In this document: positions 1 to 47,106 of the stretch, piece by piece
Numbering within the stretch: position 1 is the stretch's first letter
How the letters are laid out: the number at the start of each line of letters is the position of its first letter
Source of the DNA: Clostridia bacterium
GTDB taxonomy: Bacteria > Bacillota > Clostridia > Oscillospirales > Butyricicoccaceae
DNA: 47,106 nucleotides
Direction of reading: 5' to 3'
Assembly (NCBI GenBank): GCA_017453985.1
Contig: JAFTDT010000003.1
Coordinates: forward strand, 1-47,106
Position numbers and translations under genes: made by a program
Notes under the pieces: generated by a model
What the model was told of the DNA's origin: nothing
Databases searched by the model: none
The model's input: only the letters and a program-made list of their open reading frames with translations

Positions 1-1
1 C

Positions 2-166
2 CATCTGACGATGAACGCGGACGCGGTCGGCAGCATAGAGGCGGGCAAGCTGGCGGATATCGTCATCGCCGCCGGCGACCCGCTGAAGGACATTTCCTGT
101 CTCACCGGCAGCGAGAATATCAAGCTGGTCATGAAGGACGGTAAGGTGGAGAAAAATATCCTTTGA
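2..166 (+). CDS. Amidohydrolase family protein, C-terminal end (partial)
   Basis: The window opens inside this reading frame and only the last 54 residues are present. They carry the usual end of metal-dependent amidohydrolases (imidazolonepropionase / Xaa-Pro dipeptidase-like): GSIEAGKLADIVI, then a short proline-containing turn and a final beta strand VMKDGKVEKN. In this superfamily that segment is the C-terminal beta-sandwich flanking the metal-binding barrel; the catalytic histidines lie outside the window, so substrate cannot be stated. The gene ends at TGA 164-166, and a 14-bp inverted repeat lies 58 bases downstream. Confidence 0.8.
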   Translation, partial: HLTMNADAVGSIEAGKLADIVIAAGDPLKDISCLTGSENIKLVMKDGKVEKNIL

Positions 167-224
167 CGGGCGGGAAGACAACTTGCAGAATATCTGAAAA
201 TAAGTTTAATTTATCCGCAGACAG

Positions 225-260
225 AAGAAAGCGAGGCTGATTTGACAGCCTCGCTTTCTT
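225..260 (+). terminator. Strong hairpin after the amidohydrolase gene
   Basis: A perfect 14-bp inverted repeat (225-238 with 247-260) with an 8-base loop. The stem is G+C-rich in its core (GCGAGGCT) with A/T flanks that supply short A and T tracts. It sits between the end of a plus-strand gene and the end of a minus-strand gene (391), so it can serve both directions. Tracts after the stem are short, so efficiency is uncertain. Nothing else was seen in 167-390. Confidence 0.6.
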
Positions 261-390
261 GTGATAGAGACAGAGTAATGATTAACTGTTGTGCGTTCAG
301 AAAGCATGATAATTTATTTTCCAAGCTCCATTTTGCACTCTGAATTAGCTGCTTGTATGCTTTATATCAAAACTTTCAAAGCATTACATG

Positions 391-999
391 TCATATAAAT
401 AAGCTAAGTACAAACAGCACACACCATACTATACCGGGAGCCATATTTTTTGTAGTCTTAGATGCTCTTATGAACAGGTAAAGCGGGATTATAAGAAATG
501 ACCATCCCCAAGGTTTTGTTACTATCCTGTTCTTTCTCAGATAAAGTTCATCCAAGAGAAGAAATAGGGGATAAAAAATGGAACAAGAGATAAGCAAGGC
601 ATTTTCAATCTGTAAAAATGTTAATATAAAATATCCAAGAAAGGGTACTGTTGCCAAAGCCCAAGGCCATATATCAGAAAGGGAATTCAGAGGAACGGTT
701 GGAACGTTGCTTTGTACTATGTATCGCAGAGAAGTGTTTTCAATTTTTTGCCATCTGCTGAAGCCCTCTCGCCAAACCATTGTATATCTATCAATGTAGC
801 CTTTTTTAATCAAATCCGATAATTGACAATCTGAAACAGGACCTTTTTGAGTTCCATGTGATATATAGTACCATTTAACTGCGGCATCAGCCTGTGGTTG
901 ACTTATTTCTTCGATAGGCTGATATCCAAATGCAGGACCACATGAAGGACAAAAAGCCGATTCGTTATTAATTTCTCTTCCGCATCTCGGACAGCGCAT
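391..999 (-). CDS. Zinc-ribbon plus GYF_2 (DUF4339) multi-pass membrane protein
   Basis: The 202-residue product starts with a zinc ribbon (CPRCG ... CPSCG, residues 3-20). A GYF_2/DUF4339-type domain follows (about 42-90), with a WYY start, KGPVS, and a late W..G.S.W pattern. About four hydrophobic segments fill residues 110-202. The zinc ribbon and GYF-like domains probably face the cytoplasm; function is unknown. The start is supported by AGGGGG six bases upstream. It is the second gene of an operon, 10 bases after the zinc-ribbon gene ending at 1010. The region is visibly A+T-richer than the housekeeping genes that follow, suggesting an accessory origin. Confidence 0.7.
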   Translation of the reverse strand: MRCPRCGREINNESAFCPSCGPAFGYQPIEEISQPQADAAVKWYYISHGTQKGPVSDCQLSDLIKKGYIDRYTMVWREGFSRWQKIENTSLRYIVQSNVPTVPLNSLSDIWPWALATVPFLGYFILTFLQIENALLISCSIFYPLFLLLDELYLRKNRIVTKPWGWSFLIIPLYLFIRASKTTKNMAPGIVWCVLFVLSLFI

Positions 1000-1009
1000 T
1001 TAAATCCCC

Positions 1010-1573
1010 CTATTCTCCAAAGATAAAATTTATTGTTAGCAAAATTGAAAACATATCCTGCGGCACGCCATCTATTGCCATATATGATATTTGAAATGAC
1101 GTGTTAGAGTAATTGACATCAAATTGGATAAGCATATGAGCTTTTTGTTTATAAAGAATGCAATCTCCGTCAAACTGAACGATATGCTGACCTGTGTTTG
1201 ATTTGAAATATTGCCATTTGGGATTGGTAAAAAAAGCATTAAAAGCTTCTTCGTATGTAGTGTTTGGATTAATGTTCGGGCATCCTCCTTTGACCATAGC
1301 GATATACTTATTGCCGCTGGTAAGGTTTCCGCTTAATCCAAGAAACAGAAGTATTATTATTATTGAAATGCCTACGATAGCCTGAGTAATAGATTTCTTT
1401 TTCGCAGCTTTGCTTGAAATGTTAGCGGGAATATCAGGCGGGTGGTTTGGCGGAGCAGGCGGATTTAAATTATCTCCCAATCTGCTGATACGTTCTTCGA
1501 CTACTTTTGTTCCGCAACGAATGCAAAACTGCGCGCCTGACGTTATTTCATTTCCGCATTTTGAACAGAACAT
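1010..1573 (-). CDS. Zinc-ribbon, single-pass membrane protein of unknown function
   Basis: The product (187 residues from the chosen start) begins with a zinc ribbon (CSKCG ... CIRCG, about residues 3-22). A proline-rich linker and one hydrophobic segment (about 62-85) follow, then a roughly 95-residue C-terminal domain probably on the outside. The open frame also allows a GTG start at 1579, but that codon overlaps the Shine-Dalgarno GGAGGT; the ATG at 1573, four bases after it, is preferred. It is the first gene of a two-gene operon. The structured RNA described at 1690-1851 lies just upstream on the same strand, so the operon may be read through from that RNA or have its own weak promoter. 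No function recognised. Confidence 0.7.
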   Translation of the reverse strand: MFCSKCGNEITSGAQFCIRCGTKVVEERISRLGDNLNPPAPPNHPPDIPANISSKAAKKKSITQAIVGISIIIILLFLGLSGNLTSGNKYIAMVKGGCPNINPNTTYEEAFNAFFTNPKWQYFKSNTGQHIVQFDGDCILYKQKAHMLIQFDVNYSNTSFQISYMAIDGVPQDMFSILLTINFIFGE

Positions 1574-1687
1574 AGGCACCTCCCATATGCTTGCCTTATT
1601 TTTAGTAAATGTTAAATATACTCCATATCAGAGTGCAGAGTGTGTTCAGATAAACGTACAAAACATCTCTTTACCCCCTTTTAAAAT

Positions 1688-1851
1688 ATAAAAAGTGGCG
1701 CAGCGGTTGCTGCGCCACGAAAAACGCAGTACTCCGCTTGCTGCCACGCAAACTTTTGGAAGCCCGAAAGGAATGCCAAAATAGGGAGTGCGTTTTTACC
1801 GAAGTAAAACACATTCCTTTCAATCTTCCCGTATTCAGTTTGCGTGGCAGC
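1688..1851 (-). ncRNA. Structured small RNA or attenuator leader, unassigned family
   Basis: Read on the minus strand, a 15-bp perfect closing stem (GCTGCCACGCAAACT, 1851-1837, with 1754-1740) encloses GGAAG/CTTCC pairing and a 10-bp stem GAAAGGAATG/CATTCCTTTC. At the tip is a GTTTTAC-TTCG-GTAAAAAC hairpin. The segment AAAAACGCACTCC inside the element can pair over 13 bp (one 3-base bulge) with the segment that follows the closing stem (about 1719-1735), which would be a pseudoknot competing with the TTCG hairpin. A terminator follows: a 10-bp perfect stem (1695-1704/1709-1718) and TTTTT. A promoter TTGCGC-N17-TAAGAT ends five bases before the closing stem. I could not match it to a family I know; it is either a free-standing small RNA or a leader for the zinc-ribbon operon 115 bases downstream. 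Confidence 0.65.
1695..1718 (-). terminator. Intrinsic terminator of the structured RNA
   Basis: A 10-bp perfect stem GTGGCGCAGC/GCTGCGCCAC with a four-base loop, followed on the minus strand by TTTTTATATTTT. The CTGCG just upstream could pair with the CGCAG in the 5' half of the stem, giving a possible anti-terminator. Confidence 0.8.
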
Positions 1852-1855
1852 TTTA

Positions 1856-1884
1856 TCTTAACATAAACAAGACAAGAGCGCAAC
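1856..1884 (-). promoter_or_regulatory. Sigma-A-like promoter for the structured RNA
   Basis: On the minus strand TTGCGC, a 17-base spacer and TAAGAT, ending about five bases before the first base of the closing stem. The geometry places the transcription start close to the stem, which is what an independently transcribed RNA would show. Confidence 0.55.
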
Positions 1885-1946
1885 ATATTTTGCGCCGCCC
1901 GTCCCGCCAGTCATTCCTTTTTTGTCAAAAAAAGCGCGATATGTAC

Positions 1947-1975
1947 TTTTAAATCTGCGGCAAATATGTTATGAT
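1947..1975 (+). promoter_or_regulatory. Possible promoter upstream of tsaE
   Basis: TATGAT at 1970-1975 is a good -10; the matching -35 (TTTTAA, 17 bases upstream) is poor. If used, transcription would start near 1982, inside the longest open frame, which argues for a tsaE start at 1995 or 2004 rather than 1971. Confidence 0.35.
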
Positions 1976-1994
1976 GGAAAAAAACGAGAGGCTT

Positions 1995-2423
1995 ATGAGC
2001 TTGATGAAGGAAACTTATCTTACCTCCTCGGAGCGGGAGACGGAGTCGCTGGGAGAGCGCATGGCGGCGCGGCTGGCGGGCATTTCCGTGGCGGCGCTTT
2101 ACGGCGAGCTGGGCGCGGGCAAGACGGCGCTGACGCGCGGCATCGCGCGCGGGCTGGGCTGCCGGGACAGCGTCAGCAGCCCGACCTATACCGTGGTGAA
2201 CGAATACCGCGGCGGCGCGCGGCGGGTATGTCATTTTGACATGTACCGCCTTTCCGGCGCGGACGAGCTTTATGACATCGGCTGGGAGGACTATCTCGCC
2301 TCCGGCTGCCGGTGTGTGGTGGAGTGGGGACAGATAGCCGAGGCGGCGTTCCCGCCGGACACGGCGTATATAAGGATAACGAAAACGGGAGAAAACATGA
2401 GGGAGATCACTTTGGAATGCTGA
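1995..2423 (+). CDS. tsaE: tRNA threonylcarbamoyladenosine biosynthesis ATPase TsaE
   Basis: TsaE is the P-loop ATPase that works with TsaB and TsaD to place threonylcarbamoyl on A37 of ANN-decoding tRNAs. The frame shows Walker A GELGAGKT, the family block SSPTYT, HFDMYRL (Walker B region), a DELYDIGW stretch and a late EW. The longest frame starts at 1971, but no Shine-Dalgarno is seen there and a -10 hexamer overlaps it. ATG 1995 or ATG 2004, downstream of GAGAGG (1986-1991), is more likely. The protein is then about 142 residues, normal for the family. It overlaps tsaB by seven bases, so the two are translationally linked. Confidence 0.93.
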   Translation: MSLMKETYLTSSERETESLGERMAARLAGISVAALYGELGAGKTALTRGIARGLGCRDSVSSPTYTVVNEYRGGARRVCHFDMYRLSGADELYDIGWEDYLASGCRCVVEWGQIAEAAFPPDTAYIRITKTGENMREITLEC

Positions 2424-3040
2424 TATTGGCGCTTGATACCTCGGGCAAGGTCGCGTCCTGCGCCCTCTGCCGCGACGGAGAGATAACGGACAGCGCCGGG
2501 CGCGACTCCATGCTGGACCACAGCAGCACGCTGCTGCCGCTGTGCGAGGAGCTGCTGGCGCGTCACGGGCTGCGGGCTGCGGACGTGGACGTCTTCGCGG
2601 CGGTAAAGGGGCCCGGCTCCTTCACCGGCATACGCATCGGCGCGGCGGCGGTCAAGGGACTGGCGTTTTCGCTGGGGCGCCCCTGCGCGGGCATATCCTC
2701 CATGGAGGCGGCGGTCTGGGCATGGGACGGCAGCGGCAGGGTCTGCTCGCGCGTCACGGCGAGAGCGGGCGAATATTACTGGGCGCTGTTTGAGAAGAGC
2801 GGCGGCGTGCGGCGGCTGACGGAGGATGCCGTCGGCGGCGAAGCGGAAATCGCGGCGGCGATGGCGGCGCACGGCTGCACGCAGGTGCTGACCGACGGGC
2901 AGAACGCCTGCGGAGCCGCGCTCGCGGCGTATGAGCTGGGCCGCAGAGACGAACTGATAAACTGTCATGAGCTGACGCCGTCATATTTGCGACAGTCGCA
3001 GGCGGAGCGCATGAGAAAAGAAAAGGAGAATATAAAATGA
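2417..3040 (+). CDS. tsaB: tRNA threonylcarbamoyladenosine biosynthesis protein TsaB
   Basis: TsaB is the catalytically inactive ASKHA-fold partner of TsaD in the t6A pathway. Residues 1-10 (MLILALDTSG) and the block GPGSFTGIRIG (about 60-70) with downstream A.KGLA are diagnostic. The ATG at 2417 lies inside the end of tsaE; this gives 207 residues, shorter than many TsaB proteins of about 230 but complete at the N-terminus. The C-terminal domain ends in TPSYLRQSQAE, as expected. The stop overlaps the ATG of rpiB by four bases (ATGA). No rimI or tsaD is seen next to it. Confidence 0.93.
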   Translation: MLILALDTSGKVASCALCRDGEITDSAGRDSMLDHSSTLLPLCEELLARHGLRAADVDVFAAVKGPGSFTGIRIGAAAVKGLAFSLGRPCAGISSMEAAVWAWDGSGRVCSRVTARAGEYYWALFEKSGGVRRLTEDAVGGEAEIAAAMAAHGCTQVLTDGQNACGAALAAYELGRRDELINCHELTPSYLRQSQAERMRKEKENIK

Positions 3041-3483
3041 TCATTGCTATCGGAGCCGACCACGGAGGATTTAAACTCAAGGAGCAGATAAGAGAGCATC
3101 TGGCGGCGTGCGGGCACGAGGTGACGGACTGCGGGACGTATGACGAGACCTCCTGTCACTATCCCATGTACGCGGAGAAGGTCGCCGCTGCGGTCGCCTC
3201 CGGCGGCGCGGAGCTGGGCGTGCTGGTCTGCGGCACGGGCATCGGCATGTCCATGGCGGCGAACAAGGTGCGCGGCATACGCGCCGCGGTGGTGGGGGAC
3301 TGCTTCAGCGCGGAGGCAACGCGCCGCCACAACAATGCCAATGTCATCTGCCTCGGAGAGCGCGTCACCGGCGCGGGGCTGGCGCTGAAGATAGTGGACG
3401 CCTTCCTCGCCGCCGAGTTTGAGGGGGCGCGCCACCAGACAAGGATAGATATGATAAGCGATATAGAAAACCGTAATCTGTGA
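3037..3483 (+). CDS. rpiB: Ribose-5-phosphate isomerase B
   Basis: RpiB interconverts ribose 5-phosphate and ribulose 5-phosphate in the cytoplasmic pentose phosphate pathway. The 148-residue product begins IAIGADHGG (substrate-binding Asp-His). It carries the catalytic-cysteine loop VCGTGIGMS (about 65-73) and [12 protein letters not shown] with the base histidine near residue 98. Its length matches the family. It follows tsaB with a four-base overlap and precedes upp, so ribose phosphate supply and uracil salvage, which uses PRPP, are co-transcribed. Confidence 0.96.
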
Positions 3484-3497
3484 TAGGAGAGATGAAC

Positions 3498-4127
3498 ATG
3501 AGCAACGTGCATATTTTTGACCACCCGCTGATACAGCACAAGCTGGCGATAATCCGCCGCAAGGAGACGGGCGTGAAGGAGTTCCGCGAGATAGTGGGCG
3601 AGATAGCCATGCTGATGTGCTACGACGCCACCCGCGACCTCAACACCGTGGAGGTGGAGATAGAAACGCCGGTCGGCAAGGCGACCGTGCGTGAGCTTTC
3701 CGGCAAGAAGCTTGCCGTGGTGCCGATACTCCGCGCCGGACTCGGCATGGTGGACGGCATGCTGGCGCTTATCCCCTCGGCAAAGGTGGGGCACGTCGGG
3801 CTGTACCGCGATCCGGAGACGCTGGAGCCGGTGGACTATTACTGCAAGCTGCCGCCGGATATCGAGGAGCGCGACGTGTTCATCGTCGATCCCATGCTCG
3901 CCACGGGCGGCTCGGCGTCGGCGGCGATAGGCTTTCTCAAGCAGCGCGGGGTGAAGAACCTCAAGCTGATGTGCATCATCGCCGCGCCGGAGGGCGTAAA
4001 GCGCGTGACGGAAGACCATCCCGACGTGGAGGTGTTCTGCGCCGCGCTGGACAAGCAGCTCAACGACCACGGCTACATCGTCCCCGGTCTGGGCGATGCG
4101 GGCGACAGAATATTCGGTACGAAATAA
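3498..4127 (+). CDS. upp: Uracil phosphoribosyltransferase
   Basis: Upp converts uracil and PRPP to UMP. Starting at ATG 3498 (AGGAGA seven bases upstream) the protein is 209 residues, the usual length; the in-frame ATG at 3492 is only one base from the Shine-Dalgarno and is unlikely. Visible motifs are HPLIQHKL near the N-terminus, [10 protein letters not shown], the PRPP-binding loop [10 protein letters not shown], and the uracil-binding end [18 protein letters not shown]. It is the fourth gene of the tsaE-tsaB-rpiB-upp run. Confidence 0.97.
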
Positions 4128-4144
4128 AAAAAGGGGAGAAGGAT

Positions 4145-4663
4145 ATGAGATATTGCACGAATTGCGGACAGGCAAACGAGGACGGACACTCCTTCTGCAC
4201 AAACTGCGGCAAGCCGCTCGCGGCGCCGGAGCAGGAGACTTATACGGAGCCGGCAGTCGCGCCGGAGGAGACGTATCAGCAGACTTATTCGCAGCAGCAG
4301 ACCTATCAGCCGCAGCAGACGTACCAGCCGCAGCAGAGCTACGCGCCGCAGCAGGCGTATGCGCCGCCGGAATATACGGAAAAGCCGATGTCCGCATGGA
4401 GCTATGCCGGGTCGCTGTTTCTGATGGCGCTGCCGCTGGTCGGCTTCGTGCTGATGATAGTCTGGGCGGCGGGCGGCACGGACAGCATCAGCCGCCGCAA
4501 TCGGGCGCGCGGAAGACTCATTATTATGGCGATAGCGCTGGCGCTCGGCATCGGGCTGCTGTTCACGTTCGGCGGGATTTTCGCAAGGCTGCTCAATGAG
4601 TACTCGAATGCTTACGGACAATACGGCAGCGAATGGATGCGCACATTTGTTTTCAGAGGCTGA
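4145..4663 (+). CDS. Zinc-ribbon, glutamine/tyrosine-rich linker, two-pass membrane protein
   Basis: 172 residues. A zinc ribbon (CTNCG ... CTNCG, residues 4-21) leads into a low-complexity linker of repeated TYQPQQ / YAPQQ units (about 38-78). Two hydrophobic segments follow (about 86-111 and 123-148), then a short polar tail. The start is ATG 4145 after GGGGAGAAGG, 18 bases after upp. The family is common in Bacillota and has no settled function; the linker suggests a tether between a cytoplasmic zinc finger and the membrane. A bidirectional hairpin follows. Confidence 0.75.
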   Translation: MRYCTNCGQANEDGHSFCTNCGKPLAAPEQETYTEPAVAPEETYQQTYSQQQTYQPQQTYQPQQSYAPQQAYAPPEYTEKPMSAWSYAGSLFLMALPLVGFVLMIVWAAGGTDSISRRNRARGRLIIMAIALALGIGLLFTFGGIFARLLNEYSNAYGQYGSEWMRTFVFRG

Positions 4664-4673
4664 GAACGTAAAA

Positions 4674-4705
4674 AACGGCACGGGATTTTGATATCCCGTG
4701 CCGTT
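4674..4705. terminator. Bidirectional terminator between convergent genes
   Basis: A 13-bp perfect stem (AACGGCACGGGAT, 4674-4686, with 4693-4705) and a six-base loop. It is preceded by a run of A (T on the minus strand) and followed by TCTGTATCG on the plus strand. It separates the zinc-ribbon gene from the convergent dehydrogenase gene. Confidence 0.8.
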
Positions 4706-4719
4706 CTGTATCGTAATTT

Positions 4720-5697
4720 TTACAGCAGAGTGTCCCGTATGCTCTCCTCTGTCGGGCGCACGCGGTAGCCCAGCTCCCGCTCCGCCTTTTCACGGCTGAA
4801 GCGGACTCCGGACAGCAGCGTCTTTGCAGAGCACGGCGTAAGCAGCGGCTTGCCGCTGCCAAAGCGCAATGAAAACCGCTCTGTGAGCGGCGCCGCCGCG
4901 CGCACCGTCCACGCGGGCAGCGTGAGCCTTGCGGCGCGCCTGCCGCTCAGACTGCGTACAAGGCGCAGCATCTCCGTTATGGTTATGTAATTCCCGCTGA
5001 GTATGTAGCATTCGCCTGCGGCGCCGCGCTCCTCGCACAGCAGTATGCCCGCCGCCGCGTCGCGCACATCGACAAAGTCATATCCGCCGCGAACGCTTAT
5101 CCTGATCCGTCCGGCTCGCATGGCTTTCAGCGTGTTCACGGAATGATTGCTGCCGCGAAGGTCGCCGGGGCCGATGATGCCGGAGGGGTGCACGACGCTG
5201 ACGTTCAGCCCCTTTTCGGCATATGCCAGCACAATCGCCGTCGCCTCTGCCTTTGAACGAGCGTATTGCCCGTAAACGGTCTCCGGGGAAAACTCCTTCG
5301 TCTCGCGGGTAAGCTCGGGAAAGGGACGTTCCGGTATGGCGTGGACGGAGCTGACATATACGGCGCGCTCCGTGCCGCTTTGCGCCGCCGCTTCCATGAT
5401 GTTTTTCGTGCCGGTCACGTTGATCTCGTGCAGCCGCGGATCCGGCGCTGACAATATGCTGATGACTCCGGCGCAGTGTATGAGCGTAACGCGGTCATAG
5501 CCGCCGCGTTCGAAGAAAGGCACGAGCGAGCGCCTGTCGCGCACGTCGCCGGTGACGCATGCAACGCCCTGAGGGACGAGGGCTTCTTCTCCGCGTAGGA
5601 CGAGGGCACGGATATCATGCCCGGTACGCAGAAGTTCTTTTGCTGTTACCGAGCCGAGATGTCCGGTCACACCTGTGAGCAGGTACAGCTTTTTCAT
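4720..5697 (-). CDS. NAD(P)-dependent epimerase/dehydratase (extended SDR)
   Basis: The 325-residue product begins with the Rossmann motif TGVTGHLG (residues 8-15). It carries the acidic GDVRD segment, HCAGV, VSSVHA with the active-site serine, and the YxxxK pair YARSK. The later PSGIIGPGD and DFVDVRDAA blocks are typical of dihydroflavonol reductase / nucleoside-sugar epimerase-like extended SDRs. Substrate is not predictable. It is the last gene of the minus-strand operon from 8666, 13 bases after the GerMN lipoprotein gene; its link to those genes is unclear. Confidence 0.85.
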   Translation of the reverse strand: MKKLYLLTGVTGHLGSVTAKELLRTGHDIRALVLRGEEALVPQGVACVTGDVRDRRSLVPFFERGGYDRVTLIHCAGVISILSAPDPRLHEINVTGTKNIMEAAAQSGTERAVYVSSVHAIPERPFPELTRETKEFSPETVYGQYARSKAEATAIVLAYAEKGLNVSVVHPSGIIGPGDLRGSNHSVNTLKAMRAGRIRISVRGGYDFVDVRDAAAGILLCEERGAAGECYILSGNYITITEMLRLVRSLSGRRAARLTLPAWTVRAAAPLTERFSLRFGSGKPLLTPCSAKTLLSGVRFSREKAERELGYRVRPTEESIRDTLL

Positions 5698-5710
5698 GTG
5701 CTGCCTCCTT

Positions 5711-6217
5711 TCAGCGATTGTCCAGTATCAATATATCGTCATTGATGAACAAATTGTTTCGGGTGTAATAGGAGACGTTGTACGGAGCCTGATTTTCACC
5801 GGCAGTGGTGATGGCGACGTACTGCACGCCGGGTATATCGAGCAGCGACATGGCGATCGCGGCGGCGGCGATACCTCGGCTGCCGTTGTCCAGCGCGGAA
5901 TATTCCGACGACAGCTCCACGCGGATCATGCTGCCGTTTTCGCGCACGGAAAGCACGCTGACGTCCTCCGGAATAACGGAAAAGCGGTTTTCCGAGGGGG
6001 GACGCCGCATGGCGGACAGGATCGCGCCCGCCTGCTCCGCCGGAGTATCGCCGCTGCGGGGAATAGACGTCGCTTCGAGGCTGAAAAGCCCGCGTGCGGC
6101 GGGATCCGCGCTCAGGTAATACACATGCGCGCCGTCATCCGCTGCAGGCTCCGCCGCACAGGAGCATAGCAGAAGCAGACAGAAGATCAGCGCGGCGATC
6201 CGGCTGTGCAGCGTCAT
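5711..6217 (-). CDS. GerMN-domain lipoprotein
   Basis: 168 residues with a signal peptide ending in the lipobox LLCSC (Cys 20), so it is probably a lipoprotein outside the membrane. The rest fits a GerMN domain: VYYLSAD near the start, LSAMRRPP in the middle, then IRVELSSEY and a late IPGVQYVAITTAGE strand-turn. GerM of Bacillus is a sporulation/germination lipoprotein with this domain; similar proteins often follow two-component genes in Bacillota. Its start overlaps the histidine kinase stop by four bases, so it is cotranscribed and may sense or report envelope state. Confidence 0.85.
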   Translation of the reverse strand: MTLHSRIAALIFCLLLLCSCAAEPAADDGAHVYYLSADPAARGLFSLEATSIPRSGDTPAEQAGAILSAMRRPPSENRFSVIPEDVSVLSVRENGSMIRVELSSEYSALDNGSRGIAAAAIAMSLLDIPGVQYVAITTAGENQAPYNVSYYTRNNLFINDDILILDNR

Positions 6218-7659
6218 TCCACCACCTCCTCATCGGCGGAGGCAAAGCGGACGGTGAACTCCGTCCCCTCGCCGTAGGTGCTTGCGATCTCTATGGACGC
6301 GCCCATGTTGTCCACCCATTCCTTGGCGATGGACAGCCCCAGTCCGGTGCCGCCGGTCTCGCGGGAGCGCGCCTTGTCCACGCGGTAAAAGCGGTCGAAG
6401 ACCTTTTCCAGCTCGTTTTGCGGTATGCCTATGCCGGTATCGCTGATCTTCAGCACGGTGGTGCTGCGCTCGCGCGAGATGCGCACGTCCACGCGCCCGC
6501 CGCGCTTGTTGTATTTCACGGCGTTTTCCATCAGATTGAACACAATGTGGAAAATGCCGTCGCGCGCCGCCATCACAAACCATTCGCCCTCATAGCCGAG
6601 GTTTATCGAAACATCGTAAAGCGCGGCGTTGCCCTTGAGCAGCTCGGCGCATTTCGTCACCGTGGCGCTGAGGTCGCAGCTCACCAGCGTCACCGGCGGC
6701 AGCGCGTCGAGGCGGCTGAGCGAGAGCAGGCTTTCGGTTATATGCGTCAGCCGGTCGATCTCGTCGCCGATATCGCGGACAAACTCGCGGATATCCTCGC
6801 TGCTGATATCCTTGACCTGTATTATGGAGTCGGACAGCAGCTTGATCGAGGCAAGCGGCGTCTTCAGTTCGTGCGAGGCGTAGGAAACAAACTGCCGCCG
6901 CACCGCGTCGGTCTTCTGCAGGCGCGAGCTCATGGAGTTGAACTCGTCAGCGATGTTGCTCAGTTCGTCGTCAAGCCCGCGCATTTCGATGCGGTAGCTG
7001 TAATCGCCCTTGCCCACGGCGTCGACGCCGCGCAGCAGCGTGCGGAAGCGGCGGCTGAGGGCAAGATTGAAGAATACGACGAAGATTCCGCTGACGATGA
7101 GCGCGGCGAGGGAAATGCCGCGTATATTGCGTCTGGTCTGCGTCAGCAGCAGGGCGTTTTCCGTGTCGTTCTGCATGAAATACACCACGCCGGTGATCGT
7201 TCCGTCCTTAAGTATCGGTGAGGCGGCGCGGCTGCAGAACACGCTTTCGTCATAGGTGCAGCGAAAGGCGTCCCGCGACTGCAGGGCGGAAACGATCTCC
7301 TCAAACATGACGATGTTGCCGGACAGACGGGACGACTTCTGGCTGTCGTACAGCACGATGCCGCCGCCGTCCGTGACCAGCACGCGGTGGTTCTGCGCCA
7401 TGTCCAGCACGGTGACGGCAGTGGATATGTTCTCCGCGCTGAGATAGGGAAAGCTTTCAAGTGCGGAGGCAAGGGTGGTCACGCCGCTCAGCATGTCGCT
7501 GCGCGAGGAATTGATGATCTGGTTTTTGATCACTGCCGCGGGATATGTATTCATGACGACAAGCGCTGCCAAAAGCAGCGCGCCGAAGGCTATGGTGATC
7601 TTCAGCCGCAGGCTGAAGCCGGCTTTTTTAGTTTTTCTGCGCCTTGAAATAATAGCCAA
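6214..7659 (-). CDS. Membrane sensor histidine kinase
   Basis: 481 residues. The first membrane segment is about 20-40, followed by an extracytoplasmic sensor of roughly 140 residues and a second membrane segment (about 182-202). A HAMP linker covers about 203-255. The HisKA box SYASHELKTPLAS has the phosphorylated histidine at residue 263. The HATPase domain has N-box NLMENAVKYN, G1 DTGIGIP, F box FDRFYRVD and G2 GGTGLGLSIAK. The start ATG lies 32 bases inside the response regulator gene, so the two are coupled. The architecture is PhoR/WalK-like but lacks a PAS domain; the signal is unknown. Confidence 0.95.
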   Translation of the reverse strand: MAIISRRRKTKKAGFSLRLKITIAFGALLLAALVVMNTYPAAVIKNQIINSSRSDMLSGVTTLASALESFPYLSAENISTAVTVLDMAQNHRVLVTDGGGIVLYDSQKSSRLSGNIVMFEEIVSALQSRDAFRCTYDESVFCSRAASPILKDGTITGVVYFMQNDTENALLLTQTRRNIRGISLAALIVSGIFVVFFNLALSRRFRTLLRGVDAVGKGDYSYRIEMRGLDDELSNIADEFNSMSSRLQKTDAVRRQFVSYASHELKTPLASIKLLSDSIIQVKDISSEDIREFVRDIGDEIDRLTHITESLLSLSRLDALPPVTLVSCDLSATVTKCAELLKGNAALYDVSINLGYEGEWFVMAARDGIFHIVFNLMENAVKYNKRGGRVDVRISRERSTTVLKISDTGIGIPQNELEKVFDRFYRVDKARSRETGGTGLGLSIAKEWVDNMGASIEIASTYGEGTEFTVRFASADEEVVE

Positions 7660-8314
7660 CTCCCCATTTTGTCAGTATGTACTGCGGATTTGCGTCGTCA
7701 AGCTCCAGCTTTTCGCGCAGACGGCGGATATGCACGTCCACGGTGCGGATATCGCCAGGATATTCATAGCCCCATACGCTGTTGAGCAGGTTTTCGCGGC
7801 TGAATACGCGCCCCTGATTTTTCATCAGCATCACCAGCAGGTCAAACTCCTTGGCGGTCAGGTCTACCGGCACGTCGTTTATGAACACGGCGCGCTGGAG
7901 TATATTGATGGAGATATGTCCCGCCCGCAGAGTCTCGTCGCGGATCTTTTCATAGCCCACGCGCCGCAGGATCACGCGGATGCGCGCCTTCAGCTCGAGG
8001 ATATCGAAGGGCTTGGTGATATAGTCGTCGGCGCCGTATTCAAAGCCGATGAGCTTGTCGCTGCCTTCGCTCTTGGCGGTCAGCATGATGACCGGCACGT
8101 TGGAAAAATCGCGGATCTTGCGGCAGACCGAAAGACCGTCCATGCCGGGCAGCATCAGATCAAGGATAACGAGATCGTACTGGTTTTCCTTGAACATCTC
8201 CAGCGCGGTCACGCCGTCGTATGCGCCGTCCACGGTGTAACCGTCGTTTTCAAGATTGAATTTTATGCCCTTTACCAACAATTTTTCGTCGTCAACTACC
8301 AGTATTCGCATCAT
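7628..8314 (-). CDS. OmpR/PhoB-family response regulator
   Basis: 228 residues. The receiver domain begins RILVVDDE and has the phospho-acceptor aspartate in LDLMLPGMDG (about residue 52), the switch residues MLTAK and the KPFD lysine. A winged-helix DNA-binding domain follows with LTAKEFDLL, VWGYEYPGDIRTVDVHIRRLR and a terminal GVGYYF. Three ATG codons lie together (8320, 8314, 8311); GGGAG ends just before 8320, so 8314 or 8311 has workable spacing. It overlaps the comEA-like gene upstream by 23 bases and the kinase downstream by 32. Confidence 0.95.
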   Translation of the reverse strand: MMRILVVDDEKLLVKGIKFNLENDGYTVDGAYDGVTALEMFKENQYDLVILDLMLPGMDGLSVCRKIRDFSNVPVIMLTAKSEGSDKLIGFEYGADDYITKPFDILELKARIRVILRRVGYEKIRDETLRAGHISINILQRAVFINDVPVDLTAKEFDLLVMLMKNQGRVFSRENLLNSVWGYEYPGDIRTVDVHIRRLREKLELDDANPQYILTKWGVGYYFKAQKN

Positions 8315-8666
8315 TATCATCTCCCGTACATATAAGATATTGGATCTTGAAATACAAATTTTCGCCGATGCCCGGCACCGCCATCAGCTCCTCCGGCGTC
8401 CGGAAGGCGCCGCAGCTTTCGCGGTAAGCTATCACTCGCGCGGCGATCGCCTCGCCCACTCCGGGCAGACGCTGCAGCTCCCGTGCGGAGGCGGTGTTGA
8501 TATTTATCCGCTCCGGCGCCGCCTGCGGAGGCTCGTAGGCGGCTGCGAGCGACGCCGCCGCAGGCTCACGATTGCCGCCCGCCAGCGCCAGCCGCACCGC
8601 GAATACGGCCGAGAAGCAAACCGCAGCGGCAAGCAGAATGATGAGGACAAGCCGGTTCCTGTTCAT
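8292..8666 (-). CDS. comEA: ComEA-like helix-hairpin-helix protein
   Basis: 124 residues. An N-terminal membrane anchor (about 5-29) and a short alanine/proline linker precede a (HhH)2 domain: ININTASARELQRLPGVGE, then IAYRESCGAF.TPEELMAVPGIG. This is the ComEA DNA-receptor fold, which binds double-stranded DNA outside the membrane during transformation. The gene is first in an operon with a two-component system rather than beside comEC, which lies at 30653. The Shine-Dalgarno CGGAGA precedes the ATG. A role in DNA uptake is inferred from the family; the operon context allows another surface DNA-binding role. Confidence 0.85.
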   Translation of the reverse strand: MNRNRLVLIILLAAAVCFSAVFAVRLALAGGNREPAAASLAAAYEPPQAAPERININTASARELQRLPGVGEAIAARVIAYRESCGAFRTPEELMAVPGIGENLYFKIQYLICTGDDNDANTGS

Positions 8667-8705
8667 ATTTTTCTCCGAATTTAAGATTTTTTTAACATGC
8701 GGTCA

Positions 8706-8734
8706 TTGAAAAAAAGATTACCTTTTGATAATAT
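8706..8734 (+). promoter_or_regulatory. Sigma-A promoter of the D,D-carboxypeptidase gene
   Basis: TTGAAA (8706-8711), a 17-base spacer and TAATAT (8729-8734), followed by an A+T-rich leader of about 45 bases before the Shine-Dalgarno GGAGGT. Confidence 0.7.
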
Positions 8735-8786
8735 AATAATATATCGCGCCGCAATAATCAAAACATTTTTCCGGAGGTGCGCGCCT

Positions 8787-10088
8787 ATGGTAAAAAGAAT
8801 AATAAGCTCAGCGCTCGTTATGCTCTGCCTTTTGACGTGCGCGTATGCGCTGACTCCGCCGGATATCAATGCCGGCGCGGCGATACTTGCGGAGCTTTCC
8901 TCAGGAGAGGTGCTGTACGAAAAGAATGCGGACGCGATGATGTATCCCGCCAGCACGACCAAGCTGGTGACCGCCATATTGGCGATGGAGTACGGCAATC
9001 CCGACGATGTGATCACGGTGAACGCCTCCGCACTGGCGGGGCTGCCGGAGCGCGGCAGCGCGGTGTATCTCATCGCCGGCGAGGAAATGCAGTTCATGGA
9101 TATGCTGCGCTATCTGCTCATCGGCTCCGGCAACGACGCCGCCAACGCCATCGCGGAGCATATTTCCGGCTCGCAGACGGATTTTGTGGCGCTGATGAAT
9201 ACCAAGGCGAAAAGCATCGGCTGCCAAAACACGCATTTTGCCAACGCGCACGGTCTGCATGAGGATACGCATTACACCTGCGCGCGGGACATGCTGCTCA
9301 TCGCTCAGTATTTCATGAAGAATGAGACGCTGGCGCAGATAGTTGCGGAGACGGCGGTCACTCTGCCCGTGACCAACAAGCACGCCAAGACCACGACAAA
9401 GTATACGACCAACCATCTGCTTTCGCCGCAGAGTCAGGCGGGGTATTATTACAGCGGCGCCATCGGCATCAAGACCGGCACTACGACAAAGGCGGGGCTG
9501 TGCCTTGCGGCGGCGTTTGAAAAGGATGACCTGACTTATTATACCGTAGTTTTGGGCGCAAGCAAAGATGAAAACGGAAAATTGGGGAATTTTTCCGAGA
9601 CGATAAAGCTTTTTGACTACGCGGCGAATAATTTTTCGCGCCAGATCATGCTGAACAGCACCGAGCCGATAACAGAGGTGGCGGTGCGCCTCGCCTCCGA
9701 CAACCGCGAGGCGGTGGTGCTGTATCCCTCGTCCTCCATCTCCGCGCTGCTGCCCGCGGACTTCAAGACAAGCGATCTAGAGCTGAGGTGCGATACCGAG
9801 GAGTCGGTGGACGCGCCGGTGGCAAAGGGTCAGGCGCTGGGCACGCTGCACGTGCTGTACAACGGCAAGGAATACGGCACGCTGGAGCTGGTGGCAAACG
9901 AGGACATACAGCGGTCGGAGATACTGTATATCATGGACCGTATAACGGCGTTTTTCCAGAGCACGGTGTTTCGAGTGATCGTCGGGGCGCTGATCGCGCT
10001 GATCGTGATCTTCCTTGCGTATGCGGTGATCGCGCGCCGCCGCCGAAAAAGGCGCCGCAGATACGGGGGCGGCAAGTACCGCAGATGA
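8787..10088 (+). CDS. D-alanyl-D-alanine carboxypeptidase (PBP5/DacF, peptidase S11)
   Basis: This penicillin-binding protein trims the terminal D-Ala of peptidoglycan peptides. From ATG 8787 (GGAGGT eight bases upstream) it is 433 residues; the frame is open to 8697 but that part lies over the promoter. A signal peptide occupies residues 1-21. The catalytic triad motifs are S56-T-T-K, SGN (about 114-116) and KTG (about 229-231). A PBP5 C-terminal beta domain follows, then one membrane segment and a highly basic tail (about 395-433). That tail anchors it as a true transmembrane helix rather than the amphipathic helix of E. coli PBP5. Confidence 0.93.
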   Translation: MVKRIISSALVMLCLLTCAYALTPPDINAGAAILAELSSGEVLYEKNADAMMYPASTTKLVTAILAMEYGNPDDVITVNASALAGLPERGSAVYLIAGEEMQFMDMLRYLLIGSGNDAANAIAEHISGSQTDFVALMNTKAKSIGCQNTHFANAHGLHEDTHYTCARDMLLIAQYFMKNETLAQIVAETAVTLPVTNKHAKTTTKYTTNHLLSPQSQAGYYYSGAIGIKTGTTTKAGLCLAAAFEKDDLTYYTVVLGASKDENGKLGNFSETIKLFDYAANNFSRQIMLNSTEPITEVAVRLASDNREAVVLYPSSSISALLPADFKTSDLELRCDTEESVDAPVAKGQALGTLHVLYNGKEYGTLELVANEDIQRSEILYIMDRITAFFQSTVFRVIVGALIALIVIFLAYAVIARRRRKRRRRYGGGKYRR

Positions 10089-10137
10089 CGCTGCCGGAGG
10101 CAAAAAGAAAAAAATCAGGATTTTTTTGAAAAAAATC

Positions 10138-10166
10138 TTGCGTTATTCCAAGTTTTATGGTAACAT
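10138..10166 (+). promoter_or_regulatory. Promoter of rpmB
   Basis: TTGCGT (10138-10143), a 17-base spacer and TAACAT (10161-10166), about 45 bases before the L28 start. It lies just after A/T-rich palindromic sequence at the end of the carboxypeptidase gene, which is too weak to call a terminator. Confidence 0.55.
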
Positions 10167-10212
10167 GTTATTTGCTGTTTTGTGACTACAAAAAAGGGAG
10201 GTGCAGAGAGAT

Positions 10213-10401
10213 ATGGCAAAGTGTGATATTTGCGGCAAGGGCGTGACCTTTGGCATCAAATTATCCCATTCACACAGAAGGACGAACCGTGCCTGGAAGC
10301 CCAACGTGAGACGCGTAAAGGCGATCGTTGCCGGCACACCGAAGCATGTTAACGTCTGTACCCGCTGCCTCCGCTCGGGCAAAGTCACGAGGGCGAGCTG
10401 A
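10213..10401 (+). CDS. rpmB: 50S ribosomal protein L28
   Basis: 62 residues from ATG 10213 (GGAGGT ten bases upstream), the normal length. MAKCDICGKG at the start, the basic NRAWKPNVRRVK centre and VNVCTRCLRSGKV at the end identify L28. Two CxxC pairs (residues 4-7 and near 51-54) show the zinc-binding (C+) form, as opposed to the cysteine-free form that some bacteria induce under zinc starvation. It is monocistronic, between its own promoter and a strong terminator. Confidence 0.97.
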   Translation: MAKCDICGKGVTFGIKLSHSHRRTNRAWKPNVRRVKAIVAGTPKHVNVCTRCLRSGKVTRAS

Positions 10402-10417
10402 ACAGATAACATGAACA

Positions 10418-10451
10418 AAAAGCGTTTGGAACGTGTTCCAAACGCTTTTTT
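10418..10451. terminator. Bidirectional terminator of rpmB and sigG
   Basis: A 15-bp perfect stem (AAAAGCGTTTGGAAC, 10418-10432, with 10435-10449), followed by T on the plus strand and by TTTTTGTT on the minus strand. It can end both rpmB and the convergent sigG transcript. Confidence 0.85.
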
Positions 10452-10576
10452 GCTGCGCCTCTCGCGGTCTTCCGTTTGAAGAAGGCTTGAGAGACGTGCA
10501 CGCCGCAGGGAGGGAGCACCGTCCCGCCGCCAAGAAGCTACCTGCTGCCGCGACAGACGGCGGGAGATACTCCGCC

Positions 10577-11347
10577 CTATAAAATCCCCTTTATTTTATC
10601 CAGCACGCCCTTTTCCAGCCGCGAAACCTGCGCCTGACTGATGCCGATCTCGCGCGCGACCTCCATCTGCGTCTTGCCGTCGTAAAAGCGCAGGGCGAGT
10701 ATGCGCTTTTCCCTGGGCGAAAGCTCGCGCATGGTCTGCTGCATGCAGATTTGGTCGAGCCAGTTTTCGTCGGTGCTGCTGAGGTCGCGCACCTGATCCA
10801 TCACGCAGAGCGCGTCGCCGCCGTCCTGAAAGACCGGATCGTAGAGCGATATGGGATCGGTGATGGAGTCGAGCGCAAACACCACGTCCTCGCGCCGCAT
10901 GTCCATCTCCCGCGCGATCTCGTCGATGGTCGGCTCGCGCTGGTTCTGTCCGGTCAGCCGCTCCTTGACGGAGAGAGCGCGGTAGGCGTTGTCACGCATA
11001 GAGCGGCTGACGCGCACGGGGCTGTTGTCCCGCAGATAGCGGCGTATTTCGCCGATTATCATCGGCACGCCGTAGGTGGAGAACTTGACCGGCTGCGAGG
11101 TGTCGAAGTTGTCCACCGCCTTGAGCAGCCCGATCACGCCCACCTGAAAGAGATCGTCCATCGCCTCGCCGCGTCCGGAAAACCGCTGCACCACCGAGAG
11201 CACCAGCCGAAGGTTGCCCGATACCGCCTCGTCGCGCGCCTGCCTGTCGCCGGCGTGCGCGCGCCGCAGCAGCTCCATCGTTTCGTGATTTTTCAGCACC
11301 TTGAGCTTAGCCGTATTTACTCCGCATATCTCGACCTTCGACTGCAT
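10577..11347 (-). CDS. sigG: RNA polymerase sporulation sigma factor SigG
   Basis: SigG directs late forespore transcription. The 256-residue product begins with the SigG-specific N-terminus KVEICGVNT.KLKVL. It has sigma region 2 (NLRLVLSVVQRF, DDLFQVGVIGLLKAVDNFD, KFSTYGVPMIIGEIRRYLRD), region 3, and region 4 (LSPREKRILALRF, QMEVAREIGISQAQVSRLE). Length is normal. It is third after spoIIGA and sigE but separated by 124 bases that hold its own forespore-type promoter. Shine-Dalgarno GGAGGG is five bases before the ATG. Confidence 0.97.
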   Translation of the reverse strand: MQSKVEICGVNTAKLKVLKNHETMELLRRAHAGDRQARDEAVSGNLRLVLSVVQRFSGRGEAMDDLFQVGVIGLLKAVDNFDTSQPVKFSTYGVPMIIGEIRRYLRDNSPVRVSRSMRDNAYRALSVKERLTGQNQREPTIDEIAREMDMRREDVVFALDSITDPISLYDPVFQDGGDALCVMDQVRDLSSTDENWLDQICMQQTMRELSPREKRILALRFYDGKTQMEVAREIGISQAQVSRLEKGVLDKIKGIL

Positions 11348-11374
11348 AATATCCCTCCGAAAAGCTTATGTAAA

Positions 11375-11404
11375 AAGTATTTCCGAATGGAGGTTTTTCA
11401 TTCA
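11375..11404 (-). promoter_or_regulatory. Candidate SigF/SigG-type promoter of sigG
   Basis: On the minus strand TGAAT (11404-11400), 15 bases, then GGAAATACTT (11384-11375). The latter matches nine of ten positions of the SigF -10 consensus GGNNANAHTR. The spacing to the sigG start leaves a leader of about 20 bases. Known biology in Bacillus (sigG activated by SigF, then autoregulated) supports it. Confidence 0.5.
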
Positions 11405-11471
11405 GTCAGCGGCGGCAATAATAAACAGCAATATCTGCTTTTTTCGCGCGTGGAGATCGGCGGTGCAAGGC

Positions 11472-12188
11472 TCAGAGGGCGCGCAGCATCTCCTTTTTCA
11501 GCCGCAGGATTATGCGCTTTTCCAGCCGCGATATGTAGGACTGCGAGATGCCCAGCCGGTCGGCGACCTCCTTCTGCGTCATTTCCTCGCCGCCGCCCAG
11601 CCCGAAGCGCATGGTGATTATCATGCGCTCACGCGGGGAGAGCTTTTCGATAGAAAGTCCGAGTATCTCGCGCTCCACATCGTCCTCCACCGGCCGCATG
11701 ACGCAGTCCGGTTCAGTGCCGAGTATGTCGGAGAGCAGCAGCTCGTTGCCGTCCCAGTCCACGTTGAGCGGCTCGTCGATGGAGATTTCCGTGCGCTGGT
11801 TGGAGCTTTTGCGCAGATACATCAATATCTCGTTCTCGATGCAGCGCGAGGCGTAGGTGGCGAGCTTGGTGTTTTTGTCGCTGCGATATGTATTCACCGC
11901 CTTGATCAGCCCGATCGTGCCGATGGAAACAAGGTCCTCCACGCCGACGCCGGTGTTCTCAAACTTCTTGGCGATGTAGACCACCAGCCGCAGATTATGC
12001 TCGATCAGCACGCGGCGGATCTCCGGCTCGCTGCCGGTGTACACTGCGATATAGCGCGCCTCTTCTTCGGGCTTGAGCGGCGGCGGCAGGCTCTCCGAGC
12101 CGCCCAGATAGTATACGCCCGGCAGCGTCCCGTACCTGCCGAGCAGCTTCAGCAGGCGCAGATAAAGCCTTATGAAAAACAGCCTCAT
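11472..12188 (-). CDS. sigE: Pro-sigma factor SigE
   Basis: SigE is the early mother-cell sigma factor, made as an inactive membrane-associated precursor. The 238-residue protein has a hydrophobic, basic pro-sequence (about 1-28, ending near YYLGGSESLPPPL). Region 2 follows (NLRLVVYIAKKFENTGVGVEDL, then IGLIKAVNTY) and region 4 ends in MTQKEVADRLGISQSYISRLEKR. It starts 19 bases after spoIIGA, whose product is the protease that removes the pro-sequence, so substrate and processing enzyme are cotranscribed. Confidence 0.97.
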   Translation of the reverse strand: MRLFFIRLYLRLLKLLGRYGTLPGVYYLGGSESLPPPLKPEEEARYIAVYTGSEPEIRRVLIEHNLRLVVYIAKKFENTGVGVEDLVSIGTIGLIKAVNTYRSDKNTKLATYASRCIENEILMYLRKSSNQRTEISIDEPLNVDWDGNELLLSDILGTEPDCVMRPVEDDVEREILGLSIEKLSPRERMIITMRFGLGGGEEMTQKEVADRLGISQSYISRLEKRIILRLKKEMLRAL

Positions 12189-12207
12189 GACAAACTCTCC
12201 TTTGCAT

Positions 12208-13071
12208 TCACAGTCCGATCACGGCTCTGCAGCCCGCGCCGGCGTCTATTTCCTCCGGGGATATTCCCACGAGGTATTTGTCGGTGCGCCTGCCGTCCAC
12301 CGTTACGGCGTCGGGGCGCAGAACTATCATCATGCCGCTGCCGCCCGCCGTCTTGTATGGCGCAAGACGGAACCTGCCCGCGTGCGCCGCCGTCAGGCGC
12401 GAATAGGCGTCGAAAACGTCCGCTGCCCCCGCTTCCGCAAGTATCTGCGCCTCCGCGCCGGTAAAAAGCGAGGCGGCGGCAGCCGCGGGCACGACGATGA
12501 CGGGCTTGCCGCTGATCGGCTCGCGCAGCATATTGCCGGAGTCGGACAGCGCCCGCAGACGGACAGAGCGCCCGCCCATGCGGATCACGATATCGGCGCT
12601 TTTCTGACGGGCGCTGCCGCGCGCGGAGCCTGTCAGCGCAAGTATGGCATATGCCAGCACCGCCGCCGCGGCGAGCATGCCGAGCGATATGCGGAAATAC
12701 GGCACGCCGCCGCTGACGGAAACGCCGCCCGTGCCGCCGATCCACGCCAGCGCCGCCGTGCCGCCGGCGAAGACGAAGGATATGACGGTGAAGGACAGGC
12801 ACAGCCGCAGGAAAACGCCGCGTCCCTGCTTGCCGAAGACCACGGCGGTCACGGCGGCGCAGAGGCAGAGCTTTATCAGCAGCGAGAGCGGCACACCCGG
12901 CGAAGCGAAGTACAGCGGCACGGCGCACAGCGCGCCGAACGCCGCACCGGCGGCGATCCTGCGGCGGCGCACATACACCCCGCAAAAGCGGGCTGTGGAC
13001 AGCAGCAGAAGATAATTTATCGCCAGATTGACGGCAAAAAGCACGTCTACATATACCGCGCGCAAGGGCAT
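12208..13071 (-). CDS. spoIIGA: Sigma-E processing peptidase SpoIIGA
   Basis: SpoIIGA is a septal-membrane aspartic protease that converts pro-SigE to active SigE on a signal from the forespore. From ATG 13071 it is 287 residues: about five membrane segments in residues 1-148, then a cytosolic protease domain with the active-site motif SDSGN (Asp 177), REPISGKPVIVV and a C-terminal RTDKYLVGIS. The Shine-Dalgarno AAGGAGG is only two bases from ATG 13071; a TTG two codons later (13065) has better spacing and would give a start (MRAVYVDV) more like other SpoIIGA proteins. The open frame further upstream is not coding. Confidence 0.93.
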   Translation of the reverse strand: MPLRAVYVDVLFAVNLAINYLLLLSTARFCGVYVRRRRIAAGAAFGALCAVPLYFASPGVPLSLLIKLCLCAAVTAVVFGKQGRGVFLRLCLSFTVISFVFAGGTAALAWIGGTGGVSVSGGVPYFRISLGMLAAAAVLAYAILALTGSARGSARQKSADIVIRMGGRSVRLRALSDSGNMLREPISGKPVIVVPAAAAASLFTGAEAQILAEAGAADVFDAYSRLTAAHAGRFRLAPYKTAGGSGMMIVLRPDAVTVDGRRTDKYLVGISPEEIDAGAGCRAVIGL

Positions 13072-13121
13072 CGCCTCCTTTTTGTCCAGTATAAACCGCA
13101 AGGGCGGAAAAAGATGTCTGA

Positions 13122-13685
13122 TTATGCGCGCGGCATTTCCGGCGGCAGCAGCGTACCGTCGGGAGCCAGCCTCAGCAGCCCCCACAGCAGCCCCTCATGG
13201 CGCACGGCGCAGGTCAGGCATAAAAACGGCGCAAAGGCGCTGCCCTGCGGACTGAGGGGAAACAGCACATATGTGCCGCCGTCAAAGCTGAGACAGCGGC
13301 AGGGCGCGCTCTCCATGGCGCGGGCGAGCAGCGCGTCGCGCGCGGGCGGCGTCTCCGCGGGCTGAAAGGCGGAGAAATAAAAGGGCAGTCCCGCCAGCGG
13401 CGTCTCGCCGGGGAAGGCGGTCATCACCTCGGCGCGGACGGGTCTTGCGGCGGCAAGAAGGCGGCTTTCCGCGCTCCCCAGCCGCCGCCGCAGGACAAAG
13501 CTGCCGTCCTCCGGCTGCATCACGCCCAGCGGCAGCAGCGTCCCGTCCGGCAGGACGAGCAGCACGCGGTATATCAGCCGCGGGCGGAAGGGGCACTCCG
13601 CCCGTATCAGCACGCGCCCGCCGCATTCGTTCCAGCTCACGCCGCCGACTACATGTCCGCAAAGAAAAAGCTCGCATCTTTCCAC
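13122..13685 (-). CDS. Unknown protein, first gene of the spoIIGA-sigE unit
   Basis: About 187 residues, no signal peptide or clear membrane segment, rich in Pro, Leu and Cys. Visible features are CELFLCGHVVGGVSW near the start, two similar short phrases (PDGTLLPLGV and PDGTLLPPEM) and a Gly/Phe/Leu-rich end. I recognise no family. The frame opens with GTG at 13694, but AAGGGG lies eight bases before the next in-frame GTG (13685), which is preferred. It ends 50 bases before spoIIGA with no terminator between, so it is probably cotranscribed with the spoIIGA-sigE pair, at the place where a cell-division or sporulation gene is often found. Confidence 0.6.
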   Translation of the reverse strand: MERCELFLCGHVVGGVSWNECGGRVLIRAECPFRPRLIYRVLLVLPDGTLLPLGVMQPEDGSFVLRRRLGSAESRLLAAARPVRAEVMTAFPGETPLAGLPFYFSAFQPAETPPARDALLARAMESAPCRCLSFDGGTYVLFPLSPQGSAFAPFLCLTCAVRHEGLLWGLLRLAPDGTLLPPEMPRA

Positions 13686-13746
13686 TTCGGTCACCCCTTT
13701 GAGAAATGATATTCGGACGGCGACGGGAATATGCGCAAAATAAAAA

Positions 13747-13768
13747 GCGCCGCTCCGGAAAGCGGCGC
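13747..13768 (-). terminator. Terminator after birA
   Basis: An eight-bp perfect stem GCGCCGCT/AGCGGCGC (13747-13754 and 13761-13768), followed on the minus strand by TTTTTATTTT. It lies 20 bases after the birA stop and separates birA from the sporulation unit. Confidence 0.8.
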
Positions 13769-13789
13769 CGCACAGAAAAATCGGTTAGG

Positions 13790-14563
13790 TTATGCCAGCC
13801 GCAGGGTTATCTCGCCGCTGCGGAGGGTGATCTCGCCGCCGTCCGGCAGCGCGACGAGCAGACCGCCGGCGTCGTCCACGGAAAGCGCCCTGCCGGAAAA
13901 GGCGCGTCCGTCCGCAAGAAAGCTTATATCCCGTCCCAGCACGATGGAGCGGCTGCGGTAATACTCCATGTAGCCCGCGTCCGGCAGAGCGTGATATATG
14001 TCCAGCAGCTCCGCGCATATGCGGGCGGCAAGCCGCTCGCGCAGACTGACGGGCACGCCGAGAGCGGCGGCGGTGTCCGCAAGCTCATCTGGAAAGCTCT
14101 CCGTGCTGAGATTTATCCCCACGCCGATCACCACGCATGAGGGCTGCGCCTCACCGCGGCGGGCGGCAGTCTCCGCAAGGATGCCGCAGACCTTTTTGCC
14201 GCTGACATATATATCGTTGACCCATTTTATGCCCGTGCGGATGGCGGTAAGCTCCTCTATCGCCCGCGAGACCGCGGCGGCAGCGGCGGTCGTCAGGGTG
14301 ACGGCGGAGGAAAGAGCGCCTCTTATGGGCAGCGCCAGCGTCATGTACAGTCCGCAGCCCGGCGGGGAATAGAACGAGCGCCCGCGCCGTCCGCGTCCGG
14401 CGGTCTGACTGTCTGCGGTGATCAGCAGCGGCAGCTCTGCGCCCTCGGCGGCGAGCTGCTTGGCGCGCTCGTTGGTGGAGTCCGTCTCGCCCAGAGCCGT
14501 AACGTGCAGCGCGCGGTATTTTTCCGGCAGAAGGGCAGATATGTTTTCGGCGTTTATGTTCAT
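13790..14563 (-). CDS. birA: Biotin-[acetyl-CoA-carboxylase] ligase
   Basis: BirA activates biotin with ATP and attaches it to the biotin carboxyl carrier domain. From ATG 14563 (GGAGG seven bases upstream) it is 257 residues. Motifs are the TDSTN substrate loop, the biotinoyl-AMP loop GRGRRGRSF, GLYMTLAL, IKWVNDIYVSGKKVCGIL with the catalytic lysine, and VVIGVGINL. There is no N-terminal helix-turn-helix, so this is the short, non-repressor form. The open frame upstream to 14704 is a shadow over the methyltransferase end. The methyltransferase gene precedes it by 13 bases. Confidence 0.95.
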   Translation of the reverse strand: MNINAENISALLPEKYRALHVTALGETDSTNERAKQLAAEGAELPLLITADSQTAGRGRRGRSFYSPPGCGLYMTLALPIRGALSSAVTLTTAAAAAVSRAIEELTAIRTGIKWVNDIYVSGKKVCGILAETAARRGEAQPSCVVIGVGINLSTESFPDELADTAAALGVPVSLRERLAARICAELLDIYHALPDAGYMEYYRSRSIVLGRDISFLADGRAFSGRALSVDDAGGLLVALPDGGEITLRSGEITLRLA

Positions 14564-14576
14564 TACGTGCCTCCGC

Positions 14577-15359
14577 TCAGTTTTTCCGCAAAATATCCAG
14601 CGTGTGATGCGAGGCGCCGATGAGGTCCTGCCGCTCGCAAATGGTGAGATGGTAGTCCAGCCAGCGGGCAAAGGTCTCGGCGTCCATTTTGTCGATATAA
14701 TCACGCAGATAATTGGTGGCGCCGTCCGTGGCGATAAGCTTCACGCGGGAAACGTCCAGCTCGCCGTCCAGCTCGGCGATCTCTTCCGTGCGGATAAGCT
14801 CAAAAAGGTCCTTGGGCTTGCTGATGCAGTGCCAGTCTTCGGTGAGCATGTCCAGCTCCATGACCTCACCGAGCCTGTTCAGCCCAAAAACGTACTGTAT
14901 CACGGTCGGCTCGTTCATGCAGTAGGCGACCAGAATATAGCCGCCGCGCCGGGTCACGCGCACCGCCTCGCGCAGAGCCAGCAGCTTGTCCTCGCGGCTG
15001 TACAGATGGTACATCGGACCCAGCAGAAGCGTGAGGTCAAAGCTGTCGTCGGCAAAGCGCGATAAATCGAGGGCGTTGCCCTGAACGGCGGTGAGGCTTT
15101 CCGTGCCGTCCAGCTTCTGCCGCAGCAGCTCAAGGTTGTGCTCGATAAGCTCCACCGCCGTGACCTCATAGCCCTCCTTAGCCAGCGCGACGCTGTATCT
15201 GCCGGTGCCGGCGCCTACCTCAAGTATGTGCCTGCCGCCTGCGGCGGCAAGGCACTCGTCGATGTATTTCCGCGTGGTTATGTATTCCACCTGTCCGTGC
15301 TGAGAGAGCAGTCTGCCGTCCTCGTCGTAGTTTTCGTAAAAATTCTTCAGATACTCCAT
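14577..15359 (-). CDS. Class I SAM-dependent methyltransferase
   Basis: 260 residues. The SAM-binding motif I is ILEVGAGTGRYSVALA (about 41-56). Acidic motif II is VTAVELIEHNL, followed by GNALDL and then DLTLLLGPMYHLYS, where a catalytic Asp-Pro-Pro or Asn-Pro-Pro is absent. The overall pattern (PF13649/PF08241-like) suggests a small-molecule methyltransferase rather than a nucleic-acid enzyme. It is upstream of birA in the same unit. The substrate is unknown. Confidence 0.88.
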   Translation of the reverse strand: MEYLKNFYENYDEDGRLLSQHGQVEYITTRKYIDECLAAAGGRHILEVGAGTGRYSVALAKEGYEVTAVELIEHNLELLRQKLDGTESLTAVQGNALDLSRFADDSFDLTLLLGPMYHLYSREDKLLALREAVRVTRRGGYILVAYCMNEPTVIQYVFGLNRLGEVMELDMLTEDWHCISKPKDLFELIRTEEIAELDGELDVSRVKLIATDGATNYLRDYIDKMDAETFARWLDYHLTICERQDLIGASHHTLDILRKN

Positions 15360-15392
15360 CGTAATTTCCTCTTTTTGTTAAAATTGCAAAAC

Positions 15393-15421
15393 AAGCCCAT
15401 CGGCTTTTTTCCGGTGGGCTT
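15393..15421 (-). terminator. Hairpin between the exported protein gene and the methyltransferase gene
   Basis: An 11-bp stem with one G-U pair (AAGCCCATCGG, 15393-15403, with 15411-15421). On the minus strand it is followed by GTTTTGCAATTTT. It is a moderate terminator for the ndoA operon, with some read-through possible. Confidence 0.6.
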
Positions 15422-15438
15422 GCCTGAAAAAACGTGCG

Positions 15439-16062
15439 TCAGTCTATCGTATAGCTGCCGCTGACGAGCACCGTGCAGCCGCCCGCGGTCTTGATGCCGC
15501 GTCCCTTGACGGTGACGATGTAAAGGTTGTTCTGGCTGAGCGAGCCGCCGCCGGTAAGCTCGTTTCCGGCGGAGAGATTTATCAGACCGGGGCTGCCGCC
15601 GGCGACGCAGGTCGCGCTGCCGATGCGCAGCAGTATCTCGCAGCCCACCTCGCCGGTCAGGGTCTTGCCCGCCTCCAGCTTGACGACCTTCCACGATTCG
15701 GAGGAGGAAGCCGCGCCGGAGCCGCCGCGGGCAATTACCGCGTCCGCCACGGCGTCCACCAGCTCGTCGCTGACGACGGCGGAGCCGAGCGAAGCGCGGT
15801 ATTCCTCCACCTTGCGGTCAAACTCGGCGTTCCACTCCCGCATGCGCTCGTCTATCTGGGCGTCGAACTCCTGCTTTTTTTCGGCAAACGCCTCGTCGAT
15901 CTGGCGCGCGGTCTGCGGCGCGAGCACGTCGTTTATGTAGCTCAGACTGACCAGCGGGTCACCCTTGGAGCCATAATCGGCGGCTATCGCAAAATAACCG
16001 GTGAGCGTCAGCAGGACGAGCAGCAATGTCGCCAGCCAGATATTCCACTTCCTCTTGTTCAT
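15439..16062 (-). CDS. Exported or membrane-anchored protein of unknown function
   Basis: 207 residues. A basic start and hydrophobic segment (about 7-28, ending IAADYG) form a signal anchor. The phrase GDPLVSLSYIND leads into a charged alpha-helical, probably coiled-coil stretch (about 50-95, with EKKQEFDAQIDERMREW). The C-terminal half is glycine-rich beta structure, with EILLRIGSATCV and YIVTVKGRGIK. I have the impression of a conserved clostridial family with these phrases, but I cannot name a function. It directly follows ndoA (2-base gap), so the two are cotranscribed. Confidence 0.7.
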   Translation of the reverse strand: MNKRKWNIWLATLLLVLLTLTGYFAIAADYGSKGDPLVSLSYINDVLAPQTARQIDEAFAEKKQEFDAQIDERMREWNAEFDRKVEEYRASLGSAVVSDELVDAVADAVIARGGSGAASSSESWKVVKLEAGKTLTGEVGCEILLRIGSATCVAGGSPGLINLSAGNELTGGGSLSQNNLYIVTVKGRGIKTAGGCTVLVSGSYTID

Positions 16063-16064
16063 TT

Positions 16065-16490
16065 TTACACCTCCGCGATAAGTCGCTCCTCGTCTGTACG
16101 CAGTCCGAGGCTGACTGCGATGGCGCCATCCACCTGCTGCATGACGTCGTCGTCAAGACAGCCCATGCGCTCGCGCAGCCTCTTTTTATCCAGTGTCCTT
16201 ATCTGCTCCAGCAATATGACGGAGCTTTTGGAAAGGCCATAGCTCCTTGCCGAGATTTCGATATGAGTGGGCAGGCGCGTCTTGTTCTGCTGCGAGGTTA
16301 TCGCCGCCGCGATGACGGTGGGGCTGTACCGGTTGCCGACGTCGTTCTGCACGATAAGCACCGGACGTATCCCGCCCTGCTCGCTGCCGATGACCGGACT
16401 GAGATCGGCGTAATATATCTCGCCGCGCCTGACGTTGTTATTGAGATTGTGTTCCAAGCCAATCACGCTCCGCAGGAAATAGTCGGACAT
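16065..16490 (-). CDS. ndoA: EndoA/MazF-type endoribonuclease toxin
   Basis: MazF-family toxins cut single-stranded mRNA at short motifs. The core [50 protein letters not shown] and [13 protein letters not shown] match Bacillus EndoA closely. The longest frame gives 141 residues with about 20 extra at the N-terminus; a TTG at 16457 or GTG at 16466 would give a more typical length. No antitoxin gene is found upstream: the 322 bases to 16812 contain no ORF of antitoxin size on the minus strand. A transcript start near 16571 is suggested by TTGACT and TATAAT separated by 19 bases. Confidence 0.93.
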
Positions 16491-16533
16491 GTCCGCATTG
16501 ATATTTTTCCACGCGAGGGCGGGTTTTAGTCAT
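16438..16533 (-). CDS. Possible 31-codon leader ORF overlapping the ndoA start
   Basis: ATG at 16533 follows AGGGA with eight bases between. The frame encodes [15 protein letters not shown]... and stops at 16438, inside the 5' end of ndoA in another frame. If ndoA starts at TTG 16457 this ORF would be translated across that start, allowing coupling. No similarity recognised; it may be chance. Confidence 0.2.
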
Positions 16534-16812
16534 GCTGTTTTCCCTGCCGCATGAAAAATGCGGCGTGCCTGCATGACATTATATGCGCTTTGGCTTGTAC
16601 GGAGTCAAAGCTCCGTATACCTCAGTATACCACATATCGCGCCGGAGCGCAATTTTTTATTTTTCCGCCGAGAATTGCAATTTGCGCCCGATTCCGCCGA
16701 AGGGCAGTATTGCATTTATATCGGAAATATGCTATATATGAACTTAAGAATTTGCAAAACAATATATTTGGATTATTTGATAAAGCATTATCTTTAGCCA
16801 GGAGATGATAAA
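16491..16812. other. 322-base intergenic region between divergent ndoA and membrane protein gene
   Basis: It holds two divergent promoter candidates: minus strand TTGACT/TATAAT (16608-16603 and 16583-16578, spacer 19) toward ndoA, and plus strand TTGCAT/TATATA (16710-16738). It also holds a seven-bp hairpin GCCGCAT/ATGCGGC (16546-16564) in the ndoA leader. No antitoxin gene or RNA gene was recognised. Confidence 0.6.
16710..16738 (+). promoter_or_regulatory. Sigma-A promoter of the small membrane protein gene
   Basis: TTGCAT, a 17-base spacer and TATATA (16733-16738). About 75 bases of A+T-rich leader precede the ATG at 16813. Confidence 0.6.
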
Positions 16813-17187
16813 ATGAAGCGAAGACTGAAAAGAATTTTCAGCTCGGAGGGGCTGTTTTTGTTACTGTGTCTTGCCATTGTGTGGGGGGGATATGTGCTGC
16901 TCAAGGGCGTTCTGTCTGACCTTGATTATACCAATAAGGGATATTGCCGCTTATTGGCAATGTTTGGTACGGTTATTGCCGCCTTTGCATATATCGCGCA
17001 CTCAAAAACGGTTATGGGAGGAGTGGCATTAGGGTACGTAATAGGGTTTGCCGCCGGAGCGCTGCAAGAAGCGAATAGAATATATCCTTATGGTATGCCG
17101 GGGTATATGATGTGGGCGATAGTGTATTCAGGTGTAATTGCTTTGGCGATGATGTGGTCAGTAATAAAAAAGCCGGAGAAGAAATAA
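16813..17187 (+). CDS. Small four-pass membrane protein, unknown
   Basis: 124 residues with hydrophobic segments at about 13-32, 46-63, 67-84 and 99-116, and a basic cytoplasmic tail KKPEKK. The start is supported by AGGAG eight bases upstream. No family recognised. It stands alone between divergent ndoA and convergent nth, with its own promoter and a shared terminator. Confidence 0.65.
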   Translation: MKRRLKRIFSSEGLFLLLCLAIVWGGYVLLKGVLSDLDYTNKGYCRLLAMFGTVIAAFAYIAHSKTVMGGVALGYVIGFAAGALQEANRIYPYGMPGYMMWAIVYSGVIALAMMWSVIKKPEKK

Positions 17188-17193
17188 CAAAAA

Positions 17194-17215
17194 GAGCGCG
17201 GGCTGACCCGCGCTC
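17194..17215. terminator. Bidirectional terminator between convergent genes
   Basis: A nine-bp perfect G+C-rich stem (17194-17202 with 17207-17215) and a four-base loop. It is followed by TCAGATTTTATTTTT on the plus strand and by TTTTTGTTATTTC on the minus strand. Confidence 0.88.
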
Positions 17216-17222
17216 TCAGATT

Positions 17223-17855
17223 TTATTTTTCCGCCGAGGGGCAGCAGTCCGCCAGCGGACATGCGCCGCATTTTGGGCTGCGGGCGGTGCATATATCGCG
17301 CCCGAAATGCACGAAGCGATGGCACAGCGACGCCTGCTCCTGCGGCTGGACGATATCGCTCAGCGCCAGCTCGACCTTATACGGGTCCTTGCTGCCGCCG
17401 GGTATCAGCCCCAGCCGGTTGGAGATGCGTATGCAGTGGGTGTCCGCGACGACGGCGGGCTTGCCGTAGAGGTCGGAGACGATGAGATTGGCTATCTTGC
17501 GCCCGACGCCGGGCAGGGTAAGAAGCTCCTCCACCGTGTCCGGCACTCTGCCGCCGAAGTCCGCGATGAGCCTTTGCGCGCAGAGCTTTATGTCGCGCGC
17601 CTTGGTGCGGAAAAGCCCGCAGGGGCGGATTATCCGGCACAGCTCCTCCATATCCGCCTCGGCAAACGCCTCCAGCGTGGGGTAGCGGGCGAACAGCACC
17701 TCCGTCACGGTATTCACCCGCGCGTCGGTACACTGGGCGGAGAGCCGCGCGGCAAAAAGCAGCTCGTAATCCTGCCCGGAGTCCAGCGAACAGGCGTCGG
17801 GATAATGCTCCCGCAGAACGTCCGCGATATGCGCCGCCTTCTTCTTCATGTCCAT
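17223..17855 (-). CDS. nth: Endonuclease III (DNA glycosylase/AP lyase)
   Basis: Nth removes oxidised pyrimidines and nicks abasic sites in base-excision repair. From ATG 17855 (GAGGTG 11 bases upstream) it is 210 residues, the usual length. The helix-hairpin-helix LPGVGRKIANLIVSD carries the catalytic lysine, VADTH holds the catalytic aspartate, and the end has the [4Fe-4S] pattern C-x6-C-x2-C-x5-C. The open frame to 17909 is longer but lacks a better Shine-Dalgarno. Single gene, convergent with the membrane protein gene. Confidence 0.96.
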   Translation of the reverse strand: MDMKKKAAHIADVLREHYPDACSLDSGQDYELLFAARLSAQCTDARVNTVTEVLFARYPTLEAFAEADMEELCRIIRPCGLFRTKARDIKLCAQRLIADFGGRVPDTVEELLTLPGVGRKIANLIVSDLYGKPAVVADTHCIRISNRLGLIPGGSKDPYKVELALSDIVQPQEQASLCHRFVHFGRDICTARSPKCGACPLADCCPSAEK

Positions 17856-17923
17856 TGTGCAGAAAACACCTCTTTTCGGCTGAAAAGCCGATAAAATTTT
17901 ACACCTCACATTATAGCAAAATA

Positions 17924-17952
17924 TTGAAAAAAATGCAAAATTGGTATATAAT
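17924..17952 (+). promoter_or_regulatory. Sigma-A promoter of glyA
   Basis: TTGAAA (17924-17929), a 17-base spacer and a perfect TATAAT (17947-17952). The leader to the ATG at 17992 is short. Confidence 0.8.
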
Positions 17953-17991
17953 ATTGCAATTCAGAGATAAAGATAACAGGAGGACGGCGGC

Positions 17992-19236
17992 ATGCTGGAG
18001 AAAATCATGAGCTTTGTGGAGGAGAGCGACCGGGAGGCAGGCTCTGCGGTGCGGCGCGAATACGCCCGCCAGCAGCGCAATATCGAGCTGATAGCCTCGG
18101 AGAATATCGCCAGTCCGGCGGTGATAGCCGCCATGGCGACCTGCCTGACCAACAAATATGCCGAGGGCTATCCCGGCAGACGCTATTACGGAGGCTGCGA
18201 GTACGTGGATGAGCTGGAGGAGCTTGCCCGCCGCCGCGCCTGCGAGCTTTTCGGCGCGGAGCATGCCAATGTGCAGCCGCATTCCGGCGCCAATGCCAAC
18301 AACGCGGTGTTTTTCGCGCTGCTGAAGCCGGGCGACGCCGTGCTGGGGCTGAACCTTGCGCACGGCGGGCATCTGTCCCACGGCAGCCCGGTTAATATCT
18401 CCGGCGCTTATTTCGATATCGTGCCCTACGGACTGGACGAAAAAACGGAGACGATAGATTACGAGCAGGTGCGCCGGCTTGCGCGGGAGCGCCGCCCAAA
18501 GCTGATACTGGCGGGAGCCTCGGCATATCCGCGCGAGATACGCTTTGACATATTCGCGGAGATAGCGCGGGAGATCGGCGCTTATCTGATGGCGGACATG
18601 GCGCATATCGCGGGGCTGGTCGCGGCGGGGCTGCACATGAACCCCGTGGAGTACGCCGACGTGGTCACCACCACCACGCACAAGACTCTGCGCGGACCGC
18701 GCGGCGGCATGATCCTCTGCAAAAAGGAGCTGGCGCAGCAGATCGACAAGGCGGTGTTTCCCGGCACGCAGGGCGGACCGCTGGAGCATGTCATCGCGGC
18801 AAAGGCGGTGTGCTTCGGCGAGGCGCAGCGTCCGGAGTTCAAGCAGTATCAGCAGCAGGTGATAAAAAACGCCGCCGTGCTGGCAGAGGCGATGCTGGCG
18901 GAGGGATTCCGCCTCGTTTCCGGCGGCACGGACAATCATCTGATGCTCGTCGATTTGCAGAATATGGGCGTCACAGGCAAGGAGCTGCAGCAGCGGCTCG
19001 ACTCGGTGTACATAACGGCGAATAAAAACGCCGTGCCAAACGACCCGCAGGGTATGTTCGTCACCAGCGGCATTCGCGTGGGCACGCCGGCGGTGACGAC
19101 GCGCGGCTTCCGCGAGGCGGAGATGAAGGAGATCGCGCGGCTGATAAGGCTGGCGGCGACGGACTTTGAGGGCAGCGCAGAGCATATCCGGCAGAGCGTG
19201 ACGGCGATGTGCGAAAAATATCCGCTGTACGCCTGA
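17992..19236 (+). CDS. glyA: Serine hydroxymethyltransferase
   Basis: GlyA is the PLP enzyme that turns serine and tetrahydrofolate into glycine and methylene-THF. That cofactor is also needed by ThyX, encoded 2 kb downstream. 414 residues with [31 protein letters not shown], the Schiff-base lysine block [15 protein letters not shown] (about 220-234), and [23 protein letters not shown] precedes the ATG by seven to eight bases. Strong own promoter. Confidence 0.98.
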
Positions 19237-19268
19237 CGCCCGGCGGCAAGGCAGCAAGCTATATCCTC

Positions 19269-19289
19269 GCCGCCGGAGGTTCCGGCGGC
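19269..19289 (+). other. Nine-bp hairpin between glyA and the CPBP protease gene
   Basis: GCCGCCGGA/TCCGGCGGC with a three-base loop, with no T-run after it. It may be an RNA stability element or a weak pause site; not called a terminator. Confidence 0.4.
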
Positions 19290-19314
19290 GGTTTGATGAA
19301 ACGGACGGTGTGAA

Positions 19315-20160
19315 ATGGAAAGCAAGGGCGGAAAATATTTGAAAAATATCGGCGCGGTATTCGGCTATTTGGCGCTGCACCTCGGCGTACAGGTGGCGTG
19401 CGGTACGGTGCTGACGATATTATTCATGATAAGCGCGATCGCAAGCGGCCGCGCGGCGAATATGGAAGAACTTGCCGTGAAAATGCTGCAGGACAACAGT
19501 ACGCTGATACTGATATTCAGCAGCGCGGTGACGCTGCTGACGGTGTTTCTCATTGCGAGGTCGCGGCGGGAGGGCTTCGGCAGCTTTTGCGGCTTTGCGC
19601 GCATTCCCGCGAGGGAGGCGGCGCTGTGCCTGCTGGCGGGCGTCGCGGGCAATGTCTGGCTGAGCATGCTGCTCTATATGCTGCCGATACCGGCGTCGGT
19701 GATGGAGCAGTACAGCGAGGCGTATGCCGCGCTTTCCTCCGCCGCGCCGTGGGCGGACGTGCTGGCGACGGTGCTTGCCGCGCCGCTGGTGGAGGAAGTG
19801 ATATACCGCGGACTGGTGATGAAGCATTTGGGGCGCATTATGCCGGCCGCGGCGGCGGTGGCAGTGCAGGCGCTGCTCTTCGGCGCGGGACACGGAGCGC
19901 TGCTGTGGATGGCGTATGCCGCGGCGATAGGAGTCATCATGGGATATATCCGCGTGGTAACGGGCAGTCTTTGGCCGTCGCTGCTGTTCCATATCGCCTT
20001 CAATGCCTCGTCGTATCTGGTGGACTGGCTGGCGGAGAACGTGCTGACGGATGCTTCGCTGCCGGGCGTGCTGGCGGCGTCTGCGGCGGCGCTGGGGCTG
20101 CTTCTTTTGGCGATATATCGCAGCGCATCCCGCCGCGAGCAAAGCGGCGCGGAGCTGTAA
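19315..20160 (+). CDS. CPBP-family intramembrane metalloprotease
   Basis: 281 residues and about eight hydrophobic segments. The abortive-infection/CPBP (Rce1-like) motifs are present: EEVIYRGL (motif 1, glutamates and arginine), FGAGHG (motif 2 histidine) and a late FHIAFN (motif 3). Such proteins are intramembrane glutamate-dependent proteases; targets in Clostridia are mostly unknown. It follows glyA by 78 bases and is probably cotranscribed. A second, only distantly similar CPBP gene lies at 24466. Confidence 0.88.
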   Translation: MESKGGKYLKNIGAVFGYLALHLGVQVACGTVLTILFMISAIASGRAANMEELAVKMLQDNSTLILIFSSAVTLLTVFLIARSRREGFGSFCGFARIPAREAALCLLAGVAGNVWLSMLLYMLPIPASVMEQYSEAYAALSSAAPWADVLATVLAAPLVEEVIYRGLVMKHLGRIMPAAAAVAVQALLFGAGHGALLWMAYAAAIGVIMGYIRVVTGSLWPSLLFHIAFNASSYLVDWLAENVLTDASLPGVLAASAAALGLLLLAIYRSASRREQSGAEL

Positions 20161-20186
20161 AAAAGATTTGACGGAGGCTTGACGAT

Positions 20187-20438
20187 ATGCTGGAGTTCAG
20201 GTATGACACGCAGCTTCTCATCGAGGGCAAGGGGCTGGACGAGGACGCGATAAACGACTATATAAGGGAGCATTTTGAGGGCGACTCGCTGCTGGCGATA
20301 GGCGACGAGGAGCTGATAAAGATACATTTTCATACCAACGAGCCGTGGAAGATACTGGAATACTGCGCCTCGCTGGGCGAGATACACGATATCGTGATAG
20401 AGGACATGGACAGGCAGTCGAGAGGACTGCAGGGGTAG
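20187..20438 (+). CDS. Stand-alone FakA/DAK2-kinase middle-domain-like protein
   Basis: 83 residues. The phrases FRYDTQLLIEGKGLDEDAI, GDSLLAIGDEELIKIHFHTNEPWKILEYC and GEIHDIVIEDM match the segment of fatty-acid kinase FakA (DAK2-domain family) that lies between the kinase domain and the DegV-like end. The kinase domain itself and a DegV partner are absent here. Short free-standing versions occur in Clostridia; the role is unclear, perhaps a FakB or DegV adaptor. It starts 26 bases after the CPBP gene with GGAGG before the ATG. Confidence 0.75.
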   Translation: MLEFRYDTQLLIEGKGLDEDAINDYIREHFEGDSLLAIGDEELIKIHFHTNEPWKILEYCASLGEIHDIVIEDMDRQSRGLQG

Positions 20439-20513
20439 AAGGAAAACGAATGAAGCTCAGCGGACATGTAAATGACAAAGACGGAGCGGCGGCATTGTTC
20501 AGATAATTGCAGG

Positions 20514-20542
20514 TTGTGCAGCGCGCTTTTATTTGATATAAT
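20514..20542 (+). promoter_or_regulatory. Promoter of the WecG/TagA-thyX-tmk run
   Basis: TTGTGC (20514-20519), a 17-base spacer and a perfect TATAAT (20537-20542), 50 bases before the ATG at 20593. No clear terminator was found between here and 34459, so one long transcript is possible. Confidence 0.6.
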
Positions 20543-20592
20543 ATTTTTATTGTGTTATTGTGTAGCCGGAGACGGCGGTCAAGAGGTGACGG

Positions 20593-21327
20593 ATGCGAAA
20601 GCAGATAATGGACATAGGCTTTGACAGCCTGAGCATGGAGGAGGCGCTGGACGCGGCGATGGAGCGCATCGCCGCCGGGGAGAGGTGCCGCGTGGTCACG
20701 CCCAATGCCGAGCATGCGCTCATGTGCAGGCGGGACAGGCGGCTTTTGGAGATAATCAATTCCTCCGGGCTGGTGCTGCCCGACGGGATAAGCGTGGTGC
20801 TGGCGTCGCGGATAATCGGCGACCCCGTGCGGCAGAAGCTGGCGGGTGTGGAGTTTGCCGACGCGCTGTGCGGCAGGCTGGCGGAGGCGGGCAGGAGCCT
20901 GTTCCTCTTTGGGGCAAAGCCGGGCGTGGCAGAGCAGGCGGCGGATAAGCTGCGGGAAAAATATCCCGGACTGACGGTGGCAGGCTGCCTGGATGGATAT
21001 TACGACGACGAAAGCAAGGTCGTGGAGAAGATAAACGCCGCACCGGCGGATGCGCTGTTCGTCTGTCTCGGCGCGCCGAAGCAGGAGTATTTCATGGCGG
21101 CGCACGAGCGCGAGCTGAACGTGAGCCTCATGGCGGGGCTGGGCGGCACGATGGACGTGCTGGCGGGCAACGTCCGCCGCGCGCCGGATATATTTATAAA
21201 GCTCGGTCTGGAATGGCTGTACCGGCTGCTGCGCGAGCCGCGCCGCATCGGGCGCATGGCAAAGCTGCCGGCATATCTGGTACAGGCGGTATGGTTCAGA
21301 TTGAGGGGAGGCGGAAAACATGCTTAA
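20593..21327 (+). CDS. WecG/TagA/CpsF-family glycosyltransferase
   Basis: 244 residues. TPNAEHALMCRRD, GLVLPDGISVVLASR, FLFGAKPGVA, DALFVCLGAPKQEYFM, GLGGTMDVLAGNVRRAPD and GLEWLYRLLREPRRIGR are the family signature. These enzymes add N-acetylmannosamine or similar sugars to undecaprenyl-linked intermediates for wall teichoic acid or other surface glycans, at the inner face of the membrane. The last eight bases overlap thyX. No other glycan genes adjoin it, so the polymer is unknown. Confidence 0.93.
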   Translation: MRKQIMDIGFDSLSMEEALDAAMERIAAGERCRVVTPNAEHALMCRRDRRLLEIINSSGLVLPDGISVVLASRIIGDPVRQKLAGVEFADALCGRLAEAGRSLFLFGAKPGVAEQAADKLREKYPGLTVAGCLDGYYDDESKVVEKINAAPADALFVCLGAPKQEYFMAAHERELNVSLMAGLGGTMDVLAGNVRRAPDIFIKLGLEWLYRLLREPRRIGRMAKLPAYLVQAVWFRLRGGGKHA

Positions 21328-22081
21328 GGTCAGGCTCATCGCGCATACGCCGGAGCCGGAAAAGCTGGTCGCCGCGGCGGCTATGATATGCTATTCTCCG
21401 TCCGGCGCGGACGAGATAATGGAGGGGCTGTCACCGGAGAAGGTGGACGGCTTTCTCCGCATGCTGACGGATATGGGGCACGAAAGCCCGATAGAGCATG
21501 CGAGCTTTACCTTCGCGGCGGAGGGCGTTTCGCGCAGTCTGCTGGCGCAGCTTACCCGCCACCGCATCGCGTCCTTCAGCGTGCAGTCGCAGAGATACGT
21601 GCGAGGCAGGGAGCCGTCATTCATCACACCGCCGGAGATAGCGGCGGACAAGGCGGCGGCGGAGATATATGAGGCGAGCATGCGCCGCGCGTGGGAGGAC
21701 TACGGGCGGCTGGCAGAGCTGCTTTTCGAGCGGCATTTAAGGGAGTTGACGGAGGCGGGCGAGGACGAGCGATCGGCGCGCAAAAAGGCGGAAAAGGCGG
21801 CCATCGAGGACGCGCGTTTTGTGCTGCCCAATGCCTGCGAGACCAAGCTGGTCATGACCATGAACGCCCGCTCGCTGCACAATTTCTTCCGTCTGCGCTG
21901 CTGCATGCGGGCGCAGTGGGAGATACGCGAGCTGGCGTGGCAGATGCTGGAGCAGTGCCGCGCGGCGGCGCCGGGGCTGTTTGCCAAGGCGGGTCCCTCC
22001 TGCGCTTACGGCGCGTGCAGCGAAGGCAAGATGAGCTGCGGCAGGGCGGCGGAGGTACGCAGGCGGTGCGGCAATGTCTGA
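21320..22081 (+). CDS. thyX: Flavin-dependent thymidylate synthase
   Basis: ThyX methylates dUMP to dTMP using methylene-THF, FAD and NADPH. 253 residues with HESPIEHASFTF and the defining ThyX motif RHRIASFSVQSQRY (residues 80-93). Later come DARFVLPNACETKLVMTMNARSL... and FFRLRCCMRAQWEIRELA. The C-terminal end has a cysteine cluster (about residues 230-250: C..GAC.EGKMSC, then C) that is not essential to the fold but is seen in some clostridial members. The end overlaps tmk by eight bases, so the maker and the kinase of dTMP are coupled. Confidence 0.97.
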   Translation: MLKVRLIAHTPEPEKLVAAAAMICYSPSGADEIMEGLSPEKVDGFLRMLTDMGHESPIEHASFTFAAEGVSRSLLAQLTRHRIASFSVQSQRYVRGREPSFITPPEIAADKAAAEIYEASMRRAWEDYGRLAELLFERHLRELTEAGEDERSARKKAEKAAIEDARFVLPNACETKLVMTMNARSLHNFFRLRCCMRAQWEIRELAWQMLEQCRAAAPGLFAKAGPSCAYGACSEGKMSCGRAAEVRRRCGNV

Positions 22082-22736
22082 ACGGCTTTTTGTGATAGAG
22101 GGGACGGACGGCAGCGGCAAATCCACGCAGTTTGCCCTGTTGGACGAGGCGCTGACGGCGCGGGGCGTGACGCACCGCACGGTGCGCTTTCCGCGATACG
22201 GGCAGCCGTCCGCCGCCATGCTGGAGATGTATCTGCGCGGCGGCTTCGGCGCCGACCCGGAGAGCGTAAATCCCTACGCCGCGTCGAGCTTTTTCGCCAT
22301 GGACAGGTACGCCTCCTTCCAGACGGACTGGCGGGAGGATTATCTGCGCGGCGTGCCGGTGCTGTGCGACCGCTACACCACCTCCAACGCGATGCATCAG
22401 GCGTCCAAGCTGCCGCCGGAGCAGGCGGCGGGATTTCTTAAATGGCTGTTTGACTACGAATACCGTCTGCTGGGGCTGCCAGAGCCGACGCAGGTGTTCT
22501 TCCTTGATATGCCGACGGAGCATGCCGTGCGGCTGCTGCACAGGCGGCAGGGCGACGGCGGCGATATACACGAGCGGGACACGGCGTATCTGGCAAAATG
22601 CCGCGAGCGCGCGCTGGAGGTCTGCCGCCGCTGCGGCTGGGAGCTGATACGCTGCGCGGAGGGCGGCAGAGTGAGACCCGCGGAGGAAATACACGCGGAA
22701 ATACTGGAAAAAATAACAAAAACGTTGGGAGTTTGA
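22074..22736 (+). CDS. tmk: Thymidylate kinase
   Basis: Phosphorylates dTMP to dTDP. 220 residues with P-loop EGTDGSGKST (9-18), RFPRYGQPS, CDRYTTSNAMHQASK (DRY motif) and HRRQ..GGDIHE in the lid region. It differs from many bacterial Tmk proteins by a longer insertion before the DRY motif (ending NPYAASSFFAMDRYASF), as in the clostridial thymidylate-kinase-like branch. Directly coupled to thyX. Confidence 0.93.
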   Translation: MSERLFVIEGTDGSGKSTQFALLDEALTARGVTHRTVRFPRYGQPSAAMLEMYLRGGFGADPESVNPYAASSFFAMDRYASFQTDWREDYLRGVPVLCDRYTTSNAMHQASKLPPEQAAGFLKWLFDYEYRLLGLPEPTQVFFLDMPTEHAVRLLHRRQGDGGDIHERDTAYLAKCRERALEVCRRCGWELIRCAEGGRVRPAEEIHAEILEKITKTLGV

Positions 22737-22739
22737 TTT

Positions 22740-23636
22740 ATGCTTGATTTCAAGCAGCTTGAAGTGAAGGACAGGGAGAGCGTCGATCCGTATCTGCAAT
22801 CGGACGGCGCGATAATGAGCGACCGCTGCTTCGCCACGCTCTACATATGGGCGGAGCACTACGGCGTGGAGACCTGCGAGCTGGATGGCACGCTGTACAC
22901 CAAGGCGGAGCTGGGCGAAGGATTTACGACCTATTACATGCCGCTCGGCGGCTCGCTGGCGCATGCCGCGCAGGTGCTGGAGGAGGATGCCGCCGCGCGC
23001 GGCCGTCCCTACGAGATAGTGCTGCTGACCGAGGCGGGCAAGGCAGAGCTGGAGGCGGCGTTCCCGGACAAATACGAGTTTGAGGAGCAGCGCTCGGAGT
23101 TCGATTACGTGTACAACGCCGAGGATCTGATAAACCTTACGGGCAAGAAGTACCACGGCAAGCGCAATTTTATCAACCGCTTCAAGGCGGAATACGCGGG
23201 ACGCTGGGAATATTCCGACGTGGAGCCGGAGCGTGACCGCGAGGAGATACTGGAGTTTCTGCACGAATGGTGCATGCAGCGGGACGACGAGAACTGCGAG
23301 GATTACCGCTATGAGTATTCCGCCATCCGCCGTGCGCTGGACAATTATCACGAGCTGGGCTTTCTCGGCGGGGCGATACGGCTGGACGGGCATATGATAG
23401 CCTTCACGCTGGCTTGCCCGCAGAACGGCGAGGTCATGGAGATATTGATAGAGAAGGCGGACGCAGAGATAGACGGCGCCTATCAGATGATAAACAAGGA
23501 GTTTGCTTCGCGCAACGCCGTGGGCTACCGCTATATCAACCGTGAGGAGGATATGGGCATACCGGGGCTGCGTCAGGCAAAGCTGTCCTACGAGCCGTGC
23601 GGGCTGACGGAAAAATACCGGGCGGTGCCGAGGTGA
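22740..23636 (+). CDS. DUF2156 (phosphatidylglycerol lysyltransferase C-terminal-like) protein
   Basis: 298 residues. The DUF2156 pattern is present: SDRCFATLYIWAEHY, the LPC/EFDY-like QRSEFDYVYNAEDLINLTGKKYHGKRNFINRF segment, and late AYQMINKEFA and YINREEDMGIPGLRQAK. The fold is a double GNAT, as in MprF, the aminoacyl-phospholipid synthase, but here without the membrane part. Free-standing members may aminoacylate other acceptors; no substrate can be inferred. Its stop overlaps the next GNAT gene (TGATG). Confidence 0.88.
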   Translation: MLDFKQLEVKDRESVDPYLQSDGAIMSDRCFATLYIWAEHYGVETCELDGTLYTKAELGEGFTTYYMPLGGSLAHAAQVLEEDAAARGRPYEIVLLTEAGKAELEAAFPDKYEFEEQRSEFDYVYNAEDLINLTGKKYHGKRNFINRFKAEYAGRWEYSDVEPERDREEILEFLHEWCMQRDDENCEDYRYEYSAIRRALDNYHELGFLGGAIRLDGHMIAFTLACPQNGEVMEILIEKADAEIDGAYQMINKEFASRNAVGYRYINREEDMGIPGLRQAKLSYEPCGLTEKYRAVPR

Positions 23637-24451
23637 TGACGGGCTTTGCCGCGCCGCAGGACAGGGCGGAGCTGATGGAGATATACGACGCCTGCTTCCC
23701 CGGCGAGCGGGACTTCTGCGAGTGGCTGTTCGACGGCTTTTGGCGCGCGGAGGACACGCTGGTGCTGCGTGAGGGCGGGCGCATACTCTCCGCCGTGCAT
23801 ATCCCCGCCTTTGAGCTGGCGCTGGACGGAGAGCAGTTTCCGGCAACGTATATCTACGCCGCGGGGACGCTGCCGGCGGCGCGGGGCAGAGGCTGCATGG
23901 GCAGGCTGCTGGAGCTTTCCTTTGAGGAAAGCCGCCGGCGCGGACACGATTTTTCCGCGCTGATAACGCAGAACGACGGACTTTTCGCCTTTTACGGACG
24001 GTTTGGCTATCTGCCGGCGTTTGCCGTCGGCCGCCGCAAATTCGGCGCAGGCGAACTGCCTGCGGGATACCGCCTGCGGAGGGCGGAGCCGCGTGACGCG
24101 GAGGCGATGCTGGCGCTGTACGAGCGCGAGATGCGCGGCAGACTGGCGCCGGTGCGGAGCGCGGAGTGGATGCGGCTGCAAACGGAGCTTTTTGGCGAGA
24201 CGTATGTGCTGGAGCGCGGGGCGGAGATGCTCGCCTACTGCTTCGGCGAGAGACAGGAGGAGCTTTTGCTCACGGAGCTTGTCGGCGCGGAGAGGGAGCT
24301 GCTGGCGGCGGCGCTCGGTCCCTGCACGGCGCAAAGCCCCGCAGAGGGGGACGCCGCGCCCTTCGGCTGTCTGCTGCCGCTGAGCGAACGCGGAGAACGC
24401 GCGCTGCGCGGCACGCGGCGCACGCCGTACATCAATTTGATGTTCAACTGA
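23636..24451 (+). CDS. GNAT-family N-acetyltransferase, Eis-like
   Basis: 271 residues from ATG 23636 (overlap with the previous stop); a GTG one codon upstream is also possible. The N-terminal GNAT domain has IYAAGTLPAARGRGCMGRLL, whose RGRG is the acetyl-CoA pyrophosphate loop, and FYGRFGY. A second acyltransferase-like half follows, with YRLRRAEPRDAEAMLALYERE. The Eis/RimJ-like two-domain layout suggests acetylation of an amine substrate. Second acyltransferase gene in tandem with DUF2156, which hints at one short pathway. Confidence 0.83.
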   Translation: MTGFAAPQDRAELMEIYDACFPGERDFCEWLFDGFWRAEDTLVLREGGRILSAVHIPAFELALDGEQFPATYIYAAGTLPAARGRGCMGRLLELSFEESRRRGHDFSALITQNDGLFAFYGRFGYLPAFAVGRRKFGAGELPAGYRLRRAEPRDAEAMLALYEREMRGRLAPVRSAEWMRLQTELFGETYVLERGAEMLAYCFGERQEELLLTELVGAERELLAAALGPCTAQSPAEGDAAPFGCLLPLSERGERALRGTRRTPYINLMFN

Positions 24452-24465
24452 TTTGAGGTAAGCTG

Positions 24466-25344
24466 ATGAAAAAGGACAGGTTTTCTCTGGCGGCGGGCTT
24501 TGCTCCCGTGATATATATGGGGCTGGCGATCGGCTTTGAGCATCTGCTTTCGTCCGGCGCGGTAAAGCTTTCGTCGGGCAGCATAGCAGCCGGGCAGGCG
24601 GTGATGTTCGCCCTGCCGATGGCGTTTTTGCTCGCTGCCGGAAAGCTCTGCGGCAGACCGGCGCAGCTCAGGGTAAAAAAGCGCCCGCGGCGCTCGCTGC
24701 CCTTTGTGATATTCATGTCGCTGACGGCGATGCTGGCGGCGTTTTTGCTCAACTGCCTGATCAGCAGCATCGCCGGCAGCTCGTTCTACCGGCAGACAGG
24801 CTATCTCGATTATGCCGACAGCATACAGCCGCTTGCCGCGCTGCTGACCGTGGTGATACTTCCCGCGCTGCTGGAGGAGCTGCTGTTTCGCGGGGCGCTG
24901 CTCTCGGCGTTTGAGAGCGGCGGGACGAGCGCGGCGCTGCTCCTTTCCGCGCTGGCGTTTGCGCTGGCGCACGGGAATATATATAATCTGGCGGGACCCT
25001 TTGCCGCCGGACTGATATACGGATATATGACCTATGTGCTGGATTCTGTGTGGCCGGCGGTGCTTGCCCACGGGCTGAACAATCTGTTCTTCCTGCTGCT
25101 CAGGAAATGGGCGGGAGGATATGAAACGCTCGGCTTCTGGCCGTATTTCATACTGATCAGCTTTTTCGTCTTCTGTGCGATGCTGTATCTGTCCATGCAC
25201 AGTCTGGAAAAGCTGGTGGAGCGCGGAAAGATCAAACGCTTTGCAGGCGTGCCGCTGCGGCAGGCGGCTTCAGAGCTGCTGCTTGCGCCAGGCATATGGC
25301 TGCTGGCGGCGGTGTTTATAGTCAAGGCGCTGTATCTTAAATAG
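24466..25344 (+). CDS. CPBP-family intramembrane metalloprotease
   Basis: 292 residues, about eight membrane segments. Motif 1 is LEELLFRGALL, motif 2 is ALAHGN and motif 3 is LAHGLNNLFF. GAGGTA lies before the ATG. It is not closely similar to the CPBP protein at 19315 outside the motifs. No bacteriocin or prenylated precursor gene is next to it, so it may be a housekeeping membrane protease. Confidence 0.88.
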   Translation: MKKDRFSLAAGFAPVIYMGLAIGFEHLLSSGAVKLSSGSIAAGQAVMFALPMAFLLAAGKLCGRPAQLRVKKRPRRSLPFVIFMSLTAMLAAFLLNCLISSIAGSSFYRQTGYLDYADSIQPLAALLTVVILPALLEELLFRGALLSAFESGGTSAALLLSALAFALAHGNIYNLAGPFAAGLIYGYMTYVLDSVWPAVLAHGLNNLFFLLLRKWAGGYETLGFWPYFILISFFVFCAMLYLSMHSLEKLVERGKIKRFAGVPLRQAASELLLAPGIWLLAAVFIVKALYLK

Positions 25345-25361
25345 CGCCGGAGGAGGCTAAT

Positions 25362-26426
25362 ATGGCGGAAAATAAAAAGCGCGGCGGCGTGCGCCGCGTG
25401 CGGAAGATAATGAACACCTTCAGCTATATCGTGCTGATCGTGGGGATATCGCTGCTGCTGTCCACGGTAATAATTCTGGTGGCAAACGACGTGCTGGCGC
25501 TGGTAAAGCCGGAGCGCGAGGTCGTGCTGGACATATCCGGCAGCAGCACGCCCGCCGAGATGGCGGAGGTTTTGAAGGAAAACGGGCTGATACAATACAA
25601 ATGGGCGTTTTCGCTGATGAGCCGTCTGAAGCATATCGATGAGTACAAGGGCGGCAAGTTCAGCGTCCGCACCAATATGGACTACGGACAGATAATAGAC
25701 GCGCTCACGCGGGTCGCAACCTATCAGGAGACGACGATGGTGACGATACCGGAGGGCTATACGATATCGCAGATAGCGGAGCTGGTGGAGGATAAGATGG
25801 TGTGCAGCGCCGAGGACTTTATCGAGACGGCGAACACCTATAAGTTCTCGCACGAGATACTCAAGGAGGTACCCATGCGGGAAAATCGGCTTGAGGGCTA
25901 TCTTTTCCCCGATACCTACGAGTTTTATATCAACGACAAGCCCGTGAGCGTGATAAACAAGATGCTCAATAATTTCGTCAAGAAATATACCAGAGAGATG
26001 CTGGAACTGACGGAGACGCAGGGCATGACGGTGGCGGAGGTCGTCAATATCGCCTCGATGATAGAGAAGGAGGCAAAGCTCGATACCGAGCGGACGATGA
26101 TATCCGGCGTTATCCGCAACCGCCTTGACAGCGACAGCTTTCCCTTCCTCAATATAGACGCCACCATACTGTATGCGACGGGGCACAAGTCGGAGCTGAC
26201 GGACAGCGACCTGCGGATAGACTCGCCGTACAATACCTACACGCACGAGGGACTGCCGCCCACGGCGATATGCAACCCCGGCACCAGCTCGCTGGTGGCG
26301 GCGCTCATGCCGGAGGAGCACGGTTATTATTACTACGTGCTCGACCCGGACACCGGCGGTCATGTGTTCAGCAAGACGCTGGAGGAGCATAACGCCGCCG
26401 TGGCGGAGATGAGAGCAAAGCGATGA
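25362..26426 (+). CDS. mltG: Endolytic peptidoglycan transglycosylase MltG
   Basis: MltG cuts nascent glycan strands and so sets their length. 354 residues: N-terminal cytoplasmic basic stretch, one membrane segment (about 22-44), a LysM-like domain, then the YceG domain. Motifs are IPEGYTISQIAE, LEGYLFPDTYEF, VNIASMIEKEA with the catalytic glutamate, SPYNTYTHEGLPPTAICNPG and YYYYVLDPDTGGHVFSKT. Followed at once (ATGA overlap) by a U32 gene, the order also seen around yrrL-yrrN/O in Bacillus. Confidence 0.96.
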   Translation: MAENKKRGGVRRVRKIMNTFSYIVLIVGISLLLSTVIILVANDVLALVKPEREVVLDISGSSTPAEMAEVLKENGLIQYKWAFSLMSRLKHIDEYKGGKFSVRTNMDYGQIIDALTRVATYQETTMVTIPEGYTISQIAELVEDKMVCSAEDFIETANTYKFSHEILKEVPMRENRLEGYLFPDTYEFYINDKPVSVINKMLNNFVKKYTREMLELTETQGMTVAEVVNIASMIEKEAKLDTERTMISGVIRNRLDSDSFPFLNIDATILYATGHKSELTDSDLRIDSPYNTYTHEGLPPTAICNPGTSSLVAALMPEEHGYYYYVLDPDTGGHVFSKTLEEHNAAVAEMRAKR

Positions 26427-27649
26427 AGAGACTGCCGGAGCTGCTCGCCCCTGCGGGCGATATGGAAAAGCTGCGCTTTGCCGCGGCATACGGCGCGGAC
26501 GCGGTGTATTTTGCCGGCGACCGCTTCGGCATGCGCGCCTCGGCGGGAAACTTTGACGCAGACGGTCTGCGTGCGGCGGCGGAATATTGCCGTGCGCGCA
26601 GCGTGCGCGCCTTTGTCACGGTCAACTCTATGCTGCACGGGCGCGATATGGAGGCGCTGCCGGAATATCTGCGTTATTTGGACAGTCTGCCGCTGGACGC
26701 GCTGATAGTCGCAGACATGGGAGCAATGGCGGCGGCAAAGAAATACGCGCCGTCGCTGAAGCTGCACGTCAGCACGCAGGCAAGCATAACAAACGCCGAG
26801 GCGGCGGCGGAATATCACCGCATGGGCGCGTCCCGCGTCGTGCTGGCGCGGGAGCTGAGCCTCGATGAAATAAAGCGCATCCGCGAGGGCGCGCCGACGG
26901 GGCTGGAGATAGAGACCTTTGTCCACGGCTCGATGTGCATGGCGTATTCCGGCAGATGCATCCTCTCGAACTTCCTCACCGGGCGCGACGCCAACGGAGG
27001 CGCGTGCGCGCAGCCCTGCCGCTGGAAATACAGTCTGGTGGAGGAGACTCGCCCGGGAGAGTACATGCCGGTGCGCGAGGACGCGGGCGGAACATATATC
27101 TTCAACTCCAAGGACCTCTGCATGCTGGAGCATATCGCCCTGCTGGCGGAGGCGGGCATAGACAGCCTCAAGATAGAGGGCAGGGCAAAGAGCTTTTACT
27201 ACGCCGCAGTCACGACGGGAGCATACCGCCGCGCGCTGGACATGTACGGCGCGGGAGAGTGGAGCGAGGCGTCGGCGCGGGAGCTGCTGCGCGAGCTGGA
27301 CAAGGTGAGCCACCGGCAGTATTACACGGGCTTTTACTTCGGCGGACGCGGCGAGCAGCGCACGGACAGCTCGGAATATATCCGCGAGTGGGACGTGTGC
27401 GCCGTGGTGCTGGGCGAGGCGGAGGACGGAGCCTGCCGTCTGCAGCAGAAAAACAAGCTCTTTGCCGCGGACGCGCTGGAGCTGCTTACGCCGGACGGAT
27501 ACTGCGGCGCGGTGCGGCTTGCGGACGTGCGCGGCGCGGACGGCGAGGAGACGGACTGCGTCAACGTGCCGAATATGGAATTCACGGCGCGGCTGCCGGT
27601 AAAGGCGCCGGAGTTTTCGATATTAAGAAAAGAAAAATCAAGAACATAG
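26423..27649 (+). CDS. Peptidase U32-family protein, probable tRNA uridine hydroxylation factor
   Basis: 408 residues. The N-terminal ELLAPAGDMEKLRFAAAYGADAVYF and the U32 signature ETFVHGSMCMAYSGRCILSNF are clear, with further cysteines at CAQPCRW (Fe-S-type arrangement). Members related to TrhP (YrrN/YrrO in Bacillus, YegQ in E. coli) hydroxylate uridine-34 in tRNAs using prephenate; others are called collagenase-like, a legacy name. The mltG neighbour supports the TrhP assignment. Only one such gene is present here, while Bacillus has two in tandem. Confidence 0.88.
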   Translation: MKRLPELLAPAGDMEKLRFAAAYGADAVYFAGDRFGMRASAGNFDADGLRAAAEYCRARSVRAFVTVNSMLHGRDMEALPEYLRYLDSLPLDALIVADMGAMAAAKKYAPSLKLHVSTQASITNAEAAAEYHRMGASRVVLARELSLDEIKRIREGAPTGLEIETFVHGSMCMAYSGRCILSNFLTGRDANGGACAQPCRWKYSLVEETRPGEYMPVREDAGGTYIFNSKDLCMLEHIALLAEAGIDSLKIEGRAKSFYYAAVTTGAYRRALDMYGAGEWSEASARELLRELDKVSHRQYYTGFYFGGRGEQRTDSSEYIREWDVCAVVLGEAEDGACRLQQKNKLFAADALELLTPDGYCGAVRLADVRGADGEETDCVNVPNMEFTARLPVKAPEFSILRKEKSRT

Positions 27650-27662
27650 AGGGGAAATATCA

Positions 27663-30302
27663 ATGAAAAAATTAGGAGTCAACGAACTGAGAGAGCTTTT
27701 TCTCAACTTTTTTGAGCAAAAGGAGCATTACAGGTTCAAGAGCTTTCCGCTCGTGCCGCAAAACGACCATTCGCTGCTGCTGATAAACGCGGGCATGGCG
27801 CCGCTCAAGCCGTATTTCACCGGCGAGCTGACGCCGCCTGCGCCGCGTGCGACCTCGTGTCAGAAGTGCATACGCACGCCGGACATCGAGAACGTCGGCA
27901 AGGACGCGCGCCACGGCACCTATTTCGAGATGCTGGGCAACTTTTCCTTCGGCGATTATTTCAAGCGCGAGGCGTGCTCTTGGGCGTGGGAGTTCATCAC
28001 CGAGGTGCTGGAGCTGCCGGTGGACAGGTTGTATGTCTCCGTGTTCCACGACGACAACGAGGCGTACGACATCTGGACGCAGGAGATAGGCGTAGACCCG
28101 TCACATATGGTGCGGCTGGGGCGCGAGGATAATTTCTGGGAGATAGGCTCCGGTCCCTGCGGTCCCTGCTCGGAGATATATTTCGACCGCGGCGAGCAGT
28201 ATCGCTGCCACCGTCCGGACTGTTCCGTGGGCTGCGACTGCGACCGCTATGTAGAGTTCTGGAACCTCGTTTTCACGCAGTTCAATTCCGACGGCAAGGG
28301 TAATTATACCCCGCTGGAGAAGAAGAACATCGACACCGGCATGGGGCTGGAGCGCCTCGCCTGCATCATGCAGGAGGTGGAGTCCCTGTTAGAGATAGAC
28401 ACCGTGGCGCGGATACTGGCGCACGTGTGCAGGCTGACGGACAAGGAATACGGAGCAGACGCCAAGACCGACGTTTCCCTGCGCATCATCACCGACCATA
28501 TCCGCAGCACGACCATGATGATATGCGACGGCATCATGCCGTCCAACGCCGGACGCGGATATGTCCTGCGCCGTCTGCTGCGCCGCGCGGCGCGCCACGG
28601 ACGGCTGCTGGGCGTGACGGAGCCGTTTCTTTACGAGCTGTGCCGCACGGTCATTGCGGAAAATGAAAACGCCTATCCGGAGCTGAAGGAAAAAGAAACC
28701 TTCATCACCGCCGTTATACGCGCGGAGGAGGAACGCTTCGGCAGCACCGTGGAAACGGGTCTGGCGCGGCTGGAGGGCATGGTCGCGGAGCTGAAGGCGA
28801 AGAATGAGCGGGTCCTCAGCGGCGCAGACGCCTTCAAGCTGTACGATACGGACGGGCTGCCGGTAGACCTCACGCTGGAGATATTGGCGGAGCACGGGCT
28901 GGAGGCGGATATCGCGGCTTTTGAAAAGCTGATGCACGAGCAGCGCGATCGCGCCAAGAAAGCGCGTGGCAATACCGCCGACCTCGGCTGGGAGGACGAC
29001 GGCGTTTCGCTGCACGACGTGCCGCCGACGGAATTTTGCGGCTATACGGAAACGAAATGCAGCGGCAGAGTGCTGGCGATAGTGCGCGACGGAGAAATGA
29101 GCGGACAGGCGGGCGAGGGCGACAGCGCGGCTGTGCTGACCGACCGTACGCCCTTCTACGCCGAGAGCGGCGGACAGACCGCCGACCGCGGATATATGAC
29201 GGGCGACGGCTTTGAGGCGGAGGTGCTGAACGTCACCAAGACGCCGGATGGGAAATACATCCATCAGGTGCGCGTCGCACGCGGCAGAATGGACGTGGGC
29301 GCGCAGGCGGAGCTGGAGTTGGAGAGCGTGCGCCGTGCGGCGATATCGCGCGCTCATTCCGCAACGCATCTGCTGCAAAAGGCACTGCGCGAAACGCTGG
29401 GCGACCACGTCGAGCAGAGCGGCTCGCTGGTCGAGCCGGACAGACTGCGCTTTGACTTCAGCCACTTCAGCGCCGTCACGCCAGAGCAGATAGCTGAGAT
29501 AGAGGACAGGGTAAACGGCGCCGTGCTTGCCGGACTGGAGATAAGCGTCTCCGAGATGCCGGTTGACGAGGCGAAGAAGCTCGGCGCGATGGCGCTGTTC
29601 GGTGAAAAATACGGCGACGTGGTGCGCGTGGTGAGGATGGGAGACTATTCCATCGAGCTGTGCGGCGGCACGCATCTGGACAACACCGCCAAGGTGGGCG
29701 GCTTCAAGATACTCAGCGAGGCTTCCGTGGCGGCGGGCATACGCCGCGTGGAGGCATGCTGCGGCATGGAGCTCATTCGCCTCATGCGCGAGCGCGAGAG
29801 CGTGATAGCCTCGGCGGCGGAGACGCTCAAGACTGCGCCGGCGGAGCTGGTGCGCCGCGCCGCGCAGGTCACGGAGGAGCTGCGCCAGTCGCTGAGCGTG
29901 CGCGAGAAGCTGGAGAGCAGGCTGGCGGCGTTCAAGGCGATAGAGCTGATGGACTTCACCAAGACGGTGGGCGGCGTCAAGGTGCTGGCGGTCAAGGTGG
30001 ACGAGACGGGCGCCGATGCGCTGCGCAGCCTCACGGATTCCCTGCGCGACAGGCTGCCGGACGTGGTCTGCGTGCTTGCTTCGGTCGCGGAGGACGGCAA
30101 CGTGCGCTTTGCCGCCGCCTGCGGACCGGAGGCGGTGAGCAAGGGCGCTCATGCCGGCAACATACTCAAGGCGGTGGCTAAGATCTGCGGCGGCGGAGGC
30201 GGCGGCAGACCGGACAGCGCCACTGCCGGCGGCAAGGACGCCTCCAAGCTGGAGGAGGCGCTGGAGGCGGTCAACAACATAGTGGCGGATATGCTGAAAT
30301 GA
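27663..30302 (+). CDS. alaS: Alanine-tRNA ligase
   Basis: Charges tRNA-Ala. 879 residues, full length. The N-terminal catalytic domain has FLNFFEQKEHYRFKSFPLVP, MAPLKPYF.G, CQKCIRTPDIENVG, TYFEMLGNFSFGDYFK and the SGPCGPCSEI loop with CDCDRY. The tRNA-recognition helices follow. The editing domain has SHAT-type HSATHLL and CGGTH, which hydrolyse mischarged Ser/Gly-tRNA. The C-Ala domain ends in a glycine-rich GGGGGGRPD. GAGGGGA precedes the ATG. Lies between the U32 and HIT genes. Confidence 0.98.
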   Translation: MKKLGVNELRELFLNFFEQKEHYRFKSFPLVPQNDHSLLLINAGMAPLKPYFTGELTPPAPRATSCQKCIRTPDIENVGKDARHGTYFEMLGNFSFGDYFKREACSWAWEFITEVLELPVDRLYVSVFHDDNEAYDIWTQEIGVDPSHMVRLGREDNFWEIGSGPCGPCSEIYFDRGEQYRCHRPDCSVGCDCDRYVEFWNLVFTQFNSDGKGNYTPLEKKNIDTGMGLERLACIMQEVESLLEIDTVARILAHVCRLTDKEYGADAKTDVSLRIITDHIRSTTMMICDGIMPSNAGRGYVLRRLLRRAARHGRLLGVTEPFLYELCRTVIAENENAYPELKEKETFITAVIRAEEERFGSTVETGLARLEGMVAELKAKNERVLSGADAFKLYDTDGLPVDLTLEILAEHGLEADIAAFEKLMHEQRDRAKKARGNTADLGWEDDGVSLHDVPPTEFCGYTETKCSGRVLAIVRDGEMSGQAGEGDSAAVLTDRTPFYAESGGQTADRGYMTGDGFEAEVLNVTKTPDGKYIHQVRVARGRMDVGAQAELELESVRRAAISRAHSATHLLQKALRETLGDHVEQSGSLVEPDRLRFDFSHFSAVTPEQIAEIEDRVNGAVLAGLEISVSEMPVDEAKKLGAMALFGEKYGDVVRVVRMGDYSIELCGGTHLDNTAKVGGFKILSEASVAAGIRRVEACCGMELIRLMRERESVIASAAETLKTAPAELVRRAAQVTEELRQSLSVREKLESRLAAFKAIELMDFTKTVGGVKVLAVKVDETGADALRSLTDSLRDRLPDVVCVLASVAEDGNVRFAAACGPEAVSKGAHAGNILKAVAKICGGGGGGRPDSATAGGKDASKLEEALEAVNNIVADMLK

Positions 30303-30312
30303 GGTGTGTATG

Positions 30313-30651
30313 ATGGACTGCATTTTCTGCAAGATAATCGCGGGGGAGATACCCTCAAAAAAGGTCTATGAGGACGACACGGTATACGCCTTTTACGACA
30401 TAGCGCCGCAGGCGCCGGTGCATATATTGGTGATACCAAAGGAGCACGTGCTGAGCTGCGCGCGGGAGATCGGCGCGGAGCACGGCGCGCTGATAGCGCA
30501 TATTTACGAGGTCATGGCAAGACTTGCCCGCGAGCTGGGGCTTGAGGGCGGCTACCGCGTGGTGACCAACGCCGGCGAGGACGCCGGACAGACCGTGCTG
30601 CATCTGCATTTTCACATGCTGGCGGGCGGTCAGCTCGGAGCTATGGCATGA
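30313..30651 (+). CDS. HIT-family (HINT-like) nucleotide hydrolase
   Basis: 112 residues from ATG 30313, six bases after GAGGTG; an ATG just before it and one at 30304 are less likely. MDCIFCKIIAGEIPSKKVYED is the usual start, and HLHFHMLAGG is the histidine triad. Like HinT, it probably hydrolyses phosphoramidates of AMP. The zinc-binding cysteine pair (CIFC) is present. It starts ten bases after alaS; aminoacyl-AMP by-products are known HINT substrates, so the pairing makes sense. Confidence 0.93.
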   Translation: MDCIFCKIIAGEIPSKKVYEDDTVYAFYDIAPQAPVHILVIPKEHVLSCAREIGAEHGALIAHIYEVMARLARELGLEGGYRVVTNAGEDAGQTVLHLHFHMLAGGQLGAMA

Positions 30652-30652
30652 T

Positions 30653-32818
30653 ATGAGACCTTTCGGGCAGCGGAAATTTATCGGGCAGGGCAGAGTGCTG
30701 CTCTGCTTTTCCGCTGCCTTTTCCGTCTCGGTGCTGATATTCACGCTGCTTTTTCCGCATGGGCGCACCGCCGCCGCCATAGGCACGGGAGCCGCGGCTG
30801 CGCTGCTGACCGCGGCGCTGATTTTGCTGTACGGCGGGGCGGCGAGATATACGGTCATGGGGCTGGCGGCGGGCGTGCTGTGGTGCATGCTGTACGTCAT
30901 GCTGATCTATGCTCCGGCGGCGGAGCTTGACGGCGCGGCGGGGCGCATAAGCTTCACGGCGGACGAATACGCCATGGGCTACGAGAGCTACGGCGCCGTA
31001 TACGGAACCGTGCGCGAGATAAACGGCGAGCCGTGCCGAACGCGGGCGCTGCTGTATCTGCTTGACGGCTCGCCGGATATCGCGCCGGGCGACCGGCTGG
31101 AGTTTGAGGGCAGTGTGCGTGTTTTAGAGCCGGATTACAGCAAAAACCGACTGCAGAACGGATATTTTCTCACGGTGCGGCAGAGCGGCTTTGCCCGCGT
31201 GGAGGCGGGTGCGGACATGAGTCCGCTGCGCCATGCGCGGCGGCTTTCCGGCAGGATAGGCGCGCTGCTTGCCGGACTGCTGCCCGAGGACGAGGCGGGA
31301 CTTTTGTCCGCGCTGCTCAGCGGCGACCGCAGCGGGTATTCGGACGAGCTGCGCTATGCGCTGTCCGTCAGCGGGACCTCGCATATCACGGCGGTGTCCG
31401 GACTGCATGTGGCAATCGCGGCGGCGTTTATGGTCACGCTTTTCGGCAAGAGAGCGGGCATGTATCTCTCCGTGCCGTGCGTGCTGGCGTATGCGGCGAT
31501 CACGGGCTTTTCGCCCTCGGTGCTGCGCGCCTCGGTGATGATACTGCTCAGCGTGCTTTCCTTTGCGCTGCGGCGGGAGCGGGATACCGCGACCGCGCTG
31601 ATGACGGCGCTGCTGCTGATACTGGCGGCAAATCCCTTTGCAGTGATGAGCGTCAGCCTCCAGCTTTCTTTTGCAGCGGTGGCGGGGATACTGCTTTTTG
31701 CAGAGCCGCTGATGGAGAGCATGCGTGTGCCGGTGAGAAACAGATATCTGCGGGTGCTTGTGGATTACGCCGTCTCGGCGCTCGGCGTTTCGCTGGCGGC
31801 GACGGCGCTGACCATGCCGGTCGGCATGCTGTACTTTTCCCGCACCTCGGTGATATCCCTGCTGTCAAATCTGCTGGTGCTGTGGGCGGTGGGACCCGTC
31901 CTTATTCTCGGCATGGTCCAGCTGCTTGTTTTGCTCATGAGCACGGGCGCGGCGGCGATATTCGCGCGCTATGTGCTGTATCTGCCGCTGAGATATCTGA
32001 CGGCGGTGATAAAGTGGCTGGGCGGGCTGGGCTTTGCCTCGGTAAGCTCCGCCAGCCCGTATCTGATGCTTGCCGCCGCGCTGATAATAGCGATACTGAC
32101 GCTGGCGCGCCTGCGGAGGCTGCCGGCGCATTATCCCGCGGGACTGTTGATGTCCGTGCTGGTGCTGCTGCTGTGCATCGGCTTCAATGCCGCGGAGAAG
32201 CGGATATACAGCGATATTGCCGTCGGAGGGCATTCCGGCGCGGCGGTCATTGCGGTGAGGAGTCCGGGAGGCACGGCGGCAATAGGCTGCGGCGGCGCGG
32301 GCGGCAGAGGAGTATATTTTCTCGAAAACACCCTGCGCGACTGGGGCGAGCAGAGGTTGGACGCGCTGATTTTGCCTGCCGACAGCGGCAAGCTTGCCGG
32401 CGGGGAAAATCGCCTGCGGGCGGCTCTGCCGGTGGGCGCGGTATACCGTCCGTCCGGCAGCGGAGAGGGCTATGCCTTTGCCGCCGGAGGCTGCGTGAGA
32501 GTGGGTACGGCAGCGGTGGAGCTGATAGATACGGGCACGGAGGCATACGCCGTGCGCGTGACCGCCGGAGGAAAGAGTGTGCTGAGCCTGTGCGGGCTGA
32601 AGCCGGAAGCGGCGCGGGGTTCCGTAATGGAGACGGATGTGCTGCTGATAGATGGGGAGCTTTTGGATATCGCGGGCGAGCTGGTGGCAGCCTCCGGCGC
32701 GGGAACGCTGCTGGTGTCAGACAGCGTCTTTGACGGGCGAGGGTCTGAGGCGGCGGACGCCGAGGTGATATACCTCGGCGAGACGGAACGGTTTATGATA
32801 AGGTCGAGAGAGAGGTGA
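30653..32818 (+). CDS. comEC: DNA-uptake channel protein ComEC/Rec2, with degenerate C-terminal domain
   Basis: 721 residues. It has about ten membrane segments, a DUF4131-type N-terminal part (about 95-190) and the competence domain with the signature HITAVSGLHVAIAAAF (about 242-257), followed by ITGFSPSVLRASVM. ComEC forms the channel through which single-stranded DNA enters. The C-terminal metallo-beta-lactamase region (about 515-721) has the right place and length. It lacks the metal ligands: the expected THPHADH is replaced by LPADSGKLAGG, and the later GD and HHGS motifs are missing. Ordered before holA, as in many Firmicutes. Confidence 0.93.
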   Translation: MRPFGQRKFIGQGRVLLCFSAAFSVSVLIFTLLFPHGRTAAAIGTGAAAALLTAALILLYGGAARYTVMGLAAGVLWCMLYVMLIYAPAAELDGAAGRISFTADEYAMGYESYGAVYGTVREINGEPCRTRALLYLLDGSPDIAPGDRLEFEGSVRVLEPDYSKNRLQNGYFLTVRQSGFARVEAGADMSPLRHARRLSGRIGALLAGLLPEDEAGLLSALLSGDRSGYSDELRYALSVSGTSHITAVSGLHVAIAAAFMVTLFGKRAGMYLSVPCVLAYAAITGFSPSVLRASVMILLSVLSFALRRERDTATALMTALLLILAANPFAVMSVSLQLSFAAVAGILLFAEPLMESMRVPVRNRYLRVLVDYAVSALGVSLAATALTMPVGMLYFSRTSVISLLSNLLVLWAVGPVLILGMVQLLVLLMSTGAAAIFARYVLYLPLRYLTAVIKWLGGLGFASVSSASPYLMLAAALIIAILTLARLRRLPAHYPAGLLMSVLVLLLCIGFNAAEKRIYSDIAVGGHSGAAVIAVRSPGGTAAIGCGGAGGRGVYFLENTLRDWGEQRLDALILPADSGKLAGGENRLRAALPVGAVYRPSGSGEGYAFAAGGCVRVGTAAVELIDTGTEAYAVRVTAGGKSVLSLCGLKPEAARGSVMETDVLLIDGELLDIAGELVAASGAGTLLVSDSVFDGRGSEAADAEVIYLGETERFMIRSRER

Positions 32819-32822
32819 GAAT

Positions 32823-33863
32823 ATGGCGGCGGAGAAAAAGGGCGTGAACACGGCGTATAAAAAGCTGCTGGCGGATATTGCGGCAGGCACGCCGGAGCAT
32901 CTGTATGTATTTTACGGCGAGGAGAGTTATCTCAAGAGCCATTATCTGGGCAAGCTGCGCGAGCTGTGCGCGGGCGACTTTGCGGAGTTCAACTCCGCCG
33001 AGCTGGAGGGCGACAGACTGAGCGCGGAGGAATTCTTCGACGCGACAGACAGCCTGCCCTTCGGCAGCGAGCGCAAGATCGTCACCGTGCGCGATTTCAA
33101 GCTGATGCAGCCGCCGGCGGATTTCAAGGAGCGCCTGCCGGAGCTGTTTGCCGCCATGCCGGAATATCTCTGTCTGGTGTTCTGGTTCGACGCGCAGGAG
33201 TTCAAGCCGGATAAGAGACTCGCCATATACAAGGCGCTGGAAAAGCACGGTCAGCTTGTGGACTTCGAGCCGGCATCCGGAGCGGAGCTGACCTCGTGGC
33301 TGCGGCGCAGATTTAAGGCGGCGGGCAAGAGCATCGGCGCGGATGCGTGCGAATACATGATGTTCCTCTGCGGCGCCTCGATGACAAATCTGATAACAGA
33401 GGTGGAAAAGATCGCGGCGGGCACGCCGGGCGCAGAGGTGACGCGGCAGGATATAGACCGGCTGGGCAGCCGCGTGCTGGAGGCGGATATCTTTCAGCTA
33501 ACCGACCTGCTGGCGGAGAAAAAATACGGTCCCGCGCTGGTCAAGCTGCGCGAGCTTTTCGATATGCAGAACGCGCCGGCGGCGGTGCTGGGCGCGGTGG
33601 CGCGGCAGTATCAGCGGCTTTATGGGGCGCGGCTGGCGGCAGACGAGCGGAAGGGCGAGGCGTATGTGGCGGAGATGTTCGGCTTCCGCTCAAGCTATCC
33701 CGCGCGCAGGCTGGTCGCGGGCGCCTCGCGCATGAGCCTTGCGGCGCTGCGGCGGGCGCAGGAGCTGTGCATGGAAACAGACCTTGCAGTAAAGAGCAAT
33801 ATGCCGGACGCGGAGCGCGCGCTGGAGCTGCTGCTGCTCCGGCTGTCACAGGTGGGGAAATGA
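32823..33863 (+). CDS. holA: DNA polymerase III subunit delta
   Basis: HolA opens the sliding clamp as part of the clamp loader. 346 residues: YVFYGEESYLKSHYLGKLRE at the start (AAA+-like domain I without a working P-loop), LPFGSERKIVTV..F, the LTSWLRR.F segment, and in domain III ILEADIFQLTDLL-like VLEADIFQLTDLLAEK, with a late YPARR. The start is four bases after comEC. Its stop overlaps rnmV by four bases. Confidence 0.95.
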   Translation: MAAEKKGVNTAYKKLLADIAAGTPEHLYVFYGEESYLKSHYLGKLRELCAGDFAEFNSAELEGDRLSAEEFFDATDSLPFGSERKIVTVRDFKLMQPPADFKERLPELFAAMPEYLCLVFWFDAQEFKPDKRLAIYKALEKHGQLVDFEPASGAELTSWLRRRFKAAGKSIGADACEYMMFLCGASMTNLITEVEKIAAGTPGAEVTRQDIDRLGSRVLEADIFQLTDLLAEKKYGPALVKLRELFDMQNAPAAVLGAVARQYQRLYGARLAADERKGEAYVAEMFGFRSSYPARRLVAGASRMSLAALRRAQELCMETDLAVKSNMPDAERALELLLLRLSQVGK

Positions 33864-34456
33864 TAAGGATAGAGCCGGTGATAGTCACCGAGGGGCGCTA
33901 TGACAAAAACAAGCTGATGCAGATATTCGATACCGCCGTTATTGAGGTCGGCGGCTTCGGCATCTTCCGCGACAAGAAGCTGCTGGCGCTGCTGCGGCGG
34001 CTGGCGGAGACGCGCGGGCTGCTTGTGCTGACCGATCCGGACGGCGCGGGCTTCGTCATACGCAATCATATCAAGGGCGCGGTGACGCGCGGCAGAGTGT
34101 ACCACGCCTACGTGCCGGATATCTACGGCAAGGAGCGGCGCAAGAGCGCGCCATCGGCGGAGGGCAAGCTGGGCGTGGAGGGCTTGCCGGACGAGGTGCT
34201 GATAGAGGCGGTGCGGCGCAGCGGCGTGCCGATGGAGCAGACGGAGGCGCGCACGCGCGGGCACGTCACCAAGGCGCTGCTGTACGAGCTGGGCTTGTCC
34301 GGCGGCGCGGGCAGCCGCGAGCTGCGGCGCAGGCTCTGCCGCAGGCTGGCTCTGCCGGAGCGCCTCGGGACAAACGCTCTGCCAGACGTGCTGAGCGCGC
34401 TGCTCGCGCCGGAGGAGCTGCGCAAGCTGACGGAAAGCCTGCGGGATGAGCAATAA
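33860..34456 (+). CDS. rnmV: Ribonuclease M5
   Basis: RNase M5 matures 5S rRNA. From ATG 33860 (ATGA overlap with holA) it is 198 residues. The TOPRIM domain shows VTEGRYDKNKLMQIF with the catalytic glutamate, TDPDGAGF with the DxD metal site, and HAYVPD. The C-terminal helical domain contacts rRNA or L18. A longer open frame from 33347 is a shadow across holA. It is the last gene of the 14-kb plus-strand run. Confidence 0.95.
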   Translation: MIRIEPVIVTEGRYDKNKLMQIFDTAVIEVGGFGIFRDKKLLALLRRLAETRGLLVLTDPDGAGFVIRNHIKGAVTRGRVYHAYVPDIYGKERRKSAPSAEGKLGVEGLPDEVLIEAVRRSGVPMEQTEARTRGHVTKALLYELGLSGGAGSRELRRRLCRRLALPERLGTNALPDVLSALLAPEELRKLTESLRDEQ

Positions 34457-34458
34457 AA

Positions 34459-34493
34459 AACAGCGAGGGAGCAATAATAGCTCCCTCGCTGTT
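34459..34493. terminator. Strong bidirectional terminator ending the long plus-strand run
   Basis: A 14-bp perfect stem (AACAGCGAGGGAGC, 34459-34472, with 34480-34493) and a seven-base loop. The minus strand has TTTTTTATTG after the stem; the plus strand has GGGTTTGTTATTC. Confidence 0.88.
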
Positions 34494-34500
34494 GGGTTTG

Positions 34501-34707
34501 TTATTCTTTTTCTGCTGCATCGGGGGCGACGTCCGGCTTGGTTTCGACAGGTTCGTAATCAGCAAATCCAAAAAGCGAAACGAACAAGCCGACAAGCATA
34601 ATCCCGCCGCCGACAAGAAATATGGCGCTTACCATGCCGATATGCATTATGAATCCGCCGAAAACCACCAGCGTCAGCCCCAGCAGCATTTTTCGTATTG
34701 CTTTCAT
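34501..34707 (-). CDS. Small two-pass membrane protein
   Basis: 68 residues: basic start MKAIRKMLLG, two hydrophobic segments (about 7-30 and 33-50), and an acidic tail ending AAEKE. GGAGG lies nine bases before the ATG. It has no recognised family and is the last gene of an A+T-rich minus-strand cluster that starts at 36230. Confidence 0.65.
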   Translation of the reverse strand: MKAIRKMLLGLTLVVFGGFIMHIGMVSAIFLVGGGIMLVGLFVSLFGFADYEPVETKPDVAPDAAEKE

Positions 34708-34818
34708 TTTGTTAACGCCTCCGCATCATCTTTCGGCTCAGAAGCGATTGCCGCTTCCGAGCTGTTAAGCTTGTGATTATTTATGCCGTTAGAAATGACT
34801 ATCGAGAATGTGTTCTGC

Positions 34819-35337
34819 TCACCGGTCCCATTCCGTCTCGATGGGAGCGTAGTCGTCGCGCAGAATTATCTGCTCGGCGGGGTAGGGTATTTCTATATCC
34901 CACCTGCATATCTGCATGAACTCGGCTCTCATTTTTTCATTTTCAGGATAAACATAACATATGCGCTCGTGCGTGACGGAGCCCATGAATAGCTTTTTAC
35001 CGCTGAAAAAGCACAAATCCTCCGGCAACTCCCACTCGTTATCTGAGCGCATAAAAAGATTTTTGTATTTGGATGCCAAAATTTCTTTTGCTTCCGGACA
35101 TGCTTGGAAAAGCCGGATTTTATGAGAGTAAGGCTTGCGAATATAACGTCGGAACCAGTGGCGAGTTTCAAATTTGCTGAGCAAGAAGGGCTGAAGCTGT
35201 TCAAAAAGCAGCCTTTCACCGTGACTGAATCGGGGAGCCTCTGTTAAAGAAAACACGTCCGCATATCGGAAACATACCTCAAGCAGACGGGCATGCTCCA
35301 CGTGGCTTAAATTGTTCGATATAGAAAACATAGTCAT
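34819..35337 (-). CDS. Hypothetical protein, aromatic-rich
   Basis: 172 residues without signal peptide or membrane segments, rich in Phe, Tyr, Arg and Glu. The sequence (LLEVCFRYADVFSLTEAPRF, YVYPENEKMRAEFMQICRWD) gives no known motif. GGAGA lies eight bases before the ATG. A+T-richer than the core genome around it, suggesting acquired DNA. Function unknown. Confidence 0.6.
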   Translation of the reverse strand: MTMFSISNNLSHVEHARLLEVCFRYADVFSLTEAPRFSHGERLLFEQLQPFLLSKFETRHWFRRYIRKPYSHKIRLFQACPEAKEILASKYKNLFMRSDNEWELPEDLCFFSGKKLFMGSVTHERICYVYPENEKMRAEFMQICRWDIEIPYPAEQIILRDDYAPIETEWDR

Positions 35338-35425
35338 GTGCGATTTCTCCGCATTTTCTTAATTGCTTTCATGATAATATAACCTTACCGCAAGACTGCC
35401 TGAAAAACTTATATTGCCCAATCAA

Positions 35426-35529
35426 TCAACATAATTTTGACTGTGGTAAACGCACCTCATATGCCAAAGTGGGTATCGCCGTTATGAACATCGTGCACAT
35501 AGCTATAACCATACTTATTATTTTTTCAT
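35426..35529 (-). pseudogene. Signal-peptide gene remnant broken in an A-tract
   Basis: After AAGG and seven bases, ATG at 35529 is followed by AAAAAA and TAA TAA, so the frame stops at codon 4. With one extra A the frame reads MKKIISMVIAMCTMFITAIP then TLAYEV, a convincing signal peptide with a cleavage site, before a stop at 35426. It is best read as the decayed or slipped start of a secreted protein gene; the mature part is missing. Confidence 0.5.
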
Positions 35530-35550
35530 ATTCTAACCTTCTGAATATTT

Positions 35551-36063
35551 TTAAAATAGGCCTTCAAAAAAAGAACCTAAATCAGTAGAGACTATTCGGT
35601 ATTCTCCGGAAGCGTCTGCTTTGTCAAACTGATAGGCGAAATAATCCTCCGCAGGCAAGCTATATTGATATCCGAAGAAAACGAGTTTATCCCCGCAAAA
35701 CGCCATCTGTTTGTTTATGCGCTCATCAACATGTTTAAAATCAATCACATACCAAATATTAGACGGGAATGTAATGACGTCTGAATATATCTTTCGATAC
35801 TTCGAGGTTTCAAGCAGGTCATAAAATTGTGTAAGTTCTTCAGGCGTCAATTCGTGATTGTCCTTCTCATTTGTTGCTCCATTGCGTTCAACTGTTCTTG
35901 TAACTGTGACAGAAATAATGTCTTCAGACCGCATGTGTCCCATTAGGATATCCCCTCGAATGGGGCGATAGAGTAGATACACGGTTATTCCAATTATTAC
36001 TGTCAATGTGAGCAAAATGATACGCAATTTTCTTACACTTTCTTTTTTACTATACACTTTCAC
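35551..36063 (-). CDS. Membrane-anchored protein of unknown function
   Basis: 170 residues from GTG 36063. A basic N-terminus (KKESVRKLR) and one membrane segment (about 14-32) precede a probable extracellular domain of about 135 residues. That domain contains ELTPEELTQFYDLLETSKYRKIY and a C-terminal YRIVSTDLGSFFEGLF. The longest frame starts at ATG 36099, but GTG 36063 is preferred: GGAGGT lies ten bases upstream, and the preceding 56-codon gene ends in a GTGA overlap with this codon. No family recognised. Confidence 0.65.
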   Translation of the reverse strand: MKVYSKKESVRKLRIILLTLTVIIGITVYLLYRPIRGDILMGHMRSEDIISVTVTRTVERNGATNEKDNHELTPEELTQFYDLLETSKYRKIYSDVITFPSNIWYVIDFKHVDERINKQMAFCGDKLVFFGYQYSLPAEDYFAYQFDKADASGEYRIVSTDLGSFFEGLF

Positions 36064-36230
36064 CGCGGAAACCACCTCCGTTTTTGCATACTGTTGCACG
36101 CATCCCCTCGCTTTATATTATCATATCCGCCTTGCCCGAGTCGACCCGAACTGGCGGAGTTGATAAATTCCATCAGTGGTTTCGCATAATAGCCGCTGAG
36201 CATTGCTCCGCCTGAGCACTTTTGCATCAT
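36060..36230 (-). CDS. Small 56-residue protein, first gene of the accessory operon
   Basis: ATG 36230 follows AGAGG with five bases between. The frame runs 56 codons and stops at TGA 36060-36062, which overlaps the GTG start of the next gene (GTGA). The product begins MMQKCSGGAMLSGYYAKPLM and continues with a Ser/Gly-rich middle (NSASSGRLGQGGYDN). It ends in a basic RRWFPR tail with two cysteines in total (residues 5 and 45). There is no signal peptide. The clear ribosome-binding site and coupling support a real gene. I do not recognise it; a small regulatory or precursor peptide is possible. Confidence 0.6.
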   Translation of the reverse strand: MMQKCSGGAMLSGYYAKPLMEFINSASSGRLGQGGYDNIKRGDACNSMQKRRWFPR

Positions 36231-36256
36231 TAATACCTCTTTTTCCCCCCTTCCGG

Positions 36257-36419
36257 TTGTACTATATCACACTTTTGCGCAAACGAACATGCCGTAAGCG
36301 GAAAAATTTTAATATATTTTCTGATATATTCAGTGATTATTCTTGAACTTTTGGTTTTTGTCTTCTTTATTTTGTATTATATCACAGGTTTTTCAAGAAG
36401 ACCATGACGTAAACGGAAA
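36257..36419 (-). repeat. Tandem pair of 48-bp promoter-like direct repeats
   Basis: Copies at 36257-36304 and 36372-36419 align without gaps and are about three quarters identical. On the minus strand each has a conserved box TTTCCGYTTACGKCATG, about 20 variable bases, and an extended -10 (TGATATAGT in the proximal copy, TGATATAAT in the distal copy). The proximal copy ends about 27 bases before the Shine-Dalgarno/ATG of the 56-codon gene. They look like duplicated promoters with a shared activator-type site. Confidence 0.5.
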
Positions 36420-36669
36420 TTTATTTCGGAAGCTGCAATTAATATTTCTCGCGCTTTTTCAAAAGCACATAATTATATCTGTAAAAATGCAAAATTGAAA
36501 AAGATCTGTTTTGCGTATCTTTTGCGAGCCGTTATCGCCGATATACCCCACCAATAGATTTTTTTGCGCGTTAAACAAAAACGCGCTCTGATTATGTGCA
36601 AGATTGCCGGTGATGCTTTTTGCTGAGTGAGCGAGAAGCCGCAAGCTTAATAGAAAGCCGGAACTGCGA

Positions 36670-36698
36670 TTGACAAGCGGGGACGCGGGGGCTATAAT
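36670..36698 (+). promoter_or_regulatory. Perfect-consensus sigma-A promoter of metY-metA
   Basis: TTGACA (36670-36675), a 17-base spacer and TATAAT (36693-36698). Transcription would start near 36705, about 45 bases before the TTG start codon, leaving little room for a riboswitch. Confidence 0.88.
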
Positions 36699-36750
36699 GA
36701 ATAATAATTACATTCGGCGCTGCTCCCGCGGCGCAGAGGAGGCGTTTTTT

Positions 36751-38034
36751 TTGGAAAAGAAATACGATATCGAGACCTTATGCCTCAGGGCGGGATATTC
36801 GGCGAAAAACGGCGAACCGCGCCAGCTCCCGATAATCCAGAGCACAACCTTCAAATACGACACCAGCGAGGATATGGGCAAGCTCTTCGACCTTGAGGCG
36901 GAGGGATATTTTTACAGCCGTCTGCAAAATCCCACCTGCGACCACGCGGCGGCGAAGATAGCCGCGCTGGAGGGAGGCACGGCGGCGATGCTGACCTCAT
37001 CGGGGCAGGCGGCAAGCTTTTACAGCGTGTTCAATATCGCCTCCTGCGGCGACCATGTCATAGCGTCCAGCGCGATATACGGCGGCACCTACAACCTCTT
37101 TGCCGTGACGATGAAGCGCATGGGCATAGACTTCACCTTTGTCTCGCCGCACAGCACGGACGCGGAGCTGGACGCGGCTTTCCGCCCCAATACCAAGGCG
37201 GTTTTCGGCGAGACGATAGCAAATCCGGCGCTGACCGTGCTGGATATCGAGCGGTTTGCGGCGGCGGCGCACCGGCACGGCGTGCCGCTCATCGTGGACA
37301 ATACCTTTGCCACGCCGGTGCTGTGCCGTCCCTTTGAGCACGGCGCGGATATCGTGACGCATTCCACCACCAAGTATATGGACGGTCACGCCTCGGCGGT
37401 CGGCGGCTGCATCGTGGACAGCGGCAGGTTCGACTGGACGGCGCACGCGGACAAATATCCCGGACTGTGCAAGCCGGACGAGAGTTATCACGGCGTGACC
37501 TATACCGAACGCTTTGGGCTGGCGGGTGCGTACATAACCAAGGCGACGGCGCAGCTCATGCGCGATTTCGGCGCGGTGCAGTCGCCGCAGAACGCCTTTT
37601 TGCTCAATCTGGGGCTGGAGAGCCTGCATCTGCGCATGAAGCGCCATTGCGAGAGCGCGCAGCGCATCGCCGAGCATCTGCATGGTCACCCCGGCGTGGC
37701 GTGGGTCAAATACAGCGGGCTGCCGGAAGACGCGGATCACGCGCTGGCGCAGAAATATCTGCCGAACGGGCAGTGCGGAGTGATAAGCTTCGGCGTGCGC
37801 GGCGGCAGAGAGGCGGCGTCCGCCTTCATGCGGCGGCTGCGGCTGGTATCCATCGTGACGCACGTGGCGGACGCCATGACCTGCTGCCTCCACCCCGCAA
37901 GCTCCACGCACAGGCAGATGAACGAGGAGGAGCTGGCGGCGGCGGGCGTGCCCGCCGACCTGATAAGGCTTTCGGTGGGGCTGGAGAACGCGGACGACAT
38001 CATCGCAGACATCGATGGTGCGCTTGCCGGATAA
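36751..38034 (+). CDS. metY: O-acetylhomoserine sulfhydrylase (MetY)
   Basis: This PLP enzyme makes homocysteine from O-acetylhomoserine and sulfide. 427 residues from TTG 36751, eight bases after AGAGGAGG. Earlier in-frame codons overlap the promoter and cannot be used. Motifs are ETLCLRAGY, TTFKYDTSEDM, GYFYSRLQNPTCD, LTSSGQAA, VDNTFATPVLCRPFEHGADIVTHSTTKYMDGH with the PLP lysine, and the late VTHVADAMTCCLHPASSTHRQM. Gene length and the sulfhydrylase-type Asn-Pro-Thr phrase fit MetY rather than cystathionine enzymes. It is directly followed by metA. Confidence 0.95.
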   Translation: MEKKYDIETLCLRAGYSAKNGEPRQLPIIQSTTFKYDTSEDMGKLFDLEAEGYFYSRLQNPTCDHAAAKIAALEGGTAAMLTSSGQAASFYSVFNIASCGDHVIASSAIYGGTYNLFAVTMKRMGIDFTFVSPHSTDAELDAAFRPNTKAVFGETIANPALTVLDIERFAAAAHRHGVPLIVDNTFATPVLCRPFEHGADIVTHSTTKYMDGHASAVGGCIVDSGRFDWTAHADKYPGLCKPDESYHGVTYTERFGLAGAYITKATAQLMRDFGAVQSPQNAFLLNLGLESLHLRMKRHCESAQRIAEHLHGHPGVAWVKYSGLPEDADHALAQKYLPNGQCGVISFGVRGGREAASAFMRRLRLVSIVTHVADAMTCCLHPASSTHRQMNEEELAAAGVPADLIRLSVGLENADDIIADIDGALAG

Positions 38035-38049
38035 GGAGAGCGGAAAAAT

Positions 38050-38967
38050 ATGCCGATAAAGATACCGGACAAGCTTCCGGCGGCGAAAACGCTGCAGGAG
38101 GAGAATATATTCGTCATGACGCAGCAGCGGGCGCTGAGTCAGGATATTCGCCCGCTGCGCATCGCGCTGCTCAATCTCATGCCCACCAAGATAGAGACGG
38201 AGACGCAGCTTGCGCGGCTTTTGGGCAATACGCCGCTGCAGGTGGAGCTGGAGCTGATACAGACCGCCTCGCACAAGGCGAAAAACACCTCGCCGGAGCA
38301 TATGCTGACCTTTTACAAGACCTTTGACGACATACGGGACGAAAAATACGACGGCATGGTGATAACCGGCGCGCCAGTGGAGAATATGCCCTTTGAGCAG
38401 GTGGAATATTGGGACGAGCTGTGCGATATAATGGAGTGGAGCAAGACGCACGTCTTCAGCACCTTCCATATCTGCTGGGGCGCGCAGGCGGCGCTGTATT
38501 ACCATTTCGGGATACCGAAGTATCCGCTGGAAAAGAAGCTTTTCGGCGTATTTCCGCATACGGTGGAGCATGCCGGCTCAATTCTTTTCCGCGGGTTTGA
38601 CGAGGTGTTCATGGCGCCGCACTCGCGGCATACCGAGGTGCGGCGAGAGGACGTGGAGCGCTGCCCGGAGATAAAGATACTTGCCTCCTCGGAGGAGGCG
38701 GGCGTTTACGCCATGATGACAGGCAGGGGCAGGCAGATATTCATCACCGGACATTCCGAGTACGACGCGGACACGCTCGGCAGGGAATATCTGCGCGATA
38801 AGAACGCGGGGCTGCCGATAGAGCCGCCGCGCAACTATTTCCCCGACGGCGACGATACCAAGCCGCCGCGGGTGACATGGCGCTCGCACGCAAACCTGCT
38901 GTATATGAACTGGCTGAATTATTTCGTATATCAGATAACGCCGTATAACATAAGCGAGATAATGTGA
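38050..38967 (+). CDS. metA: Homoserine O-acetyltransferase (MetA family)
   Basis: Acylates homoserine in methionine synthesis. 305 residues with the catalytic Cys142 ([11 protein letters not shown]), His235 and Glu237 (TGHSEYD). Residue 111 is Glu ([10 protein letters not shown]). In characterised MetA enzymes Glu111 gives acetyl-CoA specificity, while Gly gives succinyl-CoA specificity. Acetylhomoserine is the substrate of the adjacent MetY, so the two genes form a complete acetyl-type route. It starts 15 bases after metY with AGGAGAG upstream. Confidence 0.96.
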
Positions 38968-38970
38968 GAC

Positions 38971-38994
38971 AAGACCTCCGCGCGGAGGGTCTTT
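38971..38994 (+). terminator. Weak hairpin after metA
   Basis: AAGACCTCCGC / GCGGAGGGTCTTT with one bulged G, then only three T. It is just ahead of the next gene's Shine-Dalgarno, so it probably attenuates rather than stops transcription. Confidence 0.45.
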
Positions 38995-39007
38995 CAGGGA
39001 GATAAAA

Positions 39008-40225
39008 ATGGCTGTTGGAAAGCATCAGTATGTAAAACCTAATAAGGAACGGAAAAAAGCGAAAAAGCGGCGGCATGTATTCAGGAATTTGCTCCTCACG
39101 CTCATGCTGCTGGCGGGGCTGTACAGCATAGCCGTGTTTTCGGATATCCCCTTTGTGGCGCGGCTGAGGACGCTGTATATCGAGACTGCGATGGGGACCA
39201 TGACTCATCAGTGGCTGGCGACCTATTTTATCCCTAAGTCAGTCATCGACGAGGTGATGGAGCAGCGGTTTACCATAGAGCAGGAGCAGAACGAGCTGGA
39301 GAGCGGCGAATGGAGCGTAGAGCATCACACGGAGGATATCATCGAGACGTGGGACGAGCTGGAGGGGGAGTTTGACGATTTCTATCCCGACATAGACGCG
39401 GACACGCTGCGGGCGTATCTGCGCGAGCACGGCGACTGTCTGGACGCGGACGGCTATCTGGTGATAGACGAGGCGGACCCCGGCGACGGCGACACGGGCA
39501 TTCGCACGGTGCAGGGCGACCGCGTGCTGGCGCTGGACACGCGCAACGGCATCATCATCGCGCTGCTCAAGGACGGCGATTATGTGGCGCGGCTGGCGAT
39601 AATCAAGGACCCGACGCACGTCGGCATCGACCTCGCGCCGCAATACGGCAGCGTCGGCGCCGTGATACAGGACATCTGCGAGCATCACGGCGCGGTGCTG
39701 GGGACCAACGCCTCCGGCTTTTACGATCCGGAGGGGCACGGCAACGGCGCGGAGGCATACGGCTTTATGATCTCCGGCGGGAAAAAATACTGCGAAAGCG
39801 TCGGCAGCAATTATAAGATGGTGGGCTTCGATCATTCCGACAGGCTGCTGATCGGCAGATACAGCGATACCTCGGTGTTCCGCGACGCGGTGGAGTTCAA
39901 GCCGATACTGGTGCTGGACGGGGAGAAGAAGATCTCCGGCAGCGCCGGCTGGGGCATACAGCCGCGCACGGCGATAGGTCAGCGCAAAAACGGCGACGTG
40001 CTGCTGGTCGTTGCCGACGGGCGCGCGCCGGGCTATTCCATCGGCGCCAAGGTGGGCGAGCTGGCGGATATCATGCTGGAGTACGACGCATATCAGGCGA
40101 TAAATCTGGACGGAGGCTCGTCCAGCGTGATGTATTACAACGGCAGGGTGATATCCAAGCCCTCCGCCGGCGATAAGGTCAACGGTCGCCGCCTGCCCAA
40201 CGCATTCCTCGTCATGCCGCAGTAA
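39008..40225 (+). CDS. Phosphodiester glycosidase (NAGPA-domain) membrane-anchored protein
   Basis: 405 residues. A lysine-rich cytoplasmic tail and one membrane segment (about 28-48) precede an acidic linker and then the NAGPA domain (about 190-405). Its phrases are GTNASGFYDPEG, GFMISGGKKY, IGQRKNGDVLLVVADGR and AINLDGGSSSVMYYNG. Bacterial members act outside the cell on exopolysaccharide or phosphodiester-linked sugars; the metal and substrate are not certain. It lies 40 bases after metA but has no metabolic link to it. Confidence 0.9.
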   Translation: MAVGKHQYVKPNKERKKAKKRRHVFRNLLLTLMLLAGLYSIAVFSDIPFVARLRTLYIETAMGTMTHQWLATYFIPKSVIDEVMEQRFTIEQEQNELESGEWSVEHHTEDIIETWDELEGEFDDFYPDIDADTLRAYLREHGDCLDADGYLVIDEADPGDGDTGIRTVQGDRVLALDTRNGIIIALLKDGDYVARLAIIKDPTHVGIDLAPQYGSVGAVIQDICEHHGAVLGTNASGFYDPEGHGNGAEAYGFMISGGKKYCESVGSNYKMVGFDHSDRLLIGRYSDTSVFRDAVEFKPILVLDGEKKISGSAGWGIQPRTAIGQRKNGDVLLVVADGRAPGYSIGAKVGELADIMLEYDAYQAINLDGGSSSVMYYNGRVISKPSAGDKVNGRRLPNAFLVMPQ

Positions 40226-40237
40226 ATAAATATGCAG

Positions 40238-40264
40238 AAAAGCTCCCCATATGGGGAGCTTTTT
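40238..40264. terminator. Bidirectional palindromic terminator
   Basis: A 13-bp half-site palindrome (AAAAGCTCCCCAT, 40238-40250, with its complement 40251-40263), giving a long stem with T-tracts on both strands. It lies between the convergent glycosidase and LRR genes. Confidence 0.9.
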
Positions 40265-40281
40265 GATCGCGCAATGGTTTG

Positions 40282-43200
40282 TCAGCGTCTGTTCCAGCCG
40301 TTTGTGACCTTCTGCACGCCGCCGGTGAGATTGCTGTAGATATTGCCGGCGTAAACATCCGCTTTGTCGCAGTCGCAGCCCTCATGCAGCTCCAGCGCGT
40401 CTCCGACGACGCTGCCTCCGTAGCTGCTGTCAACTATGATATAACTGATATAGCCGTTGGTATGCACCAGCGCATAGGCGTTGGTATACTCCTGTTCGCT
40501 GTACTCATATGTACCGTCTGCCTTGTGTACCTTCAGATCGTAGGGAGCGGTTCTGCCGATTTCGTCCACGCCCGAATCATATACGATCTCGCCGTTCCTT
40601 GTATGGACGTTGACAATAACGGTTTTCGAATCATAGTGCAGGTCATATGTATTTGGGGCATGTATTGCATCCGGCGTGAGATACTGCGCATTTTCGGGAT
40701 CCAGCCTCACCTGCACGACGCCGCCGTTTTCCGCAGTTACGGACAATTCAGTCCAGAAGGTGCTCCGACCATACGAGGACTGGTAGCAGAGTCCTTCCGG
40801 AGTTTCAAACAGCTCGCTGATGCCGGTAGCATACAGCATATCGTAAGCATAGAGCTTGCCGCTTTCTATCAGGTCGAACTTGTTGTAGTCGCCGCAGTCG
40901 CCGTTCTCGTATACGCCGAGGTCGAGCACGACCTGCGCGCCGCTCTCGTCGATACCGTCAAGCATGACATGCACTTCACCGCCGACTGTACGTTCATAAG
41001 TGCTTCCGGTGGCAAGCAGCCAGCCGCTTTGACCGGGGTAGCCGGGCATGATCTCGCGATCGAGCAGCAGAGTGCCGAACAGCACGCGGCGTATCGGCAG
41101 CGGCGAGGAGTCGGTTGTATAGGCATAGGAGGCGTCCGTCAGCAGCTGATTGTCGCTCTGATCCCTTAGCTGGAAATCTGACATCCTTTTGACGCTGTAT
41201 CTGGGAGTCCATGTACCGTCGGGAAAAACGATCTCGCGCACAAAGAACCATGTATCATCGGAGGCGACCATGCCGCCGTAGTTTTTTTGCGTCGGGGAAA
41301 TAATCGGACGCGCATCCTTGCCGCCGAAGGTCACGCCCTTGACGGCGTTCGGCTTTTCAAGAAAATACACCGTGCCGTCGCTGTTCAGGACATATTCGTA
41401 CACGCCGTCGATCAGAATATCCTCAAAGGCGACGAAGCTGCCCCTTTGCGGCGGCGCATATTCGGCAGTGACGTTTTCGCCGGCAGCGTTCAGATAATTG
41501 ACCCTGCGGATATCGCCGTCGGGGATGGGCACGCCGTTTTCGCTGTATCGAGGCTCGGAGGTCTTTTCGATCACGATCGCAAAGCGGTCGCTCAGCTCAC
41601 TCTGCTCGGAGCCTTTCCACGCCTGCAGGGTGAGCTGCATGATAGTGGTCCAGTCGACGGCATTGACCGCCGCGCCCCAATTTTCGCTGTTCTTGCTGTT
41701 ATCGGTTTCCGTGTCTGTCATGTCCGCCAGCAGCACCCAAAGATTGTAATCAGTGCCGTTTACCTTGATTGTGAAGCCCTCATCATTGGGAGAGGGATAC
41801 TCTCCGCCAGACGCCACCAGCGTCCAGCGCATGATGGTTATCCAGTCGAGAGCGTTCATAGTTCCGTCCAAATTCACGTCGCCCGGCGTGATAAAGGCGT
41901 ATTCCCTGCCGTCCAGCGTCATTTTGATGCAGCCGGGGGCGAGCGAGGTGAACACCAGTTCCAGAGCGTGCCATGTGTGGGGCTGCATGCCGAACTGCGC
42001 AGACACATAAAGCTGCGGCTCGTCGCCGTGCTTCAGGAAAAAGCCGCCAAGCGGGCTGCTTTCGATCGTCAGGGGAACCTCGGCAAGCTCGCCGTTCTGA
42101 TACAGATATTTGTGATATTCAGCCTCCTCGGTAAGCCTCCGCAGGACCTCCGCCGCGTTGTAATCGTTGTACTGCATTGTCGGCGTCGGATAGCTTTCGC
42201 CTGCATCTTCATATATCGTCAGGGTGCAGGAGATGTTTGTCGGGTCATAGCCGCGGTTTCGCGGCTCGCTGCTGCTGCTGTGATCCATGCCCTGCCATCG
42301 CAGCATTTTGACAACGTTGATGGGCAGCGGACTGCTCGCGGTATCGGCGAGCTGGATATTTATGCTGCCGGAGCAATTGTAATATATATTTTTTGCATTG
42401 ATAAGCATGCCGTTGTAATTGCCGATATCGATCGCCGCCCAGTCGTCCTCCGTGCCGGGATAATAGACGATAGAATTGTAGGCAAGCAGCCCTTCGCATG
42501 AATAAAATGCGCCCCAGCCGATGCTTTCAACGCTTTTTGGGAGAATGAGCCTCACAAGGGCGCCGCAAGAGGCAAAGGCGTTTTCGCCGATGCTCGTTAC
42601 GCCCTCCGGTATAGCCACCCTTCCCAGCCTGTAGCGATTTTCAAAGGCGCTGTCGGCAATGCCCGTCACGGCGATGCCGTCTATCTCGGCGGGGATATCC
42701 GCCGCCGTCACGTTTTCGTCGCTGCCGATGACCTTGCCGGTAATCTTGTCAAAGTAGATATTGCCGCCGGTCACGGGATAGGGGATGATATCATGACCGG
42801 AAAAATTATAATGGATAGTCGCATTTCGCAGCGGGGAGTTGCTATGCCCGATCTCGATATCTTTCCATTGCTCCTGCGAGCCCGCGTAATAAACGTCCTT
42901 CAGGCTGCTGCAGCCCTCGAACGCATAGTTTCCGATGCTGGTTACACCGTCCGGGATAGTGACGCTCGTCAGGCTGCTGCAACTTCTGAACGCATACTCG
43001 CCGATGCTTGTTACGCCGTCCGGTATGATAACGCTTGTCAGACTGCTGCAATAGTAGAACGCCGAGTTTCCGATGCTCGTTACGCCGTCCGGGATAATGA
43101 CGCTTGTCAGGCTGCTGCAATGGGAGAACGCACTATTCGCGATACAAGTTGTGCCGTTTTTTATATTATATGCACCGCTCAATTCTTCCTGTGCCTCAAT

Positions 43201-44244
43201 AAGCGCGCTGTCGATATAAAGCACGCCGTTTTCCCAATTTGCTTCGTTATTGTAATACGCAGTACCAGAGAACGCACTGTGTCCGATGCTCGTTACACTG
43301 CTTGGGATAGTGATATTTTTCAGGCTGCTGCAACTTCTGAACGCATACTCTCCGATGCTTGTTACGCCGTCCGGGATAGTGACGCTTGTCAGGCTGCTGC
43401 AGCCCTCGAACGCCCATTCTCCAATGCTCGTCACGCCGTAGGGGATAGTATAGCTGGCGGCGGGTCTTCCCGCCGGATATCGGATAAGCTCGGTTCTTTC
43501 TTTGTTGAACAGCACTCCGTCCACGGAGGAATAGCGCTCATTATCGGCGGCGACATTGATGGCGGTAAGCGCGCAGTCCTCAAACGCCCTGTTATCAAGA
43601 CCTGTCACGCTGGCGGGCAAGCTGACGCTTGTCAGACCGGTACAGTCCTTAAAAGCAGCCCAGCCGATGTACTTTACGCCGTTCGGGATAGTGACGCTTG
43701 TCAGGCTGCTGCAGCCTTGGAACGCCCAGCTTTCGATGCTCGTCACGCCGCTGGGGATCGTATAGCTGGCGGCGGGTCTGCCTGCCGGATATCTGATAAG
43801 CTCGGTTTTTTCTTTGTCGAACAGCACTCCGTCCACGGAGGCGTAATACTTATTATCCGTGTCAACATTGATATTCACAAGGCTTTGGCAGTGATCGAAT
43901 GCATAAGTCATATCCTCTATGCTGTGTGGAATGTTGACGGTCTGAAGATAGTCGCAGGAGGAAAACGCGCAGCCTTTGATTATCGACACAGGAAAACCTT
44001 GGATTTCGGCGGGGATAGTTAATTCCGTTTCCGTCTCAGAGCCGCCGTCAACCTGATCTATTTCCCTACTATATCTCCAGAACCATATGGTATAGCCATT
44101 GTCGCCACAGACTATAGGCTCCTCCCAAGGGTCTATCGGCCCGCAAGGCACGGCGGCGCCGCGCGCCTCCGCAAAGGACGTCGCCGGAAGCATGCCCAGC
44201 AGCATGCACAGCGCCAGCGCCATGGACAGCATTCGTTTTTTCAT
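40282..44244 (-). CDS. Secreted BspA/LRR_5 surface protein with an internal dockerin-like module
   Basis: 1320 residues from ATG 44244 (GGAGG nine bases upstream); the open frame further up is non-coding. A signal peptide covers about 1-26 (ALCMLLGMLPATSFAEA). BspA-type LRR_5 repeats cover about 88-570, with a recurring unit like SLTSVTIPDGVTSIGEYAF at 23-residue period. A module containing KMLRWQGMD, SEPRNRGYDPTN and MTLDGREYAFITPG (about 640-785) leads into the dockerin-like segment GDVNLDGTMNALDW ... VNAVDWTTIMQLTLQAW (about 786-877). A C-terminal beta-rich region of about 440 residues, with glycine- and tyrosine-rich strands, ends WNRR. It is probably an extracellular adhesion or assembly protein; no sortase or SLH motif was seen. 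Confidence 0.85.
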   Translation of the reverse strand: MKKRMLSMALALCMLLGMLPATSFAEARGAAVPCGPIDPWEEPIVCGDNGYTIWFWRYSREIDQVDGGSETETELTIPAEIQGFPVSIIKGCAFSSCDYLQTVNIPHSIEDMTYAFDHCQSLVNINVDTDNKYYASVDGVLFDKEKTELIRYPAGRPAASYTIPSGVTSIESWAFQGCSSLTSVTIPNGVKYIGWAAFKDCTGLTSVSLPASVTGLDNRAFEDCALTAINVAADNERYSSVDGVLFNKERTELIRYPAGRPAASYTIPYGVTSIGEWAFEGCSSLTSVTIPDGVTSIGEYAFRSCSSLKNITIPSSVTSIGHSAFSGTAYYNNEANWENGVLYIDSALIEAQEELSGAYNIKNGTTCIANSAFSHCSSLTSVIIPDGVTSIGNSAFYYCSSLTSVIIPDGVTSIGEYAFRSCSSLTSVTIPDGVTSIGNYAFEGCSSLKDVYYAGSQEQWKDIEIGHSNSPLRNATIHYNFSGHDIIPYPVTGGNIYFDKITGKVIGSDENVTAADIPAEIDGIAVTGIADSAFENRYRLGRVAIPEGVTSIGENAFASCGALVRLILPKSVESIGWGAFYSCEGLLAYNSIVYYPGTEDDWAAIDIGNYNGMLINAKNIYYNCSGSINIQLADTASSPLPINVVKMLRWQGMDHSSSSEPRNRGYDPTNISCTLTIYEDAGESYPTPTMQYNDYNAAEVLRRLTEEAEYHKYLYQNGELAEVPLTIESSPLGGFFLKHGDEPQLYVSAQFGMQPHTWHALELVFTSLAPGCIKMTLDGREYAFITPGDVNLDGTMNALDWITIMRWTLVASGGEYPSPNDEGFTIKVNGTDYNLWVLLADMTDTETDNSKNSENWGAAVNAVDWTTIMQLTLQAWKGSEQSELSDRFAIVIEKTSEPRYSENGVPIPDGDIRRVNYLNAAGENVTAEYAPPQRGSFVAFEDILIDGVYEYVLNSDGTVYFLEKPNAVKGVTFGGKDARPIISPTQKNYGGMVASDDTWFFVREIVFPDGTWTPRYSVKRMSDFQLRDQSDNQLLTDASYAYTTDSSPLPIRRVLFGTLLLDREIMPGYPGQSGWLLATGSTYERTVGGEVHVMLDGIDESGAQVVLDLGVYENGDCGDYNKFDLIESGKLYAYDMLYATGISELFETPEGLCYQSSYGRSTFWTELSVTAENGGVVQVRLDPENAQYLTPDAIHAPNTYDLHYDSKTVIVNVHTRNGEIVYDSGVDEIGRTAPYDLKVHKADGTYEYSEQEYTNAYALVHTNGYISYIIVDSSYGGSVVGDALELHEGCDCDKADVYAGNIYSNLTGGVQKVTNGWNRR
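41617..41890 (-). repeat. Dockerin cassette, copy A
   Basis: About 274 bp encoding the dockerin-like module of the 1320-residue protein. By eye it is about 95% identical to copy B (44498-44771), much more similar than the flanking coding sequence, and copy C (46916 to the window end) is similar. This is a recently duplicated or gene-converted segment. Confidence 0.85.
42840..43480 (-). repeat. Tandem LRR_5 coding repeats
   Basis: Multiple units of 69 bp carrying near-identical strings such as GTTACGCCGTCCGG and AGGCTGCTGCA. They encode 23-residue LRR units interrupted by one degenerate stretch near 43130-43260. Similar units recur at 43580-43760. The high DNA identity allows slippage or recombination between units. 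Confidence 0.8.
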
Positions 44245-44350
44245 AAGACCATCCTCCGTAAAATCAAGATATCCGGTCAAGACCGCGGCACAGCCCAAGA
44301 GGCAGCCCGCCGACGCCTCGCGCCGATTTGTTGACCTATACTGCAATTTA

Positions 44351-44379
44351 ATCATATCATACAATATTTGGCGGTGCAA
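44351..44379 (-). promoter_or_regulatory. Promoter of the 1320-residue LRR protein gene
   Basis: Minus strand TTGCAC (44379-44374), 17 bases ending in TGA, then TATGAT (44356-44351). The leader of about 100 bases can fold: GGTCAA/TTGACC encloses CGGC/GCCG and GAGGC/GCCTC stems. Confidence 0.65.
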
Positions 44380-44452
44380 GAAAAAAGCGGCGGACAGAGC
44401 ATAAAATTTCGGGAATATATATGGGAAAATGCCTTTTTTACAGCAAGCAAAA

Positions 44453-44474
44453 GCTGCCGCAAAAACGCGGCAGC
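44453..44474 (-). terminator. Terminator of the DUF285-repeat gene
   Basis: An eight-bp perfect stem GCTGCCGC/GCGGCAGC with a six-base loop, followed on the minus strand by TTTTGCTTGCTG. It lies 15 bases after the stop at 44489. Confidence 0.7.
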
Positions 44475-44488
44475 ATGTTATAAATATT

Positions 44489-46620
44489 CTATTTCTTCCA
44501 TGCCTGCAGGGTGAGCTGCATGATAGTGGTCCAGTCGACAGCATTGACCGCCGCACCCCAATTTTCGCTGTTCTTGCTGTTATCGGTTTCCGTGCCTGTC
44601 ATATCCGCCAGCAGCACCCAAAGATTGTAATCTGTGCCGTTTACCTTGATTGTGAAGCCCTCATCATTGGGAGAGGTGTATTCTCCGCCAGACGCCACCA
44701 GCGTCCAGCGCATGATGGTTATCCAGTCGAGAGCGTTCATAGTTCCGTCCAAATTGACGTCGCCGGGGGTGGCGAGGAGGTATTCCCTGCCGTCCAGCGT
44801 GAGGCGCACCGCGCCGGGCGCATAGGAGGTGAACGCCAGCTCCAGACTGCCGTTCGCCCCGCGCTGCAGAGAGAGCCGCAGCAGGGTCTGCGCTCCGTCC
44901 CGCAGCAGCAAATCGCCGCTGTCGGCGTCCTCGCTCACCTCCGCCGCGGAATGACCCTCGGAGGTGAAGCGTTCTGCCCGCAGCCTGCTCAGACATTCCG
45001 CCGCCTTCGCGGCGTCGGCGTCGCTGAAGCTCATAGGCGAGCTGCCGCCGAACACGGGCAGCGCCGCAACGTTCGTCGGGGCATAGCCGCGGTCTGTCGG
45101 CTCGTTGGTATCCTTCTGCGTCATGCCCTCATAGCGCAGCACCTTGATAATATCCGTCACGGCGGAGTCCTCCGCGCCGCTGCCGCCGAGCGTCATCGTT
45201 CTTATCCATGCGCCCTCCAGCTCCGCGGAACTCATATCTTCAAAATCTCGGAAATTGCGAATTTCGCCCAAAGCCGAAATATCCTGCCCGCCGTGCGTAA
45301 CATGCAGCATGGAGATATCGGGGGCGGAGAAACTTTTATTTTGACAGTCGAAAGCAGAGCCGAAGGTTATTTGCCGAATTTCATTGCAGCCGGAGAACAT
45401 GGCGGACATATCCGTCACCTTGGAGGTGTCCCAGCCGGAGAGGTCAAGAGAGGTGAGTGATTTGCAATCGGAGAAAATGCCGTCCATAGTCTCCACATTG
45501 GAGGTATCCCAACCGGAAAGGTCAAGTGAAGTAAGCGATTTGCAGCCGTAGAACATGCTGCCCATATCCGTCACCTTGAAGGTATCCCAACCGGAAAGGT
45601 CAAGTGTAATGAGTGAGCGACAATCGGCAAACATATAGTTCATAGCTTGCACATTAGAAATATCCCAAAAGGACAAGTCAAGCGAAACCAACGAAGTGCA
45701 GCCATAAAACATACTGCTGGTTCCCTCCGCATTTAACAGTTTCCAGTTAGATAGATCAAGTGTATTAAGAGAACTACATTCAAAGAACATAAAAGATACT
45801 TTTTCTGCATTTTTAACATCCCAACCGGAAAGATCAAGTGAAACAAGTGAGTTGCAACCATAAAACATATCGTACATATATTTAACCTTAGATGTATTCC
45901 AATCAGTAATATCAATCGATGCAAGTGAACTGCACCCAGCAAACATGCTGCTCATATCCGTTACATTAGATGTATCCCATCCTGACACATTAAGCGAAAT
46001 AATTGAGTTGCATCCAGAAAACATCCAGCCCATGTGCAGCGTATTAACAGTATTCCAATCAGAAAGATCAAGCACAGTCAATGAGCTACAGTTCGAAAAC
46101 ATGCCGCTCATGTACTTCACATTAAAAGTATCCCAACCAGACACGCTTAAATAGCGCAGCGAACTGCAGTTCGAAAACATGCTGCCAACAGAATATACTT
46201 TAGAGGTATCCCAACTGGAAAGATCAAGAGATACAAGTGAACTGCAATCCTTAAACATATCTCTCATATATTCAACTTTAGAAGTATTCAGCGCAGAAAC
46301 ATCAAGAGTTTTCATGTTTACACACCCTTGAAACATGTAGTCTGAAAACGTCGGTGCGTAAACCTTTGACGTAAACCGTGCAGACTTGATTTTTACACGA
46401 TGCTCGTGCCACGGAACTGCCGACTCAGTCCCCATACTTCCCAGCGTGCCCTCCGTGCCGTTCGCGGGGCTGATGATAAGCTCGCCCTCGGAGGTGATGC
46501 GCAGCTGCAGGTGCCGCTGACGCCGCTTGCGATATCCTCCGCCGGCGCGGCGGCAGCCATCAGCGCAAAGCACAGCGCGGCGCAAAACAGCGCGGCGGCG
46601 GTGCGGATAAGCTTTTTCAT
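44489..46620 (-). pseudogene. DUF285-repeat secreted protein with dockerin-like end, frameshifted after the signal peptide
   Basis: ATG 46620 (GGAGA ten bases upstream) opens a clear signal peptide (ending AAAAPAEDIASGVSGTC). That frame runs on as nonsense to 46393. The body lies in the -1 frame: LQLRITSEGELIISPANG, then about a dozen DUF285 repeats (MFSGCNSI..LNVSGWDTSNVTDMSSMF type, about 24 residues each), a KVLRYEGM / EPTDRGYAPTN module and a dockerin-like end (GDVNLDGTMNALDW ... TLQAWKK). The switch falls near 46500-46510, where one base is missing or two are extra; there is no slippery heptamer. It may be a true inactivating mutation or a sequencing error. Confidence 0.8.
44498..44771 (-). 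repeat. Dockerin cassette, copy B
   Basis: 3' end of the DUF285-repeat gene. About a dozen mismatches to copy A over 274 bp by eye. It encodes the same dockerin-like module, here at the very C-terminus. Confidence 0.85.
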
Positions 46621-46658
46621 GATCGTGACTTCTCCTTTCTATCCTGTGAAAAGCCCGG

Positions 46659-46731
46659 CGACATGACGGCGGTCGGCGGCGATCTCAGCCGCAGGCGACG
46701 CCTTGCGTCAGCTCGACCGCCGGTTGTGTCG
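46659..46731 (-). promoter_or_regulatory. Strong structured leader of the DUF285-repeat gene
   Basis: A nine-bp perfect stem CGGCGGTCG/CGACCGCCG (46667-46675 with 46714-46722) lies inside an outer CGACA/TGTCG pair (46659-46663 with 46727-46731). A small GACGC/GCGTC hairpin is in the loop. It lies in the transcript about 40 bases before the ATG. No known riboswitch consensus was matched. Confidence 0.5.
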
Positions 46732-46745
46732 GACTGCTTTGGTAA

Positions 46746-46774
46746 ATAATATCACAAATCAGCCCGCTGTGCAA
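46746..46774 (-). promoter_or_regulatory. Promoter of the DUF285-repeat gene
   Basis: Minus strand TTGCAC (46774-46769), 17 bases ending in TGA, then TATTAT (46751-46746). The architecture is nearly the same as the promoter at 44351-44379, so the two LRR genes are likely under one regulation. Confidence 0.65.
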
Positions 46775-46859
46775 TAGTTCAGCCGAAAAAAGGGCGAGTT
46801 TTTTTACGGCAGACGCTCCCGCGCCTGCTGAGTCACCTATCCTGCGGGCGCAGACAGCA

Positions 46860-46888
46860 AAGCCGGAGGAGCATCGCTCCTCCGGCTT
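46860..46888 (-). terminator. Hairpin after the third surface protein gene
   Basis: A 13-bp perfect stem AAGCCGGAGGAGC/GCTCCTCCGGCTT with a three-base loop. The T-tract on the minus strand is short (TTTGCTGTCTG). It follows the stop at 46910 by 21 bases. Confidence 0.65.
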
Positions 46889-46909
46889 GATTTATATGCA
46901 GTTTTCTTA

Positions 46910-47106
46910 CTATTTCCACGCCTGCAGAGTAAGCTGCATGATGGTGATCCAGTCAACGGCATTGACCGCCGCGCCCCAATTTGCGCTGTTCTTGCTGTTA
47001 TCGGTTTCCGTGTCTGTCATGTCCGCCAGCAGCACCCAAAGATTGTAATATGTGCCGTTTACCTTGATTGTGAAGCCCTCATCATTGGGAGAGGTGTATT
47101 CTCCGC
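46910..47106 (-). CDS. C-terminal end of a third dockerin-like-module protein (partial)
   Basis: Only the last 64 residues lie in the window; the gene continues beyond 47106. They read SPNDEGFTIKVNGT, YYNLWVLLADMT and AVNAVDWITIMQLTLQAWK, the same dockerin-like module as the two upstream-listed proteins, with an alanine replacing glutamate in the ENWG phrase and Ile for Thr in the last helix. The N-terminal domains are unknown; by analogy a leucine-rich-repeat secreted protein is likely. Confidence 0.8.
   Translation of the reverse strand, partial: GEYTSPNDEGFTIKVNGTYYNLWVLLADMTDTETDNSKNSANWGAAVNAVDWITIMQLTLQAWK

Follow-up and report, generated by a model that had tools for sequence, protein, structure and literature searches.

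A probable riboswitch-like transcription attenuator in leaders of exported-protein genes in Clostridia

Background

Transcription-terminating riboswitches are 5' leaders with a closing stem, a pseudoknot, mutually exclusive antiterminator and terminator, and a gene directly behind; they occur in several unlinked copies per genome, and tandems are found. The element described here shares all of these properties; it differs, however, in the 3' strand of its pseudoknot, which is placed outside the closing stem and also forms part of the antiterminator strand.

The c-di-GMP riboswitches (GEMM-I and c-di-GMP-II) occur several times in a genome, frequently in front of surface or adhesion genes. The element resembles them in its multiple copies and in its association with surface genes, but it has no Rfam match. 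In view of the surface-gene bias c-di-GMP was considered as the ligand and set aside for the genome under study; it is unlikely here, since no GGDEF domain was found in this genome (97.7% complete), while the same search was positive in 8 of 14 control genomes. T-box leaders are likewise terminator/antiterminator leaders in Clostridia; a T-box search gave no match at the elements and did find a T-box elsewhere in locus L139. The 6S and raiA RNAs are structured, of similar length and have their own promoters; a gene-linked antiterminator belongs to the element and to neither of them.

By gene association the nearest published orphan is the SLH motif, a riboswitch candidate reported in 2019 from Clostridia, among others, before surface-protein genes (PMC6429828). 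S-layer-homology genes are reported to follow about 60% of its 80 examples, and its range extends to Synergistaceae and Negativicutes (PMC6429828). Clostridia, surface-protein genes behind and orphan status are common to both; the two differ as far as gene association and reported range go (PMC6429828). One SLH-like protein (L219) was noticed among 137 genes downstream of the element, the SLH domain is not among the 25 commonest downstream families, and SLH genes are far from a majority; the element also gave no hits outside the class in a sample of the phylum.

Results

The window is a stretch of 47,106 nucleotides (contig JAFTDT010000003.1 of a Clostridia bacterium of the order Oscillospirales). 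The whole element, from promoter to terminator, spans 1883-1690 of its minus strand (Table 1); the predicted RNA is 160 nt long and probably starts within the first bases of the P1 5' strand.

Table 1. Features of the element and of the genes behind it in the window
Feature	Positions	Strand	Basis or remark
-35 box TTGCGC	1878-1883	minus	sequence; position conserved in the family
-10 box TAAGAT, extended TG at 1863-1862	1855-1860	minus	same RNA distance in 171/199 copies
P1 5' strand, closing stem	1837-1851	minus	15 bp with 1754-1740
P2 5' strand, inner stem	1812-1830	minus	fold; family test z -28.9
S1, 5' arm of hairpin P3, GTGTTTTAC	1804-1812	minus	family test z -8.2
S2, GGTAAAAACGCACTCC	1785-1800	minus	partner is S1 (hairpin P3) or S3 and preceding bases (pseudoknot)
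P2 3' strand	1758-1775	minus	pairs with 1830-1812
P1 3' strand	1740-1754	minus	pairs with 1851-1837
AT, antiterminator strand, GCAAGCGGAG	1732-1741	minus	GGAG shared with the pseudoknot
S3, pseudoknot 3' strand, TGCGTTTTT	1720-1728	minus	5' part also in the antiterminator
Antiterminator hairpin	1701-1742	minus	-17.6 kcal/mol
Intrinsic terminator, 10-bp hairpin 1718-1695 and U5 at 1694-1690	1690-1718	minus	-20.3 kcal/mol
Ribosome-binding site GGGGG and 6-codon frame MFCTFI*	1646-1678	minus	sequence; frame itself 1666-1646
First full downstream gene, Zn_Ribbon_1 membrane protein, 187 aa	1010-1573	minus	
Second downstream gene, zinc ribbon and GYF_2 membrane protein	391-999	minus	

The original prediction had placed on this strand a promoter, a perfect closing stem, inner stems, a TTCG-capped hairpin, a 13-bp pseudoknot and an intrinsic terminator, and all of these are present. 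The promoter, with a 17-nt spacer and a consensus match at just 7 of 12 positions, does lie immediately before the stem, at 3 nt from the end of the -10 box and not at the five bases proposed. P1 consists of 15 perfect pairs (-28 kcal/mol), and the TTCG-capped hairpin, P3, has its first base at 1812. In the pseudoknot, AAAAACGCACTCC (1797-1785) pairs with GGAG...TGCGTTTTT (1735-1720) over 13 bp interrupted by a 3-nt bulge (-14 kcal/mol), using the same bases as P3. A CTGCG segment had been predicted to pair with the 5' arm of the terminator; the pairing is real and makes up the inner portion of an antiterminator that is larger and combines AGCGG (1738-1734) with CCGCT (1706-1702) and CTGCGTT (1729-1723) with GGCGCAG (1716-1710). 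In the window this antiterminator is interrupted and weaker than the terminator (Table 1). The 164-nt fold has -79.8 kcal/mol versus -45.1 +/- 3.8 for shuffles (z -9.2).

The structure had been matched to no family, with raiA and 6S RNA left unconfirmed, and this stands: among the 4227 families of Rfam 15, none exceeded its gathering cut-off for the window or for either of the two subfamilies distinguished below, and for the window nothing relevant appeared even at E up to 10. tfoR scored best, with 23.4 bits where its cut-off is 70; the hits to tfoR and TarB, all weak and owed mainly to the terminator region, were rejected. No description of the element was found in the open-access literature.

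With the DNA as query, blastn against 99 related genomes detected homologues in further families of the order Oscillospirales. A covariance model built from 8 homologues, aligned on P1 and sequence only, has matches in 100 of 295 genomes of the order and in 91 of 391 genomes of the class Clostridia, with up to 10 matches in one genome; its E-values are rough, the tallies were made at differing cut-offs (0.01, 0.001, 0.0001), and strict filters drop weak members. In a 398-genome sample of the phylum, which includes some members of the class, no match lies outside the class, the sole positive being the window's own genome. A sequence-pattern scan of named genomes gave at least 119 stretches; among the matches listed with a name all are Clostridia-type records (Oscillospiraceae, Christensenella, Monoglobus and Clostridia MAGs), mostly from gut or rumen. 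The window element is apparently one copy of a large family without earlier record, found in about one quarter to one third of the sampled Clostridia genomes.

The genome under study has three copies (C112, which is that of the window, C51 and C102, the last also listed as L279), followed by the zinc-ribbon membrane operon, a lipoprotein gene and a gene for a CHAP-lectin secreted protein. Within the window's own bacterial family the element is rare: only two other members (G033, G040) among about 60 sampled have a clear DNA or model match, versus about one third of the order, which suggests loss or transfer. Two IMG/VR contigs carry it (L221, 4284-4419, and L222, 5377-5512, both on the minus strand), with the same kind of small gene behind. 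Tandem copies about 200-315 nt apart were seen in L237, L247, L250, L253, L254, L267, L046, L085, L076, L224, L228 and L229; those inspected have a promoter and a terminator for each unit, with one gene behind.

Covariation was assessed in a set of 123 distinct elements detected with the model, which keeps out the bias of the pattern scan. In P1, 982 of 984 cells are paired (99.8%), and a single position carries GC in 70 elements, CG in 38, TA in 8 and AT in 7. The pseudoknot, a pairing absent from the model, has 1187 of 1226 cells paired (96.8%), with exchanges such as GC97/AT15, TA56/CG35 and GC103/AT7. Compensatory changes in these two helices had been named in advance as the test of the structure, and both helices show them. 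None of 2000 shuffles was equally good for either helix; shuffle tests are inflated by related sequences, which the within-genome swap described below counters for the antiterminator only. S2 carrying UAC, CAC, CGC or UGC is accompanied by S3 carrying the fitting UGUA, UGUG, UGCG or UGCA. When pairing energy was compared between own and swapped partners (n=113), z was -20.8 for P1, -28.9 for P2, -8.2 for P3, -8.6 for the pseudoknot and -7.7 for the antiterminator, versus 0.1 for the control S1 x S3. RNAalifold on the model alignment recovered only P1, because loop lengths vary and pseudoknots are outside its scope.

Hairpin P3 and the pseudoknot are mutually exclusive because S2 serves both, as had been proposed for the window. 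The exclusion is conserved in the main subfamily, where the S1:S2 hairpin spans at least 6 of the 9 S2 bases in 113 of 115 elements, with fitting changes. It is not universal, since in a second subfamily (e.g., L084 and L105; GAAUUU-GGUAAAAAYGC-AAAUUC) S2 forms the loop of P3 rather than its stem and no displacement is needed. A second exclusion, against P1, is suggestive: pairing is possible between UUG in the P1 3' strand and the following CAA in about 111-118 of 123 elements per position, in mostly invariant sequence, and full matches number 39, against a mean of 26 and a maximum of 35 after shuffling. In the window the bases concerned lie at 1752-1737; a few members keep this pairing by paired changes (AUG/CAU, CUGA/UCAG).

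Bases that look single-stranded are conserved at three places: AAUA after P1, GGU before S2 and CUCUNUUUU after S2. The promoter is conserved as well: of 199 copies, 171 have the -10 box at 4 nt upstream of the start of the model, 178 have the extended TG, and 160 score at least 9 of 12, a score reached by 10 after shuffling of the upstream sequences.

Between P1 and S3 lie 14 nt (consensus CAAUCGGAGCUA) that, together with UGCG of S3, are complementary to the 5' arm and loop of the terminator (for example, UAGCUUCGGUUG). The pseudoknot and the antiterminator cannot coexist, because both use GGAG and UGCG. The full antiterminator has -16.6 kcal/mol with its own terminator versus -13.3 in chimeras (z -11.2); the terminator has -14.8, and the two structures are at most 4 kcal/mol apart in 140 of 197 copies. 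The preference for the own terminator persists when the copies compared share a genome (-17.1 versus -14.4 kcal/mol), and shared ancestry is therefore excluded as its sole cause. Striking antiterminators of 11-12 or more uninterrupted pairs are found in L020, L038, L090, L113, L225 and C102. AT shows no own-sequence preference for the last 8 nt of the terminator (z 1.0); its pairing with the terminator 3' half, first meant as a negative control, gave z -5.7 because that slice includes the loop. Antiterminators formed with the terminator 5' half by the P1 5' strand (z -1.0) or by S2 (z -2.4) were tried and are unsupported.

A gene with a ribosome-binding site lies in reach of 165 of 200 distinct elements, and in 109 of these 165 the U-run is followed by the start codon at a distance of 10-29 nt; for 28 elements no clear gene follows. 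Among 137 close downstream proteins 26 have BspA-type leucine-rich repeats (LRR_5/BspA), and many others are lipoproteins, small cysteine-rich proteins and zinc ribbons. For genes of at least 150 aa, 63 of 84 (75%) look exported versus 73 of 411 (18%) in the background (p 6e-24), where the export call is a simple signal-sequence rule and the background consists of the other genes in the same loci; a lipobox occurs in 25% of downstream genes versus 4% of the background. The original suggestion of a leader for a zinc-ribbon operon is accordingly right for the window copy and too narrow for the family, whose genes are very varied and mostly encode exported proteins; their functions are too varied for a ligand to be named. 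A small cysteine-rich protein of 57-84 aa, (D)xTGIELTPGxxGKDCLGNGxxxxECCCDECDYLxxC, recurs after the element in several genomes, at L084, L076, L151, L203, L210, L262 and L263.

Discussion

We consider it likely that the element is a 5' leader acting as a riboswitch-like transcription attenuator of the gene or genes behind it. The family combines a conserved and mutually exclusive terminator and antiterminator, a conserved upstream sensor fold with compensatory changes, and a consistent place just before a gene on the same strand. The polymerase would begin at the edge of P1 and make, in this order, the P1 5' strand, P2, P3, the P1 3' strand, AT with S3, and the terminator. If AT and S3 then pair with S2 drawn out of P3, the pseudoknot would form, the terminator 5' arm would be left free and transcription would stop; if S2 is kept in P3, AT and S3 would pair with the terminator 5' arm and loop, and read-through would follow. 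The antiterminator pairing could be completed before the terminator 3' arm is made. From this order of synthesis and from the removal of AT and S3 by the pseudoknot we infer that the pseudoknot is the OFF state and the P3 hairpin the ON state. What tips the balance would be a signal in the cell, most probably a small molecule that the fold of P1, P2 and the pseudoknot binds, and the copies would act mostly on genes for exported or surface proteins.

Control by a small molecule is suggested by the architecture, and the main alternative is a protein: the same attenuator could be governed by an RNA-binding (anti)terminator protein, or by another RNA, in place of a directly bound small molecule. 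We regard this as a possible though doubtful reading. The conserved AAUA, GGU and CUCUNUUUU could be protein contacts, and the breadth of the regulon is like that of global RNA-binding regulators; however, BglG/LicT- and ANTAR-type antiterminators bind short hairpins, the element is larger and more intricate than these, and no candidate protein gene is linked to it.

Another reading, which we find unlikely, takes the 160-nt terminated transcript as the product, a small RNA acting in trans with the downstream genes as mere neighbours. The original prediction had left the choice between a stable small RNA and a switch-like leader. The element does have its own promoter and terminator, strong and positioned ones across the family, and there are complete tandem copies and the 28 elements with no clear gene. 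Against this stand the tight spacing to the ribosome-binding site and start codon, the bias toward exported genes, and an antiterminator matched to its own terminator even within one genome, which would be superfluous for a pure small RNA. The start-codon spacing, the conserved antiterminator and the exclusive helices speak for the leader, a purely trans-acting RNA is not favoured, and the terminated 160-nt RNA would be the OFF product of the leader.

Still less probable is a processive antitermination RNA that modifies the polymerase in the manner of EAR or put; the position at the extreme 5' end directly before a terminator and the conserved pseudoknot would suit it, but EAR-type RNAs act on distant terminators, and here the antiterminator helices for the own terminator already account for read-through. 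A mobile or repeat element of MITE type with a chance promoter and terminator is hardly credible in spite of the tandems and of up to 10 copies per genome, because the copies diverge widely yet keep all helices by compensatory change, hold a fixed position before genes and have no blastn match in the phage and plasmid records.

Returning to the attenuator controlled by a small molecule, we find the case evenly balanced that it represents a riboswitch class not described before, confined to Clostridia and frequent in lineages of gut and rumen, which switches genes for exported or surface proteins through the contest of pseudoknot and antiterminator. If so, the signal sensed may be a novel one, and the element would be among the more widespread orphan regulatory RNAs: there are hundreds of copies in the few hundred genomes sampled, mostly of uncultured gut and rumen Clostridia, and many more would be expected. 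A switch common to genes for lipoproteins, BspA-type leucine-rich-repeat proteins and small cysteine-rich or zinc-ribbon proteins would mean that one signal sets the cell-surface proteome, and discovery of the ligand could reveal a signalling molecule.

The window copy itself may be decaying, since its antiterminator is weak and interrupted, its first frame has 6 codons, and the zinc-ribbon gene is about 90 nt farther from the element than usual; being that far away and behind the 6-codon remnant, this gene may be regulated poorly. The frame MFCTFI* occupies the site where other copies begin their gene and is probably a gene remnant. The full gene behind it begins with MFCSKCG, and the frame looks like what is left after the start of a gene was replaced or duplicated. 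L085 has a comparable truncated start between its tandem copies.
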